DNA from: Allodiplogaster sudhausi
Lineage: Eukaryota; Nematoda; Chromadorea; Rhabditida; Diplogasteridae
Direction of reading: 5' to 3'
Length of the DNA stretch: 64,000 nucleotides
NCBI GenBank assembly: GCA_945643635.1
Contig: CALZFC010000248.1
Span: 5,803,501 to 5,867,500, forward strand
Part shown: positions 1-64,000 of the stretch, piece after piece
Position numbering within the stretch: the stretch's first letter is position 1
Layout of the letters: each line of letters begins with the position of its first letter
Notes under the pieces: generated by a model
Databases searched by the model: none
The model's input: the letters and a program-made list of their open reading frames with translations, nothing else
What the model was told of the DNA's origin: nothing
Translations under genes and position numbers: made by a program

Positions 1-182
1 TATTTTCATTATACACATATTAGAGAAGAATGACTTGATATGACAAAAGAAAATGTAACCCGGTGGTTTTACTTTCTCGGTCATGAACAAAGCGCATTTT
101 CCGAGTTAGCCTTTGTATGAAGGCAGTGCTAAATTATAAATTAGACAAATACTAGGCAAGAAACACTCTCCATGGTTTGTTT

Positions 183-216
<34 letters not shown>

Positions 217-450
217 TTCTCTCTCTATCGCTCTCTCTCTCTCTCTCGCTCTCTCTCTTTCTCTTTCTCTTTCTCTTCTCTCTGCCTGTCTCTCTCTCTC
301 TCTCTCGCTCTCTCTCTTTCTCTTTCTCTTTCTCTTCTATCTGATTGTCTCTCTCTATTTTATCTCTCTCTTTCTCACTTCTTCTTTTCCTATTCTTCAC
401 TCATTCTCAGTCAATTCTTCTTTGTCGTCTTCAATTTCTTTTATATGGGC
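1..450. repeat. Left copy of a tandem segmental duplication (interrupted)
   Basis: This stretch and its continuation at 1604-1660 are a diverged copy of 1745-2250. Shared landmarks in order are the ACTTGATA box, GGTGGTTTTAC, CGGTCATGA, the CATTCTCCATGGT-like box, a CT-rich tract (about 187-400 here), and the TTTCTTTTATATGG box at the end. No coding potential beyond simple CT-derived Leu/Ser frames is visible. The copy is split by the transposon that starts at 451. Confidence 0.75.
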
Positions 451-1603
451 CAGTGTTTAAATAGGTCTAGATTTTGCCAGGGGTCCCCCCTCCCGAAAAA
501 TGTTGGAAAATTTTCAGTACCGAATTTATTTTTTGGAAAATTTTCGTACAAAGTGGACGAATTTCGAGGCGGGCAAGGGTCCATTCGAAAGAGGAGGAAA
601 AGATCTACAAAACAACTATAGGCTTTCCTGTAATTCCTTTTGAGAAGCTCAGTCAGAGATGGGTATAGCCTTAGACTGACACGACCATATTAAGGTCAAC
701 GCGCTTCACGCGTTCGTTCTCAGCGTAGAGAACGAATTTCGGAAATGGCAAGGGTCCATTCGAAAGTAGAAAGACAGAGCTACATTCTAACCATAGGATT
801 CCCCCAGATTCCTTTTCACGAGCTCAGGCTGATATGGGTCCTTTTCGCCAGTCTGCGACTGGCGCAACCATGTCATAGGCATCGAGTTCGCTGCATTTCA
901 CGCGTTCGTTCTCAGTGTACAGAACGAATTTCGGAAACGGCAAGGGTCCATTCGAAAGTAGAAAGACAGAGCTACATTCTAACCATAGGATTCCCCCAGA
1001 TTCCTTTCCACAAGCTCAGGCTGATATGGGTCCAGGCCGCCAATCGTAAACTGGCGGATGCCTGTGTGCATATATCTTTCTCTCAATTTCGCTCCAATGC
1101 TATCTCCTGAGCATTCTGAGTGGCTGAGAAGAATGGCAAAGGTCTTGCCATGGAAGAGAAAGCCAGAGATTGCTGGACAAAACGAAGGGTGGTGGTTCAC
1201 CTTCTCTAGGCGGAACCTTATTGTTAGAGACAAAGAGATGAAAATACGCAAGCGAGGAGAAGCTCTGCTGCTGAAGAGGAAGCCTACGTACTTGCACATT
1301 TATATAGGACGCGATTTGCGAGAGAATCGAAATGGCCGGGGACCCGGCCAAAATCGTCCAGCTTGGATTTTCTTCAAAGGTCCCTTATAGGGGTTTTCTA
1401 ATATGAGGAATCGATTGGAAGTGGTCTAAGGATCGAAAAACGCCGTTTTCAAACACACACCACATCTTTCAGCACTGACACCTGCACGTGCAGGAAAAAA
1501 TTTTTTGACCTTTTTTTGTGCACGTTAACCCTCCCGAAAATTCCCGATTTGGATACCTGGACCCTCCCGAAAAATTTTGCCGCCAGTGTGCATTTAAACA
1601 CTG
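451..1603. mobile_element. Non-autonomous hAT-type DNA transposon, 1153 bp
   Basis: The element starts CAGTGTTTAAAT and ends with the inverse, ATTTAAACACTG. It is flanked on both sides by the identical octamer ATATGGGC (443-450 and 1604-1611). An 8-bp target duplication and CAG-type ends are hallmarks of the hAT superfamily. Subterminal sequence is also partly inverted: CCTCCCGAAAAAT occurs near the left end and CCCTCCCGAAAAATTTT near the right end, the latter next to a second CTCCCGAAAA. There is no transposase frame, so the element would need a transposase supplied from elsewhere. The related sequence at 1745-2250 has the same flank uninterrupted, which is an empty paralogous site. What it carries inside is mostly a three-unit tandem repeat. 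Confidence 0.85.
566..1085. repeat. Three tandem units inside the hAT-type element, period about 175-192 bp
   Basis: The phrase CAAGGGTCCATTCGAAAG recurs at about 574, 749 and 941, each followed by a similar block ending in GCTCAG and ATGGGT. Between units lie short hairpins such as AACGCGCTTCACGCGTT and CGTTCTC...GAGAACG. Units two and three are closest to each other. Their role is unknown; such internal arrays are common in non-autonomous elements. Confidence 0.8.
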
Positions 1604-1744
1604 ATATGGGCGCTTTACGCTTCTAACACTGAACAATACTCGCATGCATAAGTTACAATTATTTATTACAAATTACAAGTAAATGTAGTTTGCATCTTCC
1701 ATATCGATATCCATATCGATATAGCGTGGTTTTTTTCCAACTTT

Positions 1745-2250
1745 ATTTATATTCTACGTAATAAGAGAATAAAGACTTGATAAGGCAAAAAGAAAAAAAA
1801 ATTGAATTGGTGGTTTTACGCCGTCGGTCATGATTAAAAGGCGTTTTCCCCATTAAGTGCTGCTAATTAACTTGGTTACCGTTTAGGAATAAAACAAGCA
1901 TGCTAAGGAAAAAAACATTCTCCATGGTGAGTTTTATTTTCTGTCTTTTTCTTTAAAGTGTGCATGAAAATCGTGAAGGGTGAAGCGTGTTCTGCTCATG
2001 AATTCGTTGGCTCCTCTCTCTTTCTCTCTCTTTCTCTTTCTCTCTCTTCTCTCGATCTCTCTTCTCTTTGCCAGTCTCTTTCTCTCTCTATTTTATCTCT
2101 CCCCTTGCTCTCGCTCTTCTTTTCCTATTTGTCACTCATTCTCACTCAATTCTCCTTCACCACCTTCAATTTCTTTTATATGGCAAGTGGACGCTGTATG
2201 CTTCTGAATAATTCTACTCGTAAGCATGAGACTTCATTAGGTGCAAATTA
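1745..2250. repeat. Right copy of the segmental duplication, with empty transposon site
   Basis: The order of landmarks matches 1-450 plus 1604-1660. Where the left copy has the transposon, this copy reads TTCTTTTATATGGCAAGTGG and continues into GTATGCTTCTGAATAATTCT, equivalent to TTACGCTTCTAACACTGAAC on the far side of the element. The CT tract here is shorter (about 2013-2105). Confidence 0.75.
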
Positions 2251-3213
2251 ACTATAAAATAATTTAAAATAAAATGGATATACATAAGCGTTTTTCCCGA
2301 ATTTGTTTACTTTATCGAAGAATTACTTGATAATGTAAAGTTGTAACTTTTTTATATTCAGACAATATGGCGAGGCATCCCTGCATGGAGACGCGCCTGA
2401 AGACTCTGTGATGACCCATTCGAGCAGCGCCTTCTTCACTGGTAGGGAGAGAGAGAGAGAGAGTGAGAGTGAGAGAGAGAGAGGGAGAGATGGAAGAGAG
2501 AGCAGGAGATTTAAAGAGAGAGAGAGAGAGAGAGGGAAATGGAAGAGAAGGAGAGAGAAGAGAGAGAGAGACAGACAGGAGAGAGTGAGAGGAGAGGAGA
2601 GAGAGAGAGAGTTAATTAAAGAGGTGGAGGAGAGAGAATGAGAGAGAGAAAGAGATGGAAGAGAGAGAGAGATTGGAGACAGTGAGAGAGAGAGAGAGTT
2701 AATTAAAGAGGTGGAGGAGAGAGAATGAGAGAGAAAGAGATGGAAGAGAGAGAGAGATTGGAGATAGTGAGAGAGCCGAGAGATAGTGAGAGGGAGGAGA
2801 GTTTGAAAAATGCTTTTTTGGCAAACATATCTTTTTAGGAACTTTTGGAATGTGGAACATCTACGTGCTACTGCTGCTAGCAATGTATGCACCGAGCCAC
2901 AAGCAGTACTCCGGAGCCGAAGGTGGGCTGAAGATATATACGAGGGAGAATAGAAAGAGAGAGAGAGAGATTGAAAGAGAGATAGAGAGAGAGGGGGGAG
3001 GGGAGAGAGGAGATGCAGAGGAGAGAGAGAGGCAGAGATAGAGAGAGAGTTGAAAGAGCACAGAGCGATAGAGACAGAGAGTGAGAGCCAGAGGTAGAGA
3101 GAAAATTTTTTCAGCACTTGTTGACGAGAATGACGAACTTCTGGATGGAGCTGGCCAGCGAGTCGAAGCGAACCCCCTGACCACCTTTCTCAAGCCGGCT
3201 AACGATTGATTAA

Positions 3214-3312
<99 letters not shown>

Positions 3313-3330
3313 GTCTATCGTATTTACCGT
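2251..3330. repeat. GA arrays (2431-2800, 2950-3100) and CT array (3211-3310); no gene
   Basis: The DNA is degenerate GA with one short internal duplication: GTTAATTAAAGAGGTGGAGG occurs at about 2610 and about 2698. A GA block at 2950-3100 is followed by a nearly pure CT block. Reading frames through these arrays encode only Arg/Glu or Leu/Ser runs and are artefacts of the repeat. The unique 110 bp at 2810-2930 and 3110-3200 show no clear exon. Confidence 0.8.
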
Positions 3331-3889
3331 TATGTTACCCTTTATTTTCCTTTTTTTCTATTCTGTTCTGTGCATTGCTGCTCACTTCAGAGAAAGGAGA
3401 CGAGCTCTAATATTTTTATACTTTTTCATTTCTAAAGAAATTCAATGAATCGTTTTTTTTAGCATAATGTTTTTTTATCAAGATCACGTGTGTGCTTTAG
3501 AAATATTCCCGAAAAGCCATGATCGCGATTTTAGTATTGACAAGATCTTTGCTTTTTTAAACTTATATCTCTGTTTAGAATTGGTATCGCTTTTTAAAAT
3601 TGGAATCTCATTCTCTATCCCATTATTGCCGCAGATGGTTGACCATGCTGCTTTACCTTTCTCACGCTTACATGATTTGTACTTTGAAACGCTTGAATAT
3701 GATATATAAATATATACTGTTATACATAAACAAAGGTGTTCTAAAATTGTGTTTGAGTAGAAAAGTCTCAAAAAAAGTGAAGAAGGATGAATGATGAAGA
3801 GCATTGCTCTGGAACTTCTATGTGGTTTTCATTTTTCATCTTATCATTCTGTCTTGTTTATACATATCTTTTATTCTAGCCCTGCCACT
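3331..3889. other. AT-rich unique DNA, no feature seen
   Basis: No exon with supported splice sites and no RNA gene was recognised. The last 60 bp (AAAGTGAAGAAGGATGAATG onwards) resemble about 6210-6270. Both sit just before a CT array, so they may be copies of one repeat. Confidence 0.5.
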
Positions 3890-3978
3890 CTCTCTGCCCC
3901 ACTCCCTCTGCCACCCCTCTCAACCTCGCTGTCTCTCTCTCTCTCTCTGTCTCTCTCCTTCTTTCTCTGCCTGCCTTT

Positions 3979-4014
<36 letters not shown>

Positions 4015-4106
4015 CCTTTTTCTACCTTCCTACTCTTTCTCTCCATCTCTCCAACCCTACCTCTATGCCAGTTTCTCTGTCTGTCTCTTTCGCACTCCCT
4101 GTATGC

Positions 4107-4165
<59 letters not shown>

Positions 4166-4475
4166 ACTGCCTCGCTCTCTCAGTCCCTCACTACCCGTGT
4201 TGTTCTCTCTCTCTCCCTCCCTCACTTTCCTCTTCTCTTTCTACTTCCTTTCTCTTTCTCTCCATCTCTCAAACTCTCCCTCTATGCCAGGATCTCTGAT
4301 TGTGAATGTGTGTCTCACTCTCACTCCCTCTATGCCTACCTCTGTTGTTCTCTCTCTCTCTCTCTCGCTCGCTCACTCTCTCTCTCACACACTCTCCTGC
4401 CTCTCTCTCTCCTTCCTCACTCTCTGCCTCTATGTCAGCCTCGCTCTCTTTCTCTCTCTCTCACTCCCTCTATGC

Positions 4476-4519
<44 letters not shown>

Positions 4520-4771
4520 GTTTATCTCTCTCTCTCTGCCTCGCTCTCGGTCCCTCACTACCTGTGTTGTTCTCTCTCTCTCTCGCTCTCTCTCTCTCCC
4601 TCCTCTCTCTCTCTCTCTCTGCCTCTATGTCAGTCTCGCTCTCTTTCTCTCTCATTCCCTCTATGCCAATCTCTCTCTCTCTCTTTCTCTGTTTATCTCT
4701 CTCTCTCTCTTTCTCTGTTTATCTCTCTCTCTCTCTCTGCCTCGCTCTCTCGGTCCCTCACTACCTGTGTT

Positions 4772-4819
<48 letters not shown>

Positions 4820-4860
4820 TAAGTCAGTCTCTCTCTCTCACATTCCCTCTCTCATTTTCC
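3890..4860. repeat. Long CT minisatellite with higher-order structure
   Basis: This is about 970 bp of CT-rich DNA. Punctuating phrases recur. CCCTCACTACC[CT]GTGTTG is at about 4192, 4552 and 4754. TATGCCAATCTCTC follows CCCTCTA or CCCTGTA at about 4099, 4470 and 4664. CCTCTATGTCAG is at about 4428 and 4622. The spacing between repeats of a phrase is about 200 or about 360 bp. It ends in a 12-nt poly(C) run (4894-4905). Confidence 0.8.
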
Positions 4861-5192
4861 GCAATTTCCGCCCCAGCCCCGGGGCCGATGCCGCCCCCCC
4901 CCCCCACAAGCACAGTGAGGAGGATCCTTACAAGAGAGTGATCGATGTGAAGAAAGTAGATGAGTCGAATCGGTTTGACTGACAGCGCAAAAAAGAGAGC
5001 AACTCAATCTATAATTAACAACTTTTAAAAATCAATAAATCCAAAATTAACTAGACGTCCATTTTAACTGAATGTATAGTTTTTTTTTGTTTGCATTAAG
5101 CTATCTCACTCTCTATCGAAATGCACATTCGCGTTTCGCATTTATAAGATTTATGCAGATGTAAACCACCTAGCAAGATAGAATATCCGGAT

Positions 5193-5587
5193 TCACAATA
5201 AGTCCCGGCGATTCTCTGGAGGAATGTTTTATGTAATAAAAAAAGACATCGATAGATTATCGATTGATTGCTAACGGTATGTATTTTAATGGATAAAAGA
5301 AAATGAGGACGAAAGAAAATAAAAATAAGCTCACCAAACGAACACAACTCCTCAAGAGCTGCGCCAATGTTAGGATATGTAATTGGCACCTGTAACAGTT
5401 TTTTTTAAAATAAATCTTTCCCTCTCTCTTTTTTCAAGAACAAAAATAGCCAACTCATCAATGTTCTACACCAATCGTCCTGCTCGCAATAAATATCCAC
5501 TTTGTAAAGATCTGCACGCGGAGGTTGGCGAAGATGGCAAGTCATCATCAAGAGAATCTGCGGGATGAAGTTGACGAGGATGTCCAT
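5193..5587 (-). CDS. Small spliced gene candidate, about 54 residues, function unknown
   Basis: Three exons on the minus strand join without breaking frame: 5587-5501, 5389-5335 and 5215-5193. Junctions are AAA|GTGGAT, TTACAG|GTGCC, TTTG|GTGAGC and CCTCCAG|AGAATC. The product starts MDILVNFIPQILLMM, continues TCHLRQPPRADLYK and VPITYPNIGAALEEL, and ends ENRRDLL. The first half is hydrophobic, so a membrane segment or a buried helix is possible. The ATG lies directly after a 78-bp GA/CT microsatellite, so either the 5' UTR is microsatellite or the true upstream exons are elsewhere and this is only the 3' part of a larger gene. I do not recognise the family. Confidence 0.4.
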
Positions 5588-5604
5588 GCGGGAGCGATTG
5601 AAGG

Positions 5605-5608
<4 letters not shown>

Positions 5609-5686
<78 letters not shown>
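5609..5686. repeat. Pure (GA)n microsatellite, about 39 units
   Basis: Uninterrupted GA dinucleotides for about 78 bp, immediately upstream (on the minus strand) of the small gene candidate. Confidence 0.95.
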
Positions 5687-5688
<2 letters not shown>

Positions 5689-5689
5689 G

Positions 5690-6295
5690 AGTGAGCGATG
5701 GTATGAGATCGGTTACTAAGTCAGAAAATACCCATCGTTTAAAAAAATAAAATAGTTTGTGAAGAGTATACTTATAAAAAAAGCCCATCCTGTCCCTCCT
5801 TTCCACTTTCATTTTTTCTCTCAAGCACAAATTCCTTCACAGCGCTTTTGCTGGAACTCTCATTCTATAAATTATACTTGTGCAAGAGAAAACCACCGGT
5901 TTTTGAAGAGTCTATAAAATTGTGGGGCAGTAATTGAAGAAAATGTTAGAGAATTTCTAATTGGGCTAGGGGGAAGTTAAATCGTTTATTAAGGAAGGAG
6001 ACAACTGAAGTATAAAGGAGAATAATCAAATTTAAGTCTGAAGGAGTTTCGAATGATAACATATAATATAAATTTTTTGGGAAAAAAGTTATATCCTTGA
6101 CGATTTCGCTTTTATCAAACAAATGACAAGCGATCTACTTATGTACATATATCGGAGTGCTCAACTATTGATCTACAATCGGGAAAAAGTGTATATTTGA
6201 GCATTAAAAAGACGGCAAAAAGTGGAGAAGGATTAACCGATGAAGAGTCATAGCGGGCATTGCGACGGGATTATTATGCCGTAATTTGTTTTCGC
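5690..6295. other. AT-rich unique DNA, no feature seen
   Basis: No open frame with supported splice sites, no RNA gene and no terminal inverted repeat was found. The last 80 bp resemble 3771-3815. Confidence 0.5.
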
Positions 6296-6460
6296 GTTCT
6301 CTTTCTTTCTCTCTCTGCTTCCTTCTCTCTCGCTCTCTCCCTCTCTCTCTCTCTCTTTGCTTCCTTCTCTTTCTCTCTCTTTCTTTCTCTCACTCACTCT
6401 CTCGTTCTCTCTCTCTCTTTCTCTTTGTTTCTCTTCCCTCTCTTCTCTCTGCTTCTCTCC

Positions 6461-6506
<46 letters not shown>

Positions 6507-6703
6507 TCTTACTCATTGTGCACGCTAGCGTAGGAGTAGCGCATTACTAGTCTGTGGGTGGCACGCCTGGAAGTGCGTGTATGTATGCAGAAGAACTTTC
6601 CTTGCGCTGTAACACACGTCTCTCTCTCTCTCTCTCGCTCTCTCTCTCTCTCTGACTTCCCACTTCTCTCTCTCTCTCTGCTCCTTCTCTCTTTCTCTTT
6701 CTT

Positions 6704-6735
<32 letters not shown>

Positions 6736-7334
6736 GTTTCCTATTTTCCATTTCCCAGAGGTTAAAAGTTCACTTTGTGGCCGCTTGGCCGCTGTATATG
6801 CATTATATATTCAAATTTAAACGTTTATGAATCAGCGCCTCCCTTTCTTTCCCTTATGGGAGCGCGTTGTCTTTCCAGAATTCCTAATCTTCTTTGGCTG
6901 GAACAACTTCTACAATACATATGTACATATAGTAATGTACCTACATATATGTATGAATGTATGTATACACATGTGTATGTATGTACATATTTATGTATGG
7001 ATACATAAGATCATTTATTCAGATGACCTTCGCTTGTTCTTTTTTTTAATTTGTAATACATATTCTCGTTGCTTAATTTATGCTAGAACGACTGTGAAAG
7101 AAGCACTAGGAAACCAGCGATGACTCAACAAAAACTTTTGCTACTGCCTTCTTCTTCTTGCACAGGTCATCCAAGACAAATAGAGAGAGAGCAGAGAGAG
7201 AGAAGAGAGAGATAGGAGAGAAAAAGAACATGGAGAGAGAGTGGAAAAATGAAAACAAAGTGAGATTGGCTGCAGTCTTTGCAAAGAAGTGCGTACGAGA
7301 GCTGTCGTAAATAAAGTGAATGAAAACAATAAGC

Positions 7335-7381
<47 letters not shown>

Positions 7382-8500
7382 GAGAGAGGAGAGAGGCAGC
7401 GATGCCTACAGAGAGATAAATTAAGAGCTCGACAGCTGACCCGGAGCGGTGTTTGAAAAGAGAGCGATATCTCGACTAGGTCAGAGGAGAGCACAGAGAG
7501 AGAGAGAGAGAGAGAGAAAGAGAAAAGAAGAAACAGAGAGGGTAGAGATAGCGTGAAAGAGAGAATGACAGAGAGGGAGAGGTTAATTGTAAGAGAGATT
7601 GGTGCAAAATAGTTGGACAGAGAAAACAGCGCCACATCGATTCAGTTCTGTGGCAGCGCCATCACGGCTGCGCAGACACAGTTCGAAAATTTCCCTAACT
7701 TTTTTCTCTCCCTCTCATTCTCTCTCTCTCTATTCCTCTCTCTATTTTCTCTCTCTCTCTCCCCTCTCTCTATCTCTCTATCTCTCTCTCTCTTTTCCTC
7801 TCTCTCCTCTCCCTCTCTCTCTCTCACTCTCTCTCTCTCTGTGTTCCGTAGCTTCTTTCCCGCTCGCAAAAATCGCCTTGGCAGCAGAGTAAGTGCTTCT
7901 TTAGCCTGTCTCTTCTTCCTCTCCCTAGCCATCATTCCCCTTTCCTATCTCGGTTTCGCCGTTCCGCGCCGAAACCGCGTCCGTCCCACTCTGCCACGCT
8001 GCTGTTCTCGTCACTTTTGTGTGTCCAGGCCGAAAGAAATATCGTCGACTTTCGCAAGGAGACAAAATTATTGGAAGCACTGAGACTGCCAAGCTCCTTT
8101 TCTGAAGCAATAGCAGCAGTTGCTGTACTTTATTTTATTTTAAGTTGACTTCATCTTTCTTTCTAATTGCATGCAAGTGTAAAGGCGCATAGCATTTTTT
8201 TTTCATTTCCATGGAAGCTTTCCCCTTTCTATTTGACTTTGTGCTTCCCTGGCGTGGTGAAGAAAAAAGAAATTTCATCATTTCGTCTAGCCTCGGTTGT
8301 TGAAACTGGGAAATTACACGTACATACAAATGTATTTCTTGCAGCCGTTCATGACTTTCTCATGTTTGACGCTATTGTCCTCTTTTTATCTTCTCGCTCT
8401 CTCTCGCCATTCTCTGTCTCTCTGCCTTTCTTTCTCTCTCTTTCGCTGTCTCTCTCTTTCTCTCCCTGTCTCTCTCTCTCGCTCTCTCTCTCTCGTTCTC
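6296..8500. repeat. Alternating CT and GA blocks with short unique spacers
   Basis: CT-rich at 6298-6505, 6621-6740, 7708-7842 and 8395-8505. GA-rich at 7178-7245, 7335-7395 and 7490-7585. The spacer 6900-7005 is rich in ATGT/ACAT steps. Unique spacers 6741-6900, 7005-7160 and 7846-8390 hold no exon that I can support. The 7860-8090 spacer is relatively GC-rich but its frames do not look like a gene. Confidence 0.65.
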
Positions 8501-8927
8501 GTATCTTTGTAGTTTATGTACTATATAGCCCTGTGTTTTGTTGGCTCGCCAGCAACCAGGAAGCAGACAAAATAGCGACAGTCAAGATACAATTTCTCTC
8601 TCTCTCTCTCTCTTTCTTCACTCAACATTTCTCCCTATTTTCTTCACAATCTCTCATAACTCGTTGATATGCACACTTGTCGACATATTTAAAAGTTGAA
8701 TATATGTATGTACATACATACACGTTCGAATATGTCCATTAGACATGAAATAAAATTTAAAATAATTCCAATCTTGTCTTCTGCTGTTTTAATAGTGTTA
8801 CAGTGTTTTTCTTCTTCTTGCTTTACATATATATGAGCACAAATCCATATGCTGTTTATATCAGCGCTTGCCTCTCTCCTTAAACAAATCGAAAATAACC
8901 TTTCTCGTTCTTTCCGTGGGACAAAAA
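8501..8927. other. Unique DNA upstream of the cystatin-like gene
   Basis: It contains a short CT run (about 8598-8620) and an ATGTACATACAT-rich patch (about 8700-8725). It presumably includes the promoter and 5' UTR of the next gene, but no specific element can be identified. Confidence 0.4.
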
Positions 8928-10088
8928 ATGCTTCGCACGTCTCTCTACCTCATTGCTCTCTTGTGCATCTCCTCAATCAGCACAAAGACCATTCGGCCGG
9001 GCGAGAAGGTTCCAGTCTCCAACGGCGATCCTATTTTGAAGGTGAAACGTTTTTATAAAAAAAACTTTTACAGCAATTTTTTTCTGGCTTAATTTTAACA
9101 AACAAAAAAAGAAGACTATGAAAACTACTGATTTTTTATGAAAATTTGATTTTCTCTCTTCTCTCTTTTCCAGAAGCTCGTTCAAGGCGCCGCGCTCAAT
9201 GCCGTGAACGGACAGATAGGCGACGCCGTGTGGTGGGTGCCGGTGCCGGGAACGCCATTCCAGGTGGGACCATCTTTTTTTTATTTAAATAAAAATTGGC
9301 GTGTAAGTTAAAAGAAAATAATGTTTATTTACCATTATCAAACTGTTCGCGCAGGCAACCAAAGTCGTCCAAGCGTCCTTTGCCGCCTACGATTTGACCA
9401 TTACGGCAGCGGCTAGCCCTTGCACGAGAGTCAGTGAGAAAAGAATTTGATGACGTTATTTTTTAAACCTCCTCTTGCCTTTTAAAAATGTCAAATTACG
9501 GTAAATATGTCTTTATATAATCATTTTAAAATTTTAAAACTATAGTGCAAAAAATCGTCAAATCGCGATAGTATGTACTAATAAAAAGTGTTTAAAATTA
9601 ATTATTATCAAACATTTTCATCATATAAAATGTAAATTTCTTTAAAACGTCTCACTTCTAGGCTCAAACACCATTTGCTCAAATTTCGCGTTGCCAACTG
9701 GACAAGAGCAAGAGCAGGAAGATGGTCAGCTGTTTTCTTCAGATATGAGCAGGGACGAGTGAAAGATAAGAGAAAATATCGTGAGAAGTTGTGAACCGGT
9801 TGGATAGATAGATAGAAAGTATGCAAAGAGGAAGATTGGGGGAGAGAGAGAGAGAGAGAGAGAAGAAGATCGAAAGTGGACATGAGAAGGAAAAGAGATT
9901 GAGATGCAGAGCGAGAGAGAAAGAGAGAGAGAGAGAGTGAGCGAGATAGAGAGAGAGGGAGAGAGACAGAGAGACAGAGAGACTGCCATCTCTAATCACT
10001 CTTTTTTCAGAGCTGCAAAGTTGCCGCAGGCGTCATCGAGAATCCATTCAGCGTTGATGAAGTCGAGGCATACTGCAGAAATGCTTGA
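8928..10088 (+). CDS. Secreted cystatin-like protein, 93 residues
   Basis: Four exons keep phase 0 throughout: 8928-9041, 9174-9263, 9355-9429 and 10011-10088. An N-terminal signal peptide is clear (MLRTSLYLIALLCISSIS, then TK). The body has an alpha-helix-like stretch (VQGAALNAVN), a beta stretch (AVWWVPVPG), then ATKVVQASFAAYDLTI. It ends with two cysteines flanking the last intron (SPCTR, SCK) and one near the end (EAYCRNA). This order, N-N helix then VV...Y-x-L-x-I then C...C, is the type-2 cystatin layout. The inhibitory QxVxG loop appears as QASFA, and the C-terminal PW hairpin is not seen. It may therefore be a cystatin-fold protein without cysteine-protease inhibition. Intron 3 (580 bp) holds a GA array. 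AATAAA lies at 10202. The splice model is firm; the family assignment is moderate. Confidence 0.7.
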
Positions 10089-10149
10089 TTTTGTTGTTGT
10101 TATTGTTGATGCAGAATCGAATTTATTAAATGTAATGTGAATATGTAAA

Positions 10150-10451
10150 TTAATCCGTAAATAGCATAGTCCCCGTCAGGAAGACAACGAAGTACAACAA
10201 AAATAAATTGTGCGAATTCTTTCAGTTCAGAAAGATGAACTGAAACTATTTTAATATCTATGAATACATGGGTTTATTTTAGTCGAATTTCCATGTTACG
10301 AATTTATGTGGATAAATATGTTTACGAATTATCAGATGTGTTTTGTGCTCAATTTACGTAGCCTATAATGACCACATCATTTCTATACAGAATGTGTGTG
10401 ATGTCGGCCAGGTTGTAGTCGTGGTGAATGAAGTCAGACATCTGGCCAAAA

Positions 10452-10502
<51 letters not shown>

Positions 10503-10792
10503 TGAGCATGAAAGCAGACCAAATCGAGAATAATATGTACATAAAAAGAGTGAGCTGGATATAGACAACGTAGACGGCAATTACAAGATCCATCGAAATG
10601 TCTTCAAGAAATCTTAGATAACTTCATGTACCTATTTTTGCTTCTCTCTCTCTGTCTCTCATACATAGTTTGCTCTTCAGCAGAACTCCGAGTGGAAATG
10701 AAAAAAAACTCTCATTACTTTATATATATTTATTGCGGGACGTTGCCACCATAAGTCTGGCGGCCGCCTCCCGACGGCGCGGGAGATGCCAT
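10150..10792 (-). CDS. Small single-pass membrane protein candidate, 61 residues
   Basis: Three minus-strand exons in phase 0: 10792-10742 (MASPAPSGGGRQTYGGN), 10441-10376 (from MSDFIHHDYNLADITHI to YRND) and 10218-10150 (NSHNL, then FLLYFVVFLTGTMLF, TD, stop). The last exon encodes one hydrophobic helix right before the stop, which would make a tail-anchored protein with a cytosolic N-terminus. The acceptors are GGCCAG and an AAG type, which is used often in this window. Intron 1 contains a GA/CT microsatellite as its polypyrimidine tract. The gene runs tail-to-tail with the cystatin-like gene and the two stops are only 61 bp apart. The cystatin AATAAA (10202) lies opposite its last exon. 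The family is not recognised. The donor of exon 2 has alternatives, so confidence is limited. Confidence 0.4.
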
Positions 10793-10982
10793 ATGCGAAG
10801 AGAACAAGCGTGGAAGACGACCAAACGCCGGCGAGTAAGGAAGAAGAATGATGTTGGCCGATTTACGAACTTCGCTTTTATACATTTTAAAGCTTACATT
10901 TTTCGGACACCACAGAAGGACATTGAAAATATTTCTGCATAATTCCCGGTGAAGGAACTAAAGTTCTTAAATTGCCCGAGCG
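10793..10982. other. Unique spacer, no feature seen
   Basis: It is likely the upstream region of the small minus-strand gene. No promoter element is recognisable. Confidence 0.4.
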
Positions 10983-11195
10983 ACACACAAAAAAAAATTG
11001 TTTGAAACAACATTGTTTGGTGCACGATTGTTTTATAAATTGTTTGAAACAACAATTGTTTCAAAAAAATTGTTTGGCATATCAAACAATTTGTTTTACC
11101 TATTTGCACGCTATCCATTCCGAGGCAATTGTTTGGATTGTTTCATGGAAATTGTTTGATATATCAAACAACCGCAGCGCAGCCGCGATGGCGAA
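10983..11195 (+). repeat. About 200-bp palindrome-rich repeat, copy 1
   Basis: It begins CACACAAAAAA and ends near GCGCAGCCGC. It is built from many ATTGTTTGA half-sites. Full 22-bp palindromes (ATTGTTTG-gca/ATA-TATCAAACAAT type) are at 11069-11090 and 11151-11172. It pairs with an inverted copy at 13100-13300. Confidence 0.8.
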
Positions 11196-11270
11196 GTAGC
11201 GATCACGTCCGATCTGGCGAGTTAGGCAACGTCGAGCAGCGACACAAGGGTTCAAACCCATATGTGGCCA
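11180..11270 (+). pseudogene. tRNA-like sequence (weak)
   Basis: It contains a good B-box-like core (GGTTCAAACCC, about 11249-11259) with an A-box-like GGCGAAGTAGCGATC about 60 bp upstream. The arms do not fold into a convincing cloverleaf, so a tRNA-derived fragment is more likely than a gene. Confidence 0.3.
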
Positions 11271-11356
11271 ATGTTTTCCCAACATGTTTTGCCCGTTTTA
11301 TTTTTCATAAAAACCGACAGTACGCCGTTCAATTGGGTACCATTAGTCAACATATT

Positions 11357-11615
11357 CTCTTTCTCTTTATAAGTGAACCAGGAATTGGCCGTGTTGCAAA
11401 AGTTGGATCCCTCGCATTTGTGCGTGTAATCAAACCGCTCAACTTTACTTATTCGCGTCTCTCTGTACCTCACTAGAACCACCTTTCTGTGTAGAATGTA
11501 ATGACATAGAGAGAGAGTGACCTTTCCGTCTCTTTATAGCGTTCACATTAAAAGAAACACAAAAACACAAATCTCACACGCAGTCGTTTCTGCGCTCAAT
11601 TATCAATCAATATGG

Positions 11616-11661
<46 letters not shown>

Positions 11662-11710
11662 TTCGCTCCCTCGCTCCCTCTCTCCTTCTCTCTCCCTATC
11701 TCTCTCTCTC

Positions 11711-11766
<56 letters not shown>

Positions 11767-12032
11767 AACTAACAAATCTCAGAAACGACTGTTTCTGAGA
11801 TTTGTGAGTTTGTGTGTTTCTTTTGCTGTGATCGCTATAAAGAGACGGAAAGGTCACTCTCTCTCTATGTCATTAGATTCTACACAGAAAGGCGGTTCTA
11901 ATGAGGTACAGAGAGATGCGGATAAATACCGTTGAGCGGTTTGATTACACGCACAAATGCGAGGGATCCAACTTTTGCCACACGGCCAACTTCTGACATC
12001 ACGAACAGTGTTCACTTATAAAGAGAAAGATA
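11357..12032. repeat. Long imperfect inverted repeat, arms about 245-260 bp, CT-rich core
   Basis: The left arm is about 11357-11600 and the right arm about 11772-12032. Matching segments in inverse order are CTCTTTATAAGTGAAC / GTTCACTTATAAAGAG, GATCCCTCGCATTTGTGCGT / its complement, ACCTTTCCGTCTCTTTATAG / its complement, and AAAAGAAACAC / GTGTTTCTTTT. The loop (11613-11760) is mainly a CT microsatellite. The inner right arm contains a small perfect palindrome around CTCAGAAACGACTGTTTCTGAG. No frame of interest is seen. Confidence 0.85.
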
Positions 12033-12100
12033 GTTCTTTCTGTCTTTCTTTAATTCTTTCTTTCTTTCCCTCTCTCCCTTTCTTCTCTCTCTCCCTTCCT

Positions 12101-12132
<32 letters not shown>

Positions 12133-12163
12133 TAGCCACAGGTGCGCCTGTCTACGTGACCTC

Positions 12164-12455
12164 CTCAGACCTCGGATGTCGTTCAGACTTACTGTTATAG
12201 AACATTCAATAGCTTAAAAAAACCGCCTTTTTCTGTAGAAAAATGTAGGATAGAGAGAGAAGCAACTGATGGGCTCTCTCTAGGTGATTTTCTCAAAAGA
12301 AACGCAAAAACTGGGGCATTTCTCTTCTCAGACCTCGGATGAGGAAACTACTTTTAAATGTCTAATCGTTCAGACTTACTTTTATACAACACAAAATAGC
12401 TCAAAAAACCGCCTTTCTCTCTAGAAACATTTATGATAGAGAGAGACGCAACATA
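12164..12455 (+). repeat. Two tandem units, about 170 bp apart, related to the inverted-repeat arm
   Basis: The blocks TCAGACCTCGGATG, CGTTCAGACTTACT, ACCGCCTTT and TAGAGAGAGA recur in order at about 12164-12275 and about 12331-12450. The ACCGCCTTT...TAGAGAGA part also resembles 11475-11525 in the left arm of the inverted repeat, so at least three related copies sit here. Confidence 0.7.
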
Positions 12456-12781
12456 AGTCACGTTGAGCAGTAAAACTCTCGAAAAAACCTTTTGGCTCTT
12501 AGCAAAATTGGCACAGATGGCGAGACCGAGTTCGTAAAGTTCTCCCTCTCCCTCTCTCTCTCTTTTACTCTGTCTCTTCCCTCTCTCTCTCTCTCTCCAT
12601 TCTCTTCGCAACGTTCTCTATGGGCGCCGCCCTTTTCATCTGGATATGTTCTTCAACATTCAGATCGCTAGTGCGGGTAGTGTGGTGGTAGGGGCTTGGG
12701 TACGGGATGCGCGGGGTGGTGGTTCGGGTCCGGTCGGAGGCAAAATTCTAATTCTAATTCCAGATACAACGACGACGGCGC

Positions 12782-12930
12782 CAACACTTCCCCACAAACC
12801 AGGTTAGCCAGTTTTTCAACTTTTGCAGCTTTTGTTCTCACGATTTAACTACAGTTTAAACTGTTTTATAGCGAAAACCGCAATAATAGCTGCAAAAGAC
12901 GATTAACTGGCTAGTTTGTGGGTCGTGTTT
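12782..12930. mobile_element. About 149-bp near-complete palindrome, MITE-like
   Basis: CCCACAAAC at the left is matched by GTTTGTGGG at the right. Inward, GTTAGCCAG pairs with CTGGCTA-type sequence and TTTTGCAGCT with AGCTGCAAAA. The centre is the perfect palindrome ACAGTTTAAACTGT. Together the two halves fold into one long hairpin with few loops. No target duplication could be confirmed. Confidence 0.65.
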
Positions 12931-13099
12931 GAGATTCCTGATAGCACAGAGAGAGAGAGATGGAGAGAATGTAGGAGAGGGTGTGTAAGAGGGTTAGCTA
13001 ATTAGATATCGAAAAAGTTTGGTAATTAGCATCCCTTGTCGAAGAATATAAGAAAACGGCTAAAATTCCATGAAAAATGGGTGCGCAAGCAGAAGGGGG

Positions 13100-13300
13100 C
13101 GGAGCCAAGGCGGCTGCGCTGTGATTGTTTGATATGCCAAACAATTTCGTTGAAACAAATTGTTTGATATGCCAAACAATCGCGCATCAAACAATGATTG
13201 TTTGCTATATGGAACAGCATTGTTTTGGCGCAGATAAAGAACAAATTGTTTGTATGAAATTGTTTGATATATCAAACAATGTTTTTTGTGTGGAAGACAA
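13100..13300 (-). repeat. About 200-bp palindrome-rich repeat, copy 2 (inverted)
   Basis: Read on the minus strand it begins CACACAAAAAA and ends near GCGCAGCCGC, like copy 1. It carries 22-bp ATTGTTTGATA-centred palindromes at 13124-13145, 13159-13180 and 13259-13280, plus CAAACAATgATTGTTTG at about 13188-13204. Confidence 0.8.
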
Positions 13301-13867
13301 TACATATGTATATCCACATGCTGTACACAACATCGTAAAATAGGCGGATGTTTCAAGAAGTCATAAAAGAAGACGCAGGAAAGTGATCTCGAAACCTTCA
13401 TTCATATCTCTACTTTCTCTCTCCATATATCTCGCTCTCTCTCTCTCTCTCTCTTTCTCTCTCGCTCTCTCTTTCTCTTTCTCTCTCTCTCTCGTTCTCG
13501 CTTCTTCTTAGTCCTTCTTTCTTCCATTTTCTCGTACTCACTTTTAACTCGGTCTCTCACTATCAGTTTCTTTCGCTACTCCCCCGAACATGCACACAAT
13601 AACAGGAAGCAATCAATCTGAGCACTAAAATGACTTCTTTTTTGGCTCAAGCCATCAAAACAGCCCTAAAAAGTGTGTAGAAATGAAAGTGGAAGGGCGG
13701 AGTGACCATGGGGGGGGGTTGTTGTCTCGTGTAAGATAGACCATATAGTTGGTTGCAAGTCAGAGAAAGCACATGTTTATTTGAATGAGTCTTTTCTCTG
13801 ATCAGAACGTTGTTTCCCCATATTTTAGTGAACGAAGTCAGAAGGAGCCTGAGTTTTGCAGGTGTTT
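13301..13867. other. CT array (13420-13500) and upstream region of the MLT-10-like gene
   Basis: No exon is seen. Just before the ATG at 13868 the sequence GAGTTTTGCAG|GTGTTT gives a possible trans-splice acceptor six bases upstream, and CCCATATTTTAG at about 13829 gives another. Either would fit nematode spliced-leader addition, but neither is proven. Confidence 0.4.
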
Positions 13868-15897
13868 ATGCGTGGACGCGGCCTTCCTTACCTTCTTGTG
13901 CTGCTTCTCGTGTTCGAGGCAGCCGTCGGTTAGCGGAATCTCCTTTTTCCGAGGGGTTGCGTTCAAGAAAAGGAATAATTTTGCCCATTGGTGTTTGATT
14001 GACCAATCAGCGATCGAGTTAGAATTTGATTGACCAATCAGCGGTCGAGGCGTCGTCGCTGATTGGCCAGAAGCTGGCTGCCGTGGAGCGGCTGCGTCTC
14101 AAGGAGCCGGCCTTCGAGAAGGTCGCCCGTCTTCATCAAGCATGGTACGCGCACTCCGTTAAGGCGCTTCTCGTCCAAGTCAGCAAGCAACTCCTACGGC
14201 GACTCTCCACGGGTACGATAGTCTCTACAGTATCCAGATTCGTCTTACAGTGCTTTGAGAATATAATCTGGATCGTTATTTTTTTGCAAGATGGCCAAAC
14301 GGAATTTCTGCTTTGCCTGAAGCGCATCAAAGAGAAGACGGATGTGGTGCGTGCGGCGACTTGTATGATAGCTGCGAAGGAGAAGACTTTAACGTCGAGG
14401 TTCAAAAAAAACATTTTAAGTAAAAAAAATTTTAGAGGAACTTTTTTATAATAAAAAGTTCGCCTTCAAAAGTAGCCAAATTAGATCGGGCAAAAAAACA
14501 ACGCCATTTCTACAGGCCACAAGTGTCGTCGTTGAAGAATAAGTCTTCTTCGGAGTCGCAACAATCGGCTTTTGTTGTGGTGCAGAAGGACGACGAATTT
14601 CTGACGACGCGACAAACTAGCGCGTTCCGACAAATGGAAATGACAGAAACGCACACCGAATATCTGCCGCACACTCAATATCCACCGCCGATGAGCGCCA
14701 GTGACGCTGAAGGAGTTGTAAGCAGAAAATATTTTATTAGATTTTTTAAAATATATATGTATATTTTTTTATTTCTAGACTAGGAACAACGTTAGAAATG
14801 AGATTGCTTGGACCAACATTCGAATGCCAACAGAAAGTGTGCGTATATTAAGGAGACAAATCGCATAGAGAGAAGAGTGAAACGAAGTGAGTATCGACTA
14901 CGGATGAAGGGAAAGAAGATGAAGCAGTACTACCAGGTTTATAATGTATCTCTGTCTCTCTCTCTCTGACTCTCTCTCTCTCTCTCTGACTCTCTCTCTC
15001 TCTCTCTCTCAGATAAAGCAGCTGAAGCGTGCGCCTCCACTGAAGTCTCCTTCTCCGTCCGCCATGGCCGTCTTCTCCACCCTCATGAATGACATGCTTC
15101 TTGGCAAGTCGTCCGCTCGTCCGCCCGCCTGGTCTGCCACCTACAAGCGTCTCCTTCGCATTCGAGTGCGTACACACAATTAAAGGAGCAACTACCGTAA
15201 ACCATTTCGGAATTTTCCTGAATATCCTTGAGTCAGGCAAAATGGCGCGAATTTAAAATTGAGTTTTTGGCTCCATTAACCATAATTATCCTTGCCGCTC
15301 AAGTAAAAGATATCTCTAATATAAATCTAATAAATATGTGTGAATAGAGGGATCTGGCAGCCGCGTCGCGTGGGCGAGGCGCGCGCGTCTACGATCTGCC
15401 CATGTACGATCTGGTGCGAGGCGGCAACGAGGTAATCCTTTAGAGTCAGGCAAAAAGGCGCCAATTCAAAATGGAATTTATGTTTAACTCTTTTTTTTCT
15501 GCCTCAACTCTACTCTAACAATAAGCGATATCTTTTTGACTCGCCTGTAAAACCTTTGTTTTTTTTGGACATTTCAAGTGAGCTGACATCATTTTTATAT
15601 TCATATATGTCTATATATTTTGAATTCATCATTCAAATATTTTATTTTCGCGCTGCAATCATCATAAATATAGACTGAACGGAATGCGCATTCGCCCGGG
15701 ACGGAAGAAGCGTCCTCCGACACTGCTGGTCACTTGCCACCGTTGATGAGAGATGCTTTTAGACTCGCACGGTCGCTCGAGGTCATTCTTGTGTTTTTTT
15801 TTTGTGACAATTATATCGAAGTCATTCTTGTGTTTTTTTTACAATTATATCTATTTGTAATATACTACTATACTATACTACTACTACTAATATATTA

Positions 15898-15956
<59 letters not shown>

Positions 15957-16995
15957 AATTGAATCTTCTTATTTTTTTACCTCTCAGAAGCACGCAGCAA
16001 GAAACGGAAGTGGCGACTCGAGCAGCATCAAGTTTCTCTCTCCACGCTTTGCGCCAGTCTTGCCGGACAAGCTTGAGGTGTTAGAGATATCCCATTTTAA
16101 ACGATGGGGGAGCAGTATAATACGAGTAAAAATTTTATATCGATATTTTTGAGAAATAAAATTAAATCTTTTTTCCACAACCTAATTAGGTTCGCGGCGA
16201 GTTGTCGCCGTCTCTCTTCGCCTTCTACCGCGATGACACGGAGCAACAGATTGCGCCGATTCCGGAGGTGCGCGAGAGATTTACAGAACTTTTTTTTCTA
16301 AAGTCAAAACACATGCAGCTCTTGGAAGCGAGTGGTCTGCCGCGACGCGACCGCGAACGCGTACTCGAGATGATTATGGAGGTCTCGGGCGCAAGAGGCA
16401 TCGTCGAGAAAGCGAGCAAGGCAAGCGAGAGCTGGGGGGAGAGTAGAGTTGGGTGCGGGGCGGAGAGGTAGTCCAATCAGAAGGAGTACCTCCTTGCCTT
16501 GATGCTAGTTCGGGGGGGGGGGGGTGTCTAAGCCAAAGAGGTGGGGGGGGGGCAGAGGGTCTCACCATCAGCAAGTCTCCTGGCTATACCCCCATACCTA
16601 CTAAGATGCTCGACGACCTGCATGTCTACGGCATGGAGGATGACGTCATATCCGCGACGCGTCGTGCAAGCGACGCGTTCGGCGCGCTCGAGCGCAGTTT
16701 TCTGCCGCGGCAGAAACGACAGATCAAACGAGATGGCTTCGCGTTCCTCGAAGTCGACCAGCTACGCGCGCTCTATGACAGACATGGTACTTTTGACTTA
16801 TTTCTATAAAAAAATTTAATTTTGGCGAGAAAAAATAAAATTTGAAATTTGTAAATAATAAAGAAGCACAGGCGTCAAGACAGACGAGCACGTGCCGTTC
16901 GATCTCGACGAGTACGGAAGACTGTCACGACGAGAGAGAGAACGCGCACTATGGCTGACGATACAACGATTCGCAGACAATGTCACTGAGACGGT

Positions 16996-17038
<43 letters not shown>

Positions 17039-18149
17039 GAGAACAGAGAGGCAGAGAGAGAGAGAGAGCGAGAGAGAGAGCGAGCGAGCGAGTGGAAGAG
17101 ATTGGCGACGACGAGAGAGGGAGGTTAGAGAGAGAGAGAGAGAGAAGAGAGAGAGTCGAAGTGGATAGAGAGGGAACAGAGAAACAGAGAGAGAGAGAGA
17201 GAGATCGACAGAGAGAGAGAGAGAGGGTGAGAGATGTAAGAGCGTGAGAGTATAAAGATGGCTATGCTTGCGTGCTCTTCCTGTCTCTGATATTCACTCC
17301 TCTTTTCCCCACAGTGGCAGCCTGCGTCTCATTGGCGCCGCGCCAAGCGTCAACTGCCCATCTCAATTCTCGCGCCTACCGTGCTCGCGCCCTACATGTT
17401 CAAGCCGATCTACGGCCTCTCCGTCCTCGGTCCGACCGTGCTCTCGCCGAGCGCGTTCGCGCCGCTCATCGTGAACCCGGCCGTCTTCTCGCCGTTCGTC
17501 TTCTCGCCTGCCATCTTCATGCCCTTCATCGTCTCGCCATATCTACTTTCACCGTGAGTTTTGATTGGGGGAGGGTCTATATACTTAAGGGGCTCTCTAC
17601 ACCCCCTCCCCCCAAACCTTGAGTTTAGATGCTATGATAGTAGTTCTCTTGAATTTATCTGCTCTCAATATTTAACTATTTATTCGCTTGTCGCTAGTGC
17701 TGATAGAATTCACACGCGAAACTATCCACACATTGAAGTTGTGAGCAATTTGGAGGGGGGGGGGGGATTTCTACTAGAGCCAACGTACAAAATTACAGAT
17801 AGCATCCGGAGGAGAACAGCAGTGTGCACATTCTTGACATGGATTTGTGAGACGGAAAAGAAGAAGAAGAAGAAAAAAAAGAGAAAGAGAAAGATAATAT
17901 TATCACAGTTACGTGCTGTCGCCGATTGTCGCGGCGCCCTTTATCCTGAACCCGTACGTCTTGTCTCCGAACGTGCTCAACTCGTACGTCCTGTCGCCGC
18001 TCATCCTGTCGCCCTTCGTGCTGTGCCCGGACGTCCTCTCGCCGATGGCGTTCGGTGGCGCCATCCTGTCGCCCGCGGTCGCCTCTCCAAACGTGCTCTC
18101 CAAGAGCTATGTCATGGCCTCCATTCTGTCGCCATCGATTCTGTCTTAG
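13868..18149 (+). CDS. MLT-10-like moulting-cycle family protein, 683 residues
   Basis: Fourteen exons keep frame: 13868-13928, 14042-14212, 14291-14399, 14516-14717, 14779-14838, 15013-15165, 15348-15431, 15674-15781, 15988-16077, 16190-16420, 16606-16786, 16872-16993, 17315-17553 and 17909-18149. The protein has a signal peptide (MRGRGLPYLLVLLLVFEAAV). A charged N-terminal region is followed by the diagnostic KFLSPRFAPVLPDK and LSPSLFAFYRDD boxes, then the LPRRDRERVLEMIMEVSGAR box. The C-terminus is an array of LSP/LAP repeats (VLSP, YVLSP, ILSP and similar), seen over the last about 150 residues. This order matches the nematode 'Moulting cycle' family (PF04870; C. elegans MLT-10), secreted proteins of the moulting epidermis needed for cuticle renewal. 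Intron 10 starts GCAAGC (a GC-AG intron) and holds two poly(G) runs. Intron 8 holds a (TA)n tract. Exon 10 could hide a 36-nt intron that would not shift the frame. Confidence 0.9.
15897..15953. repeat. (TA)n microsatellite in intron 8 of the MLT-10-like gene
   Basis: More than 25 TA units, preceded by a short CTA triplet run. It is cruciform-prone. Confidence 0.95.
16996..17230. repeat. GA array filling intron 12 of the MLT-10-like gene
   Basis: The intron starts GTGAGGAGAGAGAG, so the microsatellite begins at the splice donor itself. It continues as degenerate GA to about 17230. Confidence 0.85.
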
Positions 18150-18541
18150 AGGAGGAGACACAAAGCCTTCTTTTTTTGTTTTGTTAATTCGCGCCCTTGT
18201 TTGTGCTCCTTTAAAGGAGACATCTCAGGAGAAGAATGTGTTTGTCTTTTTTTTGCCCATTTAATAATTAGTCTTTTTGAAAAGCCAAACTTTTATGAGG
18301 AAGAAAAGAATTTTTCCATTTAATAATTAGTGTTTTTGAAAAGGCCCACCTTTTACTAGGAAGAAAATTAAATTCTATAACAAAATTCTTACCAATACTC
18401 ACCTTTTATTCACGTCGCTTGTCATGTTGATATTCTTGTGAACACGCATAAATATGTATTAATTATTATCATATATGTACATACGTATGTATAATTTATA
18501 AAGTATACATTAATGACATACAAATATACATAATATTAATA
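18150..18541. other. Intergenic tail-to-tail spacer
   Basis: It separates two convergent genes. There is a direct repeat of CCATTTAATAATTAGT (about 18258 and 18317) with TTTTTGAAAA following each. No AATAAA was found within it on either strand. Confidence 0.5.
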
Positions 18542-19339
18542 TTAATCGAAAGCACTCTGGTAGTCTGCAAGATTCATTGACTGCTTCGGTTGAGCAAAGG
18601 AATGCGCAAATCCATTCATGGAATATTGTAGATTGGGAATACCGTAAGAAAGCGATGATGCTTGAAACGGAAAATTCAATGAATTCTCATTGAATTCAAG
18701 TTGTGGCCTTGCGAAATACTGCTCGGCCAGCGGTCTCTGTAACATTGCTGCTCTCATTCGATTGATTCGAGCACGATAGCGGGCATAATGTAGATTTTGG
18801 GCATACTGTAGATTTTGGGCATACTGTACATAGCGAGAATACTGCAGATTTTGGGCATACTGTAGATTTTGGGCATGCTGTCGATTGTGGGCATACTGTA
18901 GATTCCCATATGCCTCGGGCACTACTGGCATGCTATAAGGGGCCGAAATTTTTGGTGTCATTTGAAGACTCGGCGAAGTATACTGTAGAAGGTAATAGTC
19001 CCGTGTACTATCATACAGTAGAGCTCGTTGCATTTGTTGATCTCTCATACGCGCGAGCACCGCTTTTCGGTGTGCTATGGCAGCAGCAGCGACTACGGTA
19101 TTCTGACGAATCAGACGAATCCTCGAGACGACCGTGTCGCGCATGGTGTTTGAGAAGAATGACTGCCGCTGTCGTCTTTCATCATCTTCTTCAATCTGCT
19201 GCGCAATCTCATCGGCTTCTTCCTCGCTCGACGTGCGCAGATCCCAGACCTTTTATGTCAAAGATATGGATAGGAAATGAGGGAGCAAAGAGAAATAAAA
19301 AAAATGAAGGAGTAAGAGAAAGAGGGAGAAAAGGAAGTA

Positions 19340-19382
<43 letters not shown>

Positions 19383-20547
19383 GGAGGGAGAAAAAAAAGA
19401 AGATGAGAGAGAGAGGTAGGACGGAAGAGAGAGAGAGTGAGAGAGAGAGAGTAGAGAGAGATGGAGAGAGAAGAGAGAAAAAGAGAAGCAGCTTCCCTAC
19501 TCGTCTCGGTCCTCTCTCGACAACAGCACTTCTCCTCGCGCGCCGCGGTGGACTCTCGCGCGGAATGGCAATGGCCGGGTCGCGCGCGCGCTGGTAGTCG
19601 AAGAGCGATGCGAACGGGTCGATCGGATTCAGATGCTGCCCGTAGGAGACGGTCAGGTTTTCGCGATCTGGTCGTAATTAATTAATTCATTCATTCATTC
19701 AATCATTAATATTTTTTTAAAGTCATGAATAAATAACAATAAATAATAAATCTTGATTTTGAATTTAATAAAAAGTATAATAAAAAAAAATTTCTCTTAA
19801 TTAATTAGTTAATTATTTTAATTACTAATTTAAAAAAATAATAAATTAAAAAAAAAATTAGCAATACTAACGGTAGAAGAGCTTTCCGGAGAGCGGCAGA
19901 CGATACGCGACACCCTTGGACAGCGGAATCGGCACGTCGATGTCGCCCTCGAAGCCGTCGGGGCCGCCGTAGTCGTGCTCGACCTACAGTATGACATTGG
20001 ATGAATTCGTGCCAGGACTCCGCATCATTCAAAATTTAGACGAAAAAAATGATAATAATTTTTTCAAAGCTAAATAAACATAATAATAATAAAACAATTA
20101 ATAGAAAATACATCGTCAAATGGATGAAATTCAAACTTATATACCCCGAGACCAAAGGTCATCGTGTACGGGTTGCAGAGGGGCGGCTTGCAGTTGAGAG
20201 GGACGTACGATTTCGACAGCTTTCCGAGTGGCAGACGAGGTTGTTGCTCTTGAATGATTATTTTATTCGCTTTTTTTTTCTTCTTTTAAATTGGCGCCAA
20301 ATTCTTAAGATTACGGTAGATTTGAGCAAAGAACCTCGATTCCACTGCGCCGAAGGGTCTGTCATGAGTTCGACGAGGTCCTCACGCTCGAGGTCGAGCA
20401 TGTTCACCGGGTGGTTGAGGTACCCGAGCTTGGTCGTCGTGTCTGGGTAGCGATTCCAGAAACTGGAAAAGGGGAGAGAGAGAGAGAGATTGCAGAGATA
20501 TCAGAGATAGAGATAGAGAGAGATAAAAACAGAGAAAGACAGATAGA

Positions 20548-20592
<45 letters not shown>

Positions 20593-21082
20593 AAATGATA
20601 CAAGAGTAAAGAAAAAAAGAAAAGGGATTAAATATGTTGCTGACCGCCCATAAATGTCCATGATGCCCCACGATGGAACAGCAATGTTCATGTCGCCTCC
20701 GATGTGCTGAGAGAAGGAGGAGGCATTTCATTATATTTCTCTCCTCCCTGTTGTCTCTCTCTCTGATGTCTCTCTTCTTTCCTACTTCTCTCGCTCTTTC
20801 TGCACTCGTTCTCTCTCATTCTCTCTCGCTCTCCGTTGTCTCTCTCTCTCTCCTTCTCTTCCTCTCTCTTTCATCTCTCCCTCTCTCTATCCCTCCCCCT
20901 TTCCATTTCACTCCCTCCCTCTCCCTCTCTCTCTCTCCCTCTCCCTGACCCTCGCAATAGACGTGTCGAGATCGATGCCGGCGCTGAACTGATTCTGGAA
21001 GGGGAAAACGGGGAAGTAGTCGCCGGTGTGCGAGCGACCCGGCAACGGCTCGATCGGTCCTGAGCAGAGAGAGTGAGAGAGA

Positions 21083-21123
<41 letters not shown>

Positions 21124-21753
21124 TGGTAAGGTTACCACCATTCACAATCATCTGTGGTGGACGCTTGTTTGAGCGCCCAAATAGTCGTTGGTGGCCCCAT
21201 GAGAGCCACCCCCCCCCCACTCATCATCACTTCCCCCTACCGGGCAGTGTGTAGACGGTTGCCTCTGGCCGCTTCGGCGCAATTCGCTCCTTTTCTTTCG
21301 CCTGCCTCTTCCCGTTCTCTGCGAGTCGTCGGTAGAGGAGACGAGTCAGTGCAGAGGGCTCCTATACGGGATTATTTTTATTTCCTTTAATTTTTAGTTA
21401 TTTTTCAACTTTTTTTTAAAGCAATTTATGTATATAATTATTATTGTGGATCAGCAAGGTATTCGTTCAATTCTTATGACTTGTGAATAGATAATAGTAG
21501 CCATCAATAGACATATATTATTGAAAAAAATGTAAAAGTAATCATATATAATTAATAGACAATTAATAACAAATTTAATTTCTATTATTCTGGTTTTGCT
21601 TCGAACTTGCTCCGGCTCATCGCCTGAGGCTTCAGAGGAAGAAGACGAATCGAATGCTGAGATGAGAGGAGACAAGGCGAGCATGGTGAGGAGGAAAAGG
21701 AGCTGAATTGAAGAAGAAGAAGAAGAAGACCTTCTCCTCTTGCCGTCTCGCAT
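18542..21753 (-). CDS. Secreted protein of unknown function with NLQYAQ repeats, 552 residues
   Basis: Nine minus-strand exons join in frame: 21753-21607, 21361-21241, 21059-20950, 20706-20645, 20462-20335, 20248-20145, 19983-19872, 19667-19501 and 19249-18542. A serine run leads into a signal peptide (SIQLLFLLTMLALSPLISA). The middle has conserved-looking blocks: GPIEPLPGRSHTGDYFP, GGDMNIAVPSWGIMDIYG, TTKLGYLNHPVNMLDLE, CKPPLCNPYTMTFGLG, GDIDVPIPLSKGVAYRL and NLTVSYGQHLNPIDPF. These Cys, Pro and Gly-rich blocks suggest one globular extracellular domain. A basic stretch (PPRRARR) follows, then an acidic region (SSEEEADEIAQQIEEDDE). The tail has about seven copies of a six-residue NLQYAQ-type repeat (18778-18905) and an Asn/Gln/Ser-rich end. 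I believe the middle is conserved in nematodes but cannot name the family. Neighbouring the moulting gene, a cuticle role is possible but unproven. Confidence 0.8.
18778..18905 (-). repeat. Coding 18-bp minisatellite (NLQYAQ repeat)
   Basis: The plus strand reads repeated units like TGTAGATTTTGGGCATAC. On the coding strand each 18-bp unit gives six residues with variants such as NRQHAQ, NLQYSR and YVQYAQ. The frame is kept in all units. Confidence 0.9.
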
Positions 21754-22795
21754 CCTTTAAAGCATATCAGAAAAGATGCCATTGCGAATAATCACATCTT
21801 TATTACATATCAAGAACTGCTTTATATAGGTTACAACAACAAAAAGTGTTCCTTTCCAAATGTCTATATTACATGATAAAAATGCGATTATAGCAGTGTT
21901 AAAGTTGAAAGATGCTTGAAAGCAAGGCTAGTTGATCTACTGATCGTGAGAGAAGCTGAAAAGCTGCGTCAATTCAAAAGAGAATGATGGGTGATATGAA
22001 TGAGACAGAGAGAGTTGCAGTGAGAAGGAAATCGGGCATGGCCAGGCTTGCCTGCGGCCAGCGCTGCCCAATCATTAACTTCATGAGCTATCGCTCTCGA
22101 CTCGCAGAGCTCGCAAATCTCGCTCTCTGCTGCTCACCTTGCCTTGCCTCCCTTGGATGCATCATTCCTGTTCCGCTGTCATTTCACTACCTGCTGAAAG
22201 AGTTTTTTTCTCTTCCAAACAGAGGAAATCGCATAGCTGAACGCAAACTTGGAACAACAGAGATTGATTAAGTGAGAGGTGAAGGGGGACAGAGAGATGC
22301 AGAGAAGAGAGAGAGAGAAGGAGGGAGAGAGAGAGAGAGAAACTGCCAAGGGTGAGATAGAGAGAGAGAGATAGAGAGAGAGGCATAGAAAGAGAGAGAA
22401 AGAGAGAGAGAGAAAGTATGAGAGAGGGAGAATGAGAGAGACTGACAAAGAAACAGCTACTTGTAAATCAAACGAGATCATTCTTATAATTAGTTTTTTT
22501 ATAGTAAATTGGAATAGAAATGAATTTTGCAATCTTATTTAAAGCTTTAGAATTATTTTTAATAAAAAAATAATGTTTGCAATATTTTCGTTTTTTTAGT
22601 CATACATACATGCAGAAGTGAAAATAATAAGAAGAAGAACATTCGCATAAATCAAAATGTCAATGCAACTAATATGCAAATCTCTCCTGCTTCCTTTCCC
22701 ATCTCCACTTCGCTCTCCCTTCATTCTGTCATTCTGCCCTGCGCTCGCCTTCGCGACCGGCTGCTTCTCTTTCACCTTTGGCTCTCGGAGAGAGA
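21754..22795. other. Intergenic region between divergent genes; GA array at 22290-22440
   Basis: Likely a shared upstream region for the minus-strand NLQYAQ protein and the plus-strand membrane protein. 21980-22200 is unique and 22290-22440 is degenerate GA. No promoter motif could be recognised. Confidence 0.5.
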
Positions 22796-24048
22796 ATGGT
22801 CTGGATGCAATGGACAAAGTGGTCTCTGCCGCCGCGTCGACCGCGTGTTGACGCGAGTGAAGAGGACCGCGACGCGACACGCGACGCGTCTCAACGCGCC
22901 GCAGCCGGCGGCAGCTCGACTTCCGTCCGGGAGCACTGTGACAGTGAGCACTTTTTACTTATATCTCTAATCTTTTAACTATATTAGTAAAATTTTGCTA
23001 AATGCCTGTCATGTCTCTTAGAATTTACTTCTTTTCTCTATCTCTCTATCTTTGCCTCTCTTTCCTTCTCTTTTTCTTTATCCCCCTCTCTCTTTCTCTC
23101 TCCCACTCTCTCTCTCTTCTCCATTTCCTTCCATGCCACCTTGGAGCCGCAATTGCTCTTGCAGTCTTCACGATTTCGGACGACGTCCCTATGCCCGAAT
23201 ACTGCAACGTCGCTCCTCCTCACGTCGTACGACCGCCGGTACGCCTCATTTTCGTCGATTTCACTTTGCTTTAAATAGACATGAACTTTTTTCCTCTAGG
23301 TTTCATTACAAAACATTTCAAATTGGCGCAATATGCCTTACATATGTATCTCCAACCCTCTGAATATTCCCCAATTCAGGCCGAGACGCACTTCGAGCGT
23401 CGCGCCTGGTGGGCGTGTCTCGCCGGCTTCCTCGCGCATGCCATTCTCGCGCTGAGCTTGCTCATCCTGCTTGTCCGTGGCTCTTCGGGGTTCGTGTGGA
23501 GGGTTGGGTGGGCGGAGCCTCGTGATGATCTGTGAGGGTGGGCGGAGTATGCTCGTGATGTGGGCGGGTAGGCGGAGCCTACTAATGATGTGGGCGGGTA
23601 GGCGGAGCCTACTAATGATGTGGGCGGGTAGGAGGAGCTTATCAATGAGTTGTACCGCTTCACATTATGGCAATATCTCACAAGGCTACTTTTCTCCGTT
23701 CGATTACTTCACTACTTGATTATTACGGACACCGATAATTCCTATTACGCTCGAGGACTCTTACTCTCTCTCCTCTTTCTCTCACTCTCTCTGTTTCTCT
23801 CTCTCTAGCTCGTTCTTTCATCTCTCTCTCTCTCAATTCTCTCATTTCCCTCTCAACTCTCCATCCTCTTTCAATCTCTCTTTCTCTCTCTCACACTGTC
23901 TCCCTTCTTCTTCAGCTTGGTTACCATCTCGCGATCGGCATCGTGAATCTGATCTGCCTCTTCGCCGAATTCGCTGCCCTGCTTCTCCCAAATCGAGGTT
24001 TCGAATCTGTTTGAGATAAATATGAAAAATTTTGCCACTCCCAGCATC

Positions 24049-24095
<47 letters not shown>

Positions 24096-25456
24096 CTTAC
24101 TCTCTCTGCCACTCTCAGCACCTCTCTTTTTTTCTCTAACGTCTCTCTTCCACTTGCAGCACCGCTTGCAACGTCTATTATCGTCAACCTCTTCTTCGCC
24201 ATTTTCCTCTCCGTCGCACTCGTCACTCCATGGACCGTACGCGTTTTTTTTTCGGAAATGACAAGAATGATTACAAAAATATTAACTGCCGTAATTGTTA
24301 CTGTAATCTTTCCTACCGTAGTTGTTACAGTAATATAACTACCATAATTCTTACAGTAATCTTTTGCACATTAAGTAGTCCACCTATAACTCTTACAGTA
24401 ATACAATTTGCTACCACATTTTGCAGGAAGTGCAGCCTATCACCAGTCGCGCTACCGCCGTCTCCATTTGTGTCATGGTAGAAAAACTTTTATTTATATT
24501 TTAATTATCGTCGATTTTTTTAAATTTGAAAATTATTTCAAACATATTAAATGTAATCTTAAAGCAAAAAAAGAAAAAAACTAAAATTAAATTTAAAAAA
24601 AAAACCTTTTCAGCTCTTCAACATCTTTGCCGTCGCTTGCCTCTACTACGGCAGTTTCACGCGCTTCCACGAGCCGGCCGGTTCGGTGTCTTCTTCTTCT
24701 TCTTTTGGGCAGTCTATATTTTTTTTTTGTAAAGGGAATATAGATCAATTCATAAAATCATTTTTACATTTAATTCATTCAATTTTGTTATGGTACAAAT
24801 TTTTTTTGTCTACAATTTATTCATATTTGATTCATTAGAAATAATAAATAAATAAAATTTATTAAGTAAGTAATTAATTTATAAATTAAATTAATCAAAT
24901 AATTAATTAATTTAATTAACATCATTTCAAGCTCCGTCTTACCGTCCGTGTATCTGCGCAGCGCACGCTCCTTCTCCTCCTCATCGCCCAGAATGCTGCT
25001 CGCCACGTGGCTCTACGCTATTTCCTCCATAATTTCGTCAGGTAATGGCGGGAATTTTGAATTTTCAAATTATATTTTTGGCGCGTTTCAAATCGACATT
25101 GACCAGAGATCAAGAATTTTCAAAGTAATTTTCTGATATTAATTATGCTCAAACAAAAACTAATTAATTAATTTAGGTTAAATTAATTTATTCTTTTCAT
25201 TTTCAAGGACTCAATCACCAACGCTCCCGTGATGCCGTCGCGTGGACAATCGATTGAGAGGTTTGTTTAATTTTTTTGGTGTTTAAATAATTATATTTTT
25301 CATTTCGGTATACATACAGTAATATTAAAGTTTCAGAGGTTTTTTATTTATTTTAAATATTAATAAAATATTTGTTTTTCTTCTTTTAGAAGCGATCGCC
25401 AATCTCGCTCTTCGCATCGCCCAATGGTCTACATGTGGGAGGCCGAGACTGTTTAG
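22796..25456 (+). CDS. Four-helix membrane protein of unknown function, about 263 residues
   Basis: Ten exons in frame: 22796-22943, 23165-23238, 23380-23472, 23916-23997, 24160-24236, 24427-24477, 24614-24685, 24932-25006, 25208-25260 and 25390-25456. The N-terminus (MVWMQWTKWSLPPRRPR) is basic, then Asp/Arg/Ser-rich, with no signal peptide. Four hydrophobic segments follow, one per exon or exon pair: WWACLAGFLAHAILALSLL, YHLAIGIVNLICLFAEF, SIIVNLFFAIFLSVALV, and AVSICVM joined to LFNIFAVACLYYG. The C-terminus is hydrophilic and ends MVYMWEAETV. The 24932 exon is uncertain: its donor GTGGCT at 25007 is weak, and a longer exon plus a 16-nt microexon near 25110 would also keep frame. Four close helices with short loops recall nematode tetraspan membrane proteins, but I recognise no named family. 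Confidence 0.65.
23513..23640. repeat. 30-bp minisatellite in intron 3 of the four-helix gene
   Basis: The units contain GGGCGGGTAGGCGGAGCCTA, followed by CTAATGATGT. About four units are present and the outer ones are diverged. The minus strand is open through it only because the unit is a multiple of three. Confidence 0.85.
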
Positions 25457-26305
25457 GCCACTGATGGCAGAGAAAGAGAGAGAGAAGAGAGAGAGAGTGC
25501 AGGGAAAGAGAGAGAGAGAGAAAGAAGTTGAGAGAGAGAGAAGAAGATTTGGAGAGAGAATAGAAAAGAATCCTTCTAGACGTCACTAGTCTCATTTATT
25601 GCCTTTTGTGTATAGGTTTCTTGTTTTATTTTTCCGTTTTCCTCTTATATAAGAAATTTGTCCTACTTACTCTTTATACATATGTTTATCGATATCGATA
25701 ATGATAGTGTTCATTTCATTCAGTTTATAGGAATTCTTGTTATTTTTTCTTAAAATTAAAATATCTCTATTTCTTGTGTGCTAGAAGAAACACACCGACG
25801 CGAACATCAAAATCATTTTATGCCTTTCGGAGTGGTGCATATTTTATGGTTTGTGCTCTCTTGTGCACTTCTCTAATAGGCCTCCTCCTCTGAACAAGTT
25901 ATGCACAAATACAAGGAAGTACACACGAGAGAGTGAGAGAGTTGTTGATGAAGAATTGAGGGGGTGGAATTGACAAATTGGAGCCGAGAATACGGGGAGA
26001 GGAAGAGAGAGAGAGAGATGAGACAGAGAGAAATGTACAACATGAGGGAGAGAGAGTGGGAGGAGAGCAGGGAAAGGAGAGAGAGAGAGAAAAGAGAGAG
26101 AGAGAGAGCGAGAGAAAAGAGAGAGAAAAGAGAGAGAGAGAGAGAGATCATTCTGCTAATAGATAATGACAACAATGCGACCACAAGAGAGGAAGTACAC
26201 CGTGCACTCAATGGAGATCGTTGTTGAAGAATGTTGATTCCGGTTTTTTTTGTTGGGAACATGTACTATTGTATGCGTATCGTACAAGGGCTACATGTCA
26301 GGGTG

Positions 26306-26351
<46 letters not shown>

Positions 26352-26441
26352 AGAGTAGAGAGAGAGAGTAGAGAGAGTAGAGAGAGAGAGTAGAGAGAGA
26401 GAGTAGAGAGAGAGAGAGAGCAAGAGAGAAAAGGTATTGCT
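25457..26441. repeat. Convergent intergenic region with three GA arrays
   Basis: GA-rich blocks lie at 25468-25562, 25925-26150 and 26309-26425. The last one has GTAGAGAGAGTAGAGA sub-units. The 25570-25920 spacer is AT-rich, with a TATCGATATCGATAAT patch near 25688. No gene was found. Confidence 0.7.
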
Positions 26442-27049
26442 TCATCTTCGGTCGCCCAAGCGATACTTGGAGAAGAAGCAGTTGAGCGGCGAGAAGAAGC
26501 AGTGCTGGTCGTACCTGGAAATATTATTATTATTACAACTTTTCAATACATGTCACAGACAACAGAGCGCGAGTTCAAGCATGCATTTTGTGTGTGCGCT
26601 CCTTTAAGGGCTTCAATTCAGTATTACTGATACAGTAAATAGGTACATATGTGTACCTTATTTTCTTCATTAGTACCCTGCAAAAAAAAATGTATGTATG
26701 TATATTGATCCTCCGCTCTCCCTAATAGTGCCTCCTCGCAAGGGTATTTAAAAATACAGTACCCCGCGGGGTATTAATAGGTGAAAAAAAACAACGAAGT
26801 TGGAAGAGTCGACTTACTTGTGCGTCTCGGACGCGGCTGCGGGCGTGAAGGCGGAGCAGTCAATCTGATTGCCGGCTTCGTCGTAGAGACGCGCCGAACG
26901 GCCCGTCGCCGCCGCGTACATCCGCCGGTACCTGGAGTGCCTACTGCGAGGCAGGCGAGAGGAGAGGAAAGCGGTTAGAGCGAGGATCATTCTTGATTGT
27001 TATATGCATACATATCTATCTGTTTATCTCTTTTTCTCTCTCACTCTCG

Positions 27050-27087
<38 letters not shown>

Positions 27088-27442
27088 TTCCTCTTTCTCT
27101 CTCTCTTTCTTTATCATACGCTGCAAAGCACGTTAAAATGTTTTTTTTATTCTGGCGGGAAAGTCAAATTGTCAAAAAAGATTGACTTCTCGTCAGAACG
27201 CACTTCTTATTGAGCGCCTTGTAGCACTCGACAATGTTGCGGAGGCTCTTCGTGCGCTGCTCGCCAATCTTGGTCGAGGCGGCCGCCACGACGGCGACGA
27301 GGGCGACGAGGACGAAGAGGATGAGGAGAGGGCGGGCGGCCGGGCCGGGGCCGTGGATTCGGGGGCCGTGGATTCGCGGTCTGCGACCGGTTCCCGACCC
27401 TTTTTGGCACGCAGCCAAAGTCGCCCGTTCTGTCGTCTCCAT
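26442..27442 (-). CDS. Type II membrane protein with allatostatin-C-like C-terminus, 145 residues
   Basis: Three minus-strand exons join exactly: 27442-27204, 26943-26818 and 26514-26442. Both junctions are phase 2, with donors GTGCGT and GTAAGT and acceptors GCCTCGCAG and TTTCCAG. The N-terminus (about 36 residues) is basic with a repeated RIHGP and has no cleavable signal sequence. One hydrophobic segment follows (LLILFVLVALVAVVAAA, about residues 39-56). The rest is outside by the positive-inside rule. It contains ECYKALN, an Arg/Tyr-rich stretch and a C-terminal YDQHCFFSPLNCFFSKYR, then LGDRR and stop. The Cys-x6-Cys core with F, P and a following F matches the allatostatin-C consensus (C-Y-F-N-P-I-S-C-F). 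Some arthropod allatostatin double-C precursors are described as having a signal anchor. No dibasic site sits directly before the motif, so release of a peptide is uncertain. It may instead act membrane-bound. Confidence 0.65.
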
Positions 27443-27842
27443 TTTATTTATTTTTTATTTTTGCGTGGGACGTCAGCGAGAGTCGAAGACGTCTATTACC
27501 TATGAATATTTTTTTATAGGTATTTAATTCAGTTTAATTTAATTTGAATACTTGCAAAGTTTTGTAAATATGAGAAAAACTTGAATTTGAACGCGAGAGA
27601 GAGTTAAAAAGAGAGAAAATGTCGTCGCCGTCAAAGAAAGAAAAAAAACACATGTTTTCTGGCTAATGGAGAAGAAAGAGAGCTTTTCTTGTTTATGAAG
27701 GAGAAAAAAAGGCAAAGTAGACAATTTTAATCTTCGTCAGAGTTTTCCATTGAAAGCAGACGTAAAACAGGGCGATATTCTCAAATGAACAAAGAAAAAG
27801 GAGGAAATAAGTCAAATAGCGAGTAAACGTAAAAAACGATTT

Positions 27843-27888
<46 letters not shown>

Positions 27889-27913
27889 TGTGACGGATAA
27901 GTCTTTGGATATG
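27443..27913. other. AT-rich spacer with (GT)n(GA)n microsatellite
   Basis: A compound microsatellite, GT then GA, lies at 27844-27888. The rest is AT-rich with no gene seen. The upstream region of the type II membrane gene should lie here. Confidence 0.5.
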
Positions 27914-28150
27914 GCCGGGGGGTGAGTGTGCCTCTTTGCGACGCTTTACGCGTCAAGCCTCAGGAGCTTTCTGCTCCTCTTCCGCAGTCCCCTACGGGCG
28001 CGCTGTTGCGCTCAGTCGGGGCTCTCCCCGACTCTTCTCTGCTTCCCTTTTTGGATGCAGAGGTGGCACAGTCGTGCCCCGGTGATCCCTTAGTGCGTGG
28101 TGAGGTGCGCGAACACCGAGTTCAGAGAGCGATCTTGTTTATCGTTACAG
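27914..28150. other. GC-rich, hairpin-dense segment of unknown nature
   Basis: Within an AT- and GA-rich neighbourhood this 240 bp is GC-rich and contains consecutive hairpins: GACGC(tttac)GCGTC, AGGAGC(tttct)GCTCCT at 27962-27978, AGTCGGGG(ctct)CCCCGACT at 28014-28033, and GGCAC(agtc)GTGCC at 28065-28078. A plus-strand frame of about 80 codons runs through it (SVPLCDALRVKPQEL and onward) but looks like a by-product. It could be a structured RNA gene or part of a mobile element. I found no match to U-RNAs, SRP RNA or tRNA. Confidence 0.35.
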
Positions 28151-28493
28151 CTCGCAATTAAACCGGAAAAGTGCAAGAACGGCAACTGTACATAAGCCAT
28201 GACGACCTATACTGGGCGCGTTTTGGCGGGCTAAAAATACGTCCAGGCAATGTGACGACTGTATGTACATGCAGTGTTCTTAACAGAATTAGGAATGACT
28301 TATAAAAAAAGTCGTAATAATTGGTAGGATTGTATAAAATGAAGAATGTATGTGGAAAATAACAAAGGGAAGAGGTTTTGTGAGTGTTTGGCCAATTGAT
28401 AAAATGAGAATGAGGAATATGATAGTTGGCCTTATGACAAGAGAGAGACTGAGAGAGAAGGAGAGAAACAATGATAGAACGAGGGAGAGAGAA

Positions 28494-28527
<34 letters not shown>

Positions 28528-28751
28528 CGTGAGCCGGGTATTTTTCGGTTCAACGCACAATCATTATTTTAAATAATAAAAACAATTGATGAGCGTAACG
28601 CGGTAGTGAACGAAAAGCAAGTGAGAAACAATAGTTATTGACCATAATAAATGAAAGAAGAAGAAGAAGAAGAAGAAAAGTATTGCCACGGACAAACTGC
28701 TACATTAAAGACGTCAGAGGATCGTCGAACATCAAATTAATGTAAGCTGCC

Positions 28752-28786
<35 letters not shown>

Positions 28787-28850
28787 CTCACACTCTCCCT
28801 CTCTCTCTCTCCCTCCCTCCCTCTCTCTCTCACTCTCCCCCTCTCTCTCT

Positions 28851-28889
<39 letters not shown>

Positions 28890-30167
28890 TTTCGCTCTCC
28901 CACTCACTTTCACTCTTTTTCTGATCCATAAAATAGCATGAGACAATAAGAATATGCATGGAGAGCAAGACATGAATTTATATAATCACTTGCACAAGAC
29001 ATGAAATTATTCCGCAGAATGGAAGCTACCGTTTCGAAAAATCATCTCGAACCAAGGCCAAAGGGGATCGGGGGAAGCATTATTATTTAATTTATTTAAT
29101 CTATTTCATATATATTTTTATATCAATATATTGCTTTAAAAATTAGCATATATTATGAGCAAGAGAGAATACGCCCGGTTATCTATGCGCTCCTATTATA
29201 TATCCCTCTCCTCTGGCAATGTTTGATTGCGATTGCGTAAATTCCCCTGCATTGCGGAAGAGAAGAGAAAAAAACCAACGTCAGAAATGTAGAAATGTAT
29301 GCATAAAAACGATGTTGATGACTTCATCAAAATTATGAAATATTGTAAAGATTCTCTACTAATTTTTTTCTCGCGCGTTTAATCTTTTCACCTCTGCTTT
29401 TAATTTTTTGAGAATTTCTTAGAAAGCGCTTAAAATTGAGGAATTGAGAAGATGGCAAGAATGCTAATTAAATGGCGTTAAGCATCGTGTTTTTAACAGC
29501 ATGCTGCGAGCCGAGATGGGTAGACACGGAAGAGAGCGAAAAAAAAACATTCACGTTTGTGAATATGATAATAATAATTGCGTCTAATGAAGGTGAGAAG
29601 AGATTTTTTTTTAAGGGAATTAAAAATAATAAAAAATTCGCCGTGTCTCCAATTTGGCCGTGTATTCAAACGGTGATGAAGAAGGAATTGCGGAAAACGC
29701 GCTAGCAAGTGGCGTCATTGCATGAGTCTATATTTTCTACGGCGAGATATATTTTTTTGGGCCGTAATTTAGGTAGGAGCTGCTACAATCGGAGACTGAT
29801 TCTGATTGTGAGATGAAAGTCTGATCGAAGAAGTAAAAAATGTAAAAAAAATAATGTAAAAGCCGTTCTCTCTCTCCCACCCTAGGCATGCACGTCTGTC
29901 AAAGGCCCTAATAAGATTCGTAATCAAGAATTCGATGGAGAAAAGAGCGCTCGTTATCTCTGCGGAGATCTACGCTTTTTTCTTTACCATATGAAACTTG
30001 ATGGTCAATTGTGAATTTAGGGAAGCTGTACTAAACTTTTTTTCTTTTCTAGACAACCATAAGTTTCTTTTTTAGCCACAGTTCTCTTTTTATACAGTTT
30101 GTATTATTCGGCAGAAATGACAAAATTCTCCGCCAAGCCACCACGATTCGAGAACGAGAGAAAGCGA

Positions 30168-30205
<38 letters not shown>

Positions 30206-30584
30206 GAAAGAGATAGGGACAAAGGAAGGATAGGAGACAGCATGATGTGAAGAGAACGGGGCCAGAGAGGGAGAGTGGGAGTGAGAGTGTGGGAGAGAAT
30301 GAGAGGGAGAATGAGGGAGAGAGAGTGGGCGAGAGAGAGATATCAATATTCATAATCGATCTAAGAGATACTACAATAAGAGGAATTTGGTTTAATAAAG
30401 CATAGAAGGTAAAAGTACGGTACTCTTCTCCTCGAGACCTCGAGAATTCCAATTGACTGCTCGCTTTACGTCAAAAAAAATTAACGGTCTTTTAAGCACT
30501 GAACCGCGTTCCAAAGCAATCTGCTTAGAATGCAACACACTTCTGAGACGTCTTCCAACAGACGCAACTCTGCTCACTCCTCTG

Positions 30585-30630
<46 letters not shown>

Positions 30631-32207
30631 ATCTCTATTCTCTCTCTATCTCTCTCCTTTCTCTCTCCCTCTCTCCCTCTCTCTCTCTCTCTCTCCCCCT
30701 GCCTCATGCGAAATGCACTGATGAAGCGCAAAAGGGAGCAGAAATTAATGGACGAAATGGAAGCGGAAAGTAGGCGGGATTGTAAAGAAAACGAAAAGAG
30801 GCGCTTGTGAGAGAGTGCAAATGGAAAGATATTATGCTTGAGAATGCTGTAATGAGAGAGAGAGAGAGTGGTATGTTGATGGAAATAAAGAAAAGAGAGA
30901 AAGAGAGAAGAGAGAGAGAGAGAAGAGAGAGAGAAAGAGAGAGAGAGAGAGAAAGAGAGTCGACGGAGCGTTCGCCCAATGCTTTCTTGACGAGCGTGTT
31001 GATATGAAAATATGAATTGGAAGAAGCAAGAAAGTTCATCCGTTTCCTTATTAATATCATGAAGTCACACATACCACACATTCCATATCTGTTTCCACCC
31101 ACTCGGTTGCTCTCTCTCTCTCTGTCTCTCTCTCTCTATCTCTCTCTTTCTCTGTCTCTCTCTCATCCTCCTTTTCACAATCAGCTGCACTCACACCCTT
31201 TCCGTTCATTTCCTTATTCGCTCCCCTCCGTTTGAATGAATTACTTATTCATAAAATGAAAAGAAAAAAAAAACATGAAAACAACAAGAAGGCAACTATC
31301 TATACCAATTGGAGGATCGCGGAGGTGGCTCTGCGTGGATTGCGCACTGTTTGTTGCATGTGGGGGATGTTTGCGAGGGTTAAAGGAGTGAAAGGGAGGA
31401 AATCGGGGCAGATCCGGCGGGGTGGGGGAGGGGGGGATGAGACATGGCCGGAACTGTCGGCGGCAACAGAGCAGTTTCTTGAAGGCCGCATCTCTCTCTC
31501 TCTCTCTCTTCACAAGAGGAAATGAATGTGGTGCACAGGGACCGAGGAAGTGCGTGGCAAAAAGGGAGAGGGGGGCATTCCTAACTCCCCCATAGGTGGG
31601 CCGGTGGGAGGGTGCAGAGCACCGGCAGCACCGTGCAAAATGACGGGCACTAAATGTACAACCCCCCCCCCCAAAGGCAGGTGTTTTTTTGGCTGAAACG
31701 GTGCCGCGCAAGGCACAAAGAAGTTACACAATATTAAAATATGCAAGTGAAAAGTCAAAATGTTGATAAGTCGCTCTGTCCTTTTTTCTCTTTAAATTAA
31801 AGAGCAAGACTGAGAAGGTGGTGGTGGGTGGGGCTACAAAAGTATTGCGTAAAATTTATGATTAAAAAAAATTAACAATAAAACTTATATATATTCTTCT
31901 ACTGTTTGCCGGGCGAGTCTATTTAACTAGTTCCTCCGGTTTGCCGCAAAAAAAAGATCCTTGAGAAGTTTCGCGAGTGTGGAGCATTGATCGCCAATCA
32001 TAAAATTGGGTTTAGTTTTAGTTTTAGTGTGCTCATTTGGACTAACACCAAATGAGCACACTAGAACTAAAACTGTATAGAAAGCTCTACCAAGACGAGG
32101 TTACGGGGTCACCCGAAGCAAAAGGAAGCCGCAGGAATGTTGATGAGTGAGACGAGTGGAGAGAGAGAGATATAGAGAGAAAGAGAAAGAGAAAGAGAGA
32201 CAGAGAA

Positions 32208-32238
<31 letters not shown>

Positions 32239-32268
32239 CAGAGAGAGTAAGAGAGAGAGAGACAGAGA

Positions 32269-32302
<34 letters not shown>

Positions 32303-32712
32303 CTGCCGTGCTTGGGAATGTTCGGAAATTAGAATTGGGTGGGGGTTGGGGTTAGTGAAAGAGAGAGAGAGAGAGAGAGAGAGAGGGAAAGGGAAAGAGA
32401 GCGAAGAAGTGGGGGAGAAGAGAAATATGATTAGGTATAGAAAGCGAAAGAACAAAAAATATAGATGCATATGTTATGGATATATGATTGTATCCAGGAT
32501 ATATTTAAAATCTCTCCAGACTGAAAAATGTTGCGAAGGATGTCATATGCAGGAATGTGTATTGTCTCGTCCCCATGTCCACCCTCTGTCTGTGATTGTA
32601 AACGTATTACCCTAACTCTCTTTATCTCTGTCTCTCTCTCTCTCTCTCTATCTCTTTCTCTATCTCTCTCTCCATCTCTCCTTCGTTCTCCACCTCTCTC
32701 TCTTTCTATCTA

Positions 32713-32754
<42 letters not shown>

Positions 32755-34742
32755 CCCCTTTGTTTAAAATAGTATTTGCATGAAACTGAAACGACTACGC
32801 TGCTTTTCCGCCAATGATGTTATCTAAAGAGATTCTGCGAAATCTACGCCGGAAATGATCTTCAAAAATGGTTGAGGACAAATAAACAAGTTCCGTTGGA
32901 TGACCAGAGAGTAGGCGTGGAAGAGGGGCAGAAAGAGAGAGAGAGAGAGATAGAGAGAGAGTGAGAGTGAGAGTGAGAGAATGAGAAAGAGAGAGAGAGT
33001 GAGAGATAGCGAGAGACAGTGATAGTGATGAGGAGTGGCGGTGAAGTGCTCTCCTAATTGGCCATAGTTTATGGCCTTTGATCTGACAAACAATAGTTTG
33101 AACAAGCTATAGAATAACCACAAAATGACTAACAGATCTCCTTTCTTCAGTCTTTCATTGGGCAAGTTCTCGTCTGTTTCGTTTTCCAAAAAAAATATTA
33201 TTTTCTATACCGTCTATCTACGTTCCAGGGAAAGGGGGCGAGCCAATCCTTAACTGTTTATATATTTTATTTAAGTACAACTGGCTGTTATCGCTCTCGC
33301 TATCTCTCTGTCTCTCTCTCTTTCTCTCTCTCTCGTTCACGCCCACCCCCTCCCCGACAGATGAAACACCTGTCTACTACATGTTATTTGGATAACATAT
33401 TGTAATTCAAGAATACTCCAGACACAATAGAAGCGTAACTACATAAAAGAAAAGATTAAATAAACTTGCAAATTGTAGACATTTGGATTCTTGATTACTG
33501 ATCTAAAAGGTGTAATGAAGTAGAATTAGTGATGCGAGTTTGTGTCCTGGCAAGAAGGAAGTTGTACTGATAGGTAAGTTTTTTTTCAAAATCAGAATAT
33601 GTACAAGTTTGCTCTATTGTTTCAGTTTCTCTGACCTACATACATACATACATACATACATTTCTTCTTCTTAGGTTTGAGTTAATTTCAAGCGCCATTT
33701 GTATTTTCTCCGTCTTCGTTCCTATTCCTTATAGTTCTCACTCTATCTGCCGTTCTCTTTCTTTTTGTTTCCTTCCATCTATTTCATTCATTCTCTGCTT
33801 TTCTCACTTTCTCACCACATCTCTCTCTCTCTCTCTCGCTCTCTCTCGATTTCTATTCATTTCTCTCCCACAATGAAACAACAAACTTCGAAGTCATTTG
33901 CCACTTGCTGCATAGTACGCCAGACAACAAAAGAACAAAAGATTTATGTATGTATTATTATGTAGTTTAGTAGACTACTCTTGAGGGTTTACTAAAAGAC
34001 ATACAAGCATGGACACTTGTTGGAGTAAGTATGAAAAAAATCAAGGCTGAGATAAATTATTCTACGTACATAGCTGAATATTTGCAAATGTGCAGTGAAG
34101 TTACTGTATAAAAATGATTAACAAAGTAGATAGAATTCAGCTGTCCATGCAAGGCAAAGGAACGTTGGAGACAAGCACATCAAGCTGATATATACTATCG
34201 TGGAGAGGATAAAAGGTCGGTGAATGTGAGTATTGCCCTGCGGCTAAAAGGTGAAATAAAGGGAATACAGAGGGAGAAGTGATGCGAAGGATCGAGAGCC
34301 ATAGAGAGAAAGGAATAGAGAGAGAGAGAGAGAGAGAGAGCGAGTTCGGAAGAATGGGAGCGAGACAGCGAGAGAGATGGAGAGCGAGAGATAGAGAGTG
34401 AGAGATGAAAAGGGCGATAAATGAGTCCATTTTAGTTCTCTATGACCATCGGGTGCTCAATTCCTCGAATAAATGAGGAAATATGGTGCATATGAAGCCC
34501 CAATAAAGATGGGGGGATAATTTTCTAGTTTCCCTTCCCACCCATTTTCCGTCAGTCAATTGACAATGGAGGAGGCTGTTCTGGCATCGGGCGAGGGGAT
34601 AATTTTCTGCATCAACGAATATGTATTCGTCGCACTTTTTGGAAGCAGGCAGGAGCAGACAAGTGCGCATGTTGCACCACGTTTATTATGGCTAGATGAA
34701 GGGGATGACGTCGTCGTTGAGATAGGGGGAGTGTAGAGAGGG

Positions 34743-34783
<41 letters not shown>

Positions 34784-35439
34784 AGAGAGACTGAGAGAGT
34801 GAAATTGAGAGAGAGGGAGGCACAGAGAGAGAGACAGAGAGAGTCAGAGAGAGAGAGAGAAAAGAAGAATAGAGTGTGGGAGAGAGAGAGAGAGAAAAAG
34901 AAAAAAGAAGAATAGAGTGTGGGAGAGAGAGGGAGCGAGAGGGAGCGAGAGAGAGAGAAAAAGATAGATAGAGAGAGAGAAAGATAGCGAGTGATAAAGT
35001 GAAAGCGGAGAGCCATTTTCTGTTTGCCCCGTTCCATGTCGACCCTTCGTCATTGTGCTCAAGCGATTACAATTTGAAAGTTTGTTTTTGAATATTGGGC
35101 AAGTGCCTGAAGTTTTGTGATGTCTAACTCGTGGGTGGGCGGAGAGGAAGATGCAATTATGAGTGGACTTTTGAATAGATGGTCATCATTCAAAGTGCAA
35201 AAGGAGTGCAGAGTTCAAGTGCACCAATTCCACTGTCGAGTTATTCGGTGACCGCTCCACTCTTCTGGCCTTTGATTTGAATGACGGAGTGAGAGTGAAA
35301 AGGGAAAAAAGGCTAGCCAGCTTAAGAGCGATTAAGTAAGAGAGAGAGACAGGGAGATAGAGGCAGAGAGAAAGGGAGAGAAAGAGAGAGAGATAGAGAG
35401 AAGGAGAGAGAGAGAGATAGAGAAGGAGAGAGATAGAGA

Positions 35440-35482
<43 letters not shown>

Positions 35483-37091
35483 AGAGAATAAAAGGTTCAG
35501 GGGAATGAGATAATGAAAAATAAATTAATTAGCAAAAAGAAAACAGAGAAAGAGAAGAGGGAATGTGAGATTGAAATAATAATAATAATAACAAATTGGC
35601 CACATGCAGCATTATTAAGAAGGTTATAAAGATCAGAGAAGGAAGCAACTGGAATTTTTGTACCGTTTATTCTTCGAATTGATGACTGAAATGGCGACCC
35701 AAAAATTGGCAATGCCATTGGCGAATCTGGCGATCTTTCTACTTAATTTGGATGCAACCTGATGGTGAGGACCAAGAAGATTTCCGGAGATGTACATAGA
35801 TTTGAGAGATATGATAATGATAACATTAAAATGTCTACGAGTTCAACTAATTGAAAGTGATTTTTTTTCTCACTCTATTAACTGACAACATTCAAAAGAG
35901 TAAAGATTATCTGATCTTTAACTAATTTAAAGTGATTTCTCTCTCTCTCTCCCTCTCTTTCTCTCTCTCATTAAATTACAACTTTGAGAGAGCCTCAAAG
36001 ATGAAATAGCGAGAGATACGTGCTTATATGAAGATTAGACATTAACACGAGAGATACTATACTATATGTAAACAAGATAAGTGCCATCAGATGTCCTTAA
36101 AAGAATCATCTTAGTTTGTCACATTCACATACGTTACATATGCTAACGAACACGAAATTCAAGTAGTATCTCCTCGCAAATGAGCGATTATTGAGTAAAC
36201 GCTATTTGCCAGGGAATTTTTCGTGCGCGAATGTATTACAACTGAAAAGGGAGAAAGTCACATAATATTTTTTCTCTTTTTTTTGTCGTTGATATTTTCA
36301 TAATAACAAAGTAAATTAGGAATTGAACAAAAAAAATAAATGTAATAGTGCATATACATTTATGGATTAATAATATCTGCAAAGTGAACTTTTCTATCAC
36401 GGATCTTTATGTCTTTCTGAAAGAACATAAAAAACATTTTTAATGTCAGAATTTGTAGTGCAAAGGAACTAACGCGTAGATGCTACGAAGGCGTTTATTT
36501 ATGAAAGATCAAGTCTGAGTTTGCAAAGACGCGATTTTAAGACAAAAAAAAATTATGACAAAAACTCGATGATAGCAGCTCAATCTTATACATGTTTACT
36601 CTTTAGAAACTTGTTCTGTTTTTCGTTACATTACTGGCTTAAGTATTTCCGCTGTCTTTCCTTTCTTGCGCCACTTCATTAGCATCATTACTCATTAATT
36701 ATCAAAATGAAAAAAAGAAACTCGCAAGAATGTACAAAGAGTAGATGAGGCATTCTTATGCACAGCTTATGCAAACATATTAGAACTAATTGCAAATTTA
36801 AAGAGCAATTAGCAACTTCTTCTTAATTTTAGTCTGAATCATCATTATCTTATCTTATTATTTTTTTTCTCCTGTCTAGAATGTAGCCATGACTTTCAAT
36901 AAAAAAAAGGATGACGTAAATAAGATTAAAGTTTTGAGTTTAGAGAAATTTTATAGTTATAAACCACTATTTTAAGAAAAGGATAAAAAGCTCACGGAAT
37001 AAAATTTTAATTCAATAAGGTAAAGCAAGCGTAGAGTTTTGGCACACAAATTGTGGAGATGAAAACGGTCTACTAGAGGAGCTCGGTTAAA

Positions 37092-37131
<40 letters not shown>

Positions 37132-37187
37132 TAGAGATAGAGAGATAGTGTGATTCTCTCCCCTCCCCTCTCAACGACGCGGAGAAT

Positions 37188-37238
<51 letters not shown>

Positions 37239-37634
37239 GGAGAACCAGAGATGAAGAGAGGGCGAGAGAGACGGAGAGAGTGAGAGTGAGCTCGTCGCGT
37301 TCAAAATAAAACTAAGTAAGAGAGAGGAATTCTCGCCTCAACAAATCACAGAATAACAAAGAAATAAAATGACGACGTCACTCACAGCCTAAATTGCTCT
37401 GCCAGCCGCGCCCTGCAGCAGCAGCAGCTTCCTCATCTTGAGGGGAGTTCTCGTCTTTTATTTCTTTCGGAATCCCTCGCCCTCTTTCTCTTCTCTCTTT
37501 CTCTCTCTCTCCATCTCTCTCTCTCTCTCCCCTTCTCTCTATGTCACTCACTAACCATATTCGTCATGAGGGTTTTCCCATACAATTGTTGATACTCTAT
37601 ATATCTCTCTCTCTCGCTATCACTTTCCCTCTCT

Positions 37635-37682
<48 letters not shown>

Positions 37683-38312
37683 CTAACTCTCAAGCACAAT
37701 CCTGCAAGATTGCGTGTCGGGAGGGTCGACCGTGCGAGAGTAAAGATCCAAGCGTACAGGGCATGTCCCGCGCAGAGAATAACAATGACTGACGCATTTG
37801 TGGGAAAGATTAGCTTACAAATTTAAAGACAGCGAGTGACATCCAAATAGGAGAGAGAGAGACAGAGGAAGGGAGAGAGAGACTGAGGAAGGGAGAGAGA
37901 GATAAAAAGAGGAAAGGAGAGGGAGAGAGAAAAATTTAAGCCAGACTGAGAGTGAGATGGAGAGAGAGAAAGACAGAGATAGAGAGAGTGAGAGAGTGAG
38001 AGAGACAGACAGATAGAGGCAGAGACAGACAGAGAAAGAAAAATAGAGTCAGAAAGAGAAGAGGGCTCTGGAAAGTGAACTGATGAAGAGTCGAGCAATA
38101 ATTAGACGCGAGTAGAGAGAGGCAATCATAAGCACATCTCAAAGCTGTAGATGGCCAGAGGGTGAACAAGAAGAAGGAGAAGGAGAAGGCGAAAAATAAG
38201 TAGGTAACATTAAGCCTGGGAACACCACCTCATGCCCCCCCCCCATATAGGGTGTCCCTATTGGGGGTGTGGATATACCCCCTCCACCCTCGAGAGTATT
38301 CTTTCGCAAGAA

Positions 38313-38367
<55 letters not shown>

Positions 38368-38475
38368 AGAGCGATGGAAAGAACGAGAGAGAGAAAGAGA
38401 GAGGGAGAGAGAGCTATAGAAAACGATTGAGAGAGAGGGGGAGAGATAGAGAGAAGGAGATGAAGAGAGAGCGAA

Positions 38476-38513
<38 letters not shown>

Positions 38514-39967
38514 AGAGAAAGAGAGGGAGAGGGAGAGGGAGAGAGAGTGAAAGGGTGAAAGGGAGAAAGAGATAGAGATAGAGAGAGGGAGAGAGAGAGA
38601 GAGAGGTAGAGAGGGAGAGAGCGAGCTCTAGATGTTCTCAAGCATTTTGAACAGCAAGAGCAAGTCTATGATGAATTATGAGCAGCTTATTGTCAGAGTG
38701 GAGATTTGCTGGAGAGACATTTTTGGGCGCCTTTGGGAACGCGCCGCGTCAATTCAAATGTGTGTCTATTTTGTGTAGGTCCTTTAAAATTAAATCATTC
38801 TTGCATTTTATGAATTTTTGTATAAAATTTGGAGTAAATAAAAGCTGAAATAAATATTTATATATTTTACATATATGTACATATAAATAGATAGCATATA
38901 TCAATTCGGCGCGTGTGCTAGCTTCTCATTGCTTCTAATTGTATCGTATCTCCAATCTCCACCCACGAGCTGCCCCCCCCAACACCCATTCGAATGATGA
39001 CGCAACAAGCAGAAAAGGCTACTTGCAAGAAGAAGAATGCAACAACAACAAACAGCACACACAGATGGATGGTAGTCTCATCATTAATTCATTCATCAAC
39101 TACTCTCGACTACAGCAGTATACACTGTTCGAGTATTCATTCTGCAGCCAATCTTTTGCTCTCTCTCTCTTTCTCTCTCTCGCTCTCAGTCTCTCTCTGC
39201 TCTCTCGCTATCTGTCTAACAAAAAAAATCACAACCCAAGTCGGTTCCAAGTTTCCCATGTGCCCGAAGCACGCTCATATATTCTGTGTATCTCTCTCTC
39301 ACTCACTCTTTCTCACTCTCTCACTCACTCTCTCTCTTTCTCTCTTCGTTCTCTCCCCTCTCTCTTCCTTGCAAGCACAGTCAACATATATACATATGTA
39401 TGTTGCATTGTTAAAGGTCATCTGCATACTTATTCCACGGCGACATTCGACAACTGGAATGTGTTGAAAGAGAAAGAATGCATGCTTCACAATAAGAGTA
39501 ACGCGCTCTCTCTCTCTCTCTCTCGATTCACGGGAAAAGAGATCGAGACATTAGAGATGATGAATTTTTGAAACGCATCACATATCTTGCGTACCAAATG
39601 CGTACGTACGCGATGACGTCGCTCTACCGAAATAATTACCATTTTCCATTGTCACTACTCTCTCTCTCTCTCTCTCCTTTTCGGACTCTGACGTCTGTGC
39701 TCACACGGCTCACAGGAGTCAACTTCCGTTGACGGCTCTCTCGCTCTCTCTTCTCTCTCTCTGTCTCTTCTCTCTCTCAGTCTTTCGCTCTCTCTCTCTC
39801 TCTATCTCTCGCTCTCTCAGTCTCCATCGTCTCCCTCTCCTCTACTCACTGGTCATCTCATTCATCATCATTGTATTATGAATCATCCAAGGCTACTCGA
39901 CGATAGTGAAGCAGACATGATGGGTGGGCGCTGATGAATTATGAATAAATGACGGTAATGAGAGAAA

Positions 39968-40007
<40 letters not shown>

Positions 40008-40792
40008 AAGAGAGAGAGAGCGAGAGAAAGAGAGAGAGAGCTAAAAGCAAACTAGAGCCTCTCCTAGGCACGAATGAAATGGTTGTCTGGTTTCTGCAGA
40101 CTGGCCAGACTTTTCTCCTCCCCCCACACTGCTACCCGTGTACGTCCGTCCATTTCAAGACCTCGGACCTTCTTTCCTACTTCACGGCCCACTTCATGTG
40201 GACTCCCCGGAATGTCAGAAAATAGTATTGAGCATTGACTGCCTGGGCCAGCACTTCCTGCATTTCCTGGTGTACAATTGTTTATCAACTTCTTTTGCGC
40301 AACTTCCCTGTCTAGCCGTGTTAATTGCTCTATCTTAAAGTTTGAGAATATTTATCCGTATCCGAATAAACACTCTACACGCTCCATATCACAGCTAAAC
40401 ACCTGATAAATAGCGATGCTAGAAAAGGGAAAAGCAAACTCGAGACACTGCAAATATTCAAATATTGTGCGACAATTCATTCTTTTCTTAACCGCCCCTG
40501 CACGAATAAATACTAAAAAAAGAAATACAGATATATCTACAGAATTAGAACTACCTGAATGTGGATATAGAATTCAGATTTACTTTAAACAAAACAAGAA
40601 CAGAGATACAAGACCTAAATTCATCGGTCAAATACAATAGAGTAGTACATGTGCTTTTATACCTTTAAGGTCCCAATAGCGAATATGGGATTCAATAAAT
40701 ATTCACAATTATATTAGTGCGGAGGGGTATTGTATGCGAGGAGACTTGTAAAAAAGAGCTTGGCACTAAAAAAACCTTCCGTCTCCGTCCTC
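28151..40792. repeat. Gene-poor 12.6 kb dominated by GA/CT arrays
   Basis: GA-rich blocks: 28440-28530, 30165-30345, 30855-30960, 32157-32300, 32358-32420, 32930-33020, 34310-34405, 34740-34990, 35336-35480, 37095-37290, 37850-38060, 38310-38620 and 39960-40040. CT-rich blocks: 28755-28895, 30588-30705, 31110-31165, 32625-32755, 33295-33335, 37480-37680, 39160-39215, 39290-39370 and 39660-39840. Between them, 29000-29850, 33370-34130, 35750-36950 and 40050-40790 are AT-rich or mixed unique DNA. No exon chain, tRNA or transposon terminus could be supported there. A short Cys-containing frame at 37690-37790 (QSCKIACREGRPCESKD) follows a CT tract and ends in a stop, and is too thin to call. Confidence 0.6.
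32014..32074. repeat. 27-bp inverted repeat, 7-bp loop, hairpin
   Basis: The left arm, 32014-32040, ends GTGTGCTCATTTGG. The right arm, 32048-32074, starts CCAAATGAGCACAC. The arms match in 26 of 27 positions. Confidence 0.9.
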
Positions 40793-41962
40793 CTACATCT
40801 CGAGCTGCTGCACTTGCGACTTTGGCAGGTCCGAACGGCGGCTAAGGATCTAGAAGAAAAAAAACAGATCAAAATACATGAACAAAATTAAAAATTTTTT
40901 AAACAGTACCACCATTAATTCTGCAGGTGACAACAAGCTCTGTGCTGCTCCATAAACATCTTTATCATATGTCCGCGCTTTGGTTTTCATGCAAAAGCAA
41001 ATCAATAACTAGAATTTCAGTTAAATTGCGCTATTCCGTAGATCCACATATTTTCATTCGTCGTCTTCGCAAATTTTTTTTGTCCAGTTTTCGATAGGTT
41101 TACGGCGAGTTGATGGTAAATAGCAACCCCCTTTTCACTTGTAACCCACAATCACACAAATGGTAAAATCCGGCATGGATTATTCACTTTTGGTTGAATG
41201 GTGCTATTTGCCCGGGTTGATTTGCTTATAAATACAGTATTCCTCTCTAGATATTTCCTCACTACCTCACATCTACCCACTTCTACCGTACCTTCTTGAC
41301 TTCATCAATTGCGAGAGCCTTCGCTGCGCCGCCGCCACTCTGCCACACCTCGCGCGCCTCGTCGACACAGTCCACGTTGAGGACGCAGACAATCTGGAGG
41401 AGAAACACTTTTGGTCCTGCAGCGGGATTCGAACACTGGTTGTATTTCCCCATGCTGCTATCACGCAACCAATCGGCTATACCTGCGAGAGCCTCGCGCA
41501 CTTCTCGCGCGCTGCAAATCCGGCGAGATCCGAGAGGAAGGCGAGGAGATGGCGGACTTCGCGGTCGAGCTGAAGGGCGCCGAGTCGGTTGAAGGTCGCC
41601 TGCAGGGCGGCGCGTTCCATGCAGCGCGCGACTTCCGCGCATGCGAGTAGCAAAAGCTCCTTAAATGTTTTTTTCTTCTTCTATTTAATTATTTATAAAA
41701 TTAGTTTCTTAAAAATAAAACTTTATTATTTTCTAATTTCATTTCTTTGTTTTAAAACTAAATAATTATTTAAAAAAGCTCTTCTTTTTCGATAAATACC
41801 CAAGCTAGACCTGATAATTGTCCGGCGCGAGAGATCGCTCGAATGGCTGGAGGAGACGATCAACGGAGGCGCAGAAGGACTCGATGAAAGGGTCGACACT
41901 CTCCGCCTCGGCAAGCTGCGACTCGCTCAGACAGTGAGAGTCATCCGCGTACGACTCGCAGC

Positions 41963-42007
<45 letters not shown>

Positions 42008-42034
42008 AAAGAGAGAGAGAGGAGAGAGAAAAAT

Positions 42035-42068
<34 letters not shown>

Positions 42069-42884
42069 TAAAGAGAGAGAGAGAGAGAGAGGAGAGGGAA
42101 TGAGGAGAGAGAAAAATAGAGAGAGAAAGAGAGAGAGAGAGTGGAGAGCGATAGAGAGAGAGAGAGAGTGGACAGAACGAAAGGAGAAAAGGTCTTCTTA
42201 TTACCATTGAGGGAATTCCCTGTCAAAAAGAGGTCCCTCTATCACCTCTTCCACCACACAGAGGCCTCTTTACCACCCTTCTCTCAAAAAGGGGTTCCTT
42301 TAGCATCCTTCTCTCAAAAAGGGGTCTCTTTATCCACCCCTCTTATCAAAAGGGGTCTCTTTATCCACCCGTCCTCCCCCCACCTGTTCTTGACCGCTGG
42401 CTTGACTACGCTCTGTGCGAGACTTGCGACTCCTTTGGCCGCTAGCTGTTCGAGTCGCCTGGCCACGTCGTCCAGCTGGCTGAACGCGTGCGTCAGCTTG
42501 CCGCGTTCCACTTCAGAGCGCTAAAAATATTATAAAAAAATTATTTAAAAACAATTTCATTTCATCTCTTAATTAATTAATTCGGTATTTTTGAAGACAA
42601 TTATTTTATTTATAAAAAGAAATTTAATACATATATTTTGTAGCTACACAATTAATAATAATATATAACATTTCCTGCAATGAAAAAAATGAATAAAAGT
42701 GCAAAAGAGTCGCGTAGATTCATTAAATAGTTTTGGAAGAGCAATCTCGATCAAATAGTAACAAAATAAAAACTCACATTTGAATCTCCCGCCGATGCCT
42801 CTTGGAGAAGCGAGGTGCGCAGCTGGCGGGTCAACTCGGCAGCGACACGAGCGTTGTTCACCGTGCAGAGGTAGGCCTGGGAGA

Positions 42885-42919
<35 letters not shown>

Positions 42920-43013
42920 GAGAAGTTGAGAGAGAGAGAGATGGAAAGAAATCGAGAGAGAAAAAGAAAACGTGAGACAGAAAGAGTGAAAGGTAGAGGA
43001 ATAGTACACAGAT

Positions 43014-43052
<39 letters not shown>

Positions 43053-43144
43053 GAGAAGTTGAGAGAGAGAGATGGAAAGAGATCGAGAGAGAAAAAGAAA
43101 ACGTGAGACAGAAAGAGTGAAAGGTAGAGAAATAGTACACAGAT

Positions 43145-43208
<64 letters not shown>

Positions 43209-46200
43209 CAAGGGAGAAGACAAAAGATAGCGTGAGAAAAAAGAGAGGAGAGAGGCAGAGTGACTGAAAGAGAGAGAGAGAGAGAAAGAGAGTGAGAGCA
43301 AGAGAGAGAGAGAGGGTGAGAGAAAGAGAGATAAAGTTCACCTCTCTTTGCTCTGCCAACTTGGCATTCGATCCTCCTCCTGCCGATGGCACAACCCCTC
43401 CAACTGATGCGAGCATGTCCGCTGTGAAGAGCGGAGTCGACGGGTAGCCGGCCTGGAAAGGGCTGCTCTTTTTTACTGATTTGTAAAGTATAAAATAATA
43501 CATAAGTTTACATGCAACGATGGCTTCAGAGATCATTGAGAATATATGGTGGCATTATTTATTCAAACTAGAGAAATGAAAATCACCGGGTTGAAAATAA
43601 AGCTAGCTATATGCTAGAATAATGTTTTAAAAAAATCACTTTTTTTTCGGGAAAAAAATCATGAGTATCGCATTTCAATAAAGATCAATTAAGCTTTAAA
43701 CCTTAATGGGAACGAAAGTCGACGGCTTGGAAATTAAAACAATTTCTAATGACGGGGCTTTTACTCCAAAAATATGCTAGAATAACTCAAGAAAATTTAC
43801 TCTTTTTTTTCTGATGAAACAGTGAGTCATCAAAGGGATAAATGATATTTATTTTATTTTTGTATAAAATCTAATCCGTACTTTACAAACGTGCGCTTCA
43901 AACCTTAATGGGCGTGGCCAGCGCATCAAAGAAAGTCGTGTCGAGGAGTGCCACAGCGTTGTTCACCACGGCGCACGTCGCGTCTGGAGATGCCGTGGAC
44001 AGGGCGCGGCGGGCGGTCTTGCGCAGAAGGAACACCGTGTCATCCACGACCGAACTGCAAAAGAAGATAGGGATACTGTATCAAACTGCAAGAAATATAC
44101 TTTATTTAGGGTATCGAGCTACGGAGGAATCACGGGACTAATTCTTACATTTAGAAGGGAATACTGTATAAAGGGTTTCAAGCCGCAAGGGGACACGAAA
44201 TTTATTGACAAATTCAATTACCAAAATGGTGAAGTTAATAATATTAAAGGTGAAAGAATAATAAATATGAAGAAAATATAAATTCGGTACGAGAAAAGCA
44301 TAAAATACGGCCCGAAAAATAACTAAAACACGGCCCCCTCACCTGCTCGGCCACGTCTGTCCCTTCTCCTCTCTCGTGTCCATCTCGATCGCCTTCGCCA
44401 CCATGGCCTCCATGTAGAACTGCTCGAGGACGACATATGAGCTGCGCAGCTCCTTAAAATATCAATTTTAAATGAAGATATATACGGTATTATTTGAAAA
44501 ACCATTTATTTCTGCACTATTATTATAAATTAATGGAATATTTCGAAAACAAAACAAAAACAATAACATATTATTCAGCAACAGTTGTTAAATAAATAAA
44601 TACTTACATAATCTATTTTATCGCCTCTCCATAAAGAATTCTTTTTTTTTCAAATTTACATTCGGGGCCTTTAACTGAACATCCACGTTATCCAAGGTCA
44701 TTTATACGTGTACCCTCTCCGCCTGTAAACCACCTGAATCCGCCGGCCGACTTGACTGTCGTGAAGCAGGTTGTGCAGTTTGAGTGAACGTTCCTCCGCT
44801 CGTGCGACCTGCATTAAATGAAGATTCCAATCAATTTATTTAGGAAAAAATTATTCGCTTGAATTAATGGAACATTTAAATTATTATTTTTTTTTCAATT
44901 TCTTCACCTGAAATAGGGGAATATTTAAAGCTAAATGATCATACAATAACTTTTATTCAATATTTAAACTATTAATTTTTCTACACTCCATTAAACAGCA
45001 AATTTGTTGAAAACAAAATCTTATTTTCATAAAAATCAAGCACAAACAATTACATAAAAAAATTAGATCTCTCTTAAAGAAGAGAGCGCATTTTCAAAAA
45101 AAAAAAACAAAAAAAAAAAAAAAAAAAACAAAAAAAAAGAACCAACTTCTGCCTTCTTTCTCTCCTCAACAGCAGCAGGATTATCGTCGTATTCACTGGC
45201 GTTCTGTAAAGCAACTTTATTTTTTCTTAACTTAAATAATGCTAAATAATATTAGTCTTTAATAAATAGGAAAAAAAACATTCTTAAATAGAAAATTTGG
45301 CGTTTAAATATTCTTTTCTTAATTATAAAAAGCGAAACTTTTATCGTTCCCCTCAATGTTTTCTCGCTTTTTTCAACAAGAGTGCACTTTTTTTTCTGTT
45401 CAATGAAAGGATTTGACCAATAGTCATTTGGCCAAAAATCAGAGCACCAGAATACAGTACCCTTTCCTGCTCGGCAGCTGCCGCTGCTTTCTTGTCGAGA
45501 CCCGCCTTGGCGACAATCTTCTTCTTCAGGAAACGCCAGTACATCTCGGTGCGCGCGCTCATCTGAGTCACTTCAGTGAGGACCACGTCGATAGAAAGCG
45601 CGTCGGGACGGCCGTCTAATAAAAAAGGCGGGAAAATGTTTTTTTTATTTAAATTATTTGTTTTAAAATTGTTATTTCTCTCTCCAAAAAAAGCAAACTT
45701 CGTCAAAAAAAAAGAATTTGTTAGCTATTTGTTTTTATCATTAGTTTTTATTAGAATAAAAAAAGAGAAAGCATTATCGTGAATACAACATTCACAGGCT
45801 CGTTTGCGGATTTGAACCGTCACATTCTGCTCTCAAGTCGCTCTCGTTAGAAACTGGGCTATCGTAAGTACCTGCGATTGCGCCTCCCGCGCTCTTCTCT
45901 CCGTTCTGGCTCGAGCTGGCTGATGATTTCCCCGCTCCTCCTCCAACACCTCGTCTTGCGCCGTCAATGGCTTCTCCAAATCGACGGCGTGACTTGAATG
46001 TTCCAATGATTCGGACGACCACTTCGTCGACGCTTCCCTGGAAACGTATTTAATCTCCCCATGTCGTTAATTTATCTTGAAAATGTTTACCCTTTCAATG
46101 TAATTATGTCTCCGACCATCCACTTTAATAAAAAAAAAGACACATTGATTCTCCATCTCCATAATAATGCTCGCAAGGACTTCATTCATCCTTTCAAGAA

Positions 46201-47586
46201 GTGCAATCTCTCCCCATTTCATCGCTCCCTCTTCCAGTAACCTCTGTTCTCTCTCTCTCTCTTCTCTCTCTCTCTCCTCTCTCTCTCTCTACCCTCTCTC
46301 TCTCTCCCTCTCACCTGTATCCTCGTGACCAGGTCGAGCAGCCTCTCCGGCCCGTAGCTGTTCTCGATGACTGCGTGATGTAGATCGAGGAGTGCGGCGA
46401 GTGCATCAAAGAAGAGATAGAGCGTGTCCGCGTAGAGTACCATTGCGCGGCCGTCGTCCGTGCCTCCCGCGTTCATTATCTAGAACAAATACATGAAAAA
46501 TCACATCGACATACCAACTTCAGGTACGATAAATAAATAAATAATTAAACTAATTAATGAAAATAAGTATGGAATAAACGCCCAGCTATTTCATATTGAA
46601 CTCATTATTTTTCCGTATATAGAATACAAAGCTTTTTTTTTTAGAAATTAAAGCTCAAAAACCTTAATATGTTCCTTGCCGATTCGGTCAATCTCGGCGC
46701 GTAGATAAACGGCAAACTTCTCGAGACCCGTAGCGTGGTCGTTGATGAGCGGGAAGAGCTTCAGATATCTGGGGAAGACAAAAAAAGAGAGAGCTTGTAG
46801 AACTAACACATTTCTCTTCCTCATTGTTCTCAATTTCTCTCTCGAATCTCTCTCCTCTCTCACTTTCTCCTCTCTCTCCTTACTCTCCCCCTCCTCATTC
46901 TCTCTCTCCCTTCATATATCTCTCTCCCCACTCTCTCTCTCTCTCTCCTCACTTTCCCTCTTTCTCTCTCACTCCTCTCCCTTTCTCTCTCTCCGATACC
47001 CCCCCCCCACCTTTGCATGTCCGGTACATTCGCCGTCTTCACCGCCTCGTCCATTCTCTTGCCAAACTCTTCACGGAGTCGCGCGCTCGCTCTCTCCATG
47101 ATATCGTAGCTGCTTCGCACGGACTGGCCGGAATCTGTAATATTTATCTTACAATTAGTTACTTTTTTAAATCACGATAATAATAATAATAATAATAATA
47201 ATTATTATTATTATTATTATTATATTATTACAATCACTATTAATAATAAATAATTTCGCCCATTTGACGAAAGATTAAAACTGAGGTGAAAAAAAAACAG
47301 CAACAACGAAAAATATTGAACACTGTAATATGATCGCAATTAAGGAGAGTGTCCAGCGAGCTTAAGTGGAAGAATGCCAACAGTCCTATTCTCACAGTCA
47401 TGTCTCGAGGGTGGGGCCCCGCCCCCGTTCCTTACTTTGCTCCTCACTCGCTGCCGTCGCCGCTGCCGCCGTTCCAACGGCGTCTCTCAACTGGAAGACA
47501 GCTTGGTCGAGGGTGAGGAAGCGATGCACGAGCTCGGCTGCTGTGCTCCAGTCCTCGGAGCGGATAGCGTCCTCGACTCCCTGGAA

Positions 47587-47639
<53 letters not shown>

Positions 47640-47743
47640 TAAGACAGAAATGAGGAGAGTGAGAGAGAAGACATAAATCGAGAGAGAGAGAGAGAGAGAG
47701 AGGAGAGAAAGAGAGAGAGAAGAGACAGAGAGATAGGAGAGAA

Positions 47744-47774
<31 letters not shown>

Positions 47775-50195
47775 AGAGACAGAGAGAGAGACATAGAGAG
47801 AGAGAGTGAGAGTGAGAGAGAGGAGAGAAAGAGAAAGAAAGAGAGAGAGAGAGAGAGAGAAAGAGGAGAAAAAGAGAAAGATAGAAGAAACAGAGAGAGA
47901 GAGAGAGAGAGATCCCCTTACCTCGCTGCACGTTCCGAGGTCTCTCATGTCGCCTGCCAGTTGCAGGCACTCTACGACGCGTGTCTTGGCGACATCCAGT
48001 TCGGAAACCTTCAAATAATATTTACTTAATTTAAAACTAAAACAATTGTGCTCAATTAAATTTATAATTTTCTTTAAAAAAAATTAAACAAATTTTTCTA
48101 CTAGCACCTAACACCCCTTTCCATTATACAATTTAGAAAAAAAAACCTTTTTAATTTAAGAAGAAAAAAAGACTCAATAAATTAATTGATATAATTAGAG
48201 TGCGCATTACAAACGCGTAGCAAGCAAAAAAAAAAGAAGCAAGGACGATAATCTCTCCTCTACCTTGCCCGAGATCGAGTCGGCCAGCTTGGAGATGGCC
48301 TTGAGAGAGGAGGCCAATTGCTGGGTGTCTCCTTCGACGAGAAGGAGCGAGTTGTTGAGGCGAGTGGCGGCCAGGTTGAAGGCGCGACTCTCGTCGACTC
48401 CGCCGTTGCCGCCGGATGGCGAGCGGCCTAGAAGATGGCATTTAAAAAATCAAATCAAAAAAAAATTTTTTTTTATCTTCTTTCAGCTTTTACCACCAGG
48501 AGTCATCTCCATCCAGGGGTGAAATAATCCGAGCTGTTGACTACGGCGTAGAATACGTCAGGTGTCAATGAATGAGATACGGTAGCGGGGGGGGGGCAGG
48601 TATTCGGACTCTTTGTTGAAATGGAAAAAAAGAACGCGAAAGGTCGCGGCGGACCGGTGGTCGCGGCGAGCAGTTCGGTGATCTCTCGCTGAAGTCGCTC
48701 TTCTTCGAGTCGCTTCACCTCGAGCTCGCCACGTAGCTCACCGAGAAGCTCGTCCAGCTCGGCTTCTTCTTCATTCGATAGGCTGGCCGACTGCTGCTGC
48801 TGCGGCTGAAGCAAATCATTTTTTTTTTCAAAAAAAAAATAATGCAATTTCCTTTCACCTAAAAAACAAATGCTTTTTAAAATATCCTTTCAGTTATAAA
48901 GAAATCTCTGAAAGACCCTCTAAGGGCTTTACAGGAAAATCTTAAAAATACTTTAATGTAATTAGAATATTTTATTCGATAAATAAACTTTTTAAACTCT
49001 TGATCAAGATACAGTTAGCATAGCAAGAAAAGTGCGTGTAATAGCGCGAATCTCTCTGGAAGATTCTCACAATCTTGATAGGAAAGTACCCTACCGTATT
49101 CCTCTCTTTCGTGGTAGGACTCGTCGGGTCCTTCTTTGCTCGCTCCGAACGGCGTCTCCCAGTGGGCACTCCGCCACCACTCGACGACTTCAGTGGGTGC
49201 TTCTGGAAGCAGGGATACGGTATGGTTGGGATTACGGTGTTAGTGAGGATACGGTATTAGTGGGGATATGGTATTAGTGGGATTACGGTATTAGTGGGGA
49301 TACGGTATGACTCGGGTTCTTTATCTCCCCAAACAGGGAAGAAAAGGGTCCATGCATGGCTCGGAAAAGTAGGGTGGGGTAATCCCAAAATGGGCTCGAA
49401 AATCAGGGTGGGGTAGTAAAAAAAATTTTTTTTTCTAAAAATAAGCATATCCAAACAAATCGCCGCTCAGATAATAGCTTCAGAGTAAAAAAGTGGGATC
49501 AGGGGAAAAAATTTCTGTAAAAATGACGTTATTTATTCAAAATCTCATTGTAAATGGTCTCGTGTTAAGTACCTTATCTTCAGGTTATAAGAGTGGGGTA
49601 AATTTGGCCGGTCAAAAACCAAAGTGGGTCCATGCATTACATGGACCCTTTTCTTCAGAGTCCCCAAATATCAATGAATGTTTCCTCTGGACTTGTTTGA
49701 ACAATCAATAAAAGCTATTTAAATGATTATATTTCTGCATAAGAAGCTTATTAGTGAGCGTCAGGAATGTCCAAAACCAGGCCCGGGCCGGCCCGGGCAC
49801 GGGGGGCAATCGGGAAGGGCCCTATTTTCAAAATCTAGGCCCGGGCCCGCCAAATTGGCAACGGGCCGGACCCGGGCGCGCCAAATTGGCAACGGGCCGG
49901 CTCGGGCCTATGTTAAAACGGGCCCGGCCCGGCCCGTGGGGGTATGCGGGCCGGGCCCTGCCTTCAAAATCTCGGCCCGGGCCCGCCAAATTAGCAACGG
50001 GCCGGGCCGGGCCTAGGGCCCGGGCCCGCCAAATTAGCAACGGGCCGGGCCGGGCCTAGGGCCCGGCCCGCTTTGGACATCCCTGGTGAGAGTATAGCGA
50101 GGGTCTGAGAATGAGGATGTTTTCAATGCCCATAATTGAGTTATCAAGTTATGAAACGATACCGGTGCACATACCTTGACAACTGGCTCGGACAT
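40793..50195 (-). CDS. cog4: COG4, conserved oligomeric Golgi complex subunit 4, about 872 residues
   Basis: Twenty-two minus-strand exons join in frame: 50195-50175, 49202-49095, 48805-48655, 48427-48264, 48008-47922, 47580-47436, 47134-47011, 46768-46663, 46479-46315, 46037-45872, 45615-45461, 45203-45147, 44808-44734, 44452-44343, 44054-43904, 43452-43342, 42876-42778, 42520-42384, 41961-41811, 41659-41483, 41393-41292 and 40849-40793. Family blocks appear in the right order: an N-terminal coiled coil (EEERLQREITELL), DVAKTRVVECLQLAGDM, GVEDAIRSEDWSTAAE, YLKLFPLINDHATGLEKF, YADTLYLFFDALAALL with ENSYGPERLLDLVTRI, TEVTQMSARTEMYWRFLKK, FNRLGALQLDREVRHLL, KCARLSQIVCVLNVD and the short basic end. 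COG4 is part of lobe A of the COG tether and binds SNAREs and Sly1 to guide retrograde Golgi vesicles. Exons 2 and 3 are basic and Gln/Glu-rich and longer than usual. Confidence 0.92.
41394..41482 (-). pseudogene. COG4 intron 20 consists almost wholly of tRNA-like sequence
   Basis: The 89-nt intron begins GTATAGCCGATTGG, an A-box-like sequence, and contains GTTCGAATCCC, a B-box core, about 50 nt on. It ends CTCCTCCAG. The T-arm and acceptor pairing are imperfect, so it reads as a tRNA pseudogene or SINE head rather than a gene. Confidence 0.45.
41962..42220. repeat. GA array forming the 3' part of COG4 intron 18
   Basis: Degenerate GA directly abuts the acceptor of exon 19, so on the coding strand the polypyrimidine tract is a CT microsatellite ending in CTCTCCAG. 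A roughly 30-bp repeat containing AAAAAGGGGTCTCTTTA lies further up at 42225-42370. Confidence 0.85.
42890..43330. repeat. GA array with an about 135-bp duplication in COG4 intron 16
   Basis: The block containing AGAAGTTGAGAGAG, AAAGAAAACGTGAGACAG and AATAGTACACAGATAAAG occurs at about 42917-43025 and again at about 43050-43155, nearly identical. Confidence 0.85.
45797..45864 (-). pseudogene. tRNA-like sequence at the start of COG4 intron 10
   Basis: On the minus strand, TAGCCCAGTTTCTAACGAG (A-box-like) is followed by GGTTCAAATCC (a perfect-looking B box) at 45808-45818. The sequence starts only about eight bases after the splice donor of exon 10. Folding is incomplete, so it is probably a pseudogene or the head of a SINE. 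Confidence 0.45.
47178..47227. repeat. (AAT)n(ATT)n palindrome in COG4 intron 6
   Basis: About eight AAT units run straight into about eight ATT units, giving a self-complementary stretch. Confidence 0.9.
47592..47912. repeat. GA array in COG4 intron 5
   Basis: It fills most of the intron and, on the coding strand, supplies the pyrimidine tract before the acceptor of exon 6 (CTTTCCAG). Confidence 0.9.
49210..49312. repeat. About 18-bp minisatellite in COG4 intron 1
   Basis: Units of the form GGGGATACGGTATTAGT repeat about five times with alternation between GGATACGG and GGATTACGG. Confidence 0.75.
49762..50085. mobile_element. 324-bp GC-rich hAT-type MITE in COG4 intron 1
   Basis: The ends are CAGGAATGTCCAAA and TTTGGACATCCCTG (inverse: CAGGGATGTCCAAA). 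Flanking octamers are GTGAGCGT (49754-49761) and GTGAGAGT (50086-50093), an 8-bp target duplication with one change. The interior is a tandem of a GC-rich unit (GCCCGGGCCCGCCAAATT then AGCAACGGGCCGG). Element and flanks fit the hAT superfamily. It has no coding capacity. Confidence 0.8.
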
Positions 50196-50237
50196 TGCAG
50201 AGAATTCTTCGGCGTGATGATAAGTTACTGGTTTCTC
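50196..50237 (-). promoter_or_regulatory. Possible trans-splice acceptor of COG4
   Basis: On the minus strand, TTTCTTTTACAG|AGAAACC ends at 50237, leaving a 41-nt leader before the COG4 ATG at 50195. With the SMIM7 stop only 265 bp upstream this is a candidate spliced-leader site. Ordinary cis-splicing to an unseen 5' exon is the alternative. Confidence 0.4.
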
Positions 50238-50460
50238 TGTAAAAGAAATGAAAAAAGTAGTGGCAAACAATAGATAAACGAAACAACTAAGTATACTCAA
50301 AATGTAACAAAGCATGAATCTAGCAACCAGCAAATTCCGTAAAAGAACTCAACAATGTCACGTTAGACAAAGAAATATTTTTTAAGTGCAGGCAAATTGG
50401 AGGAGGAAAGAAAATCCAGCAACCGAGAATGGGCGGGTTTAAGCAGCATGGAAATATTGC

Positions 50461-51415
50461 TTACCGGCAGCAAAGCTGCCTTTGGCTGGCATCAGAATCT
50501 CGGGCATTTCTTTTACTTCTTCTTCTTCTATTCGAGAACTCGGTGCTGCTCAGTTGGCAAACCACCTAAAGAAAGTGCGGGAACCTCGATGAGGAAAAAG
50601 AAGAGTATAATTATAGGAATTAATTAAAGTAATTAAGAAAATTTAACAACTGCAATAATATAAAAAAATTATATAAAAAAAGAACGTTAACCTTTATAAT
50701 AGAGATAAATATAGCAAAATAATAATAATAAATAAATAAATAAATAAATAAATAAACAAACAAACAAACAAACAATCAAACAACTGACACAAACATGAGC
50801 AGAATGACAAATGCGTTCCAGCAGACGATGCCGAAGCGAAAGTACTGTAGAGAAGCGAGGAATTCGCGGACGCGCACGCCGACAGAGCGGCCGGCGACGT
50901 CGCCAACGAAGATGTTCTCGTCGGCGGAGCGGGTGCTAAAAGGGATAAAAAATTAAGAATTTTTTAATACAAGAAAATACAATGAAATATTTTTAGTATA
51001 CAAATATTCAATGAAATATTTATAGCTATATCGAATGAATCGTGCATATCGGGTGCTTCAAGAGATGATAAATGATTTCCGCCAAAAACAACATCTTTAT
51101 ATTATAATTAAATTAAATCTTTCTTCAAAGGCCAAGGTGGCCTAGTGGCAAGTAGGACCGCTGGCTCTACAAGCAACTCTCATTCGGGAATGATTCATTG
51201 TTCTCTTCTTCGGAGGAACAGCGAGTCATTATTGTTAGATTCTCCAGGCGAGAAATCAAAGCAATCCAACCAAAAAGAAATCAACCAAGTCCATCAAACC
51301 CGCCCTTGAGAGCACCAGAAACATTCGACTGATCACCGATAACTGACAGCTTGAGATTGAGGACGGCGAGTGCGTTGATGACCAGCGTCGTCGAGACGAT
51401 GAGCTCGGATAGCAT
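50461..51415 (-). CDS. smim7: SMIM7 homologue, small integral membrane protein, about 123 residues
   Basis: Three minus-strand exons join in frame: 51415-51300, 50935-50785 and 50565-50461. The first helix (MLSELIVSTTLVINALAVL, then NLKL) and the second block (VREFLASLQYFRFGI, then VCWNAFVILLMFV) match animal SMIM7 closely in order and content (MIGDILLFGTLLVNAGAVL, then NIREFLLSLRYFRIF). Metazoan SMIM7 is about 75 residues with two helices; its function is not well known. Here the loop is longer and the last exon adds a basic tail (STEFSNRRRRSKRNARD), which may be real or may mean the stop is reached by a mis-chosen acceptor. It lies just upstream of COG4 on the same strand. A tRNA-like fragment sits in intron 1. 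Confidence 0.8.
51131..51205 (+). pseudogene. tRNA-like fragment in SMIM7 intron 1
   Basis: GGTGGCCTAGTGGCAAGTAG resembles an A box. ATTCGGGAATGATTC stands where a B box would be but is altered. It is opposite in strand to the host gene and probably decayed. Confidence 0.3.
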
Positions 51416-52065
51416 TCGGGGGAAGGAAAGAAAGCGAGCGGCCGTTGACGTGGCGGACCGAAATAGCAGCCACACCCTTTCACGCTGCTGCACGGAAATT
51501 CGAAATGTTCCGTTGCCGCACGACTAATTGGCGATGGGGCGCAGCGAGTTCCTCGGGTCAGATTCATTTCCGAAGAGTGGGCCTAGATATTTTCGTTGAA
51601 TAATGAAATGAAAAGCTCTTTCTCTATTAAAACGGGCATACTCGGAGCAAAAAAAAGGTTCTCAGCATTGCACTGTTCACAAATAGAAGAGAATATGTGA
51701 ATATACACAAAATAGAATGGCAAATAAAATTGGAAAGTTCTACGTCACTTTTCGTTCATATCGTCAACAGATTTGTGCAAGTGGACAGTTTCTTTACTTC
51801 TTTATTAATTCAGTTGTCTAATTAGTCAGATGATAAGCATTATTCAAGCGAATCAACTTCCTTTCGTCTTATATCTGTCCTCTTTGCTCATCTTCGCGTG
51901 TCTCCGTATCAAAGTAGTCTTCTATAACACTGTCTCCATGTTGCTCATAACCCTTTATCCATGTTAATCAACTACATATCTCATCATACAACGAAATAGG
52001 AAGTTCGCGAGGCGGATTCGATCACATAAGCGAAAGTTCGAGGAGTACGAGAGAGAGGAGAGAGA

Positions 52066-52113
<48 letters not shown>

Positions 52114-52174
52114 AGATAAGAGACAAGACAGTGAGAAACGAGAAAAATAGAGAGAGAGAAAGACAGAGGGAGAG

Positions 52175-52223
<49 letters not shown>

Positions 52224-53020
52224 CAGTAATGAAGGATTAAACCGGAATTCCCAAAACAAGTCAGTATGCGAATTCTATCTATCGGCAAAGCTCAATGTAC
52301 AAGCGAGCAGATATGAGTTCGGGAGGGCATAGTCGTAAAATGCGCGGGGACTGCTCTTAGAAGGTAAAGAGAAAAATAAATGTGACATTTCAGCAAGTCT
52401 TCGGTTCTATTTTGTGATAAAAGGAAGAAGAAGAAGAAGAAGAAGAAGAAGAAAATAAGCAGTAATAACACGTACAATTGAACACGAATTTAGAAAAAAA
52501 ATAGATTGTGACGAGGATTTTGAAATCCAAAATTTAGATGAAAAGATATAAGGCAGGAACGGAGAAAAACAAAATCATCACCGCTGACAATGGTAAAAGA
52601 AGGAAGAAGAGAAAGGTCTCGAAAGGAATGACAATTACCGTATATGAAATGACGCGTCTAATGCTAGTCGTTCGAGTATATTGATTCGTTGTTGGTGTTA
52701 GAATGACAGAAATAGTGATTTACAAAACAGAGGTGGCGTGGACAATCCAAGCGGGGCGTGGCCTAATCAGACAGGTTAACTCTCTCTCTTTTCATGCAAA
52801 CACCAGGCAACTGCGGCTAAATAAGGCAACTTGGAGCAGTAACAAAAAAATTTTTTTAATGACAACCCACAAAAAGTCATACCGAGAAGAGACGACGAAA
52901 AAAAAGAGAAGAGAAAAATAGGCTAATTGTAAGGAGGAAGAAATGAGTGGGCGGGGCATAGCGTGGGAACGTGGTGGGCGGGGCATAGAGAAGTGGACGG
53001 GTGGGCGGAGCTTCCTTTGC
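51416..53020. other. Spacer between SMIM7 and the LITAF-like gene
   Basis: GA arrays lie at 52050-52112 and 52140-52220, and a GAA triplet run at 52424-52454. The sequence 51570-52000 is AT-rich and unique. 52480-52950 has no exon support. Three short GTGGGCGGGGC-like boxes occur at 52745-53015. Confidence 0.55.
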
Positions 53021-53310
53021 CTATCCGATGCGCTGGCACTGCATGCAGCGGCGGCGCACGGTGCACGGGATGCAGCAGAGGAAGGGCAGGCCGATCGGGA
53101 ACATGAAGACGGCGAGGAAGATGATGCACATCAGGCAGCACACGTCCGTCTCCTTCATCATCTGGCCGCCCTGAATACAGACAAAAAATATGACTTAAAT
53201 AATTATATTAATAATTGAAATAATATCATTATATTTTTTGATTCTAAAAAAGTCATTTATGAGCATTATCCTTCATCGCGGAGAGAGAGAGACAGACAGA
53301 GACAGAGAGT

Positions 53311-53355
<45 letters not shown>

Positions 53356-55163
53356 AATAAACTAACACAGTGCGCACACATCATGCCCATGGGCGCGACA
53401 TTGACAACAATCGCAGCATGTGGCTGCGCATTCGCAGGGTAGATCGGCTCGGGAGCTGCTGAAGCAAAAAATTGTCGACTTATTGATTTAATTTTTTTAA
53501 ATATCCGCTTATTTTCAAGGATATTTCTCAAATAAAAGCAGCAATTATAAAGTAACAAGCTATACAATATCACTCCGTTTATTTATGCTTGATTGACTGA
53601 TTAATTGATTTACGTGGAACGCACGTGACAAGTACAGTACGAGTGATAACGAGTTAACGAGTTTGTGAAATACTTTTGGTATAAAGAAAGAAAAAAAAGT
53701 CTCTCAAAAGTCACGTACGCATTCGTACTCCAAGGGAAAAGTTCGTATGAAATACACGATTGAAAAAAGAGGGGGAAAAATCCTTCAAAAGTCACGTACG
53801 CATTCCTCCTCCATGCGGATAGCCGCCATAGTTTGGCGGGTACTGCGCTGGAGGGTACTGCGCTGGCGTCGGCACGGGCGCATACTTTGGATATGCCGGA
53901 TTCGTCGCCGGCTGGTAGTGATTGCCCGTGCTGCCGCCAGCTGGAAATATTAAACAAAAATTAAATATATAATAAATTATTTAATCAGTTAAATGAATAT
54001 GTATGTATACACATATATACACAAATATATCATTTAAATATTTTTTTAATAAATTAATTTTTATTATTATTCCCCACTAGATAATTCGCACTCGTACTAG
54101 AACAATCTAAAAGCATTATTTTGCAACGTTGACATCTTAATCATAATTTTTTTTCAATCCTAGAATGCACACATAGCCCGTCGTATCCATAAAATTTTTA
54201 TACTTTGTTTTCATCCCTTATAAATTACTGATGAAATATAAATAAATAAATGAATAAAACTCATCTCCCCAGTTTTGCTAAAATACGGCCGTACCCAACC
54301 GCTTCTCATCAAAATACGGCCCTAAACCCACCGATCGGCGCCTGCGTCGGGTAGTTGACAGCGTCCTGGTACGAGGGTGGCGCTTCCATGAAGCCGATCG
54401 GTTGCTGAGGCTGTTGTGGCTGGCTAGTGGGCAGAGCAGGCGCGGGCGCTGAGGTCGGCTGAGATTGCGTCAAGGAAGGCGCTGACCTGAAAGAAAGGAT
54501 ACTTAATGGAGCTGTCCAGGAACCGTAAAAACTACCGTAATCCTAATGAAAATAACATGTATTAAGAGAGACGCAGAAAAAAGTTTTTTTTTTAGCTCCA
54601 TGGACAGCCTCTTCAATTAACTAATGATCTAAAAATTTTAAATTCTTAAATTTCTTATACAATTCAAATGCACTATGCAACTAAAACTCGATTACAGCTA
54701 TGAATATCCTACAGCTTCCCAATTTCAACCGATCAACAATAAGAAGCGGCAATCTTATTTATCCGAAACGCTGCAGCGAAAACCACCGGATGTTAACATG
54801 CTGCTGGCCGGGTTTCAAAAAAATTTTTTTTTAATGAAATTGTAAAGGGACGATTGAAACAATTTAAGGACGCTTGATTTCTTCTGTCCAGGAATCATGT
54901 TACAACATCACGACTGACAAAAAAAAGAAAAGATAGACGGTAGGTAAAGAAGTAAAACGGAGAAAAGTAAGCAAGGCGAGGAAAGCCAGGAAGCGAATCA
55001 TGGCGGAGAGAGTGAGATGGGGAGGACAGACAGAAAGAAAGAAAGAAGAGAGAAAGAGAAAGAGAGGAAGAGAGAGATTGAGAGAGAGAGAGAGAGAGCG
55101 AGAGAGCGAGAATAGAGTAGAGAGGAGAACGAGAGAGCGGGAGAGGAAAGAATAGAGGAGAGC

Positions 55164-55214
<51 letters not shown>

Positions 55215-55981
55215 CGGGAGCGAGAGGGAGAGAGAAAAATACTCTTGTTAGATTTGAACTTGCACAGAACAATATTATTATCAATTCCAGGAAAAAGCGA
55301 AACAAATAAACATAATTTTAAACAGCAAAAAAAATCCTTTCACAGTAATTCGAATCATCAATGATGGGAGAGTATAGATAACAAGCGGAAGGGGAGGGGA
55401 GTGGTGGGTTGGAAGAGGAAATTCGACACAAAAATTTTCATAATCTGTAAGGAAAAATAAAATTCGGGAATAGCGCGCATTTTTATTAGCACCGTGGATA
55501 GCCTCTTTAATTAACCCATATCAATTGAAATATAAAAAAAAATAAAACATTATTTTTCAATCATTATGTAACTAAAATTGACTGGCATATGACAATGACA
55601 ACACTGATAATCGGAGCAACCGCTCAGCGCTGCATACTTAGCTGAAATGACGAACTGAAAACCACCGGGTGTTACAATTTGGTTCGGAGGGGCAAAAAAT
55701 TTTTTGGCCGGAAATTGTGAAGGAATGATTGAAATAATGAAGGGCGATTTTTTCACCTAAAAAAAAAACAATAAAAATTTACGCTGCACTATGACAACAG
55801 ACAAAAAAAAGAAGAAATATAAATAGATGATAGGGAGGCAGAACGGGGGGAAATAACAAAGGCGTCGAAAGTCAGGAAGGACAACGAATAATGGCGGAGA
55901 GAGGGAGAAGAAAAGGAGAGCCAGAGAAAAAGAGTAGAGAGAATTAGGGGGAAGGAGGGAGAGAGTGAGTTAGAGAAAGAG

Positions 55982-56026
<45 letters not shown>

Positions 56027-57067
56027 AGAATGACAGAGAGGGAGATAAGCTACTTCGCTGTGCTCCGTCAACTGATACTGTTCGATCGATTTATTTCACA
56101 ATAGAAATTCTGATTGATAAGGAATGAGGGGGCAGTGAACAGATCGTCATTGGAGCGAGAGGGAGAGATAACAGAGAAAAGATAACTTGATTACACTAAA
56201 AAAAATCAGAAATACTCTTATTAGATCTGAACTAGAACAAAATAGTGATGTTATGCATTCAAGGAAAATTTTAAAAAATTATAATAAATCAACTAATATT
56301 CTCAATTTAATTTTCTACAAATTTTTGCACCATTAAAATGCATATTACAAATAGAATTAGATTGATTCGAGGCAATGCCCCTTTTATAATTTAGCAACAA
56401 TAGAGAGCGGCGCACTTAGTTAACCGAAATGATGCAGCGAAAACCACCGGCTGTTAACATTCTGGCCAATACGGAAAACAAATACCTTCTCACCGTACTT
56501 AAAATCTTCGCTTATGAGAGAACAAAAAGCGAAAAGAGCAGTTAAACAGAAGATAATAATACGACATCTTAAATTTCATAACATTTTAAATTTCACAATC
56601 TAGATAGGAAAGAAATTAACATAACTCTATATCGGAGGAATGACGGGGGTTGTAGAGATGGCCACTTTTCCACCCCTCCCTTCCCCAATTCCTTGCTCAC
56701 TCTGGCCATATGATAAGGGCCTGCCAAGATGGATCGATAACTGATAAGGCCTCCCCCTCCCTTTCTCGGCTCACTCCCATGTTCTCTTCTGCTCACAGAA
56801 ACCTTCGTTATTAGGCAGCAATTTATCCTTCCCAAACATATCTCATTCAGGGATTAGGCAAAAAATTGCATTTGAAATTTTTGACATGATTGAGGCCCAA
56901 TGTAAGCAATGAATAAATAATTCAATAATAATTTAAATCAAAAATTATATTTAAAAAAAAACTGACAACTCCGGATAGGGCGGGTTCTGGACTGTCTGGG
57001 GTGGCGTTTCTGGTGGCGCTGATGCCTCTCCGGGCTCTGATGGCAGGGGCACCTTCTCACTTGACAT
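53021..57067 (-). CDS. LITAF/BRI3-like membrane-associated protein, 212 residues
   Basis: Five minus-strand exons join in frame: 57067-56967, 54486-54332, 53940-53800, 53458-53367 and 53170-53021. The N-terminal 130 residues are Pro/Gln/Ser-rich and contain APPSYQDAV, a PPxY-type signal like those that recruit NEDD4 ligases, plus repeats of QYPP. The C-terminal 75 residues hold the zinc-binding core: CAHC, then a Cys-rich hydrophobic stretch (CLMCIIFLAVFMFPIGLP, FLCC), then RRRCMQCQRIG and stop. CxxC, hydrophobic insert, CxxC is the LITAF domain layout. The spacing and the RRRC end recall BRI3. Such proteins sit on late endosomes/lysosomes with the hydrophobic stretch embedded from the cytosolic face. 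A leader of 13 nt after CTGCTTCAG (57081-57083 on the plus strand) may mark trans-splicing. Intron 1 (2.5 kb) contains three copies of a dispersed repeat. Confidence 0.85.
54590..55290. repeat. Dispersed repeat family, copy 1 (in LITAF-like intron 1)
   Basis: Landmarks in order: TGGACAGCCTCTTCAATTAA, GCAGCGAAAACCACCGGATG (about 54774), ATTGAAAC, a GAGGAAAGCCAGGAAG box, ATGGCGGAGAGAG, a GA array, then ACTCTTGTTAGATTTGAACT. There is no coding frame. Confidence 0.75.
55490..56275. repeat. Dispersed repeat family, copy 2
   Basis: Same order as copy 1: TGGATAGCCTCTTTAATTAA, GAAAACCACCGGGTG (about 55660), a GTCAGGAAGG box, ATGGCGGAGAGAG, a GA array, ATAAGCTACTTCGCTGTG, CAACTGATACTGTTC, and ACTCTTATTAGATCTGAACT at the end. 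Confidence 0.75.
56330..56485. repeat. Dispersed repeat family, copy 3 (partial)
   Basis: Only the core GCAGCGAAAACCACCGGCTG (about 56433) and its upstream block remain. Confidence 0.65.
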
Positions 57068-57955
57068 TCTAATTCGCTCCCTGAAGCAGGGACAGAATCG
57101 ATATCCATTTTTGAAAGTATACGGTAGCCAATCATTTGCACGACAAATAAATACGATCAATTACATCCGGCTTTCTTACTATCGACTAAATTCATAAATT
57201 CACCACATTGTTTTTAATTAATCGCCCTTTTGATGAACACCTTCTTACCACTGTTTAAAAAGTTATCGTTAAGTAGTATTTTTCTGTAAGATAAAGAAAG
57301 ACCTTTCTAGAAGATGACTAATATATATATACCTCGAGGGCATTAACCTCGCTACACAACCGCGTAACCAGTTCGTACTCTACACATATGTAGGTACAAC
57401 AAAGAGGAAATTCGGCGCGAATCTCCATTCAAAACATCTTCAATGCAGGCAATACCAACCATCACTGCTATTGAATGAGAATGAGGCGAATAGTATAGCA
57501 TTTGTTAGGGTCTGATGTGATCGTCTTCAAAGGCTCTCTTACTCGTTTAACCATTCTCTCTCTCTCTCTCTCTCTCTCTCTACCTTTCTCTCTCTCTCTC
57601 TCACCTCTCCCTCTCTCTCTCCTCTCTCTATATCTTTCTCTTTCTCTCTCTCTTTCTTTCTCTCTCTCTCTCCCTCTCTCCTGATTTCTCTCTCTCGCAC
57701 TCTTCAAAGTCTCCTCAACCTTAAAAATGTATCGCATGCGCCAATATTTGCTGCGTAACGACAGCAGTGCGGCAGCACACGCAATTATACAGTTGCATCG
57801 CGAAGCGGCTATTCATGGGGTCATGCAAGGACGGCGGGAGAACGAGAGAGGGAGAGGGTAAAGAGATAGAGAGAGATTGAGAGAGAAAGAGCGAGAGAGA
57901 GAGGGAGAGCGAGAGAGAGAGAGAGAGAGAGAAGAGAGATGAACTGAGAGAGGAA

Positions 57956-58006
<51 letters not shown>

Positions 58007-59149
58007 GGAGCGGGAGATAGGCAAAGGTCAGAGAGTCAGAGAACACACGAAGTGCACTCGATCAATCCGACATATTTTTTCTACCTCTTCTACCTCTCTC
58101 ACTTTCTCTCTCTCACTTTCTCTCTCTCTCTCTTTCTCTCTTTCTCTTTCGATCTCACTTCACGCAGCATACGTCCAATCTCTGAACATCCGCTTTGAAT
58201 CCCTCTTCTCCAAATAAATTGGAAATAAATACCCTTTCTTGACCTCACATTATCCACAAAAAAAATTGAGGTTACTGAAAAGGATCAAGAAAGGATCAAG
58301 GACAGGGTACATTGAAAAGGTGCTAACAACTAAAAAAAATTAAAAATTATAATACGACTACGATTCATGAAATCCAAATGAAACTATCGATTTCTCAGCA
58401 ATATAAAGAAAAACAAGTAAAAAAAAAAAAACCACAAAATGGTAAATCCTTATAAACTTAGTATATCGCTAAACATGAGAATGAATACGGCTGGTCAATC
58501 AACTAACCCAAGGGATACGACCAAGCACAGACACTCTGCAGAGATTCCATGGAAAACAGCGCAAGACAAACACGAGAGATCTCCTTTCTCTCTCTCTCTC
58601 TATCTCTTTCTCTGTGTTTCATCTCTCTCTCTCTCTCTCAATCTCTCTCTCTCTCTCTCTGTCTCCATCTCTCACTCCATGGCTATGGTTGCTTAATGAT
58701 CAATCGATAAGGAGCATATCGTATAGTTCAAGCAATGTGAAGTCGCCGCCTACATGGATTACAAAGGCATTAAAGCTGTTGGTAAAAATAATGTGAAGAA
58801 ATATCGTGCTGCTTTAGAAGAAATACCACTATATTCCAACTAATCCACTCAAAGCAAAGTAGAAGAATGATTGCAATGCCTTTCCTAACATCGCTCACAT
58901 TATTAAGACGCGGTAATTAGCACAAATTACTATGGATGCGACTCATATCATTATACTGCACATTTTGCCTAAGCTTACTAGTAATAAGCAACCAAAAAGA
59001 ATAAAAAAAATATCTGAAATTAAAAGGGAGCGCAAAGGACAAAGAAGAAAAGAACAAAGTGAGTTCAAATATGCTGTTCAAACTATTAAAAAAAAACTCC
59101 AACTAAAACTGGACTGCTAGTCGACATGAACATCACATCCCAGTTACTG
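57068..59149. repeat. Repeat-rich intergenic DNA upstream of the LITAF-like gene
   Basis: CT blocks lie at 57555-57690, 58095-58150 and 58585-58680, and GA blocks at 57840-58015. The block with AAAAGGGAGCGCAAAGGAC (about 59025) recurs as AAAAGGGAGAGCAAAAGAT at about 59655, flanking repeat copy 4. No gene was recognised. Confidence 0.55.
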
Positions 59150-59484
59150 CGCAGTGCGGCATACTTGAGGCAGCGGAAACCACCGATGTTAAAATTTTTG
59201 CCCGGTTGACAAAATTCTTAATTTTTTGACAGAAACTTATGAAGGAACGATTGAAGGACCATTTTTCCATTAAAGAATAATAAAAAAAATTTCGCTGTAA
59301 CATCACAATTGGCAAAAAAAATATATAAATATAAATGGACGATTGGGAAGCAGAATGGGAGGACAGAAAGCAAGACGAGGAAAAGTCAGGAAGGGCAACG
59401 AATTATGGCGGAAAGAGTCATGGAGAGAGGGGAGAAGAGAGCGAGAAAGAGAGAAAGGGAGGGGGAGAGAGATAGCGAGGCAGT

Positions 59485-59522
<38 letters not shown>

Positions 59523-59585
59523 GATAAGAGATAAGCTACTTCGCTGTGTACAATCAACTGATACTGTTCTGGCAGTCATCGTCAT
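59150..59585. repeat. Dispersed repeat family, copy 4
   Basis: GCAGCGGAAACCACCGATG (about 59170), GGAACGATTGAAGGA, a GTCAGGAAGGGCAACGAAT box, ATGGCGGAAAGAG, a GA array, GATAAGCTACTTCGCTGTG and CAACTGATACTGTTC follow in the same order as copies 1 and 2. Confidence 0.75.
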
Positions 59586-60545
59586 GGAAGCTACTCATTA
59601 TGAATCATACCTTGAAAACAATTTAATAAAAACCAAAAGACAATAAGTAAGTTAAAAGGGAGAGCAAAAGATAAAGAAGAAAAGAATAAAGTAAAGTATA
59701 TCATTTTCAAGGGACCGCAGCCAGTCTGGTTTTTAGGAAAATACTTTTTTTGTTTGGTGGCAAAGCGTAAAACAAACTTTGCGTCAACTTTCTACAATTC
59801 CATAGCTCCGCGCAGTTTCGTAATGCATTACGGACAGTCAGGCACTTTGGTAAAAAAAAAGGGGGAAAGAATTCACAAGAGAGGGGTGGGACTACTGTTG
59901 TTCGCGTAGTCAGGGAAAGACAGGACGAGGGGCGGAGAAAGAGTAGGAGAGAGAGAGAGGGAGCAGAAACAGAGAGAGAGAGAGAAACAGAGAGAGAGAA
60001 AGAGAGAGAAAGAGATAGAGAGAAGTGGAGATAGAGAGCGAGAGAGTGATAAAGGGGTACCAGACAGTCAGGGAAAACTGAATGGGCAAGTGAAAAGTGA
60101 TGCGGTTCCCGTGAAAGACGAGTTAGCGCAAACACGTTCGCATCATGCTTTCTTTCTTTTCTTCATCTAACTCTCTCTCTCTCTCTCTCTCTTTTCCTCT
60201 CTCTCCCCTCTCTCTCTCTTTCTCTCTCCCCCTCTCTCTCTTTTCCTCTCTCACCCTCTCTCTCTCTTTCACTATTCCGCTCTCCAATTTGTCACATCAA
60301 TACTCTGTGTCCCTTTCGAAATGTTGGGCAATCTTACTTCTAGAAGGTTTTTGCTCGTCTTCTCTTTGTTCAAACTACATCTCTACATCTCTTTTAATCA
60401 GGCCGTTTCATCGGTTCTTTCGACATTCTTTCTATTTCTCTCTCCCTCTCTTTCTCTCTCATCTCTCTCTCCCTCTCTTTCTCTCTCTCCTCCCTCTCTC
60501 TCTCTCCCTCTCGTTCTCTCTCATCTCTCTCTCTCACTCTCTTTA

Positions 60546-60600
<55 letters not shown>

Positions 60601-60989
60601 AAAGACACTGAGCTGACTCATCACAGCACCCTTTCTACCCCTTGTCTGACCTCTTTTGTGAGCCGGCAGATCCGATGGGAAAGAGAAGAAGAAGAATGGA
60701 ATGGAAAAGCAGCTGCTGCAGCTGAAGAAGAGAGAAGACTAATGATAAAAGGAGGGTGAGAGGAAAGAGAGAGAGAGAGAGAGAGAACGAGAAAGAGAGA
60801 GAGAGAGAGAGAAAGGGGAGAGCGAGAGAGTGAGGGAGAGAGATAGCGAGAGATGAAAAAGTGAATTGAAAGGTCTATTAGTGTGAAAGAGTATACTACG
60901 GAGAAGAAATCGCCGCAAGGCTTCTGGAAGATGATCGTTGGACTCTCGTTCGGAAGGCAAACAAGAATATATTTGTGGGAGGATAAAAT

Positions 60990-61037
<48 letters not shown>

Positions 61038-61205
61038 TAGACAGACCGAGAGAAAGAAAGAAAAAAAGGAAAGAGACAGAGAGAGAGAGAGCGAGATAGA
61101 CAGACCGAGAGAAAGAAAGAAAAAAGGAAAGATACAGACAGAGAGAGAGAGAGAGAGCGAGATAGACAGACCGAGAGAAAGAAAAAAAAAGAGACAGACA
61201 GAGAT

Positions 61206-61238
<33 letters not shown>

Positions 61239-61260
61239 AAGCTAAGACCACATGTTGCAC
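59586..61260. repeat. GA/CT arrays, no gene
   Basis: GA at 59945-60045, CT at 60170-60275 and 60430-60600, GA at 60765-60850, and a minisatellite of about 60-66 bp at 61000-61240 with units containing GCGAGATAGACAGACCGAGA. The 60280-60430 and 60600-60740 spacers have no supported exon. Confidence 0.7.
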
Positions 61261-61524
61261 TTTGGAGATAAGCTTCAGATATTAGGGCGCGCGTGGGGGT
61301 TTCCTGGGAAAACCGAGGCCAAGCTATTAGAATCCCATTTGCTGATGGCGGAGTAATAAAAAGGCGGCTTTCGCGGTGCTTCCCCTGGCATGACTCATTG
61401 CGGACGTGAAGAGTGGTCTTATGGTCAGATGGTGGAAGAAAGATAACAGCGAAGAAAAATGTGGACGTGGAATGGAGAATGGAAGCTCGAGGCGGTGGAG
61501 TTGAAAAAAAGAGAAAACGAGAGA

Positions 61525-61570
<46 letters not shown>

Positions 61571-61730
61571 GACCCCGAGTCACCCAGAAGCTTCCATAGT
61601 CGGCCACCGCCACTGTTGTTGTCATGTCCTTGCCTCCTCCCTCTCCACCTTCGCCGTGGTTATGAAGCACGGGGCAACGACGCGACCAGAGATCGCCAAG
61701 TAATCCAAGCAAGACAACAACATATGAGCT

Positions 61731-61750
<20 letters not shown>

Positions 61751-61771
<21 letters not shown>

Positions 61772-61819
61772 TTATTGTGGGAGTCTATCCCACAATAATT
61801 TTCTCTCTCTCTCTCTCTC
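61751..61819. repeat. Perfect 32-bp inverted repeat at a GA-to-CT switch
   Basis: The left arm (61751-61782) is GA repeat ending AAAATTATTGTGGGA. A 5-base loop follows, then the exact complement TCCCACAATAATTTT leading into CT repeat (61788-61819). Confidence 0.95.
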
Positions 61820-62714
61820 GTTCTCTAGTTCTCTCTCACTGTCTCTCCTCTCTCCTTCTCTCTCTCTTTCCTCTCACTCTCTCTCTTTCCTCTCACTCTC
61901 TCTCTCTTTCCTCTCTCTCTCTCTTTCTCTCCAGACAAATGGAGGACTGTGAGAAAGCAGACTGCGCATATTGTAGAAAATATTTTTCCCTTTACTTGGA
62001 CATCAACTAGATTCGCGTGGGAGAAATTCCACAACCAAACATACCGTATAATCGACTTCCGAACCCAATATTCCTTCTCACTACCTTCACCCCTCTAGAC
62101 TTCTAATCAATCTGATCAACGACAACGTTTAAAAAAACAGTAATAAAACAAATCCAAAAAAAAACACCGTAAAAAAGGTACTCGCAAGACGAATCGAACT
62201 CTCTCAAGACAACACACAACATAGTTTCGATTCTAAAACATCTTTATTCATTTTTTTTAATGATGATTGTAATTGTAGTGTATAAAAAGTGACCACGTTT
62301 AGAGGTGCCGGAAAAGTTCACAATTCAGAGCGAGAGAAACAAAAAAGGAAGCGATAGAAAATATTCTCACTAGCACACTGAAGGGGCCTCTTACGGGGGT
62401 ATTCGGGAACGGGGGGGGGGGGGGGGGAGCATGACTAGAAGAGAAAGAGCATGTCGGAAACATGAAATCAATGGAAGGCGGGGGTTTGGAAAGGGCGAGG
62501 AGAGGGGAGAGAGAGAGAGAGAAAGAGGGAGAGAGAGAGAGAGGGAGAGAGAGAGAGAGAGATATGATGGATAGAGAAGTAGAGATGGGAGGAGTTAGGG
62601 GACGGGACAGGAGTGGGCGGTGGGAGCGTTAAAGAAGTAGTTCGGTGAACGCTTTCGACATCGAACTTTTGAGTTGTGTAGTTTGATAAATTTAATCACT
62701 AAAATGTGTTCTTG

Positions 62715-62745
<31 letters not shown>

Positions 62746-62872
62746 CGCTGCCCCTACTCTATCGCTTCTCTCTTTCTCTTTTTGCATAGATGATCCCCTT
62801 CAACCTTCACGATTTAATCCCCCAAAACCGGATAGAGTACAAATATGTACCAATTTCGACTAATTCCAAAAG

Positions 62873-62915
62873 TTACTTGTTATAATGGTGAAGTTTTCCT
62901 CATTATAACAAGTAA
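62873..62915. repeat. Perfect 15-bp inverted repeat, 13-base loop
   Basis: TTACTTGTTATAATG at 62873-62887 is matched by CATTATAACAAGTAA at 62901-62915. Confidence 0.95.
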
Positions 62916-63739
62916 GCTGCATAGCTATTACATGCCTATTACAGGAGAGGCCAACCAAATTATGAGCTAAATTAGCCACGGATATTATTCCTGTTTTCCA
63001 ATTCCGTAAGTATGACAGCTATTCTGTGCATTTTACCCTCTTCTCTCCAGTCATCCCCGGGGTGGGGGGGGGGGGGACAAAAAATATCGGACCTGTTTCC
63101 GTTCCTCTTTCTTGGGCATGCGCCATCCATTCCCTTCAAGCTCCTCTGAACTGTCATGGGGGAATCATAATATTAACACATTTCTCTCGCAAAACAGCAA
63201 GAAAGAACCTATCTTATCTAGTCCATTCATCATGATGGCAGTCAACCTAAGCTCCTAAGCAATAAATGCTACGTCGTCTATAGAAGACTAGTAACATTTA
63301 CTGCATTACTGGAGGGATAACATTGTCCAGACAATTTTTTTTAAAAAGAAAAAAAGGAAATAAAACAAGAGGAAAGAGCTCGTTCGGTAGGTAAGCACAA
63401 TGTCAATGAACAAAAAAAAATATTACACGGTTTGCTGTGGTCCTAACATTGAGCAAGTGGTATTCTGAGTCGGAGATGAAGAAGAGAAGAAGAAGGAAAA
63501 CCGGGGAAACCTGGCGCCTTAAGGCCTTATAACAACAAAATGTAGTAATCGTGTGGAGAAGAAGAATAAAAAAACAACTACTCGAACTGTGCTACTAATT
63601 GCTAATTAATTGCCCAGGACAACATCAACAAAACAATAACAACAATTTTTACGATAACAAGAGACGAGAGATAATGCTCCTAGGCCAACGCTTGACTCAG
63701 TACATTGTAAGAGTAATTAGCATACTGTAGGAGTAATTA

Positions 63740-64000
63740 CTGTAACATACTGTAACACTGTCCACTTCCAACCGCGTGTAGAGCTTCCTCCAGCAGATTA
63801 CAGCCCGTTTGAGTTGTTAGTCGTCGCCAGACGGTGAGCTAGAAAGAAAGAATTAGAAAACACTCACAAGCCAGAACTATATAGTTGAAGCAATTTCTGT
63901 TGAATCTATAAACAAAATATCCTTCAGAATAACTTTTTTAATTTATAAAATTAAATATTATTTTTTTTTAAATTCAACTTTACCATAACCTTCTTCTCTT
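63740..64000 (-). CDS. Possible last exons of a minus-strand gene running past the right edge
   Basis: The last bases of the window, read on the minus strand, are AAGAGAAGAAG followed by GTTATG, a possible exon end and donor. At 63839 an acceptor CTTTCTAG precedes CTCACCGTCTGG. The three frames after it are all short: LTVWRRLTTQTGCNLLEEAL (then HAVGSGQ and on), SPSGDD-stop or HRLATTNNSNGL-stop. Any could be a C-terminus. Too little is inside the window to decide, so this is only a flag. Confidence 0.22.

Follow-up and report, generated by a model that had tools for sequence, protein, structure and literature searches.

A conserved precursor gene with an allatostatin-C-like core and a probable signal anchor in the nematode Allodiplogaster sudhausi, distinct from NLP-99

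The closest described nematode system is that of NLP-99 in Caenorhabditis elegans, where the disulfide-bonded peptide GDGYGWNDCEFSPLSCLL activates the receptor NPR-16, and where signalling from NLP-99 to NPR-16 governs sleep, metabolism, survival and memory (PMC13082328, in excerpt). The corresponding gene is T05A8.3 (PMC9881375, in excerpt). Zhang et al. (2022; PMC8851493) mention several C. elegans ASTC-type peptides, so the multiplicity of nematode allatostatin C (AST-C)-type genes is at least partly known, and one of these peptides might be a relative of the gene described here. Our own text search for the core motifs in 5.39 million papers found no nematode neuropeptide paper besides the NLP-99 one. 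In arthropods, the AST-CC precursor is signal-anchored in Drosophila, tsetse and termite and begins with a signal peptide in locust, and a paracrine or juxtacrine role has been proposed for it (PMC4237046, in excerpt); the signal-anchored arthropod precedent named in an earlier reading of the present DNA is supported by this source. Concerning gene structure, an N-terminal phase-0 intron is typical of SS/ASTC genes, and a phase-2 intron is found in the C-terminal part of the ASTC-type genes of D. melanogaster and C. elegans (Zhang et al., 2020; PMC7536072, in excerpt). The nematode Allodiplogaster sudhausi has recently undergone a whole-genome duplication (PMC12325724, in excerpt).

The gene under study lies on the minus strand of the window, i.e., the whole stretch of 64,000 nucleotides that was analysed. 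Its three exons sum to 438 nt and read in frame into 145 amino acids followed by a stop codon, with the following features.

27442-27204, minus strand: exon 1 (239 nt), with the ATG, a 38-residue N-terminal tail, the hydrophobic segment and the early ectodomain including C73, ending at the phase-2 donor AA/GTGCGT; the same exon is present in the second copy of the gene (C60)
27272..27328, minus strand: hydrophobic segment LLILFVLVALVAVVAAAST, residues 39-57, a putative signal anchor or a signal peptide with a long n-region
26944..27203, minus strand: intron 1, phase 2, GA/CT-rich
26943-26818, minus strand: exon 2 (126 nt), with the conserved R86-R87, the predicted hairpin region and C109; its strands come from the structure predicted for the homologue of P. 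pacificus (mean pLDDT 66)
26922..26927, minus strand: basic pair R86-R87, KR or RKR in relatives, a candidate prohormone-convertase site
26515..26817, minus strand: intron 2, phase 2
26514-26442, minus strand: exon 3 (73 nt), encoding (K)YDQHCFFSPLNCFFSKYRLGDRR and the stop; the protein sequence of the C60 copy is identical here
26472..26501, minus strand: allatostatin-C-like core CFFSPLNCFF, C127-F136

The donors read GTGCGT and GTAAGT and the acceptors CGCAG and TCCAG, both introns being in phase 2, and a stop codon stands in frame four codons upstream of the ATG. The sequence-only reading had proposed three exons in exact phase and 145 residues; its coordinates and exon count were right, and the minus strand, which it had not given, is added here. 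The C-terminal end of the protein reads ...KYDQHCFFSPLNCFFSKYRLGDRR.

The genome itself (351.8 Mb in 382 contigs) contains a second copy of the gene, at C60:1634272-1635427, within a syntenic stretch in which most of window positions 23275-31729 is matched in four pieces at 76-83% identity. In this copy the three-exon layout, the reading frame and the places of both introns are unchanged. The two copies differ over residues 57-145 by 9 synonymous and 0 nonsynonymous changes in 89 codons (dN 0, dS 0.17), and over the N-terminal tail by 7 synonymous and 5 nonsynonymous changes in 38 codons, together with a 15-bp in-frame length difference, which indicates a strong constraint on the ectodomain and a loose, yet still open, tail. 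The abundance of GA/CT repeats in the region, and a gene model drawn from the genomic letters, could have pointed to an annotation artefact or a pseudogene. Such an origin is extremely improbable in view of two copies that agree in frame and in the places of their introns, an ectodomain free of amino-acid change and homologous predicted proteins with the same block order in five species, plus one shorter model. Gene structure, conservation and purifying selection show that this is a real gene. Several regions of the assembly are paired in this way (C242/C60, C5/C18 and C59/C78), with identities of 76-94% for the most part and lower values in some pieces, which corresponds either to the recent whole-genome duplication or to uncollapsed haplotypes.

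GA/TC dinucleotide tracts are very frequent across window 1-64000, and a GC-rich 43-bp tandem repeat occupies positions 49974-50071. A 236-codon stop-free stretch on the minus strand at 18545-19252, without a Pfam family above cut-off, is a possible exon of a neighbouring gene, and an 18-bp/54-bp tandem repeat (18781-18904) lies in an open frame. No Pfam family above cut-off was found among ten neighbouring open reading frames, and the window (1-64000) yielded no tRNA and no Rfam match at gathering threshold.

Protein searches identified six homologues, in Pristionchus mayeri, P. entomophagus, P. pacificus (PRIPAC_87804), P. fissidentatus, Heterorhabditis bacteriophora and Auanema sp., of which the P. 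entomophagus record is labelled partial and the Heterorhabditis model looks N-terminally incomplete. No C. elegans protein was among the matches of this type, these six proteins being found when the 7994 candidates sharing most words were scored. The block YDQHCFFSPLNCFF is invariant in 6/6 homologues, as are the equivalents of C73 and C109, and the core is the block most conserved between species. Orthologues that keep the helix and lose the cysteines had been named beforehand as evidence against the allatostatin reading; the opposite was seen, with the cysteines kept in 6/6 and the long anchor in 0/6. Conservation extends into the start of the tail that follows the core, FF(S/N)K(Y/I)(R/K)L. 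This tail places 11 residues after the second core cysteine in the window protein and 11-28 over all the sequences compared, so the free C-terminal -CF of the AST-C type is absent. As had been noted from the letters alone, no dibasic site directly precedes the core: in 8/8 sequences compared, the first core cysteine has its nearest upstream basic pair at a distance of 36-41 residues (RR in the window protein and its copy, KR/RKR in relatives).

That reading had placed the protein in the allatostatin-C pattern and thereby in the AST-C family as a nematode member. The Cys-x6-Cys core CFFSPLNCFF does fit, but a tail follows it, and the processing of AST-C peptides, i.e., basic sites flanking the peptide and a C-terminus at or next to -CF, is absent from the window protein; nor would it be the first nematode member, NLP-99 and NPR-16 of C. 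elegans being published. Among 1,000,000 random C-x6-C peptides, drawn with assumed background frequencies, those scoring at least as well as the window core numbered 3 against Homarus AST-C, 152 against NLP-99, 201 against AST-CC and 2082 against AST-CCC. The profile of the window family aligns with that of Caenorhabditis NLP-99 over the core only (hhalign probability 54.6, E 1.2e-4, 15 columns). A peptide search returned four Caenorhabditis NLP-99 precursors, of 74-77 aa and with basic flanks. The genome of A. sudhausi has its own NLP-99 gene in two copies, on C5 and C18, with a signal-peptide-like start, one phase-0 intron and the arrangement KR-ADADGYGWRECEFSPLSCLL-RRRRR. The presence of these separate genes rules out one-to-one orthology of the window gene with NLP-99 and makes it a second, distinct AST-C-like gene. 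With regard to introns, the window gene has a C-terminal phase-2 acceptor 13 bases before the core, as has its copy; an N-terminal phase-0 intron, present in the NLP-99 gene of the same genome, is missing, both window introns being in phase 2.

Searching the genome with window exons 2-3 gave 15 matches, four of which were the window gene and its copy; the 11 further ones (E 0.007-1.15) all contain an AST-C-like core on the correct strand. Counting the pairs of window and NLP-99 genes as well, the AST-C-like loci number 15. The further loci are gene fragments obtained by reading rather than full models. Against their kinship with the window gene stand their weak single E-values and the outcome of a tblastn search of the ten refetched loci, in which window exons 1-2 and the homologues P0004 and P0006 had no match at E <= 1. 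Nine of the 11 read (Y/F)DRNCFF(S/T)PLxC(F/I/V)F and agree with the window at 10-11 of the 14 core positions. Seven loci form type A, with RRDGVIGMTPSRYDRNCFFSPLACFFGIRV and variants that include one GR in place of RR; two form type B, reading RRPTEPVSLLPSRYDRNCFFSPLGCVFGR or a variant of it and carrying G-R after the core; and two form type C, with YNSKLCFFTPINCFFARYRLIKV and an end that resembles the window type. In all nine loci of types A and B a candidate phase-2 acceptor precedes the core by 49 bases, and in both type-C loci by 16 bases; these acceptors were picked by reading, on the basis of shared position and pyrimidine content, from among other AGs listed by the script, some of them in other phases. 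The 13 final exons outside NLP-99 are best read as beginning at a phase-2 acceptor, and the window gene belongs with this set of related AST-C-like final exons of the same genome. A signal-peptide-like exon was seen upstream in 5/7 type-A loci, and none was recognised upstream of the 2 type-B loci. Upstream of the type-C cores there is a conserved open stretch, with 10 synonymous and 6 nonsynonymous changes in 76 codons.

Several features of these loci deserve mention in their own right. Type A (L046-L051) has expanded, and L050 holds two copies separated by about 2 kb. The short final exons of types A and B stand behind a basic pair, RR or, in one type-A locus, GR. The G-R that follows the core in type B (L052-L053) could give an amide, recalling arthropod AST-CCC. 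Just before the core of type-C locus L044, at about 9141-9184 (reverse complement), and at the equivalent place in L045, the splice-acceptor stretch is duplicated (TTACAACTCCAA... / GTACAACTCCAA...); both acceptors are in phase 2, and the last exon could begin at either of them.

The core also resembles a motif of a quite different protein. PCIF1, a cap methyltransferase, is an intracellular enzyme. Its chain 6irv carries ECFASPLNCYFRQY, which resembles window HCFFSPLNCFFSKY, and ECFASPLNCYF is closer to the window core than AST-C is; indeed, 0 of the 1,000,000 random C-x6-C peptides score as well as the window core against the PCIF1 motif. PCIF1_WW is moreover the top Pfam match, at E 0.029 for the window protein and at E 0.011 for the homologue of P. 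pacificus. CFFSPLNCFF might then derive from PCIF1 or mimic it by convergence, with no relation to AST-C. We hold this very improbable: the matches reach 14.4 and 15.8 bits against a Pfam cut-off of 31.1 (PF12237), the Heterorhabditis and Auanema homologues have no such match, the PDB match covers 14 residues at E 4.3, and the window product is probably a secretory-pathway protein, related final exons, of type A, standing behind signal-peptide-like exons. Kinship with PCIF1 was set aside because the scores are far below the Pfam cut-off, because the match is missing in two of the homologues scanned and because PCIF1 acts inside the cell. Searches of Pfam and of PDB by sequence, and a fold search with a low-confidence model, assigned no family to the window protein.

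A hydrophobic segment is present near the N-terminus of the window protein, the C60 copy and five homologues, as judged by composition, the Heterorhabditis model being incomplete. The sequence-only reading had taken it for a signal anchor without a cleavable signal peptide. In the window protein, the segment indeed looks, by composition and length, to be of the anchor type, with a mean hydropathy of 2.88 over 19 residues (39-57) preceded by 38 residues of net charge +5; in the six homologues, mean hydropathy is 1.2-1.9, and the four Pristionchus and the Auanema proteins have short n-regions and hydrophobic cores of 12-13 residues, like ordinary signal peptides (the N-terminus of P0001 was read by eye, the script having chosen another stretch). 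The anchor is thus not conserved, 5/6 homologues being signal-peptide-like, and the predicted long tail together with the long hydrophobic stretch is special to the window species among the homologues compared. The cleavable-looking signal peptides of these relatives, and (-3,-1) sites at the end of the window stretch, lend weight to an ordinary secreted precursor, in which a signal peptide with an unusually long n-region would be cleaved near AAA/ST or AAS/TK and nothing would be tethered. This is a serious alternative, although we give it less than an even chance: the basic 38-residue tail stays in frame in both copies despite the 15-bp length difference, and the 19-residue stretch is uninterrupted and more hydrophobic than its counterparts. 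In type C, if translation begins at the Met read there, a tail of about 23 residues likewise precedes a similar hydrophobic run, hinting that a long N-terminal tail is perhaps not unique to the window gene. By length, hydropathy and charge, the segment is most likely kept as a type II signal anchor in the window species.

The constraint on the ectodomain beyond the core (dN 0) suits a folded protein. A small folded cystine protein, functional through its whole ectodomain with helix, hairpin and four cysteines, might accordingly have inherited its AST-C look from an AST-C-type ancestor or have acquired it incidentally. Such a protein would account for a constraint that runs the whole length of the ectodomain, for the 34 invariant columns spread over the precursor in the six-homologue alignment, and for a core that has no dibasic site next to it and a conserved C-terminal extension. 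On the other side, conservation between species peaks in the core itself, and type-A loci have a comparable core that follows a signal-peptide-like exon and a basic pair, with no helix/hairpin part detected by the tblastn search of the ten refetched loci mentioned above. For the homologue of P. pacificus, the structure model, with a helix at 35-57 and strands at 69-72 and 79-82, is of low confidence (mean pLDDT 66), and the fold search made with it gave no match at E <= 0.001. We regard a folded cystine protein of this kind as rather unlikely. An AST-C-like signalling precursor, made of an N-terminal tail, a probable anchor, an ectodomain and a C-terminal receptor-facing loop, is the reading that we consider probable, with considerable room for doubt.

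From a mechanistic point of view, we infer the topology, disulfides, cleavage, receptor and juxtacrine action of such a precursor as follows. It would enter the secretory pathway with its N-terminal tail in the cytosol and its hydrophobic run kept as a type II anchor, exposing a conserved lumenal or extracellular part of 89 residues that would comprise a helix with C73, the basic pair and a hairpin with C109. C127-FFSPLN-C134 would be closed by a disulfide into a loop that carries the AST-C pharmacophore; the additional conserved cysteines C73 and C109 make alternative pairings possible. The loop would be presented at short range to a somatostatin/AST-C-type, NPR-16-like receptor, either tethered or after cleavage at R86-R87 with both parts held by C73-C109. 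Considering that no basic site flanks the core and that (S/N)K(Y/I)(R/K)L is conserved after it, the whole ectodomain, or the part that follows R86-R87, is a likelier ligand than a free 10-residue peptide. Perhaps its action would be short-range as proposed for arthropod AST-CC. As for the receptor, a search of the genome with PF00001 gave 16 partial matches, none of which was recognised as such a receptor; the readable ones look mostly amine-receptor-like by eye (plus-strand frames).

On a wider scale, nematodes may tentatively be credited with a two-armed AST-C-like system, a possibility that we put clearly on the doubtful side: a soluble arm would consist of NLP-99 and types A and B, and a membrane-tethered arm, consisting of the window gene and type C, would offer the loop of the soluble peptides, through contact between cells, to the receptor class that these address, and would be the counterpart of signal-anchored AST-CC, by independent origin or by ecdysozoan inheritance. 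A structurally different type of ligand, conserved from Pristionchus to Heterorhabditis and Auanema, would, together with the further AST-C-like genes of this genome, make the system of other nematodes larger than the NLP-99/NPR-16 pair, and receptor studies in Pristionchus should try several ligands. A tethered somatostatin-type ligand would, likewise, make the juxtacrine proposal for AST-CC testable in a genetic model.

Compared with known systems, the window gene shares with NLP-99 a C-x-F-S-P-L-x-C core that lies close to the end of a small, in the window case probably secretory, precursor. C. elegans NLP-99, however, has 76 aa, two core cysteines only and KR and KRRRR flanks, whereas the window protein comprises a prodomain and further conserved cysteines and is devoid of flanking dibasics. 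With arthropod AST-C (PISCF type), the window core has in common the pattern C-(Y/F)-F-(N/S)-P-(I/L)-(S/N)-C-F, and it is identical to Homarus AST-C CYFNPISCF at 5/9 positions, the rest being conservative (Homarus sequence from PMC6008092, in excerpt). AST-C terminates at -CF, while the window protein continues with a conserved tail, and the processing layouts differ. The likeness to arthropod AST-CC lies in a mixture of anchors and signal peptides among relatives, which the window family would share through its putative anchor. The Homarus AST-CC core GNGDGRLYWRCYFNAVSCF (CYFNAVSCF), the single reference core used, has A where the window core has P (PMC6008092, in excerpt); with this P the window core departs from the CC type, and AST-CC membership is not claimed for the window gene. 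What is new in comparison with these systems is a conserved type of precursor that has a prodomain and extra cysteines, occurs alongside NLP-99 in one genome and is probably anchored.
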